64,000 bases of DNA. It comes from Herbaspirillum autotrophicum. Lineage in GTDB: Bacteria > Pseudomonadota > Gammaproteobacteria > Burkholderiales > Burkholderiaceae_D. The stretch is from contig NZ_LFLS01000027.1 in the NCBI RefSeq assembly GCF_001189915.1, positions 1 to 64,000 on the forward strand, written 5' to 3'. Positions within the stretch are counted from its first letter, which is position 1; each line of letters starts with the position of its first letter. The position numbers and the translations under genes are program-made. The notes beneath the pieces are model-generated. The model was not told the origin of the DNA. It ran no database searches and saw only the letters and a list, made by a program, of their open reading frames with translations. Positions 1-64,000 of this stretch are shown piece by piece.

Positions 1-23
1 GTCATTGTCATTGTCATTGTCAT
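1..23. repeat. GTCATT tandem repeat at the window edge
   Basis: The first 23 bases are almost four copies of the hexamer GTCATT and may continue to the left of the window. Read on the plus strand they encode alternating Val-Ile in a frame that stays open to about position 273, so they could lie at the end of a truncated gene. I cannot identify such a gene. Confidence 0.6.
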
Positions 24-475
24 GCTCCTTTGCTTGCAGTCTGATGGCAGCTTATGTCGTCGGGCAAAGGAATGTATTGATGCATCGCAAACCTGCGCCA
101 TTTGTTGCGGCACGGTTCTCAAGGAGGATGGATTCACCGGGGGCGCGATGGGGAGTGCCTGGGGCAACAAGCATGTTGTTCCGCGACTGATTGGAGCGCT
201 AAACAGCCGGCGTCATTCCTGGTTGCTGCAACGCAACGTCTTCCAGGCCTGGAGGGGTTCGCGGCGAGTCTGAGGCCGGGTCTGGTACCTCAAGCTCATC
301 AGGAAAAAGGTCGAATGAGTCAGTAAGGACATTATGTCCTAGGGCTTTATGTCCAATGTCGGTCGCGGTTTGTTTAGCCTAGAATAGGGCGACTTCAAGG
401 GCGATATCATGCAGCGGTTTGAGGTAGTGCTCCTCACGATAGATAGTGTCAAGTAATAGTCTGGAAATACGCAAA
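24..475. other. No recognisable gene; short open frames only
   Basis: About 450 bases before the first credible gene. A plus-strand frame open from the left edge to position 273 contains cysteine pairs (residues like CAICC) and could be the C-terminal end of a gene lying outside the window. It has no recognisable domain, and other short frames overlap it. No RNA gene or clear terminator was seen. Confidence 0.4.
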
Positions 476-727
476 ATGATGGAATTGGACTGGGTCCCGA
501 TAGTCTTCGTTACCTTCAAGGTGCTCGTGCTCGCTACGGGCATGTACTTCGCCATCAGGTGGCATTACGATCAAGGGAAGAAGGATAAGGATAAAAAGAA
601 GGAAAAGCGCGCGGTGCTGCGCGCGGGCGGCAAGGTGGCCGCAATCTTCGTGCTGTCGCTCCTGGCCCTGGGGCTGCTCACCTTCGTCCTGGCCAGGACG
701 CTCGGTTTGGACTTGACCTTTCCATGA
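476..727 (+). CDS. Small two-helix membrane protein, unknown function
   Basis: Predicted 83-residue inner-membrane protein. A hydrophobic segment at about residues 5-28 is followed by a strongly basic loop rich in lysine (KKDKDKKKEKR). A second hydrophobic segment covers about residues 50-75. The basic loop suggests a cytoplasmic hairpin with both ends outside. I start at the ATG at 476; a GTG at 446 in the same frame would add ten residues, and neither has a strong ribosome binding site. No family was recognised. The nearest neighbour is a convergent AraC regulator, so context gives no role. Confidence 0.55.
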   Translation: MMELDWVPIVFVTFKVLVLATGMYFAIRWHYDQGKKDKDKKKEKRAVLRAGGKVAAIFVLSLLALGLLTFVLARTLGLDLTFP

Positions 728-867
728 TGGCAAAGAATAGCGGGCCGATCTCCGGTGATGCGGCAGCTATTTTCCGATGCGGCATCGCTGCGGGACTGTT
801 AATCGGCAAGCCATCAGGCATTGCATTGATGTGTTTCATGGCCGACAGCGGACACCCGTACAGTAAC

Positions 868-1806
868 TCATGCACTGGCAAACACGTTCGCATCGGACGA
901 GTTATCCACGGTATGCCACGATTTGGCATATTGACCGGGCGGCATGCCGGTATGACGCGTGAACGCGACAGTGAATGTGCTTGATGAGCTGTAACCCACA
1001 CGCGCCGCTACCTCTGTAATTGCCTCGTTCCGTTCAAGAAGATTTCTTGCCATTGCCATCCGCCACGACAACAGGTAGTCCATCGGTGTGACACCCACGG
1101 CTTTGCTGAATCGTTCAAAAAAGGCCGAGCGGGAAAGTGCGGATGCTTTCGCCAACAGAGCAACGGTCCATGACGCTTGCGGGTTTTCATGGATGCAGCG
1201 GATTGCGTTCGCCAGCCGGATATCGGCAAGTCCGCGCAACAGCCCGGGCGAGGTCACCGCATTGTTTGAGGAGCGCAGCGCTTCAATCAACAAGACTTCC
1301 AGCAAGCGCGCGAGAACCTCTTCCCGCGCCGGGCGCTGCGCGCGTGATTCATCAATCACGAGTTGCACCAGCGCTGACAAACGGACGTCTCCCCGAATAT
1401 GGACGAGCTTCGGGAGCAGCGTCAACAGTAATGCGGAGTCGGGCGAAGTCAATCGGCAAAAGCCGACCAGTGTTCTCACGTCGGCATCTGCTGATATCGA
1501 TCCATTGCGGTGTTCGCCGTTTTCCAGGAGCGCGGGTTCGGACTGCCATTCATCCTCGGCAGGAGCGTCAAAGCTGGTTGCCAAAAATGTCGACATTGAC
1601 GGAATCAGCACGAAATCGCCAGCTTCGACGATGAGTTCAGCCTCATTGATCGTATATCGCAGTTTTCCTTCCAACACCACGCAGCAACACAATCGCGTGC
1701 CGATGAGTTCACCGCGCACGCCCCAGCGTCCGGCGCCGGTCACAATCTTTGAGAACGTCATTTTCGGTTGCAGCAGCGCCACGACAGAAGCCAATGGATC
1801 AATCAT
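868..1806 (-). CDS. AraC-family transcriptional regulator with cupin sensor domain
   Basis: A 312-residue regulator. The N-terminal half (about 20-190) is a cupin-type effector domain. The C-terminal ~100 residues hold two helix-turn-helix motifs ending in the typical AraC signature region (AARVGYSSSSTFTVAFTRHTG). The ATG at 1806 is preferred over an upstream TTG at 1821. It is transcribed away from a short-chain dehydrogenase gene only about 95 bases off, an arrangement typical of a local regulator of its divergent neighbour. The effector is unknown. The family is clear; the target is an inference. Confidence 0.88.
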   Translation of the reverse strand: MIDPLASVVALLQPKMTFSKIVTGAGRWGVRGELIGTRLCCCVVLEGKLRYTINEAELIVEAGDFVLIPSMSTFLATSFDAPAEDEWQSEPALLENGEHRNGSISADADVRTLVGFCRLTSPDSALLLTLLPKLVHIRGDVRLSALVQLVIDESRAQRPAREEVLARLLEVLLIEALRSSNNAVTSPGLLRGLADIRLANAIRCIHENPQASWTVALLAKASALSRSAFFERFSKAVGVTPMDYLLSWRMAMARNLLERNEAITEVAARVGYSSSSTFTVAFTRHTGMPPGQYAKSWHTVDNSSDANVFASA

Positions 1807-1901
1807 TCTGGACTCTCGCAAACAAATTCGGGACTTTTGATTGTAGATGGTTTGGCTGGCAAGGGCTATCGTTACGGCTTACTGATGATGAAAGGATTTA
1901 C

Positions 1902-2648
1902 ATGAAAACCATTTTAATCACTGGCTGCTCTTCCGGATTTGGTCTGGAAATTGCCAGATATTTTTTGGAGCGCAAGTGGAACGTAGTCGCCACCATGCGT
2001 ACACCGAATCAGGACGTTTTGCCAAAGTCTGAATATTTGCGGCTGTTGAAACTGGACGTGACTGATGCTGACAGCATACGTCGCGCAGTCGAAGAAGCGG
2101 GGCCGGTGGATGTTCTGGTGAATAACGCCGGCGTCGGCATGCTCGGGCCGTTCGAAAGTACCTCGATGGAAGCCGTACGCGAGGTATTCGAAACCAATAC
2201 GTTCGGTACGATGGCCATGACGCAAGCATTTTTGCCGCAGTTTCGGGCACGCAGAGCGGGCGTTGTCGTCAATGTGGCATCTTCCGTGACCCTGAAGGCC
2301 TTGCCGCTGCTTCCTGTCTATACAGCCAGCAAGGCAGCCATCGTCGCATTCACCGAATCGCTGGCGCTCGAACTGGCTGAATTCAACATCCGGGCCGGCG
2401 TCGTATTGCCGGGAATGGCGCCGGAGACTGCGTTTGCATCCAATGCCGGCGCACGCGTCAGCCAGACATTTCCTGCAGATTACGCGGCCACGATGAATGC
2501 GGTGATGTCCGGGTTTCAGAATTACACCGGTGCAGTGACGCATTCGATTGATGTTGCCGAGGCGGTCTGGCAAGTTGTGCAAGACGGTTCGACTGCATTC
2601 CGCGTTCCGGCCGGCGCAGATGCGATCGAGTGGTTCAATAAGATCTAG
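1902..2648 (+). CDS. Short-chain dehydrogenase/reductase (classical SDR)
   Basis: A 248-residue cytosolic NAD(P)-dependent oxidoreductase. The N-terminus carries the Rossmann glycine motif TGCSSGFG (about residues 7-14). The NNAG motif and the catalytic YxxxK (YTASK) follow in the right order. The chosen ATG opens directly on the Rossmann beta strand; a longer upstream frame adds about 50 residues with no family resemblance. The gene is divergent from an AraC regulator that probably controls it. The substrate cannot be read from the sequence. A copy of a ~120-bp dispersed repeat begins just after the stop codon. Confidence 0.88.
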   Translation: MKTILITGCSSGFGLEIARYFLERKWNVVATMRTPNQDVLPKSEYLRLLKLDVTDADSIRRAVEEAGPVDVLVNNAGVGMLGPFESTSMEAVREVFETNTFGTMAMTQAFLPQFRARRAGVVVNVASSVTLKALPLLPVYTASKAAIVAFTESLALELAEFNIRAGVVLPGMAPETAFASNAGARVSQTFPADYAATMNAVMSGFQNYTGAVTHSIDVAEAVWQVVQDGSTAFRVPAGADAIEWFNKI

Positions 2649-2660
2649 TCGTCGGACAGG

Positions 2661-2780
2661 TCGGGCAGAACGCTGAGGGTGGGATCAGGCCGTGTATGGC
2701 AGGGGAGTGGCATTGGCCCGATCGGCTTTTTAAGAGAACGTGTATTACGCGACAGATTTCAGCTGCATGTCCGTTACTGG
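2661..2780. repeat. Dispersed direct repeat, copy A
   Basis: About 120 bases that are repeated, in the same orientation, at 6135-6237. Shared blocks include TCGGGCAGAACGC, TTGGCCCGATC followed by a T-run, and a tail around CGCGACAGATT and GCATGTCCGTTAC. The inner CCGATCGG palindrome followed by T residues resembles an intrinsic terminator. The two copies flank a 3.4-kb segment. Copy A lies directly downstream of the SDR gene. Confidence 0.75.
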
Positions 2781-2801
2781 ACGATTGTGGACTTTCGGAA
2801 A

Positions 2802-3251
2802 CTAAACGCGTGCAATAATTTCTTTTATCTCACATCCTAATATTTGGCTCAGTCTTGTCAGACCTTTTTCCTCAATTCTAATGACATTTGGATTCATCAC
2901 TTCCAAGACGAATTTAGCGAAGGCGACTGGCCACACATAGGCAAGCTTATTAAGGGATACACTTTTTTCGCAGCATTGAGTACGAACAATTAGGTTGGAA
3001 AATTTCCTTTTATACGCTTCCGACATTGCGTCATTCCACCAAGCCTCCATATCCGATTTGCACATCGGACAGCGAACTCCGTCCCAATTCTCACCAGCGT
3101 CAATGAATGCAACGTCCGAATGTTCAGTAGCAATAATCGATTCCGCTAGCGGAAATAGCGACGCCAACATTTCTTTTGCAGCTAATATGGCCTCGCCATT
3201 TGGAACGAACAGAGGGTCAGTTGGTACAAAACACAGAAAATTATCTGACAT
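2802..3251 (-). CDS. Hypothetical protein with CxxC and CC cysteine pairs
   Basis: A predicted 149-residue soluble protein of unknown function, starting at the ATG of MSDNFLC; the open frame extends 40 codons further upstream but that extension is less protein-like. Cysteines at about residues 61 and 64 (CPMC) and 93-94 (CC) could form a zinc site. The segment between them is rich in aromatic and acidic residues. Base composition is clearly more AT-rich than that of the flanking genes, as is usual for recently acquired DNA. It lies within the segment flanked by direct repeats A and B. No ribosome binding site is obvious and no family was recognised. Confidence 0.6.
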   Translation of the reverse strand: MSDNFLCFVPTDPLFVPNGEAILAAKEMLASLFPLAESIIATEHSDVAFIDAGENWDGVRCPMCKSDMEAWWNDAMSEAYKRKFSNLIVRTQCCEKSVSLNKLAYVWPVAFAKFVLEVMNPNVIRIEEKGLTRLSQILGCEIKEIIARV

Positions 3252-3553
3252 ACGGGAAATAAGGTGGTTGACGGAATAATCCAGCATTTGTTCGCGTAGA
3301 TCTCCTTGATCGCACCAGCTTTTGCCGACTTGCAGAAGTGGCTCGCACCCTTCATATCTTCCGGCGAGCATCCATCGACCACGTTTCGCTACGACTCCCA
3401 GTGCGTCCGTGCATCTGCCAAGGAGAGGAAGGTGAGTTCAAAGAAGGGGCCAATGTTAGCACCCCCCAACCTGTCCATCATGCAACGACCTTCATATTTT
3501 CCTTGGTAACTTTTTTTGATCATTAAGTCCGGTTCTGGCCGACTGCGGACGAA
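3252..3553. other. AT-rich gap without a recognisable gene
   Basis: About 300 bases between two unrecognised minus-strand frames. It contains several short overlapping frames on both strands and no hairpin or tandem repeat. It may hold debris of a disrupted gene. Confidence 0.35.
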
Positions 3554-3724
3554 TTAAAAAGTCATAGATATTGCTCGTGGCCAACACAAATAAGGCGCAA
3601 GGCTAATCTTATCCGCTTCACTAAGAGGTTCGGTCAATGGAGCTGCTATTGCACGGACTTGCGGCCAAGGAGCTTGAGCGGCAATATCTGAAGCAAATAT
3701 CATCAGCTTTTCAACGTTATCCAT
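3554..3724 (-). CDS. Possible 56-residue protein or 3' remnant of a larger gene
   Basis: An ATG-initiated minus-strand frame of 56 codons with natural-looking amino-acid composition: MDNVEKLMIF at the start, a proline-rich middle, and an end at ISMTF. It lies just beyond the 3' end of the CocE-type hydrolase, in the AT-rich patch. The frame stays open upstream into the hydrolase end, so it may be the tail of a gene whose 5' part was lost when the hydrolase segment was joined. There is no clear ribosome binding site. Function unknown and the call is tentative. Confidence 0.3.
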   Translation of the reverse strand: MDNVEKLMIFASDIAAQAPWPQVRAIAAPLTEPLSEADKISLAPYLCWPRAISMTF

Positions 3725-3765
3725 CGGCGGACGTTCAAGAAGAGGAGATCCTTCCTTACCCTCCC

Positions 3766-5838
3766 TTACTGATACACCCGTGGAATGTGGTCAGTCCACG
3801 TCTTTTCCCTGACCAAGCTGCCATTTTGCCGCAAGGTCTTGGTGAAAGTGATGTGAAAATAGGAGGCATCCGACTCGATCAGCGCCCGGGTCGAGAGATC
3901 TATTTCCTTGTCCGCGATGGTGAACACATTTCTGCGCTCGCCCTGGTAGCGGGCGTTGGCCGGCTTGGCGTCATTGACTTCCCATCGGTATGATTCGCCG
4001 GACTTGTATTGGTTGTCACGAATGGTCCAGGTCACGTCGCTGGCGGTCGAGAAGGTCGAATCACCGGTTTGTTCATTGCGAACGCGCCTGAAAACCGGCC
4101 CGTTCCTTCCCAGCTCTTTGCCAAAGGGCGCGGCGTCATTCGATTCGACCGCGGCCAGGCGGCAGGCGTACTTGGTTTCGTTCTGCACGGGTACGGCCGG
4201 CAACTCGATCCATGTGTCGCCGCCCAATAAAAGACTGGTAGTGCCTGCCGTGGGGCTGGGCCAGATCATCGGAAATTGCGCATTGGCGACGGCCAGGCGG
4301 ATGCGATGACCCGGTTTGAAGCGCCAGGTGGTGAAGTGAATCGAGGTGGCCAGCGTAGCCGGTGTGCCGTGTATCAATGCTTCAGGCGCAAGCCGTGAAA
4401 CACGCTGCGAAGGATTGATGATCGCACCGCTGACCAGGGACACCTTGCCATCCGGCGCAACGTCTTCCAGACGCACCGTCCACTGATAAAACGACGCATC
4501 TGCGGCCACGCGCAAGCGCACTTGCGGCATGCCCATGATTTCCATGGCTTCGGTCAACGGGGCTGAATCGTAGACCAGGCTATGGGCATCGTCCGCTGCC
4601 ATGTCGCCCGTTTGTTCGCCCCACCAACCGCCCGCGCCCATGCCGGCACCAGCGCGGTAGAGCAGGGTTTGGGTCGTCTCCTGCGCTGAAGGCGTATTGC
4701 CCAGTTGCTGCGCGGTTTGCGGATAAAGGCGTTGGCCGGTACTGCTGTTCCATGGCCATTGCTGGTCGCAACGCCAATAACCGGGGACGGTCTCCAGATC
4801 GGTGGCAGGCGGGTGCCCGGTACGCATGAATGCCGTCCAGCGGGGTTCCTCCAAAATACCGTTGTCTTTGCCTTTGAGCCAGTAATCCCACCAGCGCACC
4901 GCCTTTTGCCGCCACTCGTAGTTGGGGCCGGGCACGCCGTATTCAGGCCAGGCGTGGTTCCATGGTCCCATGTCCGCAATGACCGGCGCCTTGGAGGTTT
5001 GGGCCACCTCTGCCACGAAATCGCGGTAGCCGTCGAGCAAGCCACCGATCAGATAGGCTGGAACTTCCAGCGGCGCTTTGAATTTGACCGACTCCTTGCG
5101 CCAGAAATTGCCATCCTGTTGCTGACGCAGCCACGTGAATATCCAGGGTTCCCGGTCGAAGCGATTTCGGAAATAATTTTCGTCAATGCGGTAGTCCGGA
5201 CTTTGCGGCATCGAATTGTCGGTATCGATTTGATGTGCGTAGGAATCGATATGCAACGCGCCGTCAATGTAATGAACGTCGTTGTAAAAAAGATCAGCCG
5301 ACCCATGCGCGGCAATAATGGCCTTGAGCGCAGGCGGTTTCCTGTGAGCGGTCATCAGGGAATTGAAGGCGCTCCACGAAATGCCATACATGCCCACATT
5401 GCCATTCGACCAGTTCTTTTTGGAGAGCTGTGCGATCAATTCCTCGGCATCGGTAATCTCCGCTTCGGAATACTCGCTGACAGGAATACTGCCTTCGCTG
5501 CCTCCTGTACCGCGCACATCCACCCGGGCAACGACATAGCCACGCTTGGCAAAATAGGCGCCATATCCATAATCACCCAGCGCGAAAAAATCATCCTTGC
5601 GATAGGGCACCATTTCCATAATGACCGGGAAAGTTTCGCCGGCCGTTTTGGCTGCGGGGCGATAGTAGGTCACGGCCAAACGCACGCCATCTTTCATTTC
5701 CAGCGTGTCGTGCTCCAGGGAAAACGCATAATGCGTGGTGTCTGCTGGCAGCGTAGTAACGCCAGAGCAGCCGCATAAACCGCATATCAGGAACAAGCAG
5801 ATTGCCTGTTGTCTCAAGGTGCTTGCACTCCATCGCAT
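3766..5838 (-). CDS. CocE/NonD-family (S15-like) serine hydrolase, predicted lipoprotein
   Basis: A 690-residue alpha/beta hydrolase of the X-Pro dipeptidyl-peptidase/CocE type. An N-terminal signal ends in a lipobox-like LCGC, so the mature enzyme is probably anchored on the periplasmic side of a membrane. The nucleophile elbow is visible in MYGISWSAF. The family triad is completed by an Asp in GGLLDGYRD and a His in GPWNH. The C-terminal third is the jelly-roll domain typical of CocE. The second ATG (5838) is preferred because GGAG lies seven bases before it; an ATG at 5850 is also in frame. The family cleaves esters or peptide-like acyl bonds; the substrate here is unknown. Confidence 0.88.
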   Translation of the reverse strand: MRWSASTLRQQAICLFLICGLCGCSGVTTLPADTTHYAFSLEHDTLEMKDGVRLAVTYYRPAAKTAGETFPVIMEMVPYRKDDFFALGDYGYGAYFAKRGYVVARVDVRGTGGSEGSIPVSEYSEAEITDAEELIAQLSKKNWSNGNVGMYGISWSAFNSLMTAHRKPPALKAIIAAHGSADLFYNDVHYIDGALHIDSYAHQIDTDNSMPQSPDYRIDENYFRNRFDREPWIFTWLRQQQDGNFWRKESVKFKAPLEVPAYLIGGLLDGYRDFVAEVAQTSKAPVIADMGPWNHAWPEYGVPGPNYEWRQKAVRWWDYWLKGKDNGILEEPRWTAFMRTGHPPATDLETVPGYWRCDQQWPWNSSTGQRLYPQTAQQLGNTPSAQETTQTLLYRAGAGMGAGGWWGEQTGDMAADDAHSLVYDSAPLTEAMEIMGMPQVRLRVAADASFYQWTVRLEDVAPDGKVSLVSGAIINPSQRVSRLAPEALIHGTPATLATSIHFTTWRFKPGHRIRLAVANAQFPMIWPSPTAGTTSLLLGGDTWIELPAVPVQNETKYACRLAAVESNDAAPFGKELGRNGPVFRRVRNEQTGDSTFSTASDVTWTIRDNQYKSGESYRWEVNDAKPANARYQGERRNVFTIADKEIDLSTRALIESDASYFHITFTKTLRQNGSLVREKTWTDHIPRVYQ

Positions 5839-6245
5839 TTTTTTCTCCATGGTGATTTGTGCTGTTTGCAGTGCCTCGGCGTCAGCGTGTACGAACGAAA
5901 GCCTTTGATTATGGCAAGGATCACAGCTCCGGACAAGTCAGCGGGCACCGGGCTTGCGCATGCGCCTCCGTATCAGGCAAGGCCGCGAACGCAATGGTGG
6001 TGGTTGATATTCCATGCCGCCAGATTGCGCGCGTTCTTGGAACGTGTTCACGCGCTGTCGCTTTTGAAGCAAAAATATCGTAATGAGAAAGAGATACGCC
6101 AGCAACATCAGCGTGGTTCAAGAAGAGCTGGTCGTCGGGCAGAACGCCGAGGGGAGATCCGGCGGGGGGAGTTGGCCCGATCCGTTTTTTTGAGAGCGTG
6201 TATTGCGCGACAGATTCGGCAGCATGTCCGTTACCGGCGGCGGCT
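5839..6245. other. Intergenic stretch containing repeat copy B
   Basis: About 400 bases between the hydrolase and the acetyltransferase, both on the minus strand. The upstream region of the hydrolase occupies the left part and repeat B (6135-6237) the right. Open frames here have no recognisable family. Confidence 0.5.
6135..6237. repeat. Dispersed direct repeat, copy B
   Basis: The second, slightly shorter copy of the element at 2661-2780, in the same orientation. It has a gap of about 15-20 bases relative to copy A in the middle, and well-conserved ends. It sits immediately next to the stop codon of the GNAT gene. A pyrimidine run after TTGGCCCGATCC keeps the terminator-like feature. Confidence 0.75.
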
Positions 6246-6797
6246 TCAACCGGTGAAGGCAACCTGCCAAGGCAGAATGGAAAAAACAGATGCAGACACG
6301 GCAACGCCATGCAGTTGTAAACGATTCTGAGCCACACATTCAAATTGCGCGCCGGATTTGTGGGCGACACCTGCGCTGGGGATATTGCCACTGGCGATCA
6401 CGATTTCGACGCGCTGCATGCCAAGAGTGTTGAATGCACAGCGGGCCAATGCCCTGACACTGCGCAACGCCACACCCCGCCTTTGGGCAGACTGGCGCAC
6501 CCAATATCCAAGATTGCAAAAGAGATGTTCATGGTTGATGGCATTCAAGCCTGCGCCGCCCAGGAATTCACCGGTCGCTGCCGGGAAAGCGCCGAACTCG
6601 TGGGCGGAACCAGCCGCAAAAGCAACCCGGCAAAGCTGGAACCAGTCAAGGGCATCTTGCCTGGAAAAAGCGGGATTGCACCAGGACATCCATTGACCTG
6701 CGGAGTCCACCGATTCACGTGCCGCGGCAGCGAAATTTTCTGCGTCGCTGTCGTCAAACGCGCGAAACACAAGTCCTTCATACAGGAATGGTTGCAT
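6246..6797 (-). CDS. GNAT-family N-acetyltransferase (RimJ/RimL-like)
   Basis: A 183-residue acetyltransferase. The central part matches the GNAT fold order: a beta-strand block, then the acetyl-CoA binding region around VRQSAQRRGVALRSVRALAR (about residues 99-118), then the motif-B strand RVEIVIASGNIPSAGVAHK with the usual Asn. Such enzymes acetylate ribosomal protein N-termini or small amines; the acceptor cannot be deduced. It is a single gene on the minus strand, with repeat B directly downstream. Confidence 0.85.
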   Translation of the reverse strand: MQPFLYEGLVFRAFDDSDAENFAAAARESVDSAGQWMSWCNPAFSRQDALDWFQLCRVAFAAGSAHEFGAFPAATGEFLGGAGLNAINHEHLFCNLGYWVRQSAQRRGVALRSVRALARCAFNTLGMQRVEIVIASGNIPSAGVAHKSGAQFECVAQNRLQLHGVAVSASVFSILPWQVAFTG

Positions 6798-6895
6798 TGA
6801 GATTGCTGATTCAAAGTGATATTCAGATTATTTTACAAGCGCGGCCGTTGCGGGCGGCGGTGACAGATATCACCGCTTTCCGCCATCACCACCGG

Positions 6896-6931
6896 CCGCA
6901 GGCAACCGGCCATTGAGCCGGATGCCTGCGG
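6896..6931 (-). terminator. Stable hairpin downstream of the outer-membrane barrel gene
   Basis: The arms CCGCAGGCA-A-CCGGC and GCCGG-A-TGCCTGCGG pair over 14 of 15 positions around a six-base loop. It lies 17 bases past the stop codon of the minus-strand barrel gene, the right place for a terminator. No U-tract follows, so it may only protect the 3' end. Confidence 0.5.
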
Positions 6932-6947
6932 CATGTTGCGTGGCAGC

Positions 6948-8312
6948 TTAAAACTTGGTCGAAATGCCCAGGCCCCATTTGCGTTCGTCGTCGCCCGTGT
7001 CCGGCAACAGGCCGTTGGAATATTCCAGGCTCAGTCCCACGTTCTGGTTGAAGTTGTAGGTCAGCGCGCCTCTCCAGTAATGGATGCTCTGCGAGCCTTG
7101 CAACGCCTTGAGGCCGGTATAGGTAGTGGTGAAATCAAAAGGCAGTCTGGGATTGGTCGATGCCAGCGTGAAGCCTGCCTGTACCCCGAGGCGGATGAAG
7201 TTTTGGTGTTCATCGTACACCGTGGCGTCGCCGCGATTGACATACATACCGTTGCGACTCTGGGCGATCAGGATCGGCTTGAATGCCAGGCCGTTGTCCC
7301 AGCGGATGAAATCGTTGAGGAGGCCCGGTCGCACCATGGTGTAGGTGAAGTTGAGGGTGAACAGCCGGCTGCCGTCGGTGCTGTTGATGAGGTAGTCCGG
7401 CCGCGCGGTCAGGTCTTCGGTATTGGCCGAATCGGGATGTGCAAAGTGGAATGCCGACAGCATACCGACCTGACCGCTGCGGGAGGTTTCCACCGAGGTG
7501 CCGTTGCCGGTGTAAGTGGTCTCACGGTTTTGTTTGAAGCCGACATAAGGCACCGCTTCGTAGGTACTGCCGTTGCTGTCCATCGGGCGTTTGTCGAAGG
7601 AGTAGCCGGTGTAGACCACGATGTCGTTGGTGCGCGATTGCGCCACGTCATCGTTGGACAATGTCAGATGGGCGCGGTCGACCGATGCATAGGCGGCCTT
7701 GTTGCTGCGATCGACGGATAACTGGTCGGGATTGCCGCGTATGCGCACCGGATCGAGCCAGTCCGGCTGAGGTTTTTCCGGTGTGGCGGCCGGGGCCGGC
7801 GCGCTGGTGCCGGCCGCTGCGACTGCCGCCACCGGCGCAGTGGTCATGCTGGCTGCCGCTGCGGCATGCGGCAAGCTGAGCCGGGCCTGGGGCTGCGCAC
7901 ACACCAGATTGCTGCGGTTATCGGCGTCGAAGAAGGTGGCGGCGACGGCACCGCTGACCGGTTTGAATTGGGCATCCTTGCCATCGAGCAGGCTTTGCAG
8001 GTCTGCCGCGATGTGGCCGGCGTTGCAACTGTCGCCCTGGCACGTGCCGCCGGCGGTTGTTGCGACGGCATGTTTCTTGATCAGCCATGCAGCCAGTGCC
8101 CGGAATGATGACAGCGGCGCCGGCTGGTCGCCTACCGACAAATAGGCGGTGCTCACCGGATAGGTGGCAAGCAGGCGGGCCGCCAGTTGTTCCTTGTCCA
8201 CCTTCAGATCGGCGGTGCATAACGCGGCGGCATCGGCAGCCTGCGTCAGAGGCGCGGCACCGGCCGCGGACAAGAGCAGGAGCGCAGCAAGCGAATGGTT
8301 TCGGCTTCGCAT
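6948..8312 (-). CDS. Outer-membrane beta-barrel protein, unknown function
   Basis: A 454-residue exported protein. It has a signal peptide of about 25 residues (LAALLLLSAAGAA, cleavage near TQAADA), an Ala/Pro-rich linker around residues 150-185, then a C-terminal half of alternating amphipathic strands ending in GLGISTKF with a terminal Phe, the classical BAM-recognition end. The start is fixed by AAGGAT seven bases before the ATG at 8312. The C-terminal half recalls phospholipase A1-type barrels in size, but I cannot find that family's catalytic His-Ser signature, so I do not assign an enzyme activity. Cysteines in the N-terminal domain (CTAD, CQGDSC) may form disulphides. Confidence 0.75.
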   Translation of the reverse strand: MRSRNHSLAALLLLSAAGAAPLTQAADAAALCTADLKVDKEQLAARLLATYPVSTAYLSVGDQPAPLSSFRALAAWLIKKHAVATTAGGTCQGDSCNAGHIAADLQSLLDGKDAQFKPVSGAVAATFFDADNRSNLVCAQPQARLSLPHAAAAASMTTAPVAAVAAAGTSAPAPAATPEKPQPDWLDPVRIRGNPDQLSVDRSNKAAYASVDRAHLTLSNDDVAQSRTNDIVVYTGYSFDKRPMDSNGSTYEAVPYVGFKQNRETTYTGNGTSVETSRSGQVGMLSAFHFAHPDSANTEDLTARPDYLINSTDGSRLFTLNFTYTMVRPGLLNDFIRWDNGLAFKPILIAQSRNGMYVNRGDATVYDEHQNFIRLGVQAGFTLASTNPRLPFDFTTTYTGLKALQGSQSIHYWRGALTYNFNQNVGLSLEYSNGLLPDTGDDERKWGLGISTKF

Positions 8313-8782
8313 TGATATCCTTTTTGTTGAAAAATGCGTTGGTCGGAAATAAAGGGCATCGACGCCTGGAGACAGCGCCGCCATGGCTCGTCAAAAGGTG
8401 GTATGGACGCACCACGCGGGGAAATGTTCAACGCCAGTGGCAAATTTATATCCGCAGCGAGGGCTGCCCGTGCCACGTTGCGCAGCATCATCACGGCATC
8501 AATGCGGGACCGGCAACACGGTGCGGTGCGGGGGGCTGGTGTATGGACGAACAATGGCTGCAATTTATTCGGTACAGGTATCGGTTTGATTTGATATCGC
8601 CGGTTGGTGGCTGCGCGGCATGCCGGCGGTGAACTCCCGCGTGCAATACTTGCTGTCGGTATCAGGATCAGGATGCTGATCGTCAGAGGGCAGGTGAGCG
8701 GGGGATTTCAAGACGCGCTGAAATGACACGCAGAAGGCCTGCGGAAGAATGACGGGCTCTGGCCGATAGCCTCTTCCGTCTC
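8313..8782. other. Intergenic stretch without a recognisable gene
   Basis: About 470 bases upstream of the barrel gene and downstream of the next minus-strand gene. It must hold the barrel gene promoter. Short frames of 60-105 codons on both strands overlap each other and look non-coding. No strong hairpin or RNA gene was seen. Confidence 0.5.
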
Positions 8783-9226
8783 CTAATGCCGGTGCAGAAT
8801 CGCTTTCAGGAAAAGCTTGAAATCCTTTTCCAGATCCGCGCCAAAATCTTGTCTGGCCACACCGCGAAATTCCAGCGGCTCCAGCAACGGATCGATGGCA
8901 CCGATGGTGCGAGTGGCGCTGCCCAAAGCATCAAATTTGATGGAGTAGGAATAATCGGGATTCGTCACCAGATCCGGATTGTTTGCATGCCGCCGGAGAC
9001 GAAAACTCAGGCTCAGGTACGCCGGCTTTTGGTTATCTTCGCTCAATTCACCGGCCCACCAATCGGCGGCCTGCAATTCGACCCGCAATGCGGCAACCGT
9101 CTTCTTTACCGTGTCAACGGCTCTGGATGTGATCATGTCAAAATCCTCCAGCGCTTGCCAGGCGTCATCCTCTGCTGCTTGTTTCTCCAGCGCTATCTCG
9201 CGTATCGCCTCATCAAGTATGCCCAT
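8783..9226 (-). CDS. Hypothetical protein
   Basis: A 147-residue predicted cytosolic protein. The N-terminal 60 residues are acidic and helical (EIALEKQAAEDDAWQ). The C-terminal part alternates short strands and ends in a helical DLEKDFKLFLKAIL segment. There is no signal peptide, membrane helix or recognised catalytic motif. It is a single gene with a credible ATG start and composition like its neighbours. Function unknown. Confidence 0.65.
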   Translation of the reverse strand: MGILDEAIREIALEKQAAEDDAWQALEDFDMITSRAVDTVKKTVAALRVELQAADWWAGELSEDNQKPAYLSLSFRLRRHANNPDLVTNPDYSYSIKFDALGSATRTIGAIDPLLEPLEFRGVARQDFGADLEKDFKLFLKAILHRH

Positions 9227-9421
9227 GGTTCGTTTTTCCCTTTATCGAAGAGGGAATGGTAGCTGACAAGCACCGCATATTCCCGAAAATTTATTGGCCG
9301 GGGCGAACGCGGCGCTGCCGGCAGGTGCCGTTCAACGGCGGCGAACGGCAGTTTGAAGCGACTGATCTTGTCCATCGGACAAGAAAATATCGCCGCGATG
9401 CACCATTTCCCCCGGCGGCGA

Positions 9422-9446
9422 CTGACAACACCGGCGACGGTGTCAG
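9422..9446 (+). promoter_or_regulatory. Hairpin with GCGA (GNRA) tetraloop
   Basis: The arms CTGAC-ACCG and CGGTGTCAG form a nine-pair stem with a three-base bulge, closed by a GCGA loop, a GNRA-type tetraloop. It abuts a second hairpin. The pair lies about 210 bases upstream of the autotransporter start. Confidence 0.45.
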
Positions 9447-9483
9447 CGGTTGCCTGTAGCGTGTTTGTGCTACAGACAACCGC
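9446..9483 (+). promoter_or_regulatory. 15-bp inverted repeat upstream of the autotransporter
   Basis: The arms GCGGTTGCCTGTAGC and GCTACAGACAACCGC match at 14 of 15 positions around the loop GTGTTTGT. No T-tract follows, so it is not a standard terminator. It could be a protein-binding palindrome or part of a structured leader. Confidence 0.5.
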
Positions 9484-9692
9484 GGCACAAACTCATATAC
9501 TCGCGTGACTTCAAAAAGCGGGCATGGTCACCGGCAATGATCAATCGGGCTGCATGCCGCCGGCAGTCGGCAACGTCACTCGCAATATCAACAACGGCGG
9601 CTGGATCGGGTAACGCAACAGAAACAGCCGTGCGCTGAATAAAAATCGGATATCTGCTCCAGAACAAATTGCACGTCATCCAGGGGGAATGC

Positions 9693-12600
9693 ATGTTTCA
9701 ACTCAACCATCAGGGCGACACGCGCCGGTTTTGCCGATTGCAGCCGACGTCCTCGTGGCGGCGTGCAGGCGATATCGCTGCGGGTTCTTTCCGCGCTGTC
9801 CGTGCCGTGCGCACCGTATTGCCGGCGCTCGTTGCAATGACCGCCGCACTGATGGTGATGCTGTTGTCTGCCTGGTTCAGTGCGGCCTGGGCCGGGGTTT
9901 CTCCTTGCGGCACCATCAATGCCAGCGTCGCCGCAGGGCAGCAGGTGCAGATCGTGTTCAATATCGGCGGCTGTTCGAGATTCGGCTGGGACGGCATTCT
10001 TGTCTATCCCGCCAACGGCATTATCGTTGCGGCGAATCCGTCAGAGGGCGACACCAACACCTACATCATCTATTCCAACAGCGGCAACGGTCAGCTCACG
10101 GATACCTTTACTGCCAAGGACGAGAGCAATAATGAGATGACCTTCAACATCACGATTGCCGCACCGACGTCGCCGCTGACGATCTCGCCGACGGCATCCG
10201 CTAATCCGACCGTCGCCCAAAATTTTTCGCAGCAAATGACCACCACCGGCGGCACCGCGCCGTATACCTATGCGCTGGTTGCCGGCTCATTGCCGAACGC
10301 CGTGACGATGAATGCCGCCGGTACTTTTTCGGGGATACCGATTACGCGTGGCACTTACAATTTCACGGTGCAGGTCACTGACGCGTCGGTGCCGCCGAAC
10401 ATACTCACCAAGCAGTATCAGTTGACGGTCGGGGCGGCGACGCTGACCACCACGCCGGCATCGCTTCCCAACGGCATGGTCAATACCTCGTACTCGCAGC
10501 AACTGAGTACCAGCGGCGGCATCGCGCCATACAGCTATGTGGTGGACAACGGCGCCAGCTTGCCGACCGGGCTGTCGCTGAGCAACACCGGCCTGATTAC
10601 CGGCACGCCGACAACCGCCGGCACCAAATCCTTTACCATCATCGTGACCGACAGCACCGGCGTTATGGCGACAGTCAATCAGGCGGCTTACAGCATGATC
10701 GTCGACCCGCCGCCGCCGCCACCGGTGGCTGGCGCGGTCAGCCTGAGCATACCGTACAACAGCAGCCTGAACCCGGTGACGCTGTCGCTCAGTGGCGGTA
10801 CCGCCACTTCGGTGGCAGTTGCCGGGGCACCATCGCACGGCACCACCAGCGTCAGCGGTACCACCATCAAGTACACGCCGACTGCCGGTTATAACGGCCC
10901 GGATGCGTTTACCTACACCGCCACCAATGCCGGTGGCACCTCGGCGCCGGCATCGGTGAATCTCACGGTTACTACGCCCGTGATCACCGTCTCGCCCGCC
11001 GGCACGGCGCTCAATGCGACGGGAGAGCAGCAGTACACTCAGGTATTCAGCGCCAGTGGCGGTACTGGTCCCTACACCTTTGCCCAGACCGGTGTCTTGC
11101 CTGTCGGCCTGAGTTTCAACAGCGCTACCAGAACCTTGTCGGGAACGCCGCTCCAGGGCGGAACCTATTCCGTCAAGATCACCGCGACAGATAGTTCCAC
11201 CGGCACGGCGGTGCCAGGCGCTCGCGATTACACACTGACGGTGACGAACCCCGTAATCCGCGTGTCGATTCCCGCGGCCACGCTGCAACGCGGTATGCCT
11301 GCTTCTCTGCAAGCGAGCGCCAGCGGTGGCGTGGGCCCTTACATGTATGCGGTCACCAGTGGTTCACTGCCGACCGGCTTGATCCTGGCCGCTGACGGCA
11401 GCATCACCGGTACGCCGACCGTAGCCGGCGCCTATTTCTTCGGAATCACCGCTGTGGACAGCAACGGTTTCACCGGCGTCCAGAACTTCGCCAGCAACGT
11501 CGGTGCCGGTGCGCCGGTGGCGAATCCGGTCGCCACTACGGTCGCTTACAGCACCGGTGCCGGCAGCGCCACGATTGCTGCATCTCTCGGTGGTGGCACG
11601 GCGACTTCGCTGACGGTCGGTACCGGTCCGTCGCACGGTACGGTCAGCGCGCTCAGTGCAGCGTTGTTCAGCTATACGCCGACGGCCGGTTATGCCGGGC
11701 CGGACGCGTTTACCTATACCGCCACCAATGCCGTCGGCACCTCTGGTTCCGCGACCGTGTCGATTACCGTGTCGCCGCCGGTGCTGACCATGGCTCCGCC
11801 CTCTGCGTTGTCGGCCACTGCCGGCATTGCGTACTCGCAGATCTTTACCGCCGGTGGCAGCGCCACAGCGTTCACCTACAGCATGAGCAACGGCAGCTTG
11901 CCGCTCGGGTTGAGTTTCAATGCCGGCACCGTATCGGGTACGCCAACGCAAGCCGGCACGTTCAATTTCACGATCCGGGCCGTCGACAGTTCTACCGGGG
12001 CCGGTGCGCCGTTCAATGTCTCGGTCAACTACACACTGACCGTCAGCCCGCCGTCGCTGGGTCTCTCGCCATCCGTGCTGACCACGCCCCAGGTCGGTAT
12101 CAGTTTCTCGCAGCAGCTCTCGACCGCCGGCGGCACCGCACCCTACACCTATACCGCGAACGGTACGTTGCCACCCGGCCTGGGTCTGTCCACCAGCGGG
12201 CTCATCAGTGGCACGCCAACTACCGCCGGCGCGTACACGTTTTCGGTGACGTCAACCGATGCCGGCAGCTTCAGCACGACAAACAGCTACAACGGCACGG
12301 TCGGTGCCGGCAAACCGGTGACCGCCAACAGTGCCTCCACGGTTGGCTACAGCAGCAGTGGCAACGGCATCAGTGCCTCGCTCAGCGGCGGTACGCCAAC
12401 CACACTGACCATTACGACGGCGGCGCTGCATGGCGCGGTGGCGACAGCCGGCATCAACGGTTTTACCTATACGCCGACGGCAGGCTACAGTGGCACCGAT
12501 ACTTTCAGCTACACAGCGACCAATGCCATTGGCACCTCGAACCCGGCGACCATCATCGTCACCATCAGCGCCCCGACCCTGGTTATCACACCGTCGACCA

Positions 12601-14870
12601 CATGGAGCGCAGTGCAGGGCGCAAATTACAGCCAGACACTGACCTGGAGCGGGGGCAATGCGCCGTATACCGCGATCACCGTGACGGGTCTGCCGAGCGG
12701 CCTGACATACACCACGAGCACCACCAGTGCGACCATCTCCGGTACGCCAACGCAGAACGGCAGTTTCTCCGTGACGGCATCGGCCACCGACAGCAGCACG
12801 CCGACGCCGTTCATCAAAACGCAAACATTCACGCTCACGGCAGGGCAGGCGATTCCGGTCGTGGTCGCTGACAGCGTCAGTACCAATGCCAACCAGGCGG
12901 TGACGGTGCCGGTGACCAGCAATGACAGCGGCGCCATCACCAGCATCGTCGTGATCACTGCGCCGGCACACGGCACGGCAGTGGTCAGCGGCCTGAACGT
13001 GCTCTACACGCCGGCCGCCAATTATTTCGGCAGTGACAGTTTCACTTACGCCGCAACCGGTCCCGGCGGCACCTCGGCTCCTGCCACCGTCAGCGTCACT
13101 GTCGCCGCTCTGGCAGTACCGACCTCGGCGCCGCAAAGTGCCAGCGTCGCGCCGGGCCAGTCGGTGACACTGCACGTCGGCGCTGCTGCGGCCAACGGCC
13201 CGATCACTGCGGTGACCTTGTTCAGCGCACCGGCCTCGGGCAGTGTCGCAGTCAATGGCACTGACATTGTCTACACCGCCGTCAACGGTTTCAGCGGCAA
13301 CGTGCAATTTACATATGCGGTGTCGAACGTATTTGGCCCGTCAGCCGCCATCACGGCCACGGTCCGCGTCGGCATAGTGCCGGTGGCGCTCAACCAGAGT
13401 GTGTCCGGCGCGGCCGGCGCTGCGGTGGCGGTCGATCTGATGGCCGGCGCCAGCGGCGGACCGTTCACCGCTGCGACCCTCGGCGTGCTCAACCCTGCGG
13501 CTGCCGGCACCGTCGCCATTGTCAATGCCGGCAGTCCTTCTTACCGGTTGAACTTCACGCCGGCAGCAGCGTTTTCCGGTGTGGCGACGGTGACCTACAC
13601 GCTGAGCAATGCGTCGGGGCAATCGATGGCGGCGACTGTCACCATCACTATCGGCGCCCGCATCAATGCGACCAATGATGTTCAGGTCAAAGGCATCGTG
13701 GCGGCCCACGCCCAGAGTGCCAGCCGTTTCGCGACCGCGCAGTTGGGCAACTTCAGTCGCCGCCTTGAGAGCTTGCACGGATCCGGCTGGGCTCAGTCCA
13801 GTTTTGGTCTGGGATTTTCACAGCCGGCCACGCCTGTCAAACCGCTGCTGGCGCAATGGAGCGACGACGAAGTGGATCGCGTGGCCGGTTCACCGTTGCA
13901 GGCAGGCATGCGCAAAGTGGGCTGGCCGCTGTTGAGCCAGGCCGGGAAAACCGGTACCAGAGCGTCGGCAAGCAATAGCCAGGACCTGGCCGCGTTGCCG
14001 GAATTGCCGGCCAAGTCAGAACAGGAAAAACAAGAGTTGTCGCTATGGATCGCCGGCACGGTCGACTTTGGTCAACGCAATGCCAATGGCCAGCAGGAAG
14101 GTTTCCGCTTCACCACCAACGGCGTCAGCATGGGTGCCGATTATCGCCTCAGCGATCAGCTCACGATCGGCGTCGGCACCGGCTATAGCCGGGATCGCAG
14201 CGACATCGGCGACAGCGGCAGCAAGAGCATCGGGCAGAGTATGGTAGCAGCGGTCTACGGCAGTGTGCGACCGACACCGGACATCTTCATCGACGGCATG
14301 CTCGGCTACGGTGCATTGAACTTCGACTCGACCCGCTACATCACCGGCGACGGCAGTTTCGCTACCGGCCAGCGCCACGGCCAGCAAGTGTTCGTGGCAC
14401 TGGCGGGCGGTTACGAATTCCGTGGCGAAAGCTGGATGTGGTCGCCCTATGGCAAGCTCGATCTGGCATCCACCACGCTGGGTCAATATACCGAAGCTGC
14501 CGCCGGCAACAATGCGCTGACGTACTTCAAGCAACAAGTGCGGACCACCAGCGGCACCTTCGGCCTGCGTACCGAGGGCCAGTATCTGAGCCGTTCCGGC
14601 ATGTGGACGCCGCGTGCGCGGGTGGAGTACCGCCGGCAATTTTCCGGGGCCGGCGAAGCAGGAATCTCGTATGCCGATCTGGCGTCGAAGAAAAAGGCCT
14701 ATGTGATCCGCTCGGACGACAGCTTCACCGGCAACTGGACCGCCGGCCTCGGCATGCGCTTGCTGATGTCGGGCGGCATGTCGCTGATCGTCGATTACAG
14801 CAGCAACCTCAACGTCGGTCAGGGACGCTATTCATCGATCCTGTTCGGGGTCAATGTGCCATTGCGTTAA
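9693..14870 (+). CDS. Autotransporter with tandem Ig-like (He_PIG and Big_9-like) passenger
   Basis: A 1725-residue surface protein. An unusually long signal region (hydrophobic core about residues 45-70) precedes a small Cys-containing domain. About thirteen Ig-like modules follow to residue ~1330: He_PIG type (GxLPxGLxLxxxGxxxGTP) alternating with Big_9-like modules (YTPTAGYxGxDxFTYTATN). A linker leads to a C-terminal autotransporter beta-barrel at about 1450-1725, ending VNVPLR. The ATG at 9693 is preceded by AGGGGGAA; an upstream TTG at 9669 is less likely. Family knowledge says the barrel inserts in the outer membrane and the passenger is displayed, probably for adhesion. Repetition makes many long antisense frames, none of which is real. 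Confidence 0.9.
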   Translation: MFQLNHQGDTRRFCRLQPTSSWRRAGDIAAGSFRAVRAVRTVLPALVAMTAALMVMLLSAWFSAAWAGVSPCGTINASVAAGQQVQIVFNIGGCSRFGWDGILVYPANGIIVAANPSEGDTNTYIIYSNSGNGQLTDTFTAKDESNNEMTFNITIAAPTSPLTISPTASANPTVAQNFSQQMTTTGGTAPYTYALVAGSLPNAVTMNAAGTFSGIPITRGTYNFTVQVTDASVPPNILTKQYQLTVGAATLTTTPASLPNGMVNTSYSQQLSTSGGIAPYSYVVDNGASLPTGLSLSNTGLITGTPTTAGTKSFTIIVTDSTGVMATVNQAAYSMIVDPPPPPPVAGAVSLSIPYNSSLNPVTLSLSGGTATSVAVAGAPSHGTTSVSGTTIKYTPTAGYNGPDAFTYTATNAGGTSAPASVNLTVTTPVITVSPAGTALNATGEQQYTQVFSASGGTGPYTFAQTGVLPVGLSFNSATRTLSGTPLQGGTYSVKITATDSSTGTAVPGARDYTLTVTNPVIRVSIPAATLQRGMPASLQASASGGVGPYMYAVTSGSLPTGLILAADGSITGTPTVAGAYFFGITAVDSNGFTGVQNFASNVGAGAPVANPVATTVAYSTGAGSATIAASLGGGTATSLTVGTGPSHGTVSALSAALFSYTPTAGYAGPDAFTYTATNAVGTSGSATVSITVSPPVLTMAPPSALSATAGIAYSQIFTAGGSATAFTYSMSNGSLPLGLSFNAGTVSGTPTQAGTFNFTIRAVDSSTGAGAPFNVSVNYTLTVSPPSLGLSPSVLTTPQVGISFSQQLSTAGGTAPYTYTANGTLPPGLGLSTSGLISGTPTTAGAYTFSVTSTDAGSFSTTNSYNGTVGAGKPVTANSASTVGYSSSGNGISASLSGGTPTTLTITTAALHGAVATAGINGFTYTPTAGYSGTDTFSYTATNAIGTSNPATIIVTISAPTLVITPSTTWSAVQGANYSQTLTWSGGNAPYTAITVTGLPSGLTYTTSTTSATISGTPTQNGSFSVTASATDSSTPTPFIKTQTFTLTAGQAIPVVVADSVSTNANQAVTVPVTSNDSGAITSIVVITAPAHGTAVVSGLNVLYTPAANYFGSDSFTYAATGPGGTSAPATVSVTVAALAVPTSAPQSASVAPGQSVTLHVGAAAANGPITAVTLFSAPASGSVAVNGTDIVYTAVNGFSGNVQFTYAVSNVFGPSAAITATVRVGIVPVALNQSVSGAAGAAVAVDLMAGASGGPFTAATLGVLNPAAAGTVAIVNAGSPSYRLNFTPAAAFSGVATVTYTLSNASGQSMAATVTITIGARINATNDVQVKGIVAAHAQSASRFATAQLGNFSRRLESLHGSGWAQSSFGLGFSQPATPVKPLLAQWSDDEVDRVAGSPLQAGMRKVGWPLLSQAGKTGTRASASNSQDLAALPELPAKSEQEKQELSLWIAGTVDFGQRNANGQQEGFRFTTNGVSMGADYRLSDQLTIGVGTGYSRDRSDIGDSGSKSIGQSMVAAVYGSVRPTPDIFIDGMLGYGALNFDSTRYITGDGSFATGQRHGQQVFVALAGGYEFRGESWMWSPYGKLDLASTTLGQYTEAAAGNNALTYFKQQVRTTSGTFGLRTEGQYLSRSGMWTPRARVEYRRQFSGAGEAGISYADLASKKKAYVIRSDDSFTGNWTAGLGMRLLMSGGMSLIVDYSSNLNVGQGRYSSILFGVNVPLR

Positions 14871-14879
14871 CGGGCACAT

Positions 14880-14912
14880 CGCTGGCCGTTGCCGATGGTG
14901 CAGCGGCCAGCG
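14880..14912. terminator. Bidirectional terminator-like hairpin between convergent genes
   Basis: The arms CGCTGGCCGTTGC and GCAGCGGCCAGCG pair over 13 positions with one G:U, around a seven-base loop. It lies between the ends of the autotransporter and the pcaC-pcaD fusion. No clear U-tract on either side. Confidence 0.5.
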
Positions 14913-14916
14913 CAGA

Positions 14917-16179
14917 TCACAAGGTCTGCATGAAGGCCTTGACGCAATCGGCAAATGCGCGCGGCTGTTCAATCGCGCTCAGGTGCGAGGCGTCGGCCAG
15001 CACTTCCAGGCGGGCACCGGGAATGGTATCGGCTAGCAATTGCGCCATCGCAACCGGCGTGCCCTGGTCGAGGGCACCGGCGATCACCAGTGTGGTGGCC
15101 TTGATGGCGCCGATTCTGGCCGTGGTGTCGACGTTGCCGACCGCATGGCAGCAACCCATGTAGCCGTCGGCGTCGGTGCTGGTCAGGCGCTCGCGGAAGC
15201 GGCCCACGGTCGCGGCTTTCTCGCTGCGGAACTGGTCGTTGAAGTAGCGTCCCATGACGGCATCGGCCACTGCTTCGATGCCGTCTTCGCGCACCGTGGC
15301 AATGCGTTGACGCCAGGCTTCGCGTGCGGCTTCGGGATAGGCTGAAGTCGAGTTGGCAATCACCAGGGCATTGATCAGTGACGGATGGCGGATCGCCAGT
15401 TCCTGACCAACCATGCCGCCCATCGACAAGCCGATCCACAGCACCGGGCCGGTATCCAGTTCGCGCAGCAGTCGCGCAGCATCGTCGGCCAGATCGGCGA
15501 TCTCATACAAGCCGGCGGGGGCATCTGAACTGCCATGTCCGCGCTGGTCGTAAGTGACCACGCGGCAATCGGCGGCCAGTTCATTGGCCAGGCTGTCCCA
15601 CATCGTCAGATCGCAACCGAGCGCATGGCTCAGCACAATCGTGTGACGCGGGATTTTGCCATTGCGCGGGGCGCGCACGCTGTAATGCAGGGCGGGCTTG
15701 CCGCTGCTGCGGTATTCGCGGCCAATGCCGGGATGGCTGGTCAGTGTCGGCGCCAGCGGCGTCACGGTATAGCCGATCTGTTCCCCGACTTCGCGCAGGA
15801 TTTGTTGCGCATGCGTGAAGGCGGTATTGCCGGCCGGGACGCCGGCATAGATCGCGGACTGGATCAGCACTTCTTTCATTTCATCCGGCGTCAGGCGCGT
15901 TTCGGCATCACCGAGCAAACCGGCGCGCACATGCAATTCGAATTCTTCCCAGCGCCCCAGCGCAATCGTGATCGCCAGCACGATGATGCGGCGGGTCTTT
16001 GGTTCGAGTCCGGGACGGCCCCAGATTTCATTCCAGGCAAAGCGCGTGATCAGATGTTGGAATTCGGCATTGAAGTTGGTGGCGTTGGCCACCGACCGGT
16101 CTACCCAGGCGTCGCCCAGCACTGCCCGGCGATTGCGCATGCCGCGTTCGAAGTCATGGTCGAGAGGATCGTAGCTCAT
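14917..16179 (-). CDS. pcaCD: Fused 4-carboxymuconolactone decarboxylase / 3-oxoadipate enol-lactonase (PcaC-PcaD order)
   Basis: A 420-residue bifunctional enzyme of the protocatechuate branch. Residues ~1-135 are a carboxymuconolactone decarboxylase domain (GRPGLEPKTRRIIVL, then the HVRAGL region). Residues ~155-420 are an alpha/beta hydrolase with the nucleophile elbow GLSMGG and a C-terminal His in ADASHL. It converts 4-carboxymuconolactone to 3-oxoadipate enol-lactone and then to 3-oxoadipate. The well-known actinobacterial PcaL fusion has the opposite order (lactonase first). It is the last gene of pcaHGB-pcaCD, 26 bases after pcaB. Confidence 0.93.
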   Translation of the reverse strand: MSYDPLDHDFERGMRNRRAVLGDAWVDRSVANATNFNAEFQHLITRFAWNEIWGRPGLEPKTRRIIVLAITIALGRWEEFELHVRAGLLGDAETRLTPDEMKEVLIQSAIYAGVPAGNTAFTHAQQILREVGEQIGYTVTPLAPTLTSHPGIGREYRSSGKPALHYSVRAPRNGKIPRHTIVLSHALGCDLTMWDSLANELAADCRVVTYDQRGHGSSDAPAGLYEIADLADDAARLLRELDTGPVLWIGLSMGGMVGQELAIRHPSLINALVIANSTSAYPEAAREAWRQRIATVREDGIEAVADAVMGRYFNDQFRSEKAATVGRFRERLTSTDADGYMGCCHAVGNVDTTARIGAIKATTLVIAGALDQGTPVAMAQLLADTIPGARLEVLADASHLSAIEQPRAFADCVKAFMQTL

Positions 16180-16205
16180 GTAAGTACTCGCAAGAAGGTA
16201 AGTGG

Positions 16206-17594
16206 TTACGGTGCAGAGGCCGCGTCGAGTGCGGCAATCTGTTGCTGCAGTTGTTGCAATTGCGTGTGCGCCAGTGCTTGCGCCGGTGCGGTGGCGGCCA
16301 CTGCATCAAACAGGCGGCGCAGTTGTGTCATGTCGATGGCGGTATGCAAGGCCGCATCGGCTTCCACCGCCGCGCCCAGCACATCGGCCAGTTGCCGGCC
16401 GCTGGCCACGGTTTGCTGTGTCAGTTGTTCCAGCAGGGCATGGGCGCGCGGGCGGCCGATGCTGGCTGCCAGATAAATCGAGGCGGCTTCGGCAAACACC
16501 AGACCTTGCAAGCTGTCGATATTGCGCTGCATGCGCACGCTGTCGATATGCAAACCGGCAAAGGCTTCGTTGAGTGCGCTCAGTGCACCGTGGGCACTCA
16601 AGAACAAGGCAGGCCATTCTGCCAGCTCGGCTTGCCAGTTGCCGAGGCCGCGCTCATGTTGCTGGCCCATGCTGGCGAGCAGGGCCGCAGCCTGATGCGG
16701 CGTGCGGGTGGCGGCGGCCAGCGCGATCATGGCCGATACCGGATTGCGTTTGTGCGGCATGGCTGATGAGCCGCCACGGCCATTGCCGGAAGGTTCCGCC
16801 AGTTCGGCGATTTCACCTTGCGCCATCAGGCTGAGGTCGGTTGCCAGTTTGCCGAGACTGCCCACCAGCACGGCAACTTCCATGCCGAGCCGGACCCATT
16901 CGTCGCGCTGGGTATGCCAGGCGGCATCGGCGGCCTTGATGTCGAGCTGCTGCGCCATGCGTGCCGCCACTGCCGGGCCGGCGCTGCCCATCACCGCCAG
17001 CGTGCCGACGGCGCCACCCAATTGCAATTGCAAGGCGCGCGCGCTGACGGTACGCAACTGACTGCGGGCGCGCACCAGCGGCGCCAGCCAGCCGGTCAGC
17101 TTGAAGCCGAAACTGGTGACTTGCGCCGGTTGCATCAAGGTACGTGCCAACACCGGTGTCGCCAGATGGGTCTGCGCCAGTCGCAGCAAATGTGCGCTGA
17201 GGCTGCCCAAGTCGCGATCGATCAGGCGCAAGGCATCACGCGTGACCAGCACCATGGCGGTATCGATGACGTCTTGACTGGTGCTGCCCCAATGGACATG
17301 CGTGGCTGATTCTTCACTGTAGAGGGCGACCGTTTTGGTCAGTTCCTTGACCAGCGGAATTGCCAGGCTGCCGGCGCGGCGGCCGGCATGAATGATGGCG
17401 GGGATATCGTACAACTGCGCATTGCAGACGCTGGCGATGGTGCGCGCGGCGGCTTCCGGGATGATCTGTTCGGCGGCTTGCGCCTGTGCCAGTGCGTCTT
17501 CAAAACGAAACATCGCCTGCACCACCGAGGCATCGTCAAATACCGCGATCATGTCAGGCGTACTGAGAAAACTGTCGAATAGGGAAACGCTCAC
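16206..17594 (-). CDS. pcaB: 3-carboxy-cis,cis-muconate cycloisomerase
   Basis: A 462-residue member of the fumarase/aspartase superfamily. It carries the superfamily signature GSSAMPHKRNP (about residue 280) and the N-terminal THVHWGSTSQDV region that supplies catalytic residues. It cyclises 3-carboxy-cis,cis-muconate to 4-carboxymuconolactone. Translation starts at a GTG. Length is as expected for bacterial PcaB. It lies 86 bases after pcaG, with a hairpin in the gap, and 26 bases before the pcaC-pcaD fusion that uses its product. Confidence 0.95.
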   Translation of the reverse strand: MSVSLFDSFLSTPDMIAVFDDASVVQAMFRFEDALAQAQAAEQIIPEAAARTIASVCNAQLYDIPAIIHAGRRAGSLAIPLVKELTKTVALYSEESATHVHWGSTSQDVIDTAMVLVTRDALRLIDRDLGSLSAHLLRLAQTHLATPVLARTLMQPAQVTSFGFKLTGWLAPLVRARSQLRTVSARALQLQLGGAVGTLAVMGSAGPAVAARMAQQLDIKAADAAWHTQRDEWVRLGMEVAVLVGSLGKLATDLSLMAQGEIAELAEPSGNGRGGSSAMPHKRNPVSAMIALAAATRTPHQAAALLASMGQQHERGLGNWQAELAEWPALFLSAHGALSALNEAFAGLHIDSVRMQRNIDSLQGLVFAEAASIYLAASIGRPRAHALLEQLTQQTVASGRQLADVLGAAVEADAALHTAIDMTQLRRLFDAVAATAPAQALAHTQLQQLQQQIAALDAASAP

Positions 17595-17632
17595 GGTAGT
17601 CTCATTAGTCAGGGTAAATAAGAAAGCAAGAC

Positions 17633-17662
17633 GCCTGCGACACCGGTTTCGATGTCACAGGC
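17633..17662 (-). terminator. Hairpin between pcaG and pcaB
   Basis: The arms GCCTGCGACA and TGTCACAGGC pair over 9-10 positions. On the minus (coding) strand it is followed by a T-rich stretch, GTCTTGCTTTCTTA. It may act as a partial terminator or a processing/stability element inside the pca operon. Confidence 0.4.
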
Positions 17663-17680
17663 GCTGGCCGGCTGCTGCGT

Positions 17681-18199
17681 TCAGACGTAATCGAAGAATA
17701 CCGTTTCTGTGGCGCCTTGCATCCGGATATCCCATTGATAACTGCCATCGGCCTGCTTGCGGGCGATCAGGGTATCGCGCCGCTCGGCCGGCACCTGCGC
17801 CAGTATGGCCGATTGTGCCAGACCCTGGTCATCGTCGAGAAACACGGCCGTGAACTGATGCTTGATCAGGCCGCGCGCGAAGACCGTGACATACATCACC
17901 GGCTCGCCGGCGACGCTGGTTTGCGGCAGCGAAACATTGACGCTGAAACCGCCCTGATCGTTGGTCGGTACCCGCCGGAAGCCGGGCAGGGCATGACTGG
18001 CTTCCACCGTGTTGGCGGTCGGCAGCCAGGCTTCGATCCAGCCGTCGTTGATCGGTGTGTCGTCGCCGTCGAACAGGATGCCGCTGATGGTGACGGTCGA
18101 TGCCGTGCTGCTGACGGCGGCGGTGGCATCCACGCCCCAGTGCCATGCTTCATGCGGGAACGGGCCGATGGTTTGCGAGGTGGTAATTTTACTGGTCAT
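17681..18199 (-). CDS. pcaG: Protocatechuate 3,4-dioxygenase, alpha subunit
   Basis: A 172-residue, non-catalytic-iron subunit of the intradiol dioxygenase that cleaves protocatechuate to 3-carboxy-cis,cis-muconate. It opens with the family hallmark SQTIGPFPHEAW. The rest is the beta-sandwich shared with PcaH, but without the full Tyr-Tyr-His-His iron set. The ATG at 18199 is preceded by AAAGGAAA. It follows pcaH by 25 bases, the usual HG order, and the pair forms the mixed oligomer. Confidence 0.95.
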   Translation of the reverse strand: MTSKITTSQTIGPFPHEAWHWGVDATAAVSSTASTVTISGILFDGDDTPINDGWIEAWLPTANTVEASHALPGFRRVPTNDQGGFSVNVSLPQTSVAGEPVMYVTVFARGLIKHQFTAVFLDDDQGLAQSAILAQVPAERRDTLIARKQADGSYQWDIRMQGATETVFFDYV

Positions 18200-18224
18200 A
18201 TATTTTCCTTTGGCATGGACGGGA

Positions 18225-18917
18225 TCACAGTCCCATCGGCGTGGCATCGCGGCCGCGCAACACGATATCGAATTCGTAGCCGAGCATTTTGTCGTCCACG
18301 GTTTCATCCATGCTGAAGCGCGAAATCAGGCGTTGCCGGGCAGCGGCGTCGGGAATGCTCTGGAAGATCGGATCGAAATCGAACAGCGGATCACCCGGGA
18401 AATACATTTGCGTCACCAGACGCTGCGCATAGACATTGCCGAACATCGAAAAATGGATGTGCGCCGGACGCCATGCCTTGTGATGGTTACCCCACGGATA
18501 TGGACCCGGCTTGATGGTGACAAAGCGGTAGCGGCCGTCGGCGTCGGTCAGCATCTTGCCGAAGCCATGGAAATTCGGATCCAGCGGCGCGTCATGCTGG
18601 TCGCGTTTGTGCCAGTAGCGGCCGGCCGAATTGCATTGCCATACTTCCAGCAACGAGTTGCGCACCGGTTTGCCATCTTCATCGAGCACGCGGCCGGTGA
18701 CCACGATTTTTTCGCCGAGCGGCTCGCCGTCGCCTTGTGCCGTCAGATCGGTGTCGTTGGGCAAGATCAGTGCGGGCGAGACCAGCAGGTTTTCATGGGT
18801 CGGCGCTTCCGCCTTGATGCGCAACGGCGGCAACGTGGGGCCGCGCTTGACCGTGGATTTGTAGGGAGGGTATATCAGGTCCGGCCAGACACCGGGTTCG
18901 ATGGCATCGAAGTTCAA
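18225..18917 (-). CDS. pcaH: Protocatechuate 3,4-dioxygenase, beta subunit
   Basis: A 230-residue catalytic subunit. The four non-haem Fe(III) ligands expected for the family can be placed: Tyr in NSAGRYWHK, Tyr in KPGPYPWGNHH, and the two His of RPAHIHFS. It opens the aromatic ring between the two hydroxyl-bearing carbons of protocatechuate. The best start is a TTG at 18917, with AAGGAGA eight bases upstream and no in-frame ATG nearby. It is first in the pcaHGB-pcaCD operon and divergent from an IclR-type regulator. Confidence 0.95.
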   Translation of the reverse strand: MNFDAIEPGVWPDLIYPPYKSTVKRGPTLPPLRIKAEAPTHENLLVSPALILPNDTDLTAQGDGEPLGEKIVVTGRVLDEDGKPVRNSLLEVWQCNSAGRYWHKRDQHDAPLDPNFHGFGKMLTDADGRYRFVTIKPGPYPWGNHHKAWRPAHIHFSMFGNVYAQRLVTQMYFPGDPLFDFDPIFQSIPDAAARQRLISRFSMDETVDDKMLGYEFDIVLRGRDATPMGL

Positions 18918-19097
18918 CGCAAATCTCCTTTATATGAATGGTGCGCAGCGCCACCATGTGTGCGAATAGCATCGTCTTGAGTAACGGTGACCTGATACTA
19001 GGCAATGGACTGGCAGCAATCAAGATGGATTCTGCTACCGGCATTCGCCATTCGCCCGATTTGTGCGACAATCGCCCAAATTGACGGATATCTGACC

Positions 19098-19922
19098 ATG
19101 CCACCCTCAAATACCAACCGCAGTGATGACAATGCCGCCGCCACGGATGATGTCCTTGCCGTTGCCGCACCGCACAAGCGCGATCTGATTGCCGGCCTCG
19201 AAAAAGGCTTGCAAGTGATCGAAGCATTCGACCAGGAACGCTCGCGCCTGACCATCAGCGAGGTAGCGCAACGCACCGGACTGACCCGCGCGGCGGCGCG
19301 TCGCTATCTGATTACGCTGGCCCATCTGGGGTATGTGCGGCATGAACAAAAACTGTTTTCCCTGACACCGATGGTGCTGCGTCTGGGGCAGTCGTATCTG
19401 CATTCGGCGCGCTTGCCGCGCATCGTGCAACCGCTGTTGTACCGGCTGGCGGCGAGCCTGCAGGAAGCGGTGTCGGCCGGTGTGCTCGATGATGATCAAC
19501 TGGTGTGCGTGGCCGCAGTCAGCGGCGGCCGGCTGGTATCCACCACCTTGCAGCCGGGCACCCGGGTGCCGGCCTTTTGCACTGCCAATGGCCGCATGTT
19601 GCTGGCCAGTTTGCCGCCAGACATGATCGATGCCTTTCTGGCGCGACTGGTACCGGAACCGATCACTGCCCACACCATCGTCAACAAAGAACGGCTGGCG
19701 CTGGAAATCGCACGGGCCAGAGCGCAAGGCTATGCCTTGGTGGATCAGGAACTGGAACTCGGTTTGCGCACCATCGCCGTGCCGCTCCGGAATTTCCGTG
19801 GCGATACCGTGGCCGCCATGAATGTCAGCGTGCACGCTGCACGGATGCCGCTGGAAGATATCGTGGAGCGCTGCCTGCCGGCGCTGATCAAGATTCAGGT
19901 CGAACTGAGCGCCATGTTGTAG
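19098..19922 (+). CDS. IclR-family regulator of the pca operon (PcaR/PcaU-like)
   Basis: A 274-residue IclR-type regulator. The winged helix is at about residues 30-90 (LTISEVAQRTGLTRAAARRYL). The C-terminal effector domain includes PGTRVPAFCTANGRMLLA. The ATG at 19098 is chosen; the longer frame to 19005 has no family resemblance. It is divergent from pcaH with ~180 bases between them, matching the genetic position of PcaR/PcaU/PcaQ-type regulators, so it probably activates pcaHGB-pcaCD in response to a pathway intermediate. That role is inferred from position and family. Confidence 0.88.
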   Translation: MPPSNTNRSDDNAAATDDVLAVAAPHKRDLIAGLEKGLQVIEAFDQERSRLTISEVAQRTGLTRAAARRYLITLAHLGYVRHEQKLFSLTPMVLRLGQSYLHSARLPRIVQPLLYRLAASLQEAVSAGVLDDDQLVCVAAVSGGRLVSTTLQPGTRVPAFCTANGRMLLASLPPDMIDAFLARLVPEPITAHTIVNKERLALEIARARAQGYALVDQELELGLRTIAVPLRNFRGDTVAAMNVSVHAARMPLEDIVERCLPALIKIQVELSAML

Positions 19923-19966
19923 TGCCGCCGCTCGCCATGGCCCGCCACAAAAATTCCATTTTCGTA

Positions 19967-19997
19967 TTGACCCTGACCTTGGGTCAGGTCGCACAGT
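19967..19997 (+). promoter_or_regulatory. MerR-type promoter with inverted-repeat operator
   Basis: The -35-like TTGACC (19967-19972) and -10-like CACAGT (19992-19997) are separated by 19 bases, the long spacing typical of MerR-controlled promoters. The spacer holds the perfect inverted repeat CCTGACC-TTG-GGTCAGG (19972-19988). It lies just upstream of the MerR-family gene, suggesting autoregulation. Confidence 0.6.
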
Positions 19998-20018
19998 AGC
20001 GGCTGAAGGAGAGCAACC

Positions 20019-21044
20019 ATGCTATTGAAAGTCGGCGCATTGGCCCGTCAGACCGGGCTGACCATCAAAACCCTGCATCACTACGATGCGATTGGCTTGC
20101 TCATTCCTTCTCACCGGTCCGACGCCGGTTATCGCATGTACGACCGCGATGACCTTATGCGCCTGAATCAGATTCAGGCGCTCAAGCAATTGGGTTTTGC
20201 GCTGGCCGATATCGGTGACACGCTGGCTGGCGATGGCATGACGCTCACGGACCTGATTCCGAAACAGTTGGCAGAGCTCGACCGGCAGATCGAGCAAAGC
20301 ACGCGTCTGAGAACGCAGCTGCTGTTTCTGAAGAACAAGATGGACCAGGGCGACACGCCGGAGATGGCCGATTTGCTGCTTACTCTGGAGTTGATGACCA
20401 TGTACGAAAAATACTTTACCGCAGAAGAATTGACCTTGTTGGACCACCACCGGCGCAATGCCGTCCCGGATCTGGATGCGCGCTGGGCGACGCTGGTCCG
20501 GGCCATGCGCGACCTGATGCAACGCGGCGTCGATCCGGCCCATGCGGACGCCCAGGCGCGGGCATCGGAATGGACCGCGCTGGTGGAAGCAATGGTGGGC
20601 AATGATCCGGCGCTCATGACCAAAATGGATGCCATGACCCGCAATGAAACGGCGGCGCAGGCGCAGTCCGGCATTGACCCGGCATTGCTGGATTACGTCA
20701 TGTCGTGCATGCAGGCGCGACACGCGGCAATCTATGCCAAATACCTGACACCGCAGGAGCTGGCGCACGTGTTGCAGGGCCGGACGCAAACCAAAGCCGC
20801 CTGGCCGCCGCTGATTGCCGCCATGCGCAAGCTGGTGGCACAGGGCGCGCAGGTCAGCGATCCGGCCGTGCGCGAACTGGCGGCGCAATGGAAAATCCTG
20901 TTTGATGTGACCCATGCCGGCGATGACGGCAGCCTGAAAGCCAAGCTTGCGGCCGCGTATGCACAAGAGCCGGAATTGCTGCGCGGTACCGGACTGGACA
21001 TGCCGCTGTTGCAATTTGTCGGACGCGCCATGGCCTTGTTGTAA
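20019..21044 (+). CDS. MerR-family regulator with tandem TipAS-like domains
   Basis: A 341-residue regulator. The N-terminal MerR winged helix (residues 1-70, VGALARQTGLTIKTLHHYD) and a coiled-coil helix are followed by two similar helical modules at about 128-215 and 232-320, each starting Y-x-KYxTxxEL. TipAS domains bind drugs such as thiopeptides. Two in tandem suggest either a duplicated effector site or a structural duplication. AAGGAGAG precedes the ATG. The operator-bearing promoter upstream argues for autoregulation. No obvious target gene is adjacent; the next gene is convergent. Confidence 0.85.
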   Translation: MLLKVGALARQTGLTIKTLHHYDAIGLLIPSHRSDAGYRMYDRDDLMRLNQIQALKQLGFALADIGDTLAGDGMTLTDLIPKQLAELDRQIEQSTRLRTQLLFLKNKMDQGDTPEMADLLLTLELMTMYEKYFTAEELTLLDHHRRNAVPDLDARWATLVRAMRDLMQRGVDPAHADAQARASEWTALVEAMVGNDPALMTKMDAMTRNETAAQAQSGIDPALLDYVMSCMQARHAAIYAKYLTPQELAHVLQGRTQTKAAWPPLIAAMRKLVAQGAQVSDPAVRELAAQWKILFDVTHAGDDGSLKAKLAAAYAQEPELLRGTGLDMPLLQFVGRAMALL

Positions 21045-21053
21045 CGGGCGTTT

Positions 21054-21995
21054 TCAGGAGCCGTCTGCGGCGTCTTCCGGCGCCATGTTTTGGCCGCGAA
21101 ATGCTTTCGGCGTCAGGCCGGTATGGCGTTTGAACAGGCGGCTGAAATAGGCCGGATCCTGAAAACCCAGTTCATAGGCGATGCTGGCGATGCCGGATGG
21201 CACATAGGTCAGTTTGCGGCAGGCTTCCAGCATCAGCCGCTGCTGGGTGAGGTCGAAGGCGGAGTCTCCCGACAGTTTCAGGCACAGGCGATTCAGCCGG
21301 CTCGGCGTCACCCGCAGGCTGGCGGCATACTGGCTGATCTGCCACTGGTCTTTGTAGTGTTGTTCGACCAGTGTGCGAAAGCGGCTGAATAATTCAAAGT
21401 CATGCCGCCCGCTCTGATCGGCCGAGCGGTGGTCGGCATGCAGCCGCACCAGCAACAGCAGGGCGCTGCGCGCCAGCCATTCCAGCATCAGTGTGTGGCC
21501 GAACAGGGGCCAGGCCGATTCGGCAATCAGATTGCGCAACAAGGCTTCCAGTCGTTCCCGCACTTCGGGTACGGGTTGCAGATCGATGGCCAGCGGCTGC
21601 ACGAACAGCGTCGCAAAAATATCGGTCTGGCTGTCGGCGCCGGTGCTGCTTCCGACCGCGAATACCACATTCTGATCCACCGTCAGTACGAAGCCGACCG
21701 CTTCTTCCGAAAAGGCAAAACCGTGCACCACCGACGGATGAATCGTGATGGCGACCGGGCCTTCACATTCCCAGACCGCATTGTCGATCTCGGCGCTGAC
21801 ATGACCCGACATTAAAAAAAGTACCTGAAACAGACCGCGATGCGTATGGCTCTGAATGTGCCAGTCATGCAGGCGGCTGCGGGTCTCGATCAGTTCTATA
21901 TGCACGAACTCGGCGTTGTCTGGCCTTGTGTCCTCGCCGTAGAGCGAGAATTGCGGTACCTGTTCAGCGCGGGCTTTTTTGTTGCTTGCAGCCAT
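21054..21995 (-). CDS. AraC-family regulator, probable activator of pobA (PobR-like)
   Basis: A 313-residue AraC-type regulator. The N-terminal cupin effector domain includes HTHRGLFQVLFLMSG. The C-terminal double helix-turn-helix ends IAYELGFQDPAYFSRLFKRH. The ATG at 21995 is preferred over an upstream TTG. It is divergent from pobA with about 120 bases between starts, the position of PobR/PobC-type activators that respond to 4-hydroxybenzoate. The regulatory link is inferred from arrangement and family. Confidence 0.88.
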   Translation of the reverse strand: MAASNKKARAEQVPQFSLYGEDTRPDNAEFVHIELIETRSRLHDWHIQSHTHRGLFQVLFLMSGHVSAEIDNAVWECEGPVAITIHPSVVHGFAFSEEAVGFVLTVDQNVVFAVGSSTGADSQTDIFATLFVQPLAIDLQPVPEVRERLEALLRNLIAESAWPLFGHTLMLEWLARSALLLLVRLHADHRSADQSGRHDFELFSRFRTLVEQHYKDQWQISQYAASLRVTPSRLNRLCLKLSGDSAFDLTQQRLMLEACRKLTYVPSGIASIAYELGFQDPAYFSRLFKRHTGLTPKAFRGQNMAPEDAADGS

Positions 21996-22034
21996 GGGCA
22001 ACAGCTTTCGTCAAAATGATGCGTGTAAAAATAG

Positions 22035-24913
<2,879 letters not shown>

Positions 24914-25091
24914 CTGGTTCTCCGCTCCTGATTTTGGTTTTTGGTGCCGGGCGCTGAGTTGGATTTTTATTTGTCGGCCGGAAATATGCTCGCAGATGAT
25001 AATCAATGTGTGTGCGATAAACAATCTAATGGGCGATAATCGCACGTCATTTGCTGGTGTGCGTTGCAACAGTGTTTTGCCGGGCCCAATG

Positions 25092-25123
25092 AAAAATGCC
25101 GCCCGGTATCAGCCGGGCGGCAT
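25092..25123 (-). terminator. Intrinsic terminator of ggt
   Basis: A perfect 11-bp stem (ATGCCGCCCGG / CCGGGCGGCAT) with a six-base loop is followed on the minus strand by a run of five T residues. It lies about 30 bases past the ggt stop codon. It is one of the most convincing terminators in the window. Confidence 0.85.
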
Positions 25124-25150
25124 GCATGAAGCGAACTGCGGTGACGACAA

Positions 25151-26896
25151 TCAGAAGCCGATCGCGCGGCCATCCGGATTGCGTGGATCGGAATAACCGT
25201 AGAAACCGTCATCCTTGATCTGAATCGTTTGCGTGCGACCCATGGACGGCTGAATGCTGACTTTCTGGCCCTTGTCCTGCAACAGCTTGATGGTGTCGGC
25301 GCTGATACCTTTTTCGATACGCAACTGATCCGGCGCCCACTGATGATGGATGCGCGGCGTGATGGTAGCTTCCGCCACATTCATGTCGTGATCGATGACG
25401 TTGAGGATGGTTTCCATGGTGGTGGTGATGATACGGCTGCCACCCGGGCTGCCGGTCACCAGGAACGGCTTGCCATCCTTGAGCACGAAGGTCGGCGACA
25501 TCGAACTCAGTGGCCGTTTGTAGGCGGCGACGGCATTGGCTTCGCCACCCACCAGGCCGAACGCATTCGGCACTCCCGGCTTGACGGAGAAGTCGTCCAT
25601 TTCATTGTTGAGCGTGATGCCGGTACCGGTCGCCACAATGCCGCTGCCGAAATTCAGATTCAGCGTGTAGGTGGTGGCGACAATATTGCCGGCCTTGTCG
25701 GCGACCGAGAAATGCGTGGTCTGGTCGCTTTCATACGGCTGCGGTTTGCCCGGTTTGATTTCAGTCGATGGCGTGGCGCGGTTGGGATCGATCTTCTTCG
25801 CCAGTTCATCGGCATAGCTGCGCGAGGTCAGGCCCTTGACCGGCACCTTGGTGAAATCGGGGTCACCGAGATACTCGGAGCGGTCGGCATACGCCAGTTT
25901 CATCGACTCCGCCATCAGGTGGATGGTCTGGGCACTGTCGGCGCCGTACTCCTTGAGCGGATAGCGTTCCAGAATATTCATCATCTGGATGATGTGGATA
26001 CCGCCCGAACTTGGCGGCGGCATCGACATGACCTGATAGCCGCGATAATTGCCGACCACCGGTTCGCGTTCAACCACTTTGTATTTCTTGAGGTCATCAC
26101 TGGTGATCAGGCCGTTGTGTTTGGCCATCTCGGCGACGATTTTTTTGGCAATGGCACCTTCATAAAAAGCCGACGCGCCTTCGCGCGAAATCAGTTTCAT
26201 CGATTTCGCCAGATCCTTTTGCACCAGCTTTTCGCCAGCCTTGAGCGGACGGCCATCCTTGAAGAAAATTGCCTTGCTGGAATCCCACTGGCCCAGATGA
26301 TCGCGTTCGGCCGCCAGAATCAGCGCCAGACTCGGGCTGACCGGATAGCCGTCGTTGGCCAGCTTGATTGCCGGCGCCATGACTTCCCACAACTTCATGG
26401 TGCCGTATTTGTTGAGCGCATGGGTCAGGCCGGCCACCGTGCCGGGAACGCCGACGGCGAGGTGACTGTACAGCGAACGACCGGGCACTACATTGCCCTT
26501 GTCATCCAGATACATATCGCGGCTGGCCCGGGCCGGAGCCATTTCGCGGAAGTCGAGTGCGACATTCTTGCCGGTCTTGGCATCGTGAATCATCATGAAG
26601 CCACCGCCGCCGATGTTGCCGGCATTCGGCAACACCACGGCCAGCGCGAAGCCGACGGCGACGCCGGCATCAATCGCATTGCCGCCGCGCTTGAGAATAT
26701 CGACGCCGACCTTGGTGGCCAGTTCTTGCTCGGAGGCAACCATGCCGTTGGCTGACTGAATCGGGCTGACGATGTCGTAAGTGAGGTCGTACTTGATTAC
26801 CGGTTGCGCTGCAGTCTGGGCCTGGGCCGGCATCCCTGTCAGCGAAGTACACAGCAACGCCAGTGCCGGCGTGCTGAAGCCATTAAGTCTCCTCAT
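25151..26896 (-). CDS. ggt: Gamma-glutamyltransferase (periplasmic, Ntn-hydrolase)
   Basis: A 581-residue precursor. A signal peptide (LALLCTSLTGMPAQAQ) directs it to the periplasm. The central DQTTHFSVADKAGN block holds the Thr at which family members self-cleave into large and small subunits and which then acts as the nucleophile. GSPGGSRIITT near the C-terminus is the oxyanion/substrate region. It hydrolyses or transfers the gamma-glutamyl group of glutathione and related compounds. AGGAGA precedes the ATG. It is monocistronic, with a strong terminator after it. Confidence 0.95.
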   Translation of the reverse strand: MRRLNGFSTPALALLCTSLTGMPAQAQTAAQPVIKYDLTYDIVSPIQSANGMVASEQELATKVGVDILKRGGNAIDAGVAVGFALAVVLPNAGNIGGGGFMMIHDAKTGKNVALDFREMAPARASRDMYLDDKGNVVPGRSLYSHLAVGVPGTVAGLTHALNKYGTMKLWEVMAPAIKLANDGYPVSPSLALILAAERDHLGQWDSSKAIFFKDGRPLKAGEKLVQKDLAKSMKLISREGASAFYEGAIAKKIVAEMAKHNGLITSDDLKKYKVVEREPVVGNYRGYQVMSMPPPSSGGIHIIQMMNILERYPLKEYGADSAQTIHLMAESMKLAYADRSEYLGDPDFTKVPVKGLTSRSYADELAKKIDPNRATPSTEIKPGKPQPYESDQTTHFSVADKAGNIVATTYTLNLNFGSGIVATGTGITLNNEMDDFSVKPGVPNAFGLVGGEANAVAAYKRPLSSMSPTFVLKDGKPFLVTGSPGGSRIITTTMETILNVIDHDMNVAEATITPRIHHQWAPDQLRIEKGISADTIKLLQDKGQKVSIQPSMGRTQTIQIKDDGFYGYSDPRNPDGRAIGF

Positions 26897-27114
26897 GCGT
26901 CTTCTCCTGTGGTGATTTTTTTATAACGTTTCATCATGCTTGCGCATGCGCTGATTGTAGCGCCGGGAAGCGGCTTGTCGATAGCAAATATTGGCGAATT
27001 GGCGTCGCAAAAAAATGCCATGCGCGGCTCGTCGTTCATGCCGATTTTGCATCGGCAGGCAACGCGCTCTGCGCTACACTGCCGTTTGTTTCCAACAATG
27101 CAAGGATCGTCATC

Positions 27115-27471
27115 ATGAGTGAAATCAAACGCAGCCATATCGGACCACGCCTGTCGCAGGTAGCCGAGTATCAGGGGGTACTGTATCTGGCCGGACAAGT
27201 GGCCAGGAATGTCGACGTCGGCATCAAGGGCCAGACCGAAGAAGTGCTGGCGACCATCGACCGTTTGCTGGCCGAACAGGGCAGCGACAAGAGCCGCATT
27301 TTGCAATGCACGATTTATCTGGATGACATGGCGCTGGCGGCCGACATGAATGCGGTGTGGGATGCCTGGGTGACGCCCGGCCATGCACCGGCGCGTGCTA
27401 CCGTACAAGCCAAACTGGCCACCCCGCAAAAGCTGATCGAGATCACCATCATCGCTGCTGCCGGCAAGTAA
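27115..27471 (+). CDS. RidA-family protein (YjgF/YER057c/UK114)
   Basis: A 118-residue member of the Rid family, small trimeric proteins. The archetype RidA hydrolyses reactive enamine/imine intermediates. The C-terminal block PGHAPARATVQAKLATPQ contains the conserved Arg that anchors the substrate carboxylate in active members. AAGGAT lies upstream of the ATG. It belongs to the wider family rather than clearly to canonical RidA, so I give no symbol. It stands alone, divergent from ggt. Confidence 0.88.
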   Translation: MSEIKRSHIGPRLSQVAEYQGVLYLAGQVARNVDVGIKGQTEEVLATIDRLLAEQGSDKSRILQCTIYLDDMALAADMNAVWDAWVTPGHAPARATVQAKLATPQKLIEITIIAAAGK

Positions 27472-27507
27472 GTTTCAGTGCAACGGCAGGGCGCGATGGC
27501 ATACCGT

Positions 27508-28587
27508 TCAGGTACTTTCGCGCACTGCCAGTTCAAAGCCGAGATCGATGCGTGCCTTGGCGATGGTCTCGCCTTTGAGTTGTTGTATCAGCAATTTTGC
27601 CGCCTGAAAGCCGATGTCGTAACGCGGCGTGACGACCGTGGTGATCGACGGCGTGGCGCAGGCGGCCCATGACAGATCGTTGAAACCGGCAATCGCCATT
27701 TGTGACGGCACCTGAATGCCGCGACGCTGACATTCAAACAAGGCGCCCAGCGCCAGATCGTCATTGCAGCAAAAAATGGCATCACAATCGGGATTCAATT
27801 CCAGAATCCGGCGCAACAATTGCGCCCCCATATCGACGGTAGTCGGAGTCGGCAGCAAGACTTCGATATCCGGGTCGAAGCCGGCTTCACTCAATCCCTT
27901 GCGAAATCCTTCGCGCCGCTTGAGCATGCGCGGGTCCATCTGCGCCGCCAGAAATCCCGGCTTGCGATAACCGCGTTCAATCAAATGCCGCGCCACCGCG
28001 TAGCCGGCCTTGAGCTGGGAAAAGCCGACGCTCATGTCTTGCTTGCTCTTGCCGAGATCGAACATGCGCACTGCCGGGATATGATCGCCGGCCGCAGCGC
28101 GCAAGATGTCGTGCTGTTCTACGCTGGACAATAAAAAGCCGTCAGGCGCATGTGCCAGATACGTCGAGATCAGTTGCGTTTCCTTGGCCTTGGCGTAACC
28201 GGTTTCGCCGATCAGGAACTGATAACCGGCTTGCGCCAGATAGTCACGGATACCGCTCAGGGTTTCGATGAAGACGGCATTGGTCAGCGATGGCACCAGC
28301 ACCCCGATCACTTGCGAACGGGCCGATGCCAGCGTGCTGGCGGCCTGATTCGGGAAGTAACCGAGTTTCTTGATGGCGGCGCTGATGCGGTCGCGTGCTT
28401 GCTGTTGTACGACGGCGGGCGTTTTCAGTGCGCGCGAAACAGTCATCGGACTGACTTGCGCTTCACGGGCGACATCGACGATGGTGACGCGGCCGGTGGC
28501 GCGGCCGGCGCGCGCGGGCTTGGTGGTCGACGGGACGGATGGTTGTCGGGGCATGGCGGGTGGGGAGACTGATGTTGGCGACATCAT
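27508..28587 (-). CDS. gntR: LacI-family regulator, GntR (gluconate repressor) type
   Basis: A 359-residue repressor, or 348 if translation starts at the ATG at 28554. The N-terminal helix-turn-helix and hinge are VTIVDVAREAQVSPMTVSRA. The sugar-binding-like domain contains GVLVPSLTNAVF and CNDDLALGALFECQRRG, and ends IDLGFEL. These blocks closely resemble E. coli GntR, which is relieved by gluconate. The gluconate operon 3 kb away carries two LacI-type TAGCGCTA palindromes in its promoter, the likely targets. The acyl-CoA synthetase and arfB genes separate regulator from operon. The assignment rests on remembered family similarity. Confidence 0.85.
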   Translation of the reverse strand: MMSPTSVSPPAMPRQPSVPSTTKPARAGRATGRVTIVDVAREAQVSPMTVSRALKTPAVVQQQARDRISAAIKKLGYFPNQAASTLASARSQVIGVLVPSLTNAVFIETLSGIRDYLAQAGYQFLIGETGYAKAKETQLISTYLAHAPDGFLLSSVEQHDILRAAAGDHIPAVRMFDLGKSKQDMSVGFSQLKAGYAVARHLIERGYRKPGFLAAQMDPRMLKRREGFRKGLSEAGFDPDIEVLLPTPTTVDMGAQLLRRILELNPDCDAIFCCNDDLALGALFECQRRGIQVPSQMAIAGFNDLSWAACATPSITTVVTPRYDIGFQAAKLLIQQLKGETIAKARIDLGFELAVREST

Positions 28588-28609
28588 ACTCTGGTGGCGC
28601 GCATGACTG

Positions 28610-28849
28610 AAAGGGATTCAGCGGGGAGTGGCGGTGGTTGTTTCTGCGATGACCCAGGCGGGGCAGCTCCGCCGCCACTCAGTTCGGAACCGATCGCCAA
28701 CGGGAACCCGAAGGGCCGCAGCTGTTGCGGCCGTCTTTCTTTGCTTGCTTTCTTTGACGAAGCAAAGAAAGTGAGTGGCTGCGGGCCACCCCCTGCTTGC
28801 TTCATCAAAGAGAGACGACAGAAAAAATAAAAATACACGGGCACATCCT
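28610..28849. repeat. Intergenic block with overlapping hairpins, candidate dispersed repeat
   Basis: The region holds GGCCGCA-N5-TGCGGCC (28714-28732), then two copies of CTTTCTTTG (28735-28743 and 28748-28756), either of which can pair with CAAAGAAAG at 28763-28771. Two mutually exclusive stems are therefore possible. Similar CTTTCTTTG-type hairpins downstream of genes are widespread in Beta- and Gammaproteobacteria, so this is probably a copy of a dispersed element. It may also terminate the minus-strand acyl-CoA synthetase gene. Confidence 0.45.
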
Positions 28850-30523
28850 TCAAACCTCTTCCCGAAACTCCATCGCATTCCCGATCTCGCCGGATCGCTT
28901 TTGCTCCTGCCGCCGCAATTCCACACGCCTGATCTTGCCGGAAATGGTCTTCGGCAAATCCGAAAATTCAATGATCCGCACCCGCTTGTAGGGCGCCAGT
29001 CTGGCCCGTGCAAACGCAAAGATCGATTGCGCCAGCGCATTGTCCGGCGTGAATCCCTCCCGCAAGGTGATGAACGCTTTCGGCACATACAAGCGCAAAT
29101 CATCCGGGCTCGGCACGATGGCCGCTTCCAATACGGCCTCATGTTCGACCATCACGCTTTCCAGCTCAAACGGACTGATGCGGTAATCCGACGACTTGAA
29201 TACATCGTCATTGCGACCGACGTAAAAATAGTAGCCGTCTGCATCACGCGATGCGGTGTCGCCGGTGTGGTAATGACCACTGCTCATGACATCGGCATTC
29301 TTTTCGGCATCGCCTTCATAACCGATCATCAGACCGACCGGACGGGTTTGCAGATCGAGTGAAATTTCACCTTCCAGTGCCGGCTGGTCATCGGGATCGA
29401 GCAAGGCCACGCGATAGCCGGGCAGGGGCCGGCCCATCGAACCGGGTTTCAGTTTCTGGCCCGGCGTGTTGCCGATCTGCGCCGTGGTTTCGGTCTGGCC
29501 GAAGCCGTCGCGGATGCGGATGCCCCAGGCCCGTTCGACTTGCTCGATCACTTCCGGATTGAGCGGTTCACCGGCGCCGACCAGTTCCCGCAGCGGCAAC
29601 TTGTACTTGCTCAACTCTTCCTGAATCATCATGCGCCACACGGTCGGCGGTGCGCACAGCGACGTCACGCCGCAGCGGGCGATGACTTCCAGCGACTTGC
29701 GCGCATTGAAGCGTTCATAGTTATAAACGAACACGGCGGCGCCGGCATTCCACGGCGCGAAGAAACAACTCCAGGCATGCTTGGCCCAGCCGGGCGAGCT
29801 GATGTTCCAATGGATATCGCCCGCTTTCAAACCGATCCAGTACATGGTGGACAAGTGGCCGATGGTGTAGCTGGCGTGGCTGTGCAATACCAGCTTGGGT
29901 TTGGAGGTAGTGCCCGAGGTGAAATACAACAATAGCGGATCGGTCGCCAGCGTGCGCGCATCAGGTGAAAAACCGGTAGCGGCGAAGCTGCTTTCTTCAA
30001 ACGCATGCCAGCCGGGCGTGGCGCCACCGACCGCGATGCGCGTGAAACCGTCGCCGAGCGCCGCAAATTTTTCCAGTTCAGTGGTTTGCGCCACGACGTG
30101 ACGGATCGCGCCGCGTTCCATGCGGTCCAGCAAATCATCACCGGACACCAGCATCGTGGTCGGGACGATCACGGCCCCGAGCTTGATACAGGCCAGCATG
30201 ATTTCCCACAACTCGACCCGGTTCGGCAACATCAGCAACAAGCGTTCGCCGCGCTTGACGCCGAGGCTGCGCAAATAATTGGCGACCTGACTTGAGCGCT
30301 GTGCCATGTCGGCAAAGGAAATCTTGCTTTCCTTGCCATTCTCATCGACCACCCACAGCGCCGGTGCCGTATTGCCCTTGGCCTGGACGTCGAAGAAATC
30401 CAGCGCCCAGTTGAATTCCGGCAAGACCGGCGCGCGATAATCGCGATAAGCGGTGTCGTAATCGTTGCGGTGCAGTTGCAAAAAATCGCGTGCGGCAATA
30501 AAGCTGCGGTACTTATCGGTCAT
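28850..30523 (-). CDS. AMP-forming acyl-CoA synthetase
   Basis: A 557-residue adenylate-forming enzyme. The ATP-binding loop is LLYFTSGTTSKPK (P-loop-like A3 motif). The A5 motif region is DGFGQTET, the A7 motif is HTGDTASRDADGY, and the C-terminal catalytic lysine region is PKTISGKIRRVELR. It joins a carboxylic acid to CoA through an acyl-AMP. The acyl-pocket is closest to medium-chain/acetyl-like synthetases, but chain length cannot be read reliably. GGAG precedes the ATG at 30523. It is a single gene; no beta-oxidation genes are adjacent. Confidence 0.9.
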   Translation of the reverse strand: MTDKYRSFIAARDFLQLHRNDYDTAYRDYRAPVLPEFNWALDFFDVQAKGNTAPALWVVDENGKESKISFADMAQRSSQVANYLRSLGVKRGERLLLMLPNRVELWEIMLACIKLGAVIVPTTMLVSGDDLLDRMERGAIRHVVAQTTELEKFAALGDGFTRIAVGGATPGWHAFEESSFAATGFSPDARTLATDPLLLYFTSGTTSKPKLVLHSHASYTIGHLSTMYWIGLKAGDIHWNISSPGWAKHAWSCFFAPWNAGAAVFVYNYERFNARKSLEVIARCGVTSLCAPPTVWRMMIQEELSKYKLPLRELVGAGEPLNPEVIEQVERAWGIRIRDGFGQTETTAQIGNTPGQKLKPGSMGRPLPGYRVALLDPDDQPALEGEISLDLQTRPVGLMIGYEGDAEKNADVMSSGHYHTGDTASRDADGYYFYVGRNDDVFKSSDYRISPFELESVMVEHEAVLEAAIVPSPDDLRLYVPKAFITLREGFTPDNALAQSIFAFARARLAPYKRVRIIEFSDLPKTISGKIRRVELRRQEQKRSGEIGNAMEFREEV

Positions 30524-30723
30524 TGCTGTCTCCGTTGCTATTTGTAGTAGGTCTTCTGTTTGGAGACAGCCTAAGCCAAAACGTTGCAGCCAGGTGTCGC
30601 CGGCCTGACATTGTGCGAGCGACAACGCGGCAAGCCGCACGGCAGCGGCTTTGCTCAAATTCGCAACGGATTTGCATGGATGCACAGCAGCTCGCATCCC
30701 CGCTTGCTGCCGCAACGCAGCAA

Positions 30724-31155
30724 TCAGTCGGTGACTTTGGCCCGGGTCAGTTTGATCTGGCCACGGCTGGTTTTCTGTTCCAGCCGTTTCCGTTTCGCGC
30801 TGCGAGTCGGTTTGGTGGCGCGCCGGGTCGGCGGCAGGACGGTGACGGATGCCAGCATTTCATGCAAGCGCCGGATCGCTTCTTCCTTGTTCTTTTCCTG
30901 ACTGCGAAACGCCTGGGCCTTGATGATGATCACGCCATCTTTGCTGATGCGCTGATCGCGCAAAGCCAGCAGGCGTTCTTTCAAATGCGCGGGCAGGGAG
31001 GAGGCTTGAATGTCGAAACGCAAATGGATCGCACTCGATACTTTGTTGACGTTTTGGCCGCCACTGCCCTGGGCGCGGATGGCGCTCAATTCTATTTCGT
31101 CGTCAGGGATGAGCGGGGTTTGGATAATACGTCCTTGGCTTGCGTGGACAGGCAT
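30724..31155 (-). CDS. arfB: Alternative ribosome-rescue factor B (YaeJ/ArfB), peptidyl-tRNA hydrolase
   Basis: A 143-residue release-factor-like protein. The catalytic GGQ lies in AQGSGGQNVNKVSSAIHLRF (about residues 27-46). The C-terminal 35 residues are strongly basic (RRATKPTRSAKRKRLEQK), forming the tail that inserts into the empty mRNA channel of stalled ribosomes. There is no codon-recognition domain, which separates it from RF1/RF2. It hydrolyses peptidyl-tRNA on ribosomes that have run off an mRNA. Length fits ArfB (about 140). The start is set by homology. Confidence 0.93.
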   Translation of the reverse strand: MPVHASQGRIIQTPLIPDDEIELSAIRAQGSGGQNVNKVSSAIHLRFDIQASSLPAHLKERLLALRDQRISKDGVIIIKAQAFRSQEKNKEEAIRRLHEMLASVTVLPPTRRATKPTRSAKRKRLEQKTSRGQIKLTRAKVTD

Positions 31156-31302
31156 TCTAGCGCCAATCGTCGGACCCGGTCGTGCGCGGGGCCTCCGCGC
31201 GTGCCGCTTGCAAGACGCGCGACCGCTGCCCGGCGTCTGGCAGCGCACTGTTGCATCGCCGCTGCGGGCACCATGCCGGCCGCCTTTGTGCGTAAAAATC
31301 CG

Positions 31303-31332
31303 TTGACACCAGAAATTTGGTAGCGCTATCAT
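31303..31332 (+). promoter_or_regulatory. Sigma-70 promoter of the gnt/idn operon
   Basis: A perfect -35 TTGACA (31303-31308) is followed after 18 bases by TATCAT (31327-31332), a five-of-six match to the -10 consensus. The proximal operator overlaps the -10, so bound repressor should exclude polymerase. Confidence 0.75.
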
Positions 31333-31355
31333 CGCGCCTTGTGTTAGCGCTACCA
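31318..31355 (+). promoter_or_regulatory. Two GntR/LacI-type operators (TAGCGCTA)
   Basis: TGGTAGCGCTATCA (31318-31331) and TGTTAGCGCTACCA (31342-31355) are near-palindromes sharing the core TAGCGCTA, with centres 24 bases apart. The first overlaps the -10 box and the second covers the start-site region. The central CG and 14-16 bp length are typical of LacI-family operators. The GntR-like gene at 27508-28587 is the obvious candidate ligand. Confidence 0.75.
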
Positions 31356-31634
31356 TCGCATTCAACATGTCGCAACGGGTACTTGAAACGTTGGCGCATC
31401 GACGCTGGAGCCTGACCGCTGACACTGCGCAAGACAGTGGGCACGACGGGTTTGCAAGCCGGCATGGTCCGATTACCGTTCGTCTGAGGCATGAAATCCA
31501 GGTGGAATACATGTTCGGCGGCGTAATAACGTCCGCTGTATTTCCCGTGTGCAATCAAGGTTGTCATCGTGCGCCGCTGCGTATGCCCGCGGCATGAACC
31601 TGACAGCCGGCACCTCAACACCTTGGAGACATTC

Positions 31635-32987
31635 ATGCTGGGCCTGAGTCACGAAGCAACCCTGTTGTTAAACGCAGTCATTGCCATTGTCGCGTTGATC
31701 CTGATGATCACGCGTTTCCGCATCCATCCTTTCATCGCCCTGACCATCACTTCCGGCTTGCTCGGTCTGATTTCCGGCATGCCTTTGCCGAAGATCGTCA
31801 AATCCTTCCAGGATGGCTTTGGCGGCGTGCTCGGTTTTGTCGGCATCGTCCTCGGACTGGGCACCATGCTCGGCAAGATGATGGCCGAATCCGGCGGCGC
31901 CGATCAAATCGCACAGACGCTGGTGCGCGCCTTCGGCAAGCAGCGTGTGCATTGGGCCATGATGATCGGCGCTTTTCTGGTCGGCATCCCGCTGTTCTTT
32001 GAAATCGGTTTCGTGTTGCTGATTCCGCTGGTCTTCATCGTGTCCCGCCGTTCCGGCGTACCGCTGTTCAAGATCGGCATGCCGATGCTGGCCAGCTTGT
32101 CGGTGATGCACGGTCTGGTGCCGCCGCATCCGGGGCCGTTGCTGGCGATCGGCATTTTCGGTGCCGATATCGGCAAGACAATCTTGTATGGCCTGATCGT
32201 CGGTTTGCCAACGGTCATCATTGCCGGTCCGATGTTCGGCTCTTTCATTTCAAAGTATGTTGATATCAAGCCATCGGAAGAATTGATGGCGCAACTGGCG
32301 CGCGAGCCGGAAACCAAGAACTTGCCGGGCTTCGGCATCACGCTGGTTACCGTGCTGCTGCCGGTATTCCTGATGCTGCTCAAGACCTTCGTCGATGTGG
32401 CACTGCCGGAAGGCAGCGCCATGCGCGACCTGATGGATTTCATCGGCAATCCTATCGTGGCCTTGCTGGCAGCGTTGCTGTTGTCGCTGTATACCTTTGG
32501 TACGGCGCGCGGTTTTTCCCGCCAACAGGTATTGAAATTCGTCGACCAGAGCCTGGCGCCGACGGCTGCCATCGTGCTGATCATCGGCGCCGGCGGCGGC
32601 TTCAAGCAAATGCTGGTCAATAGTGGGGTCGGTACTGCCATCGGTGAAATTGCCGTGCATGCGCAAATTTCTCCGCTGTTGCTGGCCTGGTTCGTGGCCG
32701 GCGTGATTCGTGTCGCCACCGGTTCAGCCACCGTTGCCACCATCACCGGCGCCGGTATCGTGGCGCCGCTGGTGGGCATGATTCCCGGTACCAATCGCGA
32801 ATTGCTGGTGCTGGCGACCGGCGCCGGTTCGCTGATCTTGTCGCACGTCAACGACGCCGGTTTCTGGCTGGTCAAGGAATACTTCAACATGAGCGTCGGT
32901 GAAACCTTCAAAACCTGGACCGTGATGGAAACGATTATTTCAGTTGTTGCTATCATCTTCATCATGTTGCTTAATCTGGTGGTCTGA
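31635..32987 (+). CDS. GntP-family gluconate/idonate:H+ symporter
   Basis: A 450-residue inner-membrane transporter with about 12-14 hydrophobic segments. The first is LLLNAVIAIVALILM. Family-typical loops include VHWAMMIGAFLVGIPLFFEIGFVLL and the VPPHPGP motif near residue 160. GGAGA lies before the ATG at 31635. It is the first gene of an operon whose following genes phosphorylate gluconate and oxidise or reduce idonate/5-ketogluconate, so the likely substrates are gluconate and possibly idonate or 5-ketogluconate. The exact specificity cannot be read. Confidence 0.92.
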   Translation: MLGLSHEATLLLNAVIAIVALILMITRFRIHPFIALTITSGLLGLISGMPLPKIVKSFQDGFGGVLGFVGIVLGLGTMLGKMMAESGGADQIAQTLVRAFGKQRVHWAMMIGAFLVGIPLFFEIGFVLLIPLVFIVSRRSGVPLFKIGMPMLASLSVMHGLVPPHPGPLLAIGIFGADIGKTILYGLIVGLPTVIIAGPMFGSFISKYVDIKPSEELMAQLAREPETKNLPGFGITLVTVLLPVFLMLLKTFVDVALPEGSAMRDLMDFIGNPIVALLAALLLSLYTFGTARGFSRQQVLKFVDQSLAPTAAIVLIIGAGGGFKQMLVNSGVGTAIGEIAVHAQISPLLLAWFVAGVIRVATGSATVATITGAGIVAPLVGMIPGTNRELLVLATGAGSLILSHVNDAGFWLVKEYFNMSVGETFKTWTVMETIISVVAIIFIMLLNLVV

Positions 32988-33016
32988 CCGATCCGAACCA
33001 CCGTCCGGGAGTACCA

Positions 33017-34567
33017 ATGAAGAACAACCTCATGCTTGGCGTCGATATCGGCACCACCAGTACCAAAACCGTGGCCTTCACGCTGGATGGCCGGGTGGTG
33101 GCCCAGCATGCGGTTGAATACCCGTTGTTGTGCACTGCACCGGGCATGGCCGAGCAAGACCCGCAGCAGATTTATCAGGCGGTGCTGACATCGATTGCGC
33201 AAGCGTTGCAGGCGGTGCGGGCCAAGGGCAATCACGATGGCGTCGCGCTGGTGTCATTCAGTGCGGCCATGCACAGCGTGATCGCCATCGGCCAGGATCA
33301 GCAGCCGCTGACCAACAGCATCACCTGGGCCGATAACCGTGCCAGCGTCTGGGCCGGACGCATCAAGACCGAACACGATGGCAACGCCATCTACCGCCGC
33401 ACCGGCACCCCGATCCATCCGATGTCGCCATTGTGCAAACTGATGTGGTTGCGCGAGGATCAGCCGCAATTGTTCGCGGCGACGGCGCGCTTCGCCGGCG
33501 TCAAGGAATATGTCTTTTTCCGCCTGTTCGGACAATGGCTGGTAGATTATTCGATTGCCTCTGCCACCGGTCTGTTCAACCTGCAACAACTGGCATGGGA
33601 CGAGGGCGCGCTGGCGCTGACCGGCGTTGTGCCTGCGCGGCTGTCGACACCGGTACCGACCACGCATCATCTGCAAGGACTGGATGCGGCGGTCGCGGCG
33701 CAACTCGGTTTGCCGGCCGACACGCCGTTTGTGATCGGTGCCAACGACGGCGTCTTGTCGAATCTCGGCGTCAACGCCATTCATCCGGGCCAGGTCGCGG
33801 TCACCATCGGCACCTCGGGCGCGATGCGCACGGTGATCGACAAGCCGGTGACCGATGCCTCGGGCCGCACTTTCTGTTATGCGCTGACGCCTGATCATTG
33901 GGTGGTCGGCGGGCCGGTCAATAACGGCGGCAATATTTTCCGCTGGGTGCGCGATGAACTGGCGACGGCGGAAGCAGAGACTGCCCGTCAAGCCGGTATC
34001 GATCCTTACGATGCGCTAACACGCATCGCCGAACAGGTGACGCCGGGCGCCGAAGGCTTGCTGTTCCATCCGTTCATGGCCGGCGAACGGGCACCGTTGT
34101 GGAATGCCGATTTGCGTGGCTCGTTCTTCGGCCTGGCCTTGCATCATCGCAAGGAACACATGATCCGCGCCGCGCTGGAAGGCGTGATCTTCAATCTCTA
34201 CAGCATCTTGCCGGCGGTCGAAGACCTGATCGGACCGACCAGACGCATGATGGCGACCGGCGGCTTTGCGCGTTCGGCCTTGTGGCGGCAAATGATGGCC
34301 GATATTTTCAATCGCGAAGTGGTGGTGCCGGAAAGCGTTGAATCATCGTGCCTGGGCGCGGCCGTACTCGGTTTGTATGCGCTGGGTCTGGTACCGTCGC
34401 TGGATGTGATTTCAGACATGGTCGGCTCCACCAACCGGCATGTGCCGATTGCCACCAATGTCGCGATCTATGAACGGTTGCGGCCGATCTTCATGGCGCT
34501 GCCGGGCAAACTGGAACAGGAATATCTGGCATTGGCGGCATTTCAGCGGGACGCGCCGACACCTTGA
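33017..34567 (+). CDS. gntK: Gluconokinase, FGGY family
   Basis: A 516-residue sugar kinase. The phosphate-binding N-terminal motif is GVDIGTTSTKT. The second-domain phosphate 2 motif GTSGAMRT and adenosine region MMATGGFARS are in place. It belongs to the FGGY type, like Bacillus GntK, not the short P-loop gluconokinase of E. coli. It phosphorylates gluconate to 6-phosphogluconate in the cytosol. It begins 29 bases after the permease, with GGGAG before the ATG. Confidence 0.9.
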   Translation: MKNNLMLGVDIGTTSTKTVAFTLDGRVVAQHAVEYPLLCTAPGMAEQDPQQIYQAVLTSIAQALQAVRAKGNHDGVALVSFSAAMHSVIAIGQDQQPLTNSITWADNRASVWAGRIKTEHDGNAIYRRTGTPIHPMSPLCKLMWLREDQPQLFAATARFAGVKEYVFFRLFGQWLVDYSIASATGLFNLQQLAWDEGALALTGVVPARLSTPVPTTHHLQGLDAAVAAQLGLPADTPFVIGANDGVLSNLGVNAIHPGQVAVTIGTSGAMRTVIDKPVTDASGRTFCYALTPDHWVVGGPVNNGGNIFRWVRDELATAEAETARQAGIDPYDALTRIAEQVTPGAEGLLFHPFMAGERAPLWNADLRGSFFGLALHHRKEHMIRAALEGVIFNLYSILPAVEDLIGPTRRMMATGGFARSALWRQMMADIFNREVVVPESVESSCLGAAVLGLYALGLVPSLDVISDMVGSTNRHVPIATNVAIYERLRPIFMALPGKLEQEYLALAAFQRDAPTP

Positions 34568-34652
34568 GTTGCACGTAGTTATTCACCGTATTCACCGTAA
34601 TCTGCCGTTCGGGATGACTGAGCGGTGCAGAAGAAATCCACCAGGAGACGCA

Positions 34653-35438
34653 ATGACAACGACATTACCATCGGGTTTGCAACAATTTTCTCTGAGCGGC
34701 AAGCTGGCGCTGATCACCGGTTCCAGCGGCGGCATCGGTCTGGCGCTGGCGCGCGGACTGGCCGCTGCCGGTGCCGCCATCGTCCTCAACGGCCGGGATG
34801 CGATCAAGCTGGCCGGCGTTGCCGCTACCCTGCGTGAAGAAGGCTATACCATCCACGAAGCCTGCTTTGACGCTACCTCATCGGCATCGGTCGATACCGC
34901 CGTGGCGCGTATCGAAAATGAAATCGGTGCGATTGATATCCTGTTCAACAATGCCGGCATTCAACGCCGCGGCCCGCTGGAAAATTTCACCGACAGCGAC
35001 TGGCACGATCTGATTTCGACCAATCTGAACAGCGTGTTCTTTACCGCCCGTGCCGTGGCGCAACGCATGATTCCGCGTGGCCGCGGCAAGATCATCAATG
35101 TCTGTTCGGTGCAGAGCGAACTCGGACGTCCCAACATTGCGCCGTACACCGCGACCAAGGGCGCCGTCAAAATGTTCACCAAGGGCATGGCGATTGACTG
35201 GGGCAAATACGGTTTGCAAGTCAACGGCCTTGGCCCCGGTTATTTCAAGACCGATATGAATATGGCGCTGGTGGCCGATGAGAAATTCACCGAGTGGCTG
35301 GTGGGACGCACCCCTTCACGGCGCTGGGGCGATGTCGAAGATCTGGTCGGTGCTGCGATCTTCTTGTCCAGCGACGCCTCGCGTTTCGTCAACGGTCACA
35401 TTCTGTATGTCGATGGCGGCGTGACTGCCACGCTGTGA
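34653..35438 (+). CDS. Gluconate 5-dehydrogenase (5-ketogluconate reductase), SDR family
   Basis: A 261-residue classical SDR with Rossmann motif GSSGGIGLALA, NNAG (NNAGIQRRG) and catalytic Ser and YTATK. IQRRGPLENF and VNGLGPGYFKTDM are characteristic of the Ga5DH/IdnO group, which interconverts 5-ketogluconate and gluconate with NAD(P)H. AGGAG precedes the ATG at 34653. In the operon it links the L-idonate dehydrogenase downstream with the gluconokinase upstream. Confidence 0.88.
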   Translation: MTTTLPSGLQQFSLSGKLALITGSSGGIGLALARGLAAAGAAIVLNGRDAIKLAGVAATLREEGYTIHEACFDATSSASVDTAVARIENEIGAIDILFNNAGIQRRGPLENFTDSDWHDLISTNLNSVFFTARAVAQRMIPRGRGKIINVCSVQSELGRPNIAPYTATKGAVKMFTKGMAIDWGKYGLQVNGLGPGYFKTDMNMALVADEKFTEWLVGRTPSRRWGDVEDLVGAAIFLSSDASRFVNGHILYVDGGVTATL

Positions 35439-35464
35439 TATGCCGCTTGCCTGCATATCACTGA

Positions 35465-35506
35465 ACTGAGCGAACCGAACGAACCGAACGAACCGAGCCG
35501 AACCCA
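35465..35506 (+). repeat. Short 9-bp tandem repeat before idnD
   Basis: The 80-base spacer between the two dehydrogenase genes contains about three to four imperfect copies of GAACCGAAC. It could be slippage-prone sequence in the leader. The ribosome binding site AGGAG for the next gene follows directly. Confidence 0.6.
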
Positions 35507-35518
35507 CAGGAGAAACAC

Positions 35519-36556
35519 ATGCAACAAGGAATTGTCATTCACGCGCCGCACGATTTGCGCGTTCAGGAATTGGAAACCGGCACCTTGCAGCCGCAGCAAC
35601 TGAAAGTCAAAGTCAAGGCCGGCGGCATTTGCGGGTCCGATCTGCACTACTATCATCACGGCGGTTTCGGCACGGTGCGCATCAAGGAACCGATGGTGCT
35701 GGGCCACGAAGTTTCCGGCGTGATTGCCGAAGCCGGCAGCGGCATTACCGACATCGCGCCCGGTACCAGGATTTCGATCAGCCCGAGTTTGCCGTGCGGC
35801 AGTTGCAAGTACTGTCAGGAAGGCAAACAGAATCACTGTCTGGATATGCGCTTTTACGGCAGCGCCATGCGCATGCCGCACGTACAAGGCGCGTTCCGTC
35901 AGGAAATCGTGATCGAGCGTTCGCAGGCGCACGTGGTGGCCGATCATGTGAGCGATGGCGAAGCAGCGATGGCCGAGCCGTTGTCGGTGGCCTTGCACGC
36001 GGTGCGTCGCGCCGGCCCCTTGTTTGGCAAGCGGGTGCTGGTCACCGGTTGCGGTCCTATCGGTGCACTGACGGTAATCGCCGCCCGCCGTGCCGGTGCC
36101 TTGCAGATCGTGGTGACCGATGTCGCCAAAATGCCGCTGGAAAGTGCACTCAAGGTCGGCGCCGATCAGGCGATTGATGTCAGCGCCGATCCGCAGGCAC
36201 TGCAGTCTTTTACCAAAGACAAGGGCAGCTTCGACGTACTGTTTGAAGTCAGCGGCAATGAACAGGCGTTGCGCGGCGCGCTCGATACCTTGCGTCCCGG
36301 TGCCGTGATCGTGCAAGTTGGTCTCGGCGGCGACATCAACTTCCCGGCCAACCTGCTGGTCGGCAAGGAACTCGAATGGCGCGGCGCCTTCCGCTTCCAT
36401 GAGGAATTCGCAATCGCCGTGGAGTTGATGAACAAACGCCTGGTCGACGTCAAGCCGCTGATCTCCGCAACCTATCCGTTCGAACAATCGGTCGACGCGT
36501 TCAATATCGCCGGTGACCGTTCGAAGATGATGAAGGTGCAGCTCAGCTTCAATTGA
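35519..36556 (+). CDS. idnD: L-idonate 5-dehydrogenase, zinc alcohol dehydrogenase family
   Basis: A 345-residue medium-chain dehydrogenase. Catalytic zinc ligands fit GGICGSDLHYY (Cys) and LGHEVSG (His-Glu). The structural zinc site is the CGSCKYCQEGKQNHC cluster. The Rossmann motif is TGCGPIGAL. It oxidises L-idonate to 5-ketogluconate, which the preceding gene product can reduce to gluconate. AGGAG precedes the ATG. It is last in the operon; a strong hairpin follows. Confidence 0.88.
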   Translation: MQQGIVIHAPHDLRVQELETGTLQPQQLKVKVKAGGICGSDLHYYHHGGFGTVRIKEPMVLGHEVSGVIAEAGSGITDIAPGTRISISPSLPCGSCKYCQEGKQNHCLDMRFYGSAMRMPHVQGAFRQEIVIERSQAHVVADHVSDGEAAMAEPLSVALHAVRRAGPLFGKRVLVTGCGPIGALTVIAARRAGALQIVVTDVAKMPLESALKVGADQAIDVSADPQALQSFTKDKGSFDVLFEVSGNEQALRGALDTLRPGAVIVQVGLGGDINFPANLLVGKELEWRGAFRFHEEFAIAVELMNKRLVDVKPLISATYPFEQSVDAFNIAGDRSKMMKVQLSFN

Positions 36557-36578
36557 AGGTCAGTTGAACCGGATTGGC

Positions 36579-36616
36579 AACAACGGGGCGGGCCGTCATG
36601 GCACCGCCCCGTTGTT
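36579..36616. terminator. Bidirectional terminator between idnD and the Rha-like gene
   Basis: The arms AACAACGGGGCGG and CCGCCCCGTTGTT are perfectly complementary over 13 bp, with further GCC/GGC pairing inside. It lies between two convergent stop codons and its last base is the first of the Rha-like stop triplet. T-rich sequence on both sides is modest. Confidence 0.75.
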
Positions 36617-37008
36617 CACTGGCTGTCGCGCCGGGGGGAGTTGCCACGCGGCTGCCGGTTCAGAATGGTCTGTTCAATCTGACTGAACTGCTCCACATAC
36701 GTCAGCATGAACGGGCGCGTGGTCTTGCTGGCGAATGCCACGCCCAGCAGCATGAAACCTTCGAACGTCATGCGATAGGCGCGCGCTCTGGCATCGCGTT
36801 TGCCATCGCTCCTGAATGCCGGTGCGATTTGCAGGAAGTGCGGGTCATGCCAGCGCGACGGCAATTCCATCTGTACCAGATCGATACCGAGCAATATCTT
36901 GCTGTGCGGCTTGCCGAAAAAACGTGCGACCTGCTGGCTGGTGGTCACTGCCTTGCCATCGGCGATGGATACCAGACCGTCGTTGTGTTGCGAAGAACCT
37001 GAATGCAT
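36616..37008 (-). CDS. Rha-family phage-type regulatory protein
   Basis: A 130-residue protein that matches the phage Rha (pRha) domain: VTTSQQVARFFGKPHSKIL at about residues 20-38, then an F/Y-rich middle, and YRMTFEGFMLLGVAFASKTT near residue 90. Rha proteins are small phage regulators first noted in lambdoid phages, where they can interfere with growth in certain hosts. GGGAG six bases before the ATG at 37008 fixes the start. It is divergent from a CI-like repressor, as in a lysogeny control region, but no structural phage genes are near. Confidence 0.82.
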   Translation of the reverse strand: MHSGSSQHNDGLVSIADGKAVTTSQQVARFFGKPHSKILLGIDLVQMELPSRWHDPHFLQIAPAFRSDGKRDARARAYRMTFEGFMLLGVAFASKTTRPFMLTYVEQFSQIEQTILNRQPRGNSPRRDSQ

Positions 37009-37431
37009 CAATACTCCCGTCATTGAAGGATGAAGCGTGAAAGACAACGCCGGCCATGACCGGACATGGGCTGCTTCGGGCATGCCATCCGGTTGCCTTG
37101 CCGGCAAAATGATTCCGGCCGCAATGTGCCGGTCCACGCACCGCGAGACTCGCAATCAATCGATATTTAAGTAGAAAAATAGCGATATTTGTCCATGTGA
37201 ATAGACGATACGAAGTGTTTTGGCGGCTTGGAAGAGGGGGCGAAGTCATGTTGCAAACGACTTGCGCAATGCCTGCCATACCTGGCGATATTGCTGTAAC
37301 AGTGAATTGGCCCGGTTAACACCGAATGATTGAAGCGTCGGCGCTAAAGTCAATTCCGAACAGGTAATATTTTGTTTCCTTGTGGAAACTTAAGTGTATT
37401 TATCTTCCTGTGATGAGTCTATTTTGATATT

Positions 37432-37443
37432 CAAATCGATTTG
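37432..37443 (+). promoter_or_regulatory. Palindromic operator candidate 1 (CAAATCGATTTG)
   Basis: A perfect 12-base palindrome 45 bases before the repressor start. It shares the half-site CAAAT with the next palindrome, 30 bases further on, which suggests a dimeric protein binds both, probably the CI-like repressor itself. Confidence 0.6.
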
Positions 37444-37460
37444 TTGATTCCTATACAAAA

Positions 37461-37475
37461 AACAAATCATTTGTT
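37461..37475 (+). promoter_or_regulatory. Palindromic operator candidate 2 (AACAAAT-C-ATTTGTT)
   Basis: A perfect 7+1+7 inverted repeat only 13 bases before the start codon of the repressor. Repressor bound here would block its own transcription or translation start, typical of autoregulated phage repressors. Confidence 0.65.
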
Positions 37476-37487
37476 AGATTCTTGCTC

Positions 37488-38207
37488 ATGAGCACTTTCC
37501 CGGAACGCATCCGTATCATCCTGTCCGAAATGGAAGGGCCGCAACACGGCAAGCAAAGCAGGCTGGCGCAAATCGCCGGTTGCACGCGTGGTTTGGTCAA
37601 TCAATGGAAGATCGGGATTCATGAAACCATGGGCTACGCCTATGCCAAAAACATAGAGAAGGCGCTCGGTTACAGTGTGTCGTGGGTTCTCGATGGCACC
37701 GGCGCCAAGCAAACCGGCATCGGCGCCACGCGCTATTTTGTCTCGGAGGAAGCCAGCGGTGTCGGTGAGTTCACGGTCTCGGATCATGAACTGGTGCCGG
37801 TCAAGACCGGCGTGCTGAACCTGAAAGCCGGCAGCGAAAAATTCAACGTGGTGCCGATAGATAATGACGATTTGCCGTTCGTGGTACGGCGGCACTGGAT
37901 CAACACGCACGGCTACGTGCTCAAGCGCCTGATTGCCATCAAGGTCAGCGACGACAGCATGGAACCGGCGTTGTACGAGGGCGATACCATCATCATCAAT
38001 ACCGCCGACCGGCAGTTTCTCGACGGCGTCGCATTCGCCATCAACTACGAAGGCCAGCTCAGCCTCAAGCGCATGATGCGCGACGGCGGCGAATGGTGGC
38101 TGGCGTCGGATCATCCCGATCAGCGCCGTTTTCCGCGCAAGCTTTACCGGGTCGGTGATTGCAATCCGATTGGACGGATTGTCTGCAAGCAGAGTGCGCA
38201 GATTTGA
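37488..38207 (+). CDS. CI/LexA-like phage repressor (helix-turn-helix plus S24 peptidase)
   Basis: A 239-residue repressor. The N-terminal DNA-binding domain (about 5-65) has RLAQIAGCTRGLVNQWKIG. The C-terminal S24 domain (about 140-235) holds the self-cleavage Ser in VSDDSMEPALYEGDTI and the Lys in GQLSLKRMM. It should bind DNA as a dimer and may inactivate itself after DNA damage via RecA. Start is the ATG at 37488; a TTG two codons upstream is possible. It is divergent from the Rha-like gene and converges 45 bases away on the nuclease-like gene. Confidence 0.9.
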   Translation: MSTFPERIRIILSEMEGPQHGKQSRLAQIAGCTRGLVNQWKIGIHETMGYAYAKNIEKALGYSVSWVLDGTGAKQTGIGATRYFVSEEASGVGEFTVSDHELVPVKTGVLNLKAGSEKFNVVPIDNDDLPFVVRRHWINTHGYVLKRLIAIKVSDDSMEPALYEGDTIIINTADRQFLDGVAFAINYEGQLSLKRMMRDGGEWWLASDHPDQRRFPRKLYRVGDCNPIGRIVCKQSAQI

Positions 38208-38252
38208 TTGTCATTCTGAGCACGGTTTAATCGAGGTGGTTTGATGCAATGA

Positions 38253-38771
38253 TCAAATAACGGTCCAATTCATTGTCGGATGTAATGAATTCTGGTCGAC
38301 GACTGCAGGATGAGGATCGATTGCTTTTAGCAAGGTTCTTAGTTTGAGTATGAGATGCGCTGGTTCAATTGCTCTCGGCCGCAATTTTGAGTGTTTCGCT
38401 GGTTGCTCTAAATGACATACGATGCGTACTTTGTTCGCGTGAATTAGTTTTTTTGCGCAAGACTTTTCGTCTGGGTCGACTGCTGAACATTTGGCGCTGA
38501 CAAGTCCGGCCAGAGTATCTCTGACTTTGATAGCTACTTCGTCACCTAAATCAATTGTCTTGGTTCTTGCATGCTGTCGAAAGTCTTTAATTTCGATCAG
38601 CCAAGCGGTATTCCCCTCTGCAAAGACTATGTCAACGGCTTTGCTGGAGCCACAAATTTTCTGGGCTTGATTTCTATAGTGCGACCAATCGTCATACTTG
38701 CTGGATATGCTGTCGGCAGGAAAGGTAAATGTGAGATTTCCTTCGACCAAGGTTGATTGGATAACTGACAT
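38253..38771 (-). CDS. Putative PD-(D/E)XK-type nuclease partner of the ATPase
   Basis: A 172-residue protein with no named family that I recognise. A hydrophobic strand carries Asp47 (KAVDIVF), then 12 residues later Glu60-Ile-Lys62 on a second strand (WLIEIKDFR), the arrangement D-x12-ExK of PD-(D/E)XK nucleases. A helix rich in Lys/Arg follows (EVAIKVRDTLAGL). Its start codon overlaps the ATPase stop codon by one base (TAATG), so the two are translationally coupled. Nuclease activity is inferred from motif and context. Base composition is AT-rich relative to the chromosome. Confidence 0.65.
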   Translation of the reverse strand: MSVIQSTLVEGNLTFTFPADSISSKYDDWSHYRNQAQKICGSSKAVDIVFAEGNTAWLIEIKDFRQHARTKTIDLGDEVAIKVRDTLAGLVSAKCSAVDPDEKSCAKKLIHANKVRIVCHLEQPAKHSKLRPRAIEPAHLILKLRTLLKAIDPHPAVVDQNSLHPTMNWTVI

Positions 38772-39814
38772 TACGTCTCCTCTGCATCGAGGAAGCGATC
38801 TGATTGTCTTAACTCTTCGTCCAACGAAACTATGGTATGCAAATCATCAATCCGATCACCTTGTTCCAAGATAACTGCATCTGACTCGGCTACCAATGAA
38901 AAATATCTCGAATTCATTTCTTTGTAATTCTTGTTTGTCGCCAGCATCTCTAATTCTCGAAGCAGAAATAGCGAATGTGTAGCGATGAAAATCTGGATTC
39001 CTTCTGACGCCAGGCGAACGATACTTTCAGCAAGGGTCTTGATGAGTTTGGGGTTTAGGTTTGTTTCCGGTTCGTCCCAGAACAGATAGCCTTGTTCAAG
39101 TAATACTCCTGTACTTATCAAGCGGGCCAACATTGCGAGTTTCCTCATTCCTTCTGCGACGAGCGGCATTTCCATTCGTCCCTCTCCAGTTACCTGAAGA
39201 TAAAACCGGCCGTTCGCCCCATCAACGACAACCCTGCCTCCCATCGCTTCTTCAAGTGGTTTGAGTAATCTGGCAACTTTGTTTGCACGAGGACCTTTGA
39301 TCGAAGGAGCACCAAGCAGTGAAACGGTATCGCGCCATGTTTCCTCAAACTCGATATGATAATTGTCATATAGCGGAACAAACCATGGACATAATGTGGC
39401 CAATTCACGCGTCGGAAAATAAACTGGAGACAGAGTCAAGCATTCATTCGGCGCCTGAATTACTTCAACTTGAGATTTGGCATTGGTCGCAAAGGCAATT
39501 TTGCTGTTTTTACCATCGTCTTTCATCGTCAGCGCAATTTCGCAACGATCGCGGCCTTGTTTACGCTTTACCAAACGCCCAATAGACTCTGGACGCATTA
39601 CCGCGATCAGCTTATCGGCATACGCTTTTTCGAGCGTAGATTTAGAAAAATCCTTCCCAATTTGGGCCTGTACTTTTAGCATCGAATAGATCGCTTTGAG
39701 CACATGTGATTTTCCCAAACCATTTTCTCCTACGATCACATTTATGCCGGAAGAGAACTTCCATATTGCATTTGGTACTGTTGTTAAGTTTTGAAACTGC
39801 GCCTTTTCTAACAT
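38771..39814 (-). CDS. AAA/ABC-type (OLD-like) ATPase of a two-gene module
   Basis: A 347-residue SMC/ABC-like ATPase of the AAA_15/AAA_21 type. Walker A is GENGLGKS (29-36), a signature-like VAEGMRKLAMLARL stands at about 218-231, Walker B is YLFWDEPETN (243-252), and the H-loop is FIATHS with His about 280. There is no fused TOPRIM domain, so unlike true OLD proteins it needs a separate effector, probably the coupled 172-residue gene. AAGGA precedes the ATG. Such ATPases sense phage components in systems like Septu or PARIS; the specific partner here differs from both. Confidence 0.82.
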   Translation of the reverse strand: MLEKAQFQNLTTVPNAIWKFSSGINVIVGENGLGKSHVLKAIYSMLKVQAQIGKDFSKSTLEKAYADKLIAVMRPESIGRLVKRKQGRDRCEIALTMKDDGKNSKIAFATNAKSQVEVIQAPNECLTLSPVYFPTRELATLCPWFVPLYDNYHIEFEETWRDTVSLLGAPSIKGPRANKVARLLKPLEEAMGGRVVVDGANGRFYLQVTGEGRMEMPLVAEGMRKLAMLARLISTGVLLEQGYLFWDEPETNLNPKLIKTLAESIVRLASEGIQIFIATHSLFLLRELEMLATNKNYKEMNSRYFSLVAESDAVILEQGDRIDDLHTIVSLDEELRQSDRFLDAEET

Positions 39815-40257
39815 ATTGCGTCCTTATAAAGACCTTATTTTACAGTTTGCCTATGCATGAATTAGATGGGTATCAGGCGGCCTCCAACTCTGTTTTTCTA
39901 TGCCAAATCATACTGGTCAGACTAATAAATAGAAAAATAGCATCATAACCGTGCAAGTATCTCATGCACCTGACACTATGCAATAGCCAGACATTACGGA
40001 GGCTATTGTTCACGTACCATTCAGGCACACAGGCTTAGGGTAAAACATCGGAGCGAACAGAGGATTTGTGTTGACCCGCACCAAGCGTCCTGCGGCCGGC
40101 AGCAACATGTTATTGCTGCCGATACGAAATTGCGCAGGTACTCGTTGGTATTAATGAAGGGGCTGCCGAAAGGACCCAATTTCAGGAAGATATGAGGAGC
40201 TACAGATGTTTCCTGTCAAGACCAGGTCTATCATTCTGGCAATGAAGGATATTGCGT
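39815..40257. other. Intergenic stretch upstream of the ATPase pair
   Basis: About 440 bases with no credible gene on either strand. It contains the ATPase promoter region on the left and a perfect hairpin at 40098-40122. No tRNA or attachment-site duplication was seen. Confidence 0.5.
40098..40122. repeat. Perfect 9-bp inverted repeat
   Basis: CGGCAGCAA and TTGCTGCCG flank the loop CATGTTA. No T-run follows on either strand. It lies about 135 bases past the ribE stop codon on the minus strand and may be a remnant of an element end or a protein site. Confidence 0.5.
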
Positions 40258-40872
40258 TTATTTGTCGATCGACAGCATTCGTTCCACATACCGCGCAATC
40301 ACATCAATCTCCAGATTGACCTTGCTGCCGGCTGCCAGATGCTTGAGCGTGGTGACCTGAATCGTGTGCGGAATCAGGTTGATCGAGAAGCTGCAGCCGC
40401 TGGCGCTGTCTTCGACGCGGTTGACGGTCAGCGAGACGCCGTTGACCACCACCGAGCCTTTGTATGCCAGGTATTTGGCCAGTGACTTCGGCGCTTCGAC
40501 GATCAATTCCCATGATTCACCGACCGGTTCGAACTTGCGTACCGTGCCGAGGCCGTCGACGTGGCCGGAGACCAGATGGCCGCCGAGCCGTTCGGCCAGC
40601 GTCAGCGCCTTTTCCAGATTGACTTCGCCCTGTGCGTCGAGGCCGGCAGTGAGGCTGAGACTTTCACGCGAGACATCGACCGTAAAACCGTGGGCGGTCT
40701 TTTCGACCACGGTCATGCAGGCGCCATTGAGGGCAATCGAGTCACCCAGATTGACATCATGCAACGGCAAGCTGCCGGCATCGATGTTGAGACGGACACC
40801 GGCGTCGGGGCCAGCGCCAAGTGCTTGTACGGAAGTGATTTTGCCGACGGCGGCAACGATACCTGTAAACAT
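40258..40872 (-). CDS. ribE: Riboflavin synthase, alpha subunit
   Basis: A 204-residue enzyme of two homologous lumazine-binding halves. It begins with the signature MFTGIVAAVGKI. Each half has the SLTV-type substrate loop (NGACMTVVEK in the first, NGVSLTVNRV in the second) and SGHVDGLG lies between. It dismutates two 6,7-dimethyl-8-ribityllumazine molecules to riboflavin. It lies 17 bases after ribD, with which it should be co-transcribed. This gene is also called ribC in some genomes. Confidence 0.95.
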   Translation of the reverse strand: MFTGIVAAVGKITSVQALGAGPDAGVRLNIDAGSLPLHDVNLGDSIALNGACMTVVEKTAHGFTVDVSRESLSLTAGLDAQGEVNLEKALTLAERLGGHLVSGHVDGLGTVRKFEPVGESWELIVEAPKSLAKYLAYKGSVVVNGVSLTVNRVEDSASGCSFSINLIPHTIQVTTLKHLAAGSKVNLEIDVIARYVERMLSIDK

Positions 40873-40889
40873 GCGGATACCTGAAAAAA

Positions 40890-41996
40890 TTAAGTGAATC
40901 GTGCAAGGATACGCAAATCTGCGCCGATTTGCTTGACCTCATGAAAACGCAATTCCAGACTGCCGGCCAGATCGTCGAGGGCGGGCAGATCGAACATGTC
41001 GCGCGCGTCGCCCAGCAGGCGCGGCGCCAGATAGAGCAGCAGCTCGTCGACACAGTGTTCGCGTAACAGCGAGGCATTGAGCTTGGAGCCGGCTTCGATA
41101 TGCAATTCGTTGATTTGCCGTTTGCCGAGTTCTTGCATCACTTGCGGCAAATCGACCTTGCCATCGGCGTTGGCGGCGACGATGACTTCGGCGCCGGCCG
41201 CTTCCAGCAATGCGTGTTTCTGGCGGTCATCGCTGGCGGTGAATACCCAGGTGCCGCCGCCGCTGACCACCTTGGCTGCCGGCGACAAGGCCAGCTTGCT
41301 GTCAATCACGATGCGGCGCGGCTGGCGCGGGGTGGCAATGGCGCGCACATTGAGTTGCGGATCGTCGCCGCGTACCGTGCCGATACCGGTCAGGATGGCG
41401 CAGGCGCGGGCGCGCCAGACATGACCGTCATCGCGCGCGGCCTGGCCGGTGATCCACTGGCTCTTGCCATTGTGCAGAGCGGTCTTGCCATCCAGACTGG
41501 CGGCGCTTTTCATGCGTACCCACGGCGTGCCGCGCTGCATGCGGGTAAAGAAACCGATATTGATGGCGTGCGCCGCGTCGCGCAGCACGCCGCTGCTGAC
41601 GTCGATGCCGGCGGCCTTGAGCCGTTCCAGCCCCCGACCGGCGACCAGCGGATTGGGATCGCCGATGGCCGATACCACACGGCCGACGCCGGCCCGGATC
41701 AGTGCATCGGCACACGGCGGGGTGCGGCCGAAATGGCTGCATGGTTCGAGCGTGACGTAGACGGTGGCGCCACGCACGTCATGGCCGTTGGCTTGCGCAT
41801 CGTGCAGCGCTTCGATCTCGGCATGATTGCCGCCCGGCGGCTGCGTGAAGCCGGCGCCGATGACGCGCTGCTCCCTGACGATGACGCAACCCACGCGCGG
41901 ATTGGGGGTAGTGGTGTACATGCCGCGTTCGGCCTGTTGCAGCGCCAATGCCATGGCTTGCTGGTCGTCGGTGATCGCTGGAAATGAAATGGACAT
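40890..41996 (-). CDS. ribD: Bifunctional diaminohydroxyphosphoribosylaminopyrimidine deaminase / 5-amino-6-(5-phosphoribosylamino)uracil reductase
   Basis: A 368-residue enzyme doing two consecutive steps of riboflavin synthesis. The N-terminal deaminase domain has the zinc motif HAEIEAL and the second zinc block EPCSHFGRTPPC. The C-terminal NADPH-dependent reductase begins after residue ~145 and includes PWVRMKSAASLDGK. Start is the ATG at 41996; ribosome binding is weak. It is followed by ribE at 17 bases. Confidence 0.94.
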   Translation of the reverse strand: MSISFPAITDDQQAMALALQQAERGMYTTTPNPRVGCVIVREQRVIGAGFTQPPGGNHAEIEALHDAQANGHDVRGATVYVTLEPCSHFGRTPPCADALIRAGVGRVVSAIGDPNPLVAGRGLERLKAAGIDVSSGVLRDAAHAINIGFFTRMQRGTPWVRMKSAASLDGKTALHNGKSQWITGQAARDDGHVWRARACAILTGIGTVRGDDPQLNVRAIATPRQPRRIVIDSKLALSPAAKVVSGGGTWVFTASDDRQKHALLEAAGAEVIVAANADGKVDLPQVMQELGKRQINELHIEAGSKLNASLLREHCVDELLLYLAPRLLGDARDMFDLPALDDLAGSLELRFHEVKQIGADLRILARFT

Positions 41997-42093
41997 ACGG
42001 TTTCTGCTCGGTTCTCGAAATGAAGCCAACACCTGAAGCGTGTGCCGGCGTGCACCGCGACGTTATCACGGATTGCGGTGTCATGTGTCGATC

Positions 42094-42657
42094 TCACTTG
42101 GCTGGTCTGGCGGACCTGGTCAGGCCGGGCGGCAGGCTGCAGCCGGGATCGACGCCGGGGCGGCAACTGCGCACGCGACCGATGAGATTGACGGCGATCA
42201 GGCGTTGCTGCTCCGCTTCCTCGAATAACCAGCTGCCGGCAGTGTTGGTGCCGGTGCTTTGATACGCAATGATGGCGGCGCGCACGGTGGTGGTGATGGC
42301 GAGTGAATCCGGCAGTGAAGCATGCTCGGTGATCAATATGTCCCCGGCTTGAAAATCGCTGTCGGTATTGTTGTCATGCTTGACGAAGATGCGCCAGCCG
42401 CTGCGCCAGTCTTTGCCGTTGCGGGGCGCCAGATTGGTGCGGACGCCGCGCATGATGGCGGTAGAGCGGGTCAGATTGATGGCTTGCAGAAAGGCGGCGC
42501 TGGCGCTGTTGACGCGCTGGATCGCAAGAAACCGCTGGAAGTTGGGTACCGCCATGCCGATGAAGAGCGCGGCGATGGTCAGTACCGCCATCAGCTCCGG
42601 CAACGTGAAACCACGGGCCGGAAATGCTGGTGGCGGGATTGATCGGCAGCCAGTCAT
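42094..42657 (-). CDS. fimT: Type IV minor pseudopilin, GspH/FimT family
   Basis: A 187-residue prepilin. The prepilin peptidase site is RGFTLPELM, cleaved before Phe, with the usual Glu five residues later and the hydrophobic helix AVLTIAALFIGMAV. The C-terminal globular region is GspH-like. Pro at mature position +4 is slightly unusual (Ile/Val is common). GGAG lies seven bases before the ATG at 42657. It is the last gene of the pilVWXY1E-fimT set, 24 bases after pilE. Confidence 0.88.
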   Translation of the reverse strand: MTGCRSIPPPAFPARGFTLPELMAVLTIAALFIGMAVPNFQRFLAIQRVNSASAAFLQAINLTRSTAIMRGVRTNLAPRNGKDWRSGWRIFVKHDNNTDSDFQAGDILITEHASLPDSLAITTTVRAAIIAYQSTGTNTAGSWLFEEAEQQRLIAVNLIGRVRSCRPGVDPGCSLPPGLTRSARPAK

Positions 42658-42681
42658 GGGAATCTCCGTTTGTGTGATCAA

Positions 42682-43137
42682 TTAACGGCATGCCGCGGGG
42701 ATGGCATCGCCACCAGTGGCGGCGGCAGTCCGGCGTCCCCGGCTGTCGAGCGTGAGGGTGCCGCAGACGGGATCGGCGAAACCGTTGGGTACCGCTTGCA
42801 GCCGGATGCATTGCTGCAGGCCGGGCGGATCGCAATCGACGCCGCTGACGTGATACGCGCTGCGGGCCGGATCGTTGCCGGAAAACCATTTGAATCCGGT
42901 TTCGTTGCTGTTGCCGGCAAACAGGCGGTAGCGGTTGTTCAGTGAGAAATGCCGCTCTTGCTGCAACATCACCTGCAATAAGGCGGCATGGCCTTCAGCG
43001 CGTTTGGCGTGCAACAGGCGGGACTGGTAGGCCGGATAGGCCAGCGCCAGCAGAAGACTGAGAACGCTGATGACGATCATCAGTTCGATCAAGGTAAAAC
43101 CGCGTTGTGCTGATACGGGCATCGGGTCTGGTTTCAT
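42682..43137 (-). CDS. pilE: Type IV pilin PilE-like minor pilin
   Basis: A 151-residue prepilin with a textbook leader: RGFTLIELMIVISVLSLLLALAYPAYQ, cleaved before Phe. The C-terminal region has paired cysteines (CDPPGLQQC and CGTLT/AACR) that could form the D-loop disulphide. The order after pilY1 fits PilE minor pilins of Pseudomonas-type operons. The start codon overlaps the pilY1 stop codon (ATGA). Confidence 0.92.
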   Translation of the reverse strand: MKPDPMPVSAQRGFTLIELMIVISVLSLLLALAYPAYQSRLLHAKRAEGHAALLQVMLQQERHFSLNNRYRLFAGNSNETGFKWFSGNDPARSAYHVSGVDCDPPGLQQCIRLQAVPNGFADPVCGTLTLDSRGRRTAAATGGDAIPAACR

Positions 43138-45662
43138 CGTCTGCTTTTGCCGGTGCCTGAGCCGATAGCGGCATCACGGCGCAGGTCACGCCAGGCGGGA
43201 ATTTCTTTCCAGCCCCAGCTTTTTCCGGTGCGCGTGATGTTGATTTGATGGAGTATTTTTGCTGCCGGCTTACCTTTGTCGCTGGCGGCAGCCGCCAGAA
43301 TGTTGACTGCGCCCGCACTGTCACCGTCACCGTCACTGCCGCTGGCATGGGCAATCGGCATTCCCAGCAATCCATGCGGATGGCGGGTTCCGGTGCTCTC
43401 GCTATTGATGCCGGTCAGTGCGTTGACGCGATAGCTGCGGCTGGTCAATGGCTGGCAGGAAGTGGCGCCGGCGGACAAGGAGTTGAATACCAACTGCTGC
43501 TGCACCACCAGCGGATCATAGATGACCCGCTCGCCGCTGTGCCCGGCATCGGGAAAGTCGATATACCAGCCCAGCCGGAGGTCATTTTCGTATGCCAGTG
43601 GTGCGCCCGTGATCATGAAGCCGTCGTCGCTGTCGGGCGTCAGCGTGCGCGCCTGCAGGTCAGCCCGGGTGCGATTGTAATCGCCGCTCAGATCGCGTAC
43701 TGCATAAAATGACTGCGGTTGGAATGTCGTCGGATTCAGGTCGCTGTTGCTGACCAGCTTGCCGGTGCCGAACAGCACCAGAAAGCCACCATGCGGCGCA
43801 TGCAGGACTTGTGGGCGGGTGGTGATGGCTTGCGGACGGCCGCTGCCATCTCTGCTCAGAAACAGACGAGTGGGAACGACCTCCGATAATTGCGCTGCGC
43901 TGTCGACCGTTGAAAATGTGAAGCGCCACATATTGCCGAGCAAATCGCCGGTGTAGAGAGTGTCAACGCTGCCATCCGCAGCCAGTACCAGACCCGGTGT
44001 GGCCAGCGCATTGCCATAGCCGGCCGGGGTCGTGACGGTCTTCAGTTTGAAGTAATTGACCCCCGGCGTCCAGTGCGTGACCGGCTGGTCGAGCGCCAGC
44101 AGAAACAGGATGCCGGCTCCGCTGGCGTCGTCCGGATAGACATTGCGCGGGCCGGTAGCGAGAATGGCGAAATGCCGCATGTCCGGTTTGCCGGCAGTGC
44201 CCAGATTGAATCTGGCGATCACCGGCGTACTGGTGAGGTGGCCCATGTCGGCATCGTCCCGGTTGCTGAATTCCCATAACACGCCGCGCCTGGAAAATGT
44301 GCCGGGATCGGAGATGTCGAGCGCTACCGCACCCTGCGCACCGCCGCCGAGACCGGCGACCAGCACGGTGCGCCAGGCGGTGCCGCCGGCCACCGGCACG
44401 TCTGCGGTGGTCAGCGCACCGTCGACATAGGCCCGGTGCGAATAGCGCGGTGCGGTCAGTGCCCGCAGTTTGTTGATCAGCATTTGCGGGATATAGGAAA
44501 ACAGTTCGGCGCCGCTTTTGGCATCGAATGCGTGCAGCATGCCATCGTTGGCACCGACATAGATTGCCGGCGGGCGCGAGCGCAGAGCGGCTGGCAGCAA
44601 TGCGGATGGCGGCCCGACATACAGGACGCTGCTGTTGACGATATCGCCGAGCAGATTGTTGCGCGGACGGAAGTTGTTGAAGCCGGATTCGCGTGCGCGT
44701 TCGCCGCGCAGATAGGCAATGCGATCGATGCTGCTGAAATCGGGATGGCCGCCAACAGGGGTGGCGGCAAACAAATTGGCTTGTGCCGGCGTCAGTGTTT
44801 GATAGAGGAACTCTGTGGTTTGCGTTGCCGGATCCGCGCCGCGTACCGCGGTGTAAATGCGGCGCTGATTGTGCGCGCTGTTGATATGGCTGGCCGCGTC
44901 CCAGTCGCTGGCCTGATTGATGCGGAGATTGCCCGCAGCATCGGTGTGCAGTTGGCTGCGGGTCAGGCTGCCGCTCCACCAACGGCTTTCGAATCCGGCC
45001 TGATACAGTGCGCCGCCGCCGCTGGCGATGCCGCGCGGCGCGATACCGTTCGGCGTCGCGGGCTGACCGGGCAACAAGGGCATGCATTCGACAAAGCTGA
45101 TGGTGCGCAATCCGGTGAGGGTATACGAATAGTTGCCGGTAATGCTGAGCGCGCGTTCACCATCGAGACGAAACAGATTGAACTCGTCAATACTGCTGAC
45201 CGGCAAGGCAGCGCGAAACGGCCGTTTGCGCAGCAGGATGCGGAAGCTGAGGGTAACATTCTGCTGCCCCGCAGCGGCTCGGAACCGGTGTTTGCTGTCG
45301 ATTCTGGTCGTGCCCCAGTATTCGGTATCGGCATAGAGAATGCCGAATTCCATGCCTTCCAGCCGGTCATTATGCGCTCCCGGATCAGGATAGAGATAGA
45401 GGGTTTCGTCGGCGCTGCCGCCGATTTCGTTGTCGCACCGGAGATGGATTGTTTGCTCGGCAGAGGTCCAGGTGTTGAGGTAGTCGGGGGTATTGCGGGC
45501 CACTCTCAGGGCGTCGCCGATGGCATGGCGCACATTGATGGCGTTGCTGTCGCGGTCGCGGCAATTCAACGCCATGACCGCTGATGACATCAGCGATGCG
45601 GTGATCAGCATCGTCAGTATTGTGAGTCTTGGCCAGAATTGGTCGGGAATGAATGCAGGCAT
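43134..45662 (-). CDS. pilY1: PilY1-type pilus tip/assembly protein, short form
   Basis: An 842-residue exported protein. After a signal-like segment, residues ~30-300 are not recognisable as the von Willebrand A domain of the ~1160-residue Pseudomonas PilY1. From about residue 370 the C-terminal beta-propeller is clear: YVGANDGMLHAFDAKSGAEL and VLVAGLGGGAQGAVALDIS. PilY1 caps the pilus, promotes its extension and can act in adhesion. It sits between pilX and pilE as expected. The start at 45662 gives the most natural N-terminus; the frame extends 40 codons further. Confidence 0.88.
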   Translation of the reverse strand: MPAFIPDQFWPRLTILTMLITASLMSSAVMALNCRDRDSNAINVRHAIGDALRVARNTPDYLNTWTSAEQTIHLRCDNEIGGSADETLYLYPDPGAHNDRLEGMEFGILYADTEYWGTTRIDSKHRFRAAAGQQNVTLSFRILLRKRPFRAALPVSSIDEFNLFRLDGERALSITGNYSYTLTGLRTISFVECMPLLPGQPATPNGIAPRGIASGGGALYQAGFESRWWSGSLTRSQLHTDAAGNLRINQASDWDAASHINSAHNQRRIYTAVRGADPATQTTEFLYQTLTPAQANLFAATPVGGHPDFSSIDRIAYLRGERARESGFNNFRPRNNLLGDIVNSSVLYVGPPSALLPAALRSRPPAIYVGANDGMLHAFDAKSGAELFSYIPQMLINKLRALTAPRYSHRAYVDGALTTADVPVAGGTAWRTVLVAGLGGGAQGAVALDISDPGTFSRRGVLWEFSNRDDADMGHLTSTPVIARFNLGTAGKPDMRHFAILATGPRNVYPDDASGAGILFLLALDQPVTHWTPGVNYFKLKTVTTPAGYGNALATPGLVLAADGSVDTLYTGDLLGNMWRFTFSTVDSAAQLSEVVPTRLFLSRDGSGRPQAITTRPQVLHAPHGGFLVLFGTGKLVSNSDLNPTTFQPQSFYAVRDLSGDYNRTRADLQARTLTPDSDDGFMITGAPLAYENDLRLGWYIDFPDAGHSGERVIYDPLVVQQQLVFNSLSAGATSCQPLTSRSYRVNALTGINSESTGTRHPHGLLGMPIAHASGSDGDGDSAGAVNILAAAASDKGKPAAKILHQINITRTGKSWGWKEIPAWRDLRRDAAIGSGTGKSRR

Positions 45663-45669
45663 GACGCGC

Positions 45670-46263
45670 TTATTCCTTTTGCACAATTTTTTCGAGCAGA
45701 ACGTGTGCCGTGGCACGCTGATTGAAACCGATTGCGGTGATGCGGTAACGCAGTGAAAGATGATCGGTGGTGGTGCCGGCAACCGGTGTCACGTTGCGCA
45801 TCAGCTCAATCAGATAGCGCGGCGGCGGTGTGGCAGGGGTGCCGTTTTCTGCCGCATAATGATTGCCGGTGAAGTGGCCATAAGGTACGCCGGCCCCGGT
45901 GACCTGTGATAGATCCATGTCTTGCCATATCATCCGGCCCGGTGTTGCAAGGCATAAGCCCAGGGTTTCGCCGCCGCCGCAGCCCGGCTCAGCGGGAAAA
46001 GCCTGCATGTTTTGTGGTGTAAACAGCGACGCGCGGCGCGAACGCCGGATATCGTCTTCGGCATCCGATAAAGCGGCTTCGGCGGCCTGAAAAGCGTGTG
46101 CCCGATCTTGCGCATTGCGCAGCATTTTTTCGCCGAGCAAGATACTGTTGGCAGCACCACCGCTCAACAGCAGCAATACCGACAGCGTCAGCAATACCAG
46201 CAACAGCGCCGCGCCGTGTTGTCCGGTCGCGGCAGCGGCAGGCGGCTGTGCCATCGCATTCAT
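45670..46263 (-). CDS. pilX: Type IV pilus minor component PilX
   Basis: A 197-residue protein. The N-terminus GQHGAALLLVLLTLSVLLLL is the PilX-type hydrophobic helix, without the strict Phe-Thr-Leu prepilin motif. It has AFQAAEAALSDAEDDI, the AE-rich segment typical of PilX, at about residue 60. The ATG at 46263 overlaps the pilW stop codon as ATGA. PilX joins the PilVWXE priming complex at the base or tip of the pilus. Confidence 0.9.
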   Translation of the reverse strand: MNAMAQPPAAAATGQHGAALLLVLLTLSVLLLLSGGAANSILLGEKMLRNAQDRAHAFQAAEAALSDAEDDIRRSRRASLFTPQNMQAFPAEPGCGGGETLGLCLATPGRMIWQDMDLSQVTGAGVPYGHFTGNHYAAENGTPATPPPRYLIELMRNVTPVAGTTTDHLSLRYRITAIGFNQRATAHVLLEKIVQKE

Positions 46264-47126
46264 GATGGCGGCTGGCGCAGCCAGACAGTAGTGTTGAATA
46301 CCTTGCGGATGTAGCCGCGACTGGCGACATCCGGCTCGAACCTGACGCCGGGATCGGCAGCCTCGCGCAAGGCGCTGTAAGCCGGACCGAACAAGTGATA
46401 GACGCTGGCCGCACGGGAACCGATATGATCGATATTGCTGGTGCGTACCAGAATGGCGATGCGCACTGCGACCACTTGCCGCCATTGGGTGTCGCTCATG
46501 GCGGCAGCGTTCAGCAACTGATCGGGAACGCCGTCGCCATTGCTGTCGATGGCATACAGAAATTGCAGCACCTCGATGCCCGGCACCAGGTCAGCGACTG
46601 GCCGATATCCCGGCCGGCCATCATATTGGCAAGACAATTCCGGCTTGCCATCATTTCCGCGTGCAAGATAAAAATTGCTGATGCTTCGGGTGACGGCGTT
46701 GATGGTGCCACTGCCACAATTGCGGACGGTGCCGTCGGCGGGAGTGCCGGAGCCGATCTGCACGACCGAAATAAGGTCGCTGTGATTGACATCGGGACGG
46801 GAAGTCAGGCCGCTGCTGAAACGGACGTTGTCGTCACCTTCGATCGCTGGCCGCAACCTGGTGCCAGCCGTCAGCGGCAGGCTGCCGCCGGCGTTGGCCT
46901 GACGGATGACGCGCGCCATCAGTTCGAATGCCATCCGGCTGGCTTCTTGCATCCGTACCGATTCCTCGATGTGCTGATTGGCATGACGCGCCATCAAAAA
47001 CAAGGCGCAGCAAGTGAGTGCGACGGCGCTGCCGAGCGTCATGGCCACCATCATTTCGATCAATGTCAGACCGCATTGCACGCGCTTGAGGCGTGGCGGC
47101 GGAAAGCGCGGAAACGGGCAAGTCAT
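46260..47126 (-). CDS. pilW: Type IV pilus minor pilin PilW
   Basis: A 288-residue prepilin-like protein. The processing site is CGLTLIEMMVAMTLGSAV, with Leu instead of Phe at the cleavage position and the conserved Glu at +5. A large C-terminal domain is typical of PilW. The start at 47126 overlaps the pilV stop codon (ATGA), and its own stop overlaps pilX. This shows a tightly coupled operon. Confidence 0.92.
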   Translation of the reverse strand: MTCPFPRFPPPRLKRVQCGLTLIEMMVAMTLGSAVALTCCALFLMARHANQHIEESVRMQEASRMAFELMARVIRQANAGGSLPLTAGTRLRPAIEGDDNVRFSSGLTSRPDVNHSDLISVVQIGSGTPADGTVRNCGSGTINAVTRSISNFYLARGNDGKPELSCQYDGRPGYRPVADLVPGIEVLQFLYAIDSNGDGVPDQLLNAAAMSDTQWRQVVAVRIAILVRTSNIDHIGSRAASVYHLFGPAYSALREAADPGVRFEPDVASRGYIRKVFNTTVWLRQPPS

Positions 47127-47644
47127 GTGCCTCCCGGCATCACATGCAGAACCAGTTGCGGTGGTGCAGTGGCACTGGCACCGGCGCTGCGCCAGCCGAT
47201 CTTGATGGCCATGGTGCGGCTGTTGTCGCTGGCAGTGCAGTCCCATTCCCGGGTGGCTTGCGGCGTATCGTCAACGCACACGACCGCGCTTGCTTCGGGA
47301 AATGCCTGTTGCAGACGTTCCTGCCATTCGCCGATGCTGAACGCGGCAAATTCCTGCGGTGTGCAGACTGCGGTATAGCACTGTTTGGGGGCAGGCACGC
47401 TGCCGCCAGCGGCGTTGAAGGTAAACCGATAGGGATTGGGTTGACCGCTGCGCGGCGGATTGGCGCGCATGATGTCGGCCAGCTCGGTTGCCATGATGAG
47501 GGCTTCGGACTGGTAGGCGCTGTGCCGGATGCTGCGCATGCCGTGCAGTTGCAGCGTCAGCAGAGCAATGATGCCGATGGCCAGAATCACCATGGCAATC
47601 AGCACTTCGAATAGCGTAAAGCCTGAATTCTTGCTGCCGCTCAC
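47123..47644 (-). CDS. pilV: Type IV pilus minor pilin PilV
   Basis: A 173-residue prepilin with the processing site SGFTLFEVLIAMVILAIGI. Cysteines in CYTAVC and CVDDTPQATREWDC may form disulphides. Translation starts at a GTG (47644) with GGGAG five bases upstream. It is the first gene of the pilVWXY1E-fimT operon. The ~190 bases upstream are AT-rich and must contain the operon promoter. Confidence 0.92.
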   Translation of the reverse strand: MSGSKNSGFTLFEVLIAMVILAIGIIALLTLQLHGMRSIRHSAYQSEALIMATELADIMRANPPRSGQPNPYRFTFNAAGGSVPAPKQCYTAVCTPQEFAAFSIGEWQERLQQAFPEASAVVCVDDTPQATREWDCTASDNSRTMAIKIGWRSAGASATAPPQLVLHVMPGGT

Positions 47645-47836
47645 GTCGTCTCCCGTACCGGAATATGTCGGTCGGGAAATATCTTACTGTTAAAAAATTA
47701 TCTTAAAAGCAAGATTAGCGAGGCGTAAGCAGGGCGACTTTGCGATTCTTAACTACTTTTTGTAATCGTTATTCTTGCTTAAATGACAATCTGATATGAG
47801 CGCAGGATAACGGGTCTGTGCATCGGCGTTCGCCGG

Positions 47837-48484
47837 CTATACCGGATGCTGTTCCGGATATTGCGTCACCACATAAGCGGCAGCTTCGGTATCGGCCGGA
47901 TTGCGATAGGCGTGGGGCTGGTCGGCATCGAAAAAGATGGCATCGCCGGTACCGAGCAATTGTTTGTGGTCGTTGAGCTGAATTTCGAGCGTGCCGGAGG
48001 TGACTACCAGATTTTTCTGGGTGCCGGGCAGGGCGGCGCTGATCTGTTCGGTCGACAAGCCTTGCAACTTGAGTTCATGCAAGACGAAGCGACGTTCGCC
48101 GGGCGGGGTCAGGCTGCGGCTGATGAAACGGTCATTGCCGCTGACCAGACGCGGCGACTCCTGCAGCGGCAGCACCACGAATCCTTGCTGGGCAAAGTTG
48201 CGCAAAAACGCTGCTACCGATACTTGCAAGGCCGAAGCCACGCGTTGCAGTACGCGAATGGTGGGAACGCTGCGTCCCGATTCGATCTGCGCCAGCATGG
48301 CGCGGCTGACGCCGGATTTGCGCGACAGTCCGTCCAGCGACAAGTGACGCAAGGCGCGCAAGCGCGACAGATTGCCGGCCACGATATCCTCGATGTCATT
48401 GCGTGCCGGTGCCGGTACTGCATGCAAATGATGGGCAGCTGCGGGAGCAACGAGGGTGGTAACGGTAGCAGGGGTAGTAGTCAT
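47837..48484 (-). CDS. XRE-family regulator with C-terminal cupin domain
   Basis: A 215-residue regulator. A helix-turn-helix at residues 35-90 (LSLDGLSRKSGVSRAMLAQI) is joined to a cupin (about 140-210) that ends GDAIFFDADQPHAYRNP. The architecture is that of PuuR-type regulators, which sense small ligands through the cupin and control transporter or catabolic genes. GGAG lies seven bases before the ATG. The neighbouring DUF924 gene is in the same direction upstream; no target is obvious. Confidence 0.88.
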   Translation of the reverse strand: MTTTPATVTTLVAPAAAHHLHAVPAPARNDIEDIVAGNLSRLRALRHLSLDGLSRKSGVSRAMLAQIESGRSVPTIRVLQRVASALQVSVAAFLRNFAQQGFVVLPLQESPRLVSGNDRFISRSLTPPGERRFVLHELKLQGLSTEQISAALPGTQKNLVVTSGTLEIQLNDHKQLLGTGDAIFFDADQPHAYRNPADTEAAAYVVTQYPEQHPV

Positions 48485-48595
48485 CCGGAGTCTCCAGTGC
48501 ATCTTGCATCAATACCGGGATGGATTGATGCAATGCAGCTTAGCACCGGCGTTATATTGTCCAGAACGAATAAATACTCACAACCATATGCGGAA

Positions 48596-49195
48596 TCAGA
48601 ATGATGAGTGCGGTTCCAGCAAGAACTGCGCTTCTTCCGGCGTGGTCGCCCGCGCCAGAATCGCGTTGCGATGCGGGAAGCGGCCAAAGCGGGCAACGAT
48701 GGCGTGATGTTGCGCGGCAAAGGTGAGATAGCCGTCGAACAGGGGCTTGTCGGCGGCCGGCGCGTCTTGTTTCAGCTTGCGGAACAATTGCAGCGAATAA
48801 TCCTGGTCGTCGGCATCTTCCGCATGTTCCAGCGGCAGATAGAAAAATACCCGTTGCAGCGGCGGCAGTTGCTGATCAAAACCTTGCGCCAGACCCAGAT
48901 GGCAGCATTGACGTGCCGGCTCGTCGTACGCGAATGCCTGCGGTGTGCCGCGATGAATATTGCGCGGAAACTGATCCAGCAGAATGATCAGCGCCAGCAT
49001 GCCCTCGGGACTCTCGGTCCAGTCCGCCAGCCGGTTGTCGGCGGCACTGTCCGGCAAGGCCCCAAAACGGGTGCGGATCAGGGCGTCGGTGGCTTGATCC
49101 TTGCCCCACCACAGCGGCGCCTGACGCTCTGCCACGGTGCTGTTGTCAGCGGCATCGCCGAACCAGAATTGCAGAATGCTGCGGATATCTTCCAT
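48596..49195 (-). CDS. DUF924 family protein
   Basis: A 199-residue cytosolic protein of a widespread family of unknown activity. It opens with the family hallmark ILQFWFGDA and later has LALIILLDQFPRNIHRGTP and FFYLPLEHAED, all in the usual order. The fold is tetratricopeptide-like helical. The next gene upstream on the same strand starts only a few bases away (49197), so the two are probably co-transcribed. Confidence 0.92.
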   Translation of the reverse strand: MEDIRSILQFWFGDAADNSTVAERQAPLWWGKDQATDALIRTRFGALPDSAADNRLADWTESPEGMLALIILLDQFPRNIHRGTPQAFAYDEPARQCCHLGLAQGFDQQLPPLQRVFFYLPLEHAEDADDQDYSLQLFRKLKQDAPAADKPLFDGYLTFAAQHHAIVARFGRFPHRNAILARATTPEEAQFLLEPHSSF

Positions 49196-49196
49196 C

Positions 49197-49415
49197 TTAT
49201 TCAGCCACTACCTTGATGCGCACGTCGCCGAGGGTGACGATCTGGCCGGCGGTGATCTTGCAGGTCTTGCGCAATTCCACTTTACCGTTGACCTTGACCT
49301 GGCCGTTGGCTACGATGGCTTTGCCGGCACCGCCGCTGTCGCACAGGCCGTTGAGCTTGAGCAATTGATTGAGTTCGACGAACGGACCTTGCAGCTGAAA
49401 TTCCAGTTGTTGCAT
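49197..49415 (-). CDS. Small S4-type RNA-binding protein (YbcJ-like)
   Basis: A 72-residue protein that is essentially one S4 domain: FVELNQLLKLNGLCDSGGAG followed by AIVANGQVKVNGKVELRK. Such free-standing S4 proteins bind structured RNA, probably rRNA or tRNA; the partner is unknown. The start is the internal ATG at 49415; upstream codons belong to the preceding gene in another frame. It is close to both neighbours, so part of a short operon with DUF924 and the 105-residue gene. Confidence 0.88.
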   Translation of the reverse strand: MQQLEFQLQGPFVELNQLLKLNGLCDSGGAGKAIVANGQVKVNGKVELRKTCKITAGQIVTLGDVRIKVVAE

Positions 49416-49422
49416 ATAAACC

Positions 49423-49740
49423 TTAAAGCGATGCGCTGTGCGCGAGAGTGTGTTGGGCCTTGTCGAGCCAGACATCCAGATTGGCCAGTAAATCGTCCTG
49501 GCTGAACGAGCAGCTTTCCTCGGTAAACAAGCTGCCGGCTTCCAGCCGTCCCAGCAAGTCTTCGGCGACATCGGCGTAACGCGCCGGCAAGGCTTCCAGC
49601 AATGTACTTTGGGCGCGCCAGACGGCGCAGAAATTGCTGACGCCGGAGCGGCCCTGACGCAGATCGGCCAGCGCGTCGCGCAATGTCCGCAAACGCGGAT
49701 CGTCCATCAGTGACGCTGGCAAGGCATTGGAATCATGCAT
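49423..49740 (-). CDS. Hypothetical protein, helical, 105 residues
   Basis: A predicted helical cytosolic protein: LRTLRDALADLRQGRSGVSN, then ALPARYADVAEDLLGRLE, and a C-terminal helix LANLDVWLDKAQHTL. It has no recognised family. The ATG at 49740 overlaps the 3' end of the MAPEG gene by eight bases, and it ends seven bases before the S4 gene, so the four small genes from MAPEG to DUF924 look like one transcript. Function unknown. Confidence 0.7.
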   Translation of the reverse strand: MHDSNALPASLMDDPRLRTLRDALADLRQGRSGVSNFCAVWRAQSTLLEALPARYADVAEDLLGRLEAGSLFTEESCSFSQDDLLANLDVWLDKAQHTLAHSASL

Positions 49741-50116
49741 GGTTGGCCGCCATGATGAAGAGTGCCACGACCGCGCCGTAGCCGACGATCCATGACAGGG
49801 AACGCAGTGACGGCCGGTTGCTGAGGTAGAGAAAGGTGTACAGCAGTCGCGCCGCAATGAACAGCAGCGCCAGATTGTTGATGGTGCTTTGGGTCACGCC
49901 CAGTTGTTGCGCCGTCAGCACGGCCGCCGCAAAGAACGGAAATGCTTCAAAGTGATTGCGGTGCGCATAATCGGCACGGCGTCGCAAGCCGGATTGCTTG
50001 TCGAGCCAGGCGCGCGGTTCGGCATTGTCGAAATCGCGCTTGCCATATTTGGCAACGGCGATGGTCAGTACCGGCAGCAGGCCGGCGATCAAGATGCACC
50101 AGTAGGCAATGGGCAT
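49733..50116 (-). CDS. MAPEG family membrane protein
   Basis: A 127-residue membrane protein with four hydrophobic helices. The conserved pattern AHRNHFEAFPFFAAAVLTA in the second helix region and AARLLYTFLYL in the third mark the MAPEG (eicosanoid/glutathione metabolism) superfamily. In bacteria some bind glutathione and act as transferases or peroxidases; the substrate here is unknown. It follows the metallopeptidase gene by eight bases. Confidence 0.9.
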   Translation of the reverse strand: MPIAYWCILIAGLLPVLTIAVAKYGKRDFDNAEPRAWLDKQSGLRRRADYAHRNHFEAFPFFAAAVLTAQQLGVTQSTINNLALLFIAARLLYTFLYLSNRPSLRSLSWIVGYGAVVALFIMAANHA

Positions 50117-50124
50117 GCGGACTC

Positions 50125-51003
50125 CTAAAGTGTCTTTGCTTCGAACGTATTGCAGTTGCTGACCTTGCCTTGCGTCAGGCCGCGCTTGAACCAGTTCACG
50201 CGTTGCGCTGACGTGCCGTGGGTAAAGGAGTCCGGCACCACTTGTCCTTGCGCTTGCCGTTGCAGTGCATCATCGCCGATGGCCGAGGCGGCGTTCAAGG
50301 CATCTTCGACGTCACCCTGTTCCAGAATGCTGCGCGCCTCATTGGCATGAAAGGCCCAGACGCCGGCGAAGCAGTCGGCCTGCAATTCCAGCCGGACCGA
50401 CATGGCATTGGCCTGCTTTTCCGACATGTTGCGACGTGCGGCATCGACCTTGTCGGAAATGCCGAGCAAGTGTTGCACGTGATGGCCGACTTCATGCGCG
50501 ATCACATAGGCCTGGGCAAAGTTGCCGGAGACGTGGAAACGTTCCTTCATCAATTGGTAGAAGCTCAGATCGATATAGACTTTCTGGTCACCCGGACAGT
50601 AAAACGGGCCGGTGGCGGTCTGCCCGGTACCGCAGGCAGTCGGTGTGCTGCCGGAAAACAAGACCAGCTTGGGACGGACATAGGTGGCATTGCTGGCGCG
50701 GAACAATTCCGTCCAGGTGTCTTCGGTATCGGCCAGCACGGTCGAGACAAACTTCGCCATCTGATCGTCGGCCGGCGGTTTGTGCGCCTGGGTTTGCGGC
50801 ACCGGCGCCGGTTGGCCGCCGCCACTGAGCATATTGAGTACGGTCAGCGGGTTGACGCCAAGAAAGTAAGAGGCCACCAGCGCAATGGCAATCGTCCCCA
50901 GGCCGAGCGAGCGTCCGCCGAACTGCAAGCCGCCGCCACCACCGCCTCCATCACCACGTCGATCTTCAACGTTGTCGCTTTCGCGGTTGCCTTCCCATTT
51001 CAT
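50125..51003 (-). CDS. YpfJ/KPN_02809-type neutral zinc metallopeptidase
   Basis: A 292-residue predicted inner-membrane protein. A glycine-rich cytoplasmic N-terminus (GDGGGGGGG) leads to one transmembrane helix (LGLGTIAIALVASYFLG). The extracytoplasmic domain has the zinc motif HEVGHH (about residue 165) and a downstream Glu/Asp region LELQADCFAGVWA, as in zincins. The substrate is unknown. The start at 51003 gives the MKWEGNRESDN N-terminus typical of the family. Confidence 0.93.
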   Translation of the reverse strand: MKWEGNRESDNVEDRRGDGGGGGGGLQFGGRSLGLGTIAIALVASYFLGVNPLTVLNMLSGGGQPAPVPQTQAHKPPADDQMAKFVSTVLADTEDTWTELFRASNATYVRPKLVLFSGSTPTACGTGQTATGPFYCPGDQKVYIDLSFYQLMKERFHVSGNFAQAYVIAHEVGHHVQHLLGISDKVDAARRNMSEKQANAMSVRLELQADCFAGVWAFHANEARSILEQGDVEDALNAASAIGDDALQRQAQGQVVPDSFTHGTSAQRVNWFKRGLTQGKVSNCNTFEAKTL

Positions 51004-51101
51004 GATGTTTCCTTTGCCCGGCTGTAATTCGACTGTAATTCGGCTATAACGCGATAGTGCGATTGTAATGGAGAGCGCCGCCGGCAGCGCATCGCGGTAA
51101 A

Positions 51102-51139
51102 CAAAAACAGCCGCGTCATCCCGGATGACGCGGCTGTTT
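51102..51139 (-). terminator. Intrinsic terminator after the thioester-reductase-like gene
   Basis: The arms ACAGCCGCGTCATCC and GGATGACGCGGCTGT are fully complementary. On the minus strand a TTTTTGT tract follows; the plus strand also has TTT. It lies about 60 bases past the stop codon of the reductase-like gene and separates it from the metallopeptidase. Confidence 0.88.
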
Positions 51140-51199
51140 CGGTGATTGCAGAAAAGGCATGCCGCAAACCATCCTGCGGCCGGCAATGCAATCAGGGGC

Positions 51200-52321
51200 T
51201 TACTTGAAATCCCATTTCATCTGATCACCGATGGTGATATGGCTGGCCGAACGTACGCACAAAGGCAGGTAATCGGTCACCGGCGGCGGCAGCGGAATGC
51301 CTTCGGCCAGCAGATTGTCGTTGCGGAATACGTAATTCAGGCCGGCAAAGCCGCCGTACAGTTTGAGCGCACGCAACAACAGGCGCGCATTGCAATCCGG
51401 AATCCGTTGCCGGATGCGCGGCAGCAGCCGATCCATTTCTTCCACGCTGATGTGTTCGTAAGCAGTGCCGACCGGCGCCACGCCACGGCCTTCGGCCAGT
51501 GCGATGTCGATGTCGTGAAACGACTTGCTCGCTTGCACCCCGGCCGACAGATGGAATACGTCATGCGACAACGCATCCTTGAGCGCCAGTTCGATAATGC
51601 CGCGGGCACACCAGTCAACCGGCACCACGTCGATTTTTTCATCGAGTTCCGTGGTCAGAATGCCAAGCATTTGCCACACCATGAAGACCCAGAAAATGCT
51701 TTGTGACGGACCGCAGCCCAACACCGTGTGGCCCACGATGATGGACGGCCGCACGACCACCAGCGGCAGATCGGGAAAGGTTTCGCGCAGTTTCTTTTCA
51801 CCCATGGCCTTGGAGCGGGTGTACGGCACCAGATGGTCTTCGTCGGCCAGCGGCAGATCGCGCAATTCCGAGACCACGCCATCAATCGCCGCATCATCGC
51901 CGCATGCCATGGCAGTGCCGATATACATGAAGCGCTTGAGTGCCGGCCGGCCATGCATCAATTGCCCGAGGGCAACAGTGCCGTCGACATTGATTTTTTC
52001 CAGCGAAGGGTGATGCGAGAAGGTGGCCAGCGCCGCCGAGTGAATCACGGTCGAGACCTGATCCAGACGCGAGTCTTGTGTCACATTCTCCATTTCGCCG
52101 AGGTCGCCGCACAGAATTTGCGAGACTGTGATTTGTGCCACTTCCTGAGCGCTGGCGCCGAGCAACTTGAGGTTTTCCGCAATGCGTGTCAGTCCCAGTT
52201 CCGGACTGGCAGCGCGTACCAGAAACAGCAGCCGCGCGCCGACGCCGCGCCGAATTGCCTCTACCGCATTGGCCCCGCCCAGAAAACCGGTGGCGCCCGT
52301 CATCAAAATGAAATTATTCAT
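51200..52321 (-). CDS. NAD(P)-dependent reductase, thioester-reductase/male-sterility (NAD_binding_4) type
   Basis: A 373-residue extended-SDR protein. The Rossmann motif is TGATGFLGG (7-15), then the catalytic YTRSK (about residue 175) and VVRPSIIVGH. The whole length fits the NAD_binding_4 domain found in fatty acyl-CoA reductases and in the reductase termini of peptide synthetases, acting on thioesters. It is divergent from fadE, so a role in fatty acyl metabolism is plausible but inferred. The ATG at 52321 is chosen because MNNFILMTGATG is the standard N-terminus. A strong terminator follows. Confidence 0.85.
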   Translation of the reverse strand: MNNFILMTGATGFLGGANAVEAIRRGVGARLLFLVRAASPELGLTRIAENLKLLGASAQEVAQITVSQILCGDLGEMENVTQDSRLDQVSTVIHSAALATFSHHPSLEKINVDGTVALGQLMHGRPALKRFMYIGTAMACGDDAAIDGVVSELRDLPLADEDHLVPYTRSKAMGEKKLRETFPDLPLVVVRPSIIVGHTVLGCGPSQSIFWVFMVWQMLGILTTELDEKIDVVPVDWCARGIIELALKDALSHDVFHLSAGVQASKSFHDIDIALAEGRGVAPVGTAYEHISVEEMDRLLPRIRQRIPDCNARLLLRALKLYGGFAGLNYVFRNDNLLAEGIPLPPPVTDYLPLCVRSASHITIGDQMKWDFK

Positions 52322-52858
52322 GTGAAGCTTATGTCTTGCCGTGTTGTGCCTGTTGCTGCATTTGCCTGCCATGCGCGAAGACCGCTGCGGTCCACAACAC
52401 AGGGCAAGACCCCCTTTGATTCACCAAGTCACTGCCGGGTGGGTTCTGGATACCCACGGATTATTTTTGTTTGACCGGGTCGGCTATGGCGTTTGGCTAT
52501 GCCGGCTGATGCCCGACTTGCTATGAAAAATCACCAGCGTTCATCGAATAAATTCTCTGCAACGTAGTGAATTTTCGACTCATGGGCGTAGTAACGGCTG
52601 GTTGCCATCCGTCGTTGACAGCGGCGGTCCGGCCGATGGAAATAAACGCGAGTGAAAGGATCGGAAAGCGGCCGCCGGCAGTTGCCGAAGGTCATCATTC
52701 ATTCCCATCGAGGGGCTTATGTGGGACTATAGATGCGTATTCAGACGTCAATTGGCGATAAAAGTCCGTAACTGGAACGAATGTCATCGTCGCCATGCCG
52801 TGGCACCGTGTTCTTGTGCCCCGGCTTTCTGCAGCAACTTTTGACCAGGAGACTTCAT
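52322..52858. other. Divergent promoter region between the reductase-like gene and fadE
   Basis: About 540 bases without a credible gene. Short frames of 60-65 codons are present but lack family resemblance. It must contain promoters for both divergent genes; I found no clear fatty-acid-regulator palindrome by eye. Confidence 0.5.
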
Positions 52859-55333
52859 ATGATTTTATGGCTCGCTTTATTCGTGGCTGGATCACTGGCA
52901 TTGATGATGGCGCGTGCCAGTGCCTGGGGCTGGTTGGCCGGCGGTGCGCTCTGGATTGTCTTGGGCGCGCTGACCGGTGAAGCCAATCTGGTGATCTGTG
53001 TCCTGTTGCTCATCCTGATTTGCATTCCAACCTTGCTTACCGGCATCACATCGTTGCGCCAGACGCTGATGACGCGACCGGCACTCGATCTGTTTCGCAA
53101 GATCCTGCCGCGCATGTCGGCCACCGAACGTGACGCAATCGAAGCCGGGACCATCTGGTGGGATGCCGAACTGTTTTCCGGCAAGCCGGAGTGGAGTCGT
53201 CTGTTGCAGTTGCCAGCCTCAAAATTAAGTGCCGAAGAGCAAGATTTTCTGGATAACGAAGTAGAACAATTGTGTGCCATGGTCAGCGATTGGGACAGCA
53301 CCGTGGTGTGGCAGGATCTGCCGCCGCAGGCCTGGCAGTTCGTCAAAGACAAAGGCTTTCTGGGCATGATCATTCCCAAGCAATATGGCGGCAAGCAATT
53401 TTCCGCGCATATGCATTCGCAGGTGATCATGAAACTGTCATCGCGTTGCTCGGTGGCGGCGATTTCGGTGATGGTGCCCAATTCGCTTGGCCCGGCTGAA
53501 CTGTTGCTGCACTACGGCACCGAAGAACAGAAAAATCACTATCTGCCGCGGCTCGCCAGCGGCGCCGAAATTCCCTGCTTTGCCCTGACCAGCCCGTATG
53601 CCGGGTCGGATGCGGCGGCAATTCCGGATGTCGGCATCGTGTGTAAAGGCATACATGAGGGCCGCGAGACGCTGGGCTTTCGCGTCACTTGGCACAAGCG
53701 TTACATCACGCTGGCGCCGATTGCGACCGTCCTCGGTCTGGCATTTCGCGCGCTGGATCCGGATGGCTTGCTCGGCACCGAGGCCGAACCCGGCATTACC
53801 TGCGCGCTGATTCCGACCAATCATCCCGGCGTCGATACCGGCCGTCGTCACTGGCCGCTCAACGCGGTATTCCAAAATGGCCCGACCACCGGCGAGGATG
53901 TCTTCATTCCGCTGGACTGGGTCATCGGCGGTCAGGCGCAGGTCGGCAAAGGCTGGCGCATGCTGATGGAATGTCTGGCGGCCGGCCGTGCCATTTCCCT
54001 GCCGTCGTCCAGCGTCGGTTTCTCCAAGATGGCAGTACGCGGCACCAGTGCCTATGCTGCCATGCGGCGTCAGTTCAAGATTGCCATCGGCAAGTTCGAA
54101 GGAATCCAGGAAGCACTGGCGCGCATGGGCGGACATCTTTACATGATCGATGCCACGCGGCGGTTATCGGCGGCGGCGGTGGATGCCGGCGAAAAGCCGT
54201 CAGTCATTTCGGCGATCTCGAAATATCACGTGACCGAGCGCGGCCGCCTGATCGTCAACGACGGCATGGACGTCATCGGCGGCAAAGGCATTTGCATGGG
54301 CCCCGGCAATTTTCTGGCGCGGGTGTATCAGCAAATTCCGATTGCGATCACGGTCGAAGGCGCCAACATTCTGACGCGTTCGCTGATCATTTTCGGGCAG
54401 GGCGCGATTCGCTGCCATCCCTATGTCCTCAAGGAAATGGCGGCGGCAGCCGACAGCGATCATGAACGCGCACTGCAAGATTTCGATCAGGTTTTCTTCG
54501 GCCATTTGAAATTCACGGCGGCCAATGTGGCGCGTGCTTTCGTGTATGGCATCAGTGGCTGCCGGCTGGCACCCGGCGCGGCACAGGCAGCGCCCGAAGT
54601 GCAGTTGTATTACCGGGCCGCGACCCGCATGTCGGCGGCATTTGCGCTGCTGACCGATGTGTCGATGTTTGTGTTGGGTGGTTCGCTCAAATTCCGGGAG
54701 CGCATTTCGGGTCGTCTCGGCGACGTGGTGTCGCAGTTGTACCTGATTTCGGCGGCACTCAAACGGTATGAAGATGATGGTCGCCAGCGCGACGACTTGC
54801 CCTATCTGGCGTGGTCGGTACAAGATGCGCTGCACCGGGCGCAAGAAGCGATGATCGACGTGCTCGATAATTTCCCGCAGCGCGGGATTGCCATCGCCTT
54901 GCGGCTGTGGATGTTTCCGCTGGGTTTGTCGTACCGCAAACCATCGGACGCATTGGCCAGCGAAGTGGCGGTGGCGATGCAAACACCCGGACTCAGTCGC
55001 GAGCGTTTGCTGGCCGACGCCTATATCCCCGACGCTGCCGGCGATCCGCTGGCCAGCGGTGAACTGGCCTTCAATTTGCTGCCGCAAGTGCATGCCATTG
55101 AGCAACGTCTCAAGCCGCTGCTGGCCGAGGGGAGTGTGGCCGCGCTGCCGCAAAGCCTGATCGAATTGCTGCGCTGGAGTGTGCAAGCCGCAGCCGCCGG
55201 TCACATCAGCGCCGAGGAACGGCAGGTACTGGACGACTTTGCCCGTCACGGCGACCGCAGTGTTCAGGTCGATGAGTTCGGTCCGGACCTCGGCCGCCGG
55301 GAGGCGTTGGCGCAGGCACAGGCCGGCATTTGA
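52859..55333 (+). CDS. fadE: Acyl-CoA dehydrogenase FadE
   Basis: An 824-residue protein close to E. coli FadE length (814). Two hydrophobic N-terminal segments (about 1-20 and 40-65) anchor it in the inner membrane. The acyl-CoA dehydrogenase core follows: GMIIPKQYGGKQFSAH, ALTSPYAGSDAA, and YHVTERGRLIVNDGMDVIGG near the active-site region. A C-terminal DUF1974-like extension completes it. It performs the first FAD-dependent step of beta-oxidation. AGGAG precedes the ATG; a longer upstream frame is not needed. Confidence 0.95.
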   Translation: MILWLALFVAGSLALMMARASAWGWLAGGALWIVLGALTGEANLVICVLLLILICIPTLLTGITSLRQTLMTRPALDLFRKILPRMSATERDAIEAGTIWWDAELFSGKPEWSRLLQLPASKLSAEEQDFLDNEVEQLCAMVSDWDSTVVWQDLPPQAWQFVKDKGFLGMIIPKQYGGKQFSAHMHSQVIMKLSSRCSVAAISVMVPNSLGPAELLLHYGTEEQKNHYLPRLASGAEIPCFALTSPYAGSDAAAIPDVGIVCKGIHEGRETLGFRVTWHKRYITLAPIATVLGLAFRALDPDGLLGTEAEPGITCALIPTNHPGVDTGRRHWPLNAVFQNGPTTGEDVFIPLDWVIGGQAQVGKGWRMLMECLAAGRAISLPSSSVGFSKMAVRGTSAYAAMRRQFKIAIGKFEGIQEALARMGGHLYMIDATRRLSAAAVDAGEKPSVISAISKYHVTERGRLIVNDGMDVIGGKGICMGPGNFLARVYQQIPIAITVEGANILTRSLIIFGQGAIRCHPYVLKEMAAAADSDHERALQDFDQVFFGHLKFTAANVARAFVYGISGCRLAPGAAQAAPEVQLYYRAATRMSAAFALLTDVSMFVLGGSLKFRERISGRLGDVVSQLYLISAALKRYEDDGRQRDDLPYLAWSVQDALHRAQEAMIDVLDNFPQRGIAIALRLWMFPLGLSYRKPSDALASEVAVAMQTPGLSRERLLADAYIPDAAGDPLASGELAFNLLPQVHAIEQRLKPLLAEGSVAALPQSLIELLRWSVQAAAAGHISAEERQVLDDFARHGDRSVQVDEFGPDLGRREALAQAQAGI

Positions 55334-55501
55334 CGGCGGCGCCGCAGGGGCGGTGCTGCCTTGGCGGCCCGCCGGGCGGCATTGGATGCATGCAGATTGA
55401 CAGTGCGTTGCGCCCGCAAGTCTGTTTCGGCGGCGGCAGACAGCGTATACTAGCGCGCGTTATTATTCATTTACGGTGCTTGCCGCACTTCGCTTTTCGC
55501 C

Positions 55502-55801
55502 ATGTCTTCTTCAAATCTCTCGTCGTCTGCCGCTTCCTCCAACAAAGATCTGTCGTTCCGCTGGCTGACCATTCGCCAGGCAACACCGTTTCGTATTGCG
55601 CTGACGCTGGTGATCGGTTTGCTGGCGTTGCTGTCGCTCAATCTGACCACGTTCGGTGGCAGCGAAGTGGCACTGTTGAGCCTGGGCGCGATGGCGCTGA
55701 CCTATCTGCTGGCAGAAGTATTGCTGGTGCTGATCGTTACGCTCGGTCCGTTGCTGGTGTTGCTGTTTTTCATTGCGGACAGTATTTCCCGCTTGTTCTG
55801 A
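55502..55801 (+). CDS. Small membrane protein, unknown function
   Basis: A 99-residue protein. The first 28 residues are Ser-rich and polar (MSSSNLSSSAASSNKD). Two or three hydrophobic stretches follow (ALTLVIGLLALLSLNL, ALLSLGAMALTYLLAEVLL, IVTLGPLLVLLFFIA). It is predicted to sit in the inner membrane. No family was recognised. The gene stands alone, 168 bases after fadE, with a normal codon composition. Confidence 0.65.
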   Translation: MSSSNLSSSAASSNKDLSFRWLTIRQATPFRIALTLVIGLLALLSLNLTTFGGSEVALLSLGAMALTYLLAEVLLVLIVTLGPLLVLLFFIADSISRLF

Positions 55802-56387
55802 ACGGCTGATGTCCTGATTCGCTGATGCTTCATCCGCTGGCCCCGGTATGTTTGCCGGTACCGGTATGCCATCCATGCCTGATGCCATATCGGGCATGTT
55901 GATCTCCACCCCGTGGTCGCCCGGCCACGGGTAATTTGTTTTTCACTGTCCTTTCGCTGTTTTCCTCGTCGTTTCTTCTGCGGTTTCTTCCGTTGTTTCT
56001 GCTGTTGTTCTCCTCCTCCTGTTGTTCTCCGAAAATCGTCTGTCATGACATCGGTTTTGCTGCCGCCCGGTGCTGATGACATTCGTCTTGATGAGAATTT
56101 TCTGAAAAATGTTTTGATGCGCAAGTGCTTGTCAGAAGATGTCAGAAGATGTCAACAGATGTCAGTAATCGTTCGAGAATTTCTATCAGAATCCGCAACT
56201 TCACAAAGATTTGCGCATTGCCACGGGGGGTGCGTCTGAATCGATTGTTAAATCGGATTTACGCAAAGCAGCGCGGCATGGTGATGCCGGCTCGCCGTGC
56301 CGTGTCTGTCATGTTTGTTCTCCATGGCAGGCTGGCATGGCGGCCGCTGCTGGGCGTCAGTCACTGGATAAAAATTCAAAGACCGCC
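55802..56387. other. Intergenic region before the giant surface protein
   Basis: About 590 bases. Positions ~55940-56030 are a pyrimidine-rich (TTC/TTG) tract on the plus strand. The 10-bp direct-repeat array at 56131-56170 lies near the middle. Frames of ~105 codons here overlap each other and look non-coding. Confidence 0.5.
56131..56170 (+). repeat. Four 10-bp direct repeats (GTCAGAAGAT)
   Basis: Two perfect copies of GTCAGAAGAT, then GTCAACAGAT, then GTCAGTAATC, head to tail with an exact 10-base period. Helical phasing puts each copy on the same DNA face, as for co-operative regulator binding. It lies about 220 bases upstream of the giant protein start. Confidence 0.7.
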
Positions 56388-59300
56388 ATGCGCAGCTACC
56401 AACTTTTCAGCCGGGTTTCCCGGGTTCGCCAACTCGCATTGTTGATGGGAACGGCGGCACTGTTTTACAGTGCCCATTCCCAGGCCGCGCTCGAAGTGTC
56501 GAAGAGTGTCTCGCCGGGTTACAGCACCTCCATTTATCCAGGCGACGTTACCTCGTTCCGGATTACGCTGACCAACAGCAATTCGGCATCGGCTGTTACT
56601 GGTGTGAATTTTACCGACACCATGCCACCCGAGTTGACGGTGGCCGGCGCCGGCGTCAAATCTTATGCGTGCTTTGATGGTACGAATGCACCCGTGGCCA
56701 GCACCGGTTCGATCACCGCGACCATCGGCTCCAGTCAGATCATCGTCGCCGGCGGCACGGTACCGATTGCCCAAGCGGCCGGTAACACCGGCCGTTGTGA
56801 AATTGACGTCGAAGTCACGTCACTGGCACGCAACAAATCACTCATCAACACCATTCCCAAAGATGCCGTCAGCGGTGTCGATAATAGCGGCAATATTACC
56901 AATGGCTCACCGGCACTGCAGTCGATCCTCGTCAATGATCTGACGTTGCCCAGCCTGAGCAAAAGTTTTTCTTCCTCGGCTGTCGTCAAAGGTGACAAGA
57001 CAGTGCGCCTGACCATGGTGATCAGTAACGCGGGCGCTGCCACCAATTTGCCGCTCAACGGCATCGGCGATACACCGGCCTACGCCTTGCGCGATCGTTT
57101 GCCCGTGGGTTTGCAGGTAGCAGCAACGCCCAATGCGACGGCTGTTTGCAGCGGCAGCGGTGTGGCGCCGACATTTACGCCGGCCGCGGCGGCGACGGTA
57201 CTGACGGCCACCGGCGGCACCGTGGCTGCCGGCGGCAGTTGTACGCTGGCAGTCGATCTGGTGGGTACCACCACCGATGGCGCGTATCAGAAAGATGTGG
57301 TCAATACCATTGACCGCAATACCGATTTCGGCAACAAGCGCGGCCTGATCCCGGCCAGCGATGCCAGTGCCAGCCTGTCGATCCGTTCGGTATTGCGGGT
57401 CACCAAATTGTTTGCACCGGGAACCGTCAGTGCCGGTCAGCCATCGACGCTGACGATCACCTTGAGCAACGACAGTCCGGTCAATCCCATCACGCTGACC
57501 AGCTTCATCGACAGTCCTATCGATGGCATCGGCAATGCGGCGTATGGTTTGAAAATTGTTGGCACCCCAACCAATACCTGCAATTCCACCATTACCGTCA
57601 ATGGCGGCGCAACCGGATTTTCTCTGACCGGCGGCGCCATTCCGGCAGCCGGCAGTTGTGCGATTACGGTGACCTTTGTCGGCAGCGTACAGACTGCCGG
57701 TCAGCCCAAGGCGTTTACCAACGTGATTCCGGCCGGCGCAGTCGTGACCAGCGATTCCGGTATCACCAGCCAGGGTGCGACGCACTCGGTCACGGTCGCC
57801 GACCAACTGCTGGTCAGCAAAAGTTCCAGCCCGACGACGGTGGCTGCCGGCAATCCGATTCAATACAGCATCAGTATCAGCAATTACACCGCTACTGCGT
57901 TAAGCAATGTGGTGCTCAAGGACACCTTGCCGCCGGGCGTGCTGGCATTGCCGACGGCACCGTCGGCGCCGAGCGTGTCGCCTGCTTCCTGCCTGAATCT
58001 GACGCACAACATTCCGCCGCTGCCGATTTCGATGGCGGTACCGCAATTCACCATCGGCACCGTGCCGGCCGGCACGGGTGCCGGGCCGGGCGTGTGTACC
58101 GTGACGTTCTGGGCGATGGCGCCCAAGGGTTCGGGCGTCAACACCACGCTGACCAATACGATTCGTGCCAACGATGTCGGCACCGGCGGTATCGTCAATG
58201 CCATCGATTCCAACAGCGTCGTTGCCACCATCGGTTCGGCGCTCACCATCGACAAGAACTTCAGTCCGGCCAGTGCCGCTGAAGGCACGGTATCGCTGCT
58301 GACGCTGACGCTGACCAATATCTCATCACAGGCGATCACCAACGCCAGGTTTACCGATACGCTGCCGGTCGGCTCGACTGGTTTGCAACTGGTGGTGGCC
58401 GACCCGGCCAGCGCTGCCACTACTTGCCAGAACGCGACGCTGACGGCACTGCCGGGCACCAACACCATTACGCTGACCGGCGCCACGGTACCGGCGCGTG
58501 CCAGCAATGGCACCGGCACCAGCGGCAGTTGCCAGGTCCAGGTCAAAGTGATCGGCCCGGCCGGCAATTACACCAACAGTTTGCCGGCGGGTGCCTTGAG
58601 CGGCACGCAGAATTATGCCGATGGCACCACCGACACCATCAGCAGTCCCGGTCCGGTCAACGCCAGTCTGACTTACACCGCAGCATTGGTGGCCAGCAAG
58701 AATTTTTCGCCGACGACCGTCAGCGCCGGTGGCAAGGCCACGGTGCGCATCAACCTGACCAATACCGACAGCGGCACGCTGAATAACGTCAGTGTGCAGG
58801 ATCCGTTGCCGGCCGGGATGGTGATTGCCTCCCCTTCGAATGCCTATACTACTTGCGGCGGCAATCCGGTCATTACGGCGGTGCCGGGCGCGGCATCGGC
58901 GGCGTTGTCCGGCGTGGTGCTGGCGGCGGGCGGCAAATGCGATGTCTTGTTCGATGTCGCTGTCAGCGGCAGCAGCAACTGGATCAATACGATTCCGGTT
59001 GGCAAGGTCACTGCCAGTGGCGGCGTGCAAAACGTGCAGCCGGTCACGGCTACGCTGATCAACAGCACCGCCGGTGCCGTCAGCGTCACCAACAATACCG
59101 CGCCGGCGACCTTGCCGTCGCCGGGCAGCGCCAGTGAACTGACGGTGAAAATCAGCAACACCGGTTCGGTGGCGCTGAGTGGCCTCAATCTGAACAACTA
59201 TTTCACGGCCAACGGTGTGGCCGGCGGCGTCGCCACCGGCATGCAGATCGCCGCCAATCCTGATCTGAGCACCACGTGCCCGGGCGGGATCGTCACGGCC

Positions 59301-62300
59301 GGCCCTGACGGCACCAGCATCCTGTTGTCCAACGCCACGCTGGCGGCCGGTGCTTCCTGCACGATTACTGCCAATGTCACGTTGAATACCACCGGTACCG
59401 TGCAGAATACGATACCGGCCGGTGCCATCACCAATAACCAAGGCATCAGCAACGCCACGCTGGCCGTGACCAGTTTGTCGGCGGGTGCCAATATCGGGAT
59501 CGTCAAACGCTTCACGCCGGCGGTGATCAAACCGAATGAGCGCGCGCGCCTGCGGTTGACCTTCATCAATCCGGTGACGATTACGATGACCGACCTGACC
59601 GCGGTCGACAACTTGCCCACCAACATGAGCATACCGGCGGGCGCCAATCCGATGACGACGTGCAGCGGCGGCAGTGTGGCGGCGACCAGCGCCAGCCAGG
59701 TCAAACTGAGCGGCGGCAGCTTGCCGCCCGCTACTGCCGGCAGCTCTGCCAGTTGCTATCTTGAAATCGATGTGCAGACCAATGGTGCCGGCACCTTCAG
59801 CAACGTGATCGCACCGGGCGATGTGAGCGCCAACGCCGGTGGCACACCCACCTCCAATCCGACGCCGGGGACGGCGACGCTGGAAGTGCGCAATCCGGTA
59901 GCGATCAGCAAGGCTTTCCTGCCGACTTCGGTGGCGCCTGGCGTACCGTCGACGGTGACGATCACGCTCAACAACAGCAACAACATTGCCCTGACCAATG
60001 CGGTGCTGAACGACGTCTTGCCCGCCAATCTGGTGGTGGCGCAAGTGCCGAACGCCAGCACCACTTGCAGCGGCGGCGTGGTGACGGCCAATGTGTCGGC
60101 CAAATCAGTGGCGCTGACCGGCGCCACATTGCCAGCCAATGCCTCGTGCGTGGTGAAGTTTGATGCGGTCAGCAATATTGGCGGCGTGTATGAAAACATC
60201 ATCGCTGCCGGCAGCCTCAATACCAAACAGGGCGTGACCAACGAAACCCCGGCCAGCGCCACGCTGAGCCTGCTGGATCCGCCGACGGTCAACAAACAGT
60301 TCAATCCGGTATCGATTGCGGCCAATGCCAGGTCGACGCTGACCATCGTGCTCGGCAACCCTAACAGCAGTGTCGCCACCTTGAGCGCAGCGCTGGTCGA
60401 TACCTTGCCAACGTTGCCGGGCAATATCGTGATTGCCTCGCCGAACGCCCTGAGCGGTACGTGCAACATGGGCAGCGTGACGGCCCCGGCCGGCGGCGCA
60501 ACGGTAACCTACGCCAGCGGCGCCACCATTCCGGCCGGCGGCTGCGTGATCAATGTCGATGTCACCGGTACGGTCAACGGTTCGTACAACAACTTCATCG
60601 GCGCCGGTGCGCTGACCACCAATATCGGCAAGAACGTACAGCCGGCCAGCGCCAATCTGGAAATCACGCCGCTCGGCTTCATTTCCGGCAAGGTATTCAA
60701 GGACAACAAGCTGGTGCCGAACGGCAGCTTCGTGCAGGGTACCGATACCGCCATCGCCAATGTGACGATCACCCTGAGCGGCACCAGCTACGGCGCCGAT
60801 GGTGTCGCCGGCGGTGGTGATGACACCGTGGTCACGTTGACCACGGTGACGGATGCGCTGGGCAACTACGCCTTTACCGGTCTCCTGCCGGGCAACTATA
60901 CCGTTACCGAAACCGAACAACCGGCCGGTACCCTCAATGGCATTACGACTGCCGGTACGATTGCGGGCAGCGGGGGTGGCACCGCTGGTACGGCGACTGC
61001 CATCAGCGTCACGCCAAGCCGGGTGTCGAACATCATTTTGCTCAAGGATGGCGGCGGCAAGGTATCGTCTTCGCCCGGCAACAATTTTGCCGAAGTGGTG
61101 CCGTCGTCGATCAGCGGCAAGGTATTCCTCGATCAAAACAATAACGGCGTCTACGAGCTGGCAGACAGCCCTCTGGCCGATGTCAGCATCGAGTTGCTGA
61201 ACAATCTGGGCGCGGTGGTGGCGACCACCAAGACCGATGCCAACGGCGCATACAGTTTCAATAATCTGGTGCCGGGTACGTATTCGGTACGTGAACCGAA
61301 CCAACCGGCCGATACCATCAATGGCAAAACCGTAGCCGGTACCATGGCCAACGGTGGTACCGCCGGCACACCGACTGCCGTCAGCGTCTTGCCGAGCCAG
61401 ATCAGCACCATCGTGCTGCCGCCGGCAACCAACAGCAGCGGCAACAACTTCGCCGAACTGCCGAGCGGTCGCCAGATTTCGGGCCGGGTATTTGCCGACG
61501 TCAATAACGATGGCCTGTTCAATGCCGGCGACACCGGTTTGGCCGGCGTCAAGATCGACTTGACTGGTACCGATGTCAACGGTACGCCGGTGACAAAAAC
61601 TACGACGACTGCGGCGGATGGCCGGTATACCTTCATCGGTCTGCCAGAAGGCACCTATACCGTTACCGAACCGGTACAGCCGCCGCGCACCAACAACGGC
61701 ATCACCACGGCCGGTTCGGCCGGCGGTACTGTCACTGCGGTGGGTACCGTGCCATCGGTCATCTCGGTGATTCCGATGACCGGCAACAATACGATTTCGG
61801 TGGACAACAATTTCGCCGAAATGCCGATCCTGACCGGTGTCGTTTCCGGCAAGGTATATGTTGATACCAACAACAATGGCGTGCCTGACGGTGGCGAAGC
61901 CGGCATCGCAGGGGTAGTGATGCATCTGACCGGTACCGATATCAATGGCACCGCCGTCAGTCGCGATACGACTACCGCCGCTGATGGCAGCTACAGCTTC
62001 GCCAACCTGGTGCCGAGCAATGCCAGCGGATACACCATTACCGAAATCCAGCCGGCGCAATACAAGGATGGAAAAACTACTGTGGCACCGGGCAATCCCG
62101 GTGTGGGGTCATCGGTCAAACCGGTATCGGCCAACAATGCCGATGTGATCCGCAATGTCGTGGTGCAGGCTGGCGATGTGCTGGGCAATTACAACTTCGG
62201 CGAAATCGGCAACCTGGCCCTGAAGGCGCCGCTGATCAATGGCTATGTCTATCTGGATCGCGAACACAGCCGCCAGCGTCCGGTCGATGGCAGCGCGCCC

Positions 62301-64000
62301 GGCCTGAGTGGCTGGACCGTGCAACTGACGCAAGGTGCGACCACCATTTGCACCACCACTACCGATGCCTATGGTTTCTACCAGTTCGACAATCTGCATT
62401 GCCCGGGCTATGAAGCATCCGGTCTGCCAACCGGTGCCGGCTTCAACATCCGTTTCACCAAGGATGGCAATCAAATGCCGACGGTGCCGACTTCGGGCGA
62501 CAATCGCGGCAATACCTCGACCGCGACGGGCGGCGTGATCAGCAACATCACCTTGTCGGCCAACGATGAAGTGATCGAACAAAACCTGCCGCTCGATCCG
62601 TCCGGCGTGGTGTATGACTCGGTTACCCGCAATCCGGTCGCCGGCGCGGTGGTCAGCATCAGTGGTCCGCCTGGCTTCAATGCCGCCACGCATCTGGTCG
62701 GCGGTCTGGCGGCGCAAAGTCAGACGGTGGGCAGCGATGGCTTCTATCAGTTCTTGCTGCAAAATGCCTTTCCGACCGGCACGTATACCTTGTCGGTGGT
62801 TGCACCGGGCGGCTATCTGCCGGCCCCTTCGACTAGTCTGCCAGTGTGTAACGGGACGCTGACCGTGGGTGCCTTGCCGAATCCGGCCTTGGTCCAGGCC
62901 AGCAATACCGCGCCGGGATTGTCGGTGCCACAGCAACTCGATCCGAGCGCTTGCGCCGGTCTGGTGGCCGGTGGTGCGGCATCGACCCAGTACTATTTCA
63001 GCTTCGTGATCACCAATGGTGGCTCGGCGGATATTCTCAACAATCACATTCCGCTTGATCCGGTGCAGCAAGGCGCGATCCGCGTCTCGAAGACGACGCC
63101 GCTGGTGAATGTGTCGCGTGGCGATCTGGTGCCTTACACCATCACCGCCACCAACACGCTGACTTCGCCGATTCCGAACGTGAATGTGCGCGATCAGATT
63201 CCACCCGGCTTCAAATATCGTCAGGGCAGCGCTTCGCTCAACGGTGTGGCAGTTGAACCTGCGGTGAGCGGACGTTTGCTGACCTGGCCGGCGCAGAACT
63301 TCGCGGCGCAGGAAAAGAAAACCTATCGTCTGCTGCTGACGGTCGGTTCCGGTGTCGGCGATGGCACGTATATCAATCAAGCCTGGGCGGCCAGCAATGT
63401 GACCAGTCTGATGTTGTCGAATCTGGCGACGGCGACGGTACGCATCGTGCCGGATCCGACTTTCGATTGCCCGGACATCATCGGTAAGGTATTCGACGAC
63501 CAGAACGCCAACGGCTATCAGGATCAGGGCGAGCCCGGCATTCCGGCAGTGCGTCTGGCAACGCCGCGCGGTCTGTTGGTGACCACCGATGCCGAAGGCC
63601 GCTTCCATGTGCCGTGCCCGGACATTCCGAATCAGGACCGTGGCGCCAATTTCGTGATGAAGCTGGATGAGCGCTCGTTGCCAAGCGGTTACCGCATCAC
63701 TACCGAAAATCCGCGCGATGTCCGCATTACCCGCGGCAAGGTGACCAAGCTCAACTTCGGCGCCTCGATTCACCGCGTGGTGCGGCTGGAACTCAGCGAT
63801 GCCGCGTTCACTGCGGGCAGCACCACCTTGCAGCCGCAATGGCAACAGCAACTGGATGCCTTGCCGGCGCAATTGAGACTGCGGCCATCAGTGGTGCGGC
63901 TGGCGTATCAGAGCGGGCAGGAAAAAGCGGAGCTGGTGCAGCAACGTATCGCGGCCATCCGCAAATACATTGAAGAGCGCTGGAAAAAGGATGCGTCAAA
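56388..64000 (+). CDS. Giant secreted DUF11/SdrD-B-repeat surface protein (3' end beyond window)
   Basis: At least 2537 residues without a stop; I checked the reading frame at four widely spaced points. A signal peptide (LALLMGTAALFYSAHSQAA) precedes about ten DUF11-like domains to residue ~1430, each with a TLP or TTC-GG motif and SC before a TLPA strand. Then come Cna-B/SdrD-B-like domains starting at about 1432, 1575, 1697, 1819 and 1951 (ISGKVFLDQNNNGV style, calcium-loop-like DxNNNG). A further DUF11 domain is near 2232 and an SdrD-B near 2364. The final visible part (GSTTLQPQWQQQLDAL) resembles an OmpA-like peptidoglycan-binding start. Export and a surface role are well supported; adhesion is an inference. 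Confidence 0.88.
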   Translation, partial: MRSYQLFSRVSRVRQLALLMGTAALFYSAHSQAALEVSKSVSPGYSTSIYPGDVTSFRITLTNSNSASAVTGVNFTDTMPPELTVAGAGVKSYACFDGTNAPVASTGSITATIGSSQIIVAGGTVPIAQAAGNTGRCEIDVEVTSLARNKSLINTIPKDAVSGVDNSGNITNGSPALQSILVNDLTLPSLSKSFSSSAVVKGDKTVRLTMVISNAGAATNLPLNGIGDTPAYALRDRLPVGLQVAATPNATAVCSGSGVAPTFTPAAAATVLTATGGTVAAGGSCTLAVDLVGTTTDGAYQKDVVNTIDRNTDFGNKRGLIPASDASASLSIRSVLRVTKLFAPGTVSAGQPSTLTITLSNDSPVNPITLTSFIDSPIDGIGNAAYGLKIVGTPTNTCNSTITVNGGATGFSLTGGAIPAAGSCAITVTFVGSVQTAGQPKAFTNVIPAGAVVTSDSGITSQGATHSVTVADQLLVSKSSSPTTVAAGNPIQYSISISNYTATALSNVVLKDTLPPGVLALPTAPSAPSVSPASCLNLTHNIPPLPISMAVPQFTIGTVPAGTGAGPGVCTVTFWAMAPKGSGVNTTLTNTIRANDVGTGGIVNAIDSNSVVATIGSALTIDKNFSPASAAEGTVSLLTLTLTNISSQAITNARFTDTLPVGSTGLQLVVADPASAATTCQNATLTALPGTNTITLTGATVPARASNGTGTSGSCQVQVKVIGPAGNYTNSLPAGALSGTQNYADGTTDTISSPGPVNASLTYTAALVASKNFSPTTVSAGGKATVRINLTNTDSGTLNNVSVQDPLPAGMVIASPSNAYTTCGGNPVITAVPGAASAALSGVVLAAGGKCDVLFDVAVSGSSNWINTIPVGKVTASGGVQNVQPVTATLINSTAGAVSVTNNTAPATLPSPGSASELTVKISNTGSVALSGLNLNNYFTANGVAGGVATGMQIAANPDLSTTCPGGIVTAGPDGTSILLSNATLAAGASCTITANVTLNTTGTVQNTIPAGAITNNQGISNATLAVTSLSAGANIGIVKRFTPAVIKPNERARLRLTFINPVTITMTDLTAVDNLPTNMSIPAGANPMTTCSGGSVAATSASQVKLSGGSLPPATAGSSASCYLEIDVQTNGAGTFSNVIAPGDVSANAGGTPTSNPTPGTATLEVRNPVAISKAFLPTSVAPGVPSTVTITLNNSNNIALTNAVLNDVLPANLVVAQVPNASTTCSGGVVTANVSAKSVALTGATLPANASCVVKFDAVSNIGGVYENIIAAGSLNTKQGVTNETPASATLSLLDPPTVNKQFNPVSIAANARSTLTIVLGNPNSSVATLSAALVDTLPTLPGNIVIASPNALSGTCNMGSVTAPAGGATVTYASGATIPAGGCVINVDVTGTVNGSYNNFIGAGALTTNIGKNVQPASANLEITPLGFISGKVFKDNKLVPNGSFVQGTDTAIANVTITLSGTSYGADGVAGGGDDTVVTLTTVTDALGNYAFTGLLPGNYTVTETEQPAGTLNGITTAGTIAGSGGGTAGTATAISVTPSRVSNIILLKDGGGKVSSSPGNNFAEVVPSSISGKVFLDQNNNGVYELADSPLADVSIELLNNLGAVVATTKTDANGAYSFNNLVPGTYSVREPNQPADTINGKTVAGTMANGGTAGTPTAVSVLPSQISTIVLPPATNSSGNNFAELPSGRQISGRVFADVNNDGLFNAGDTGLAGVKIDLTGTDVNGTPVTKTTTTAADGRYTFIGLPEGTYTVTEPVQPPRTNNGITTAGSAGGTVTAVGTVPSVISVIPMTGNNTISVDNNFAEMPILTGVVSGKVYVDTNNNGVPDGGEAGIAGVVMHLTGTDINGTAVSRDTTTAADGSYSFANLVPSNASGYTITEIQPAQYKDGKTTVAPGNPGVGSSVKPVSANNADVIRNVVVQAGDVLGNYNFGEIGNLALKAPLINGYVYLDREHSRQRPVDGSAPGLSGWTVQLTQGATTICTTTTDAYGFYQFDNLHCPGYEASGLPTGAGFNIRFTKDGNQMPTVPTSGDNRGNTSTATGGVISNITLSANDEVIEQNLPLDPSGVVYDSVTRNPVAGAVVSISGPPGFNAATHLVGGLAAQSQTVGSDGFYQFLLQNAFPTGTYTLSVVAPGGYLPAPSTSLPVCNGTLTVGALPNPALVQASNTAPGLSVPQQLDPSACAGLVAGGAASTQYYFSFVITNGGSADILNNHIPLDPVQQGAIRVSKTTPLVNVSRGDLVPYTITATNTLTSPIPNVNVRDQIPPGFKYRQGSASLNGVAVEPAVSGRLLTWPAQNFAAQEKKTYRLLLTVGSGVGDGTYINQAWAASNVTSLMLSNLATATVRIVPDPTFDCPDIIGKVFDDQNANGYQDQGEPGIPAVRLATPRGLLVTTDAEGRFHVPCPDIPNQDRGANFVMKLDERSLPSGYRITTENPRDVRITRGKVTKLNFGASIHRVVRLELSDAAFTAGSTTLQPQWQQQLDALPAQLRLRPSVVRLAYQSGQEKAELVQQRIAAIRKYIEERWKKDAS

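Follow-up and report, generated by a model that had tools for sequence, protein, structure and literature searches.

The nearest tested architecture to the locus considered here is WonAB, an OLD-type ABC ATPase joined to a variant PD-(D/E)xK nuclease, which an original report and a review describe as acting against phage by abortive infection, with both genes and residues of both the ATPase and the nuclease being required for defense (PMC12137116; PMC12409358). In the same accounts, phage DNA replication is largely intact (a 2.7-fold defect), and upon activation the host DNA stays intact and translation is inhibited (PMC12137116; PMC12409358). The toxicity of WonB is described there as needing WonA, which is no simple antidote; the authors further assign WonAB to a wider family in which ABC-ATPases act as sensors and nucleases as effectors, point to PD-T4-4 and the Payne preprint for operons of similar organization (their references 31 and 42; PMC12137116), and connect WonAB with the operons termed “OLD-ABC ATPase + novel REase” (Krishnan et al. 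2020; PMC12137116; PMC12409358). Their report gives accessions for WonA (AWB73975.1) and WonB (AWB73976.1) and for an Anaerovibrio pair (SHI83489.1, SHI83462.1; PMC12137116). A 2026 survey reports 594 taxa that pair OLD-ABC ATPases with HNH, PD-(D/E)XK or PIN nucleases in BREX or BREX-related systems, and counts Hma among the DUF499-centered BREX-related systems (PMC12839542). Two further reports expand HEC as Hma-embedded candidate (PMC12988326; PMC10855318), and one of them credits several HECs, HEC-06 among them, with antiviral activity (PMC12988326).

We analyzed a stretch of 64,000 nucleotides from Herbaspirillum autotrophicum (the window, to which all positions refer unless a related locus is named), where a sequence-only reading had proposed an ABC-type ATPase coupled to a small nuclease-like protein as an undescribed anti-phage module. 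The coupled ABC ATPase and PD-(D/E)XK-type nuclease stand, as does a probable role in phage defense; the claim of novelty falls, as the pair is a new stand-alone copy of the catalogued candidate defense system HEC-02. The features of the locus are the following:

38771..39814, minus strand: ATPase gene (PADLOC HEC-02B, PDLC04146), 347 aa, with an ABC/OLD-type head
39707..39730, minus strand: Walker A GENGLGKS, residues 29-36 of the ATPase translation; G29, N31, G34 and K35 invariant
39404..39679, minus strand: proposed sensor insert, the central segment at about residues 46-137, placed from an abrupt difference in two pairs of relatives and not in the window itself
39140..39160, minus strand: VAEGMRK, residues 219-225, which we take to be a degenerate ABC signature; E221, G222 and K225 in 56/56 ATPases, R224 in 55/56
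39062..39082, minus strand: Walker B FWDEPET, residues 245-251; D247 and E248 in 56/56
38975..38977, minus strand: H-loop H280; 56/56
38792..38824, minus strand: C-terminal tail LDEELRQSDRF, residues 331-341, a low-confidence helix; Q337 and R340 in 56/56
38777..38782, minus strand: GAGGAG, read directly 5′ of the nuclease start, resembling a ribosome-binding site and presumably used as one
38771..38773, minus strand: ATPase stop TAA, whose base 38771 is common to the nuclease ATG (38769-38771)
38253..38771, minus strand: small nuclease gene (PADLOC HEC-02A, PDLC04145), 172 aa, PD-(D/E)XK-type
38631..38633, minus strand: nuclease D47; 90/90 small proteins
38586..38594, minus strand: nuclease E60-I-K62; E60 and K62 each in 90/90
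37482-38207, plus strand: S24 (CI/LexA-like) repressor gene, convergent on the pair; GC 57.4%
36616-37155, minus strand: Rha-type gene, beyond the S24 gene and divergent from it; GC 58.9%

Both open reading frames are confirmed, and the two genes are coupled as claimed: the minus-strand junction reads GAGGAGACGTAATG, with the one-base overlap TAATG and GAGGAG upstream. Measurement likewise bears out the AT-richness asserted against a background of ~60% GC, with the pair at 44.5% and the window at 58.8% GC; an equal or lower value is found in only 5 of 1249 windows of the same length (step 50; windows overlapping the pair included). The GC content of the pair also lies below that of its flanks in 53 of 60 related loci. 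A promoter scan over 36400-40900 returned one sigma-70-like site against 5.0 expected.

The assignment to HEC-02 comes from PADLOC 2.0, in which the small protein matches HEC-02A (272.9 bits, residues 6-171) and the ATPase HEC-02B (590.6 bits, residues 1-345), each model being covered over nearly its full length; the seven PADLOC families that the small protein matches at E <= 1 are, every one, HEC-02. The two-gene unit is alike too, the genes being adjacent, as in HEC-02, both in the window and in 79 of 80 relatives. Since both proteins belong to PADLOC HEC-02, and since the literature on OLD-ABC ATPase/nuclease pairs has already published such a pairing, we reject the description of the system as undescribed; membership of both genes in a catalogued system was the very outcome that the sequence-only reading had named as telling against itself. 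Nor is the motif set the sole recognizable feature of the small protein, as had been said, given the PADLOC match across residues 6-171. One candidate “undescribed” system is thereby struck from the list. The HEC systems reportedly come from a 2024 preprint by Payne et al. In the main texts searched, “HEC-02” occurs only in one unrelated paper on nano-silver, and “HEC-02A” and “HEC-02B” in none. As a separate observation, HEC-02 seems to carry swapped A and B labels in PADLOC-DB 2.0 between PDLC04145/04146 and PDLC04213-04229: one model set names the small protein HEC-02A, the other HEC-02B.

An alignment of 90 small proteins (the window's, those of 73 of the 80 loci and 16 of 120 listed database proteins) has D47, E60, K62, W57 and K82 identical throughout. 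Thus, the D-x12-E-x-K motif is no chance match. The PD-(D/E)XK core is an alpha-beta-beta-alpha-beta unit, with the D at the start of a strand and the E-x-K in the next. The AlphaFold2 model of the nuclease (pLDDT 90), a check that the sequence-only reading had suggested, displays this topology: helix 30-39, strand 48-52 with D47 just before it, strand 55-63 bearing E60 and K62, helix 75-96 and strand 114-122. The model tentatively resembles restriction enzymes and McrC. Profile comparison with PDB sequences returned nothing at E <= 1; Pfam gave no match above cut-off for the small protein, and its two NCBIfam matches both lie below the curated cut-off.

The Walker A, Walker B and H-loop motifs read in the ATPase are all present, and in an alignment of 56 ATPases (the window's and those of 55 of 79 loci) K35, E137, D162, E221, G222, K225, D247, E248, N254, H280, Q337 and R340 are identical in all. 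Pfam places AAA_21 and AAA_15 above cut-off, and among the 25 of 59 NCBIfam matches listed no curated cut-off is reached. The ATPase resembles Rad50 by sequence and fold, and in comparisons of the predicted structure its head resembles Rad50, SMC and PtuA. The model is at a pLDDT of ~62 over residues 331-347, and the conserved C-terminal tail in this region is a candidate nuclease-docking element.

Protein searches yielded 873 small-protein relatives from 938 candidates and 4884 ATPase relatives among 8000 candidates scored (E <= 1e-3; not all of these are HEC-02). A genome scan found 206 small-protein relatives, and in the best 80 of the 206 the ATPase gene lies directly upstream of the nuclease gene in 79 loci, the neighborhood survey thus answering in favor of a recurrent pairing; in the remaining locus (L083) the nuclease match starts 131 bases from the contig start. 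In 78 of the 79 pairs the genes are spaced by -16 to +10 bases, the exception (L041) having a broken ATPase with a doubtful start call, and the two genes overlap in 52 of the 79. Hosts include Pseudomonadota, Thermodesulfobacteriota, Planctomycetota, Chloroflexota, Cyanobacteriota, Chlorobiota, Myxococcota and Spirochaetota. The small-protein gene is rare in the window's class (2 of 369 genomes, its own included), and among 41 near relatives searched only the window's own genome has it. It occurs in only 2 of 72,556 plasmid records. A module carried by phages was considered and rejected: the viral_contigs scan for the nuclease gave 71 pattern matches and 0 relatives, and phage records held no nuclease match and two distant ATPase relatives (36-37% identity). 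Two more divergent arrangements also came to light. At L149:976-2839 a longer ATPase (457 aa) overlaps a protein of 172 aa that bears an ELKD motif, which makes this a similarly arranged but more distant pair. At L152 (genome G272), 1501-2097, one open reading frame joins the N-terminal part of an ATPase to a nuclease-like tail (LRVVLHLEQP) and seems to be a copy in decay.

In 21 of 79 loci one of the three closest upstream open reading frames is of the HmaB type (a methylase), which agrees with the name Hma-embedded candidate, and in 14 of these 21 an HmaC-type open reading frame lies downstream; the calls rest on BLASTP clusters, with PADLOC matches in L017, L020, L023, L039 and L082 as anchors. 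No HmaB-type neighbor lies upstream in 45 of 66 classified loci, the window's included. The window copy is of the kind that stands among ordinary genes, examples elsewhere being an RNase E/G family gene (L004), a molybdopterin-binding dehydrogenase (L066) and sugar-nucleotide enzymes (L036, L074). It differs from HEC-02 as named in standing alone, outside the Hma embedding that gave HECs their name (and that is not known to be required), and a search of its own genome found no HmaC. HEC-02 is thus a widely spread pair, often outside Hma. Within Hma, a DUF1016/YhcG PDDEXK gene sits between the HmaB-type gene and HEC-02 at L007:5779-6846, with BLASTP relatives upstream in L008 and downstream in L017, that is, nuclease insertions stacked in Hma.

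Compared over 36001-42000, the DNA similarity of the window to its closest relatives, L004 and L005, ends at the ends of the pair (~38243-39817), as if the pair moved alone. Among near relatives, the two flanks lie near each other only in the congener G005, where ~7.5 kb of other genes separates them; in four other stretches only one flank aligns. We therefore discarded the idea of a clean empty site, since the G005 site is filled and single-flank alignments leave the insertion boundaries unfixed. In G005 these other genes (L138, 1361-8830) lie between the sugar dehydrogenase and ribE/ribD, which makes this a variable spot, and by eye they include an AI-2E-like transporter, a diguanylate cyclase and a flavin oxidoreductase. 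The phage-type regulators noticed beside the window pair do adjoin it, but their link to the module is unsupported: they probably lie outside it, because their GC content is native, the S24 gene is convergent with the pair, and neither S24 nor Rha had a tblastn homologue (E 1e-3) in the flanks of the 80 related loci, which extend at most 8 kb on each side and are often shorter. The two genes may be left over from a prophage or may act as a resident regulator.

Comparison of close relatives uncovered a mosaic in the ATPase. In L015 and L019 the nucleases are 94% identical and the ATPase ends near-identical, and L015 7065-7540 (approximately residues 50-207) has no blastn alignment to L019 at E 1e-5. 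In L037 and L063, with nucleases 85% identical, L037 5757-6013 (approximately residues 53-137) is a DNA gap within ~4.8 kb of sequence aligned elsewhere at 76-79%. In both pairs the ATPase ends and nucleases are ~85-97% identical around a central segment that cannot be aligned as DNA. Of the 17,955 pairs that 190 ATPases form, these two show the largest deficits in the middle (z -5.4 and -4.9), measured over residues 46-200 relative to the C-terminal part, with limits set after the first pair was seen; the next are further pairs among L012, L015, L019 and L035. At the protein level the replaced stretches retain a weak alignment with the reading frame kept; hence, a frameshift does not explain the mosaics, which could stem from exchange or from very rapid local evolution. 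We tentatively propose, with doubt somewhat outweighing confidence, that the ATPases of HEC-02 possess a recognition segment open to exchange, lying between the Walker A helix and a conserved P-x-[RK]-E motif and swapped wholesale between close relatives as the ATP-binding parts, C-terminal tail and nuclease stay nearly identical. Since the mosaics point to this segment, it may be the sensor; the mosaic is possibly a new observation. If so, the module would join a constant nuclease switch to a phage sensor that can be swapped, and trigger specificity would be best sought in the central segment; together, tight pairing and mosaic segment suggest a direct way of testing how OLD-ABC ATPase sensors recognize infection. 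In a related vein, the nucleases of L012, L015, L019 and L035 are 51-58% identical to that of the window and their ATPases 36-38%, which might reflect a swap of partners or a clade of divergent ATPases.

We consider it likely that stand-alone HEC-02, in which an OLD/SMC-like ABC ATPase and a small PD-(D/E)XK-type nuclease are translationally coupled, acts by abortive infection in the manner of WonAB, from which, by analogy, its mechanism is best read. The ATPase would dimerize on ATP, sense a phage-induced signal, probably via its central insert, and hold and stabilize the nuclease, probably via its conserved C-terminal tail. Once triggered, it would license the nuclease to cut nucleic acid (RNA, if a guess by analogy is allowed), and this cutting would halt both phage production and host growth, as with the similarly built WonAB.

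The likeness of the ATPase head to Rad50, SMC and PtuA and of the nuclease model to restriction enzymes and McrC, together with the presence of relatives inside the restriction-like Hma, would also suit direct restriction, in which the ATPase would load on DNA from a phage or plasmid for the nuclease to cut, with no arrest of the host. We regard this as unlikely, since Pfam finds no DNA-recognition domain in either protein (E <= 1) and WonAB spares most phage DNA replication (the 2.7-fold defect) and apparently halts translation (PMC12137116). Were the pair instead a toxin–antitoxin or plasmid-maintenance unit with no role against phage, the ATPase neutralizing a toxic nuclease, its near-absence from plasmid records would be unexpected, as would the precedent of a WonB toxicity that requires WonA and of a WonA that is no simple antidote (PMC12137116); this reading, to which tight gene coupling, rarity in the class and a GC content commonly under that of the flanks lend themselves, is very improbable. 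A housekeeping role in DNA repair by a Rad50/SbcC-like head and a nuclease strikes us as scarcely credible: the resemblance to Rad50 speaks for it, but a pair of low GC content, confined to one of 41 near relatives and two of 369 genomes of the class, hardly befits such a function.

The WonAB-like reading leaves the pair distinct from several better-known systems with similar ATPases, and we rejected its membership in Septu, PARIS, OLD and Gabija. OLD carries a TOPRIM nuclease. So do PARIS and Gabija, according to the 2026 survey (PMC12839542); these systems share with the window pair an OLD-family ABC ATPase head (the AriA model matches in part, at 78.6 bits), whereas no TOPRIM was found in either window protein (Pfam, E <= 1), as the sequence-only reading had stated. 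That reading was also right to set the pair apart from Septu, whose PtuB is an HNH nuclease (PMC8565338): the window partner is of the PD-(D/E)XK type with an invariant D-x12-E-x-K, and Pfam gives no HNH match at E <= 1 in either protein. The ATPase matches PD-T4-4_A in part (63.6 bits), but the small protein has no PD-T4-4_B match at E <= 1. At the level of a survey, the BREX and BREX-related dyads of OLD-ABC ATPases and PD-(D/E)XK nucleases display the same pairing as the window, and the passages on these dyads mention neither HEC-02 nor copies that stand alone (PMC12839542). WonA seems longer than the window ATPase, its mutated residues, as published, reading as K34 (Walker A) and E300 (Walker B), 266 apart, against K35 and E248, 213 apart, in the window. 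Like WonAB, the window pair is a two-gene operon in which an OLD/ABC ATPase is coupled to a nuclease of predicted PD-(D/E)xK fold.
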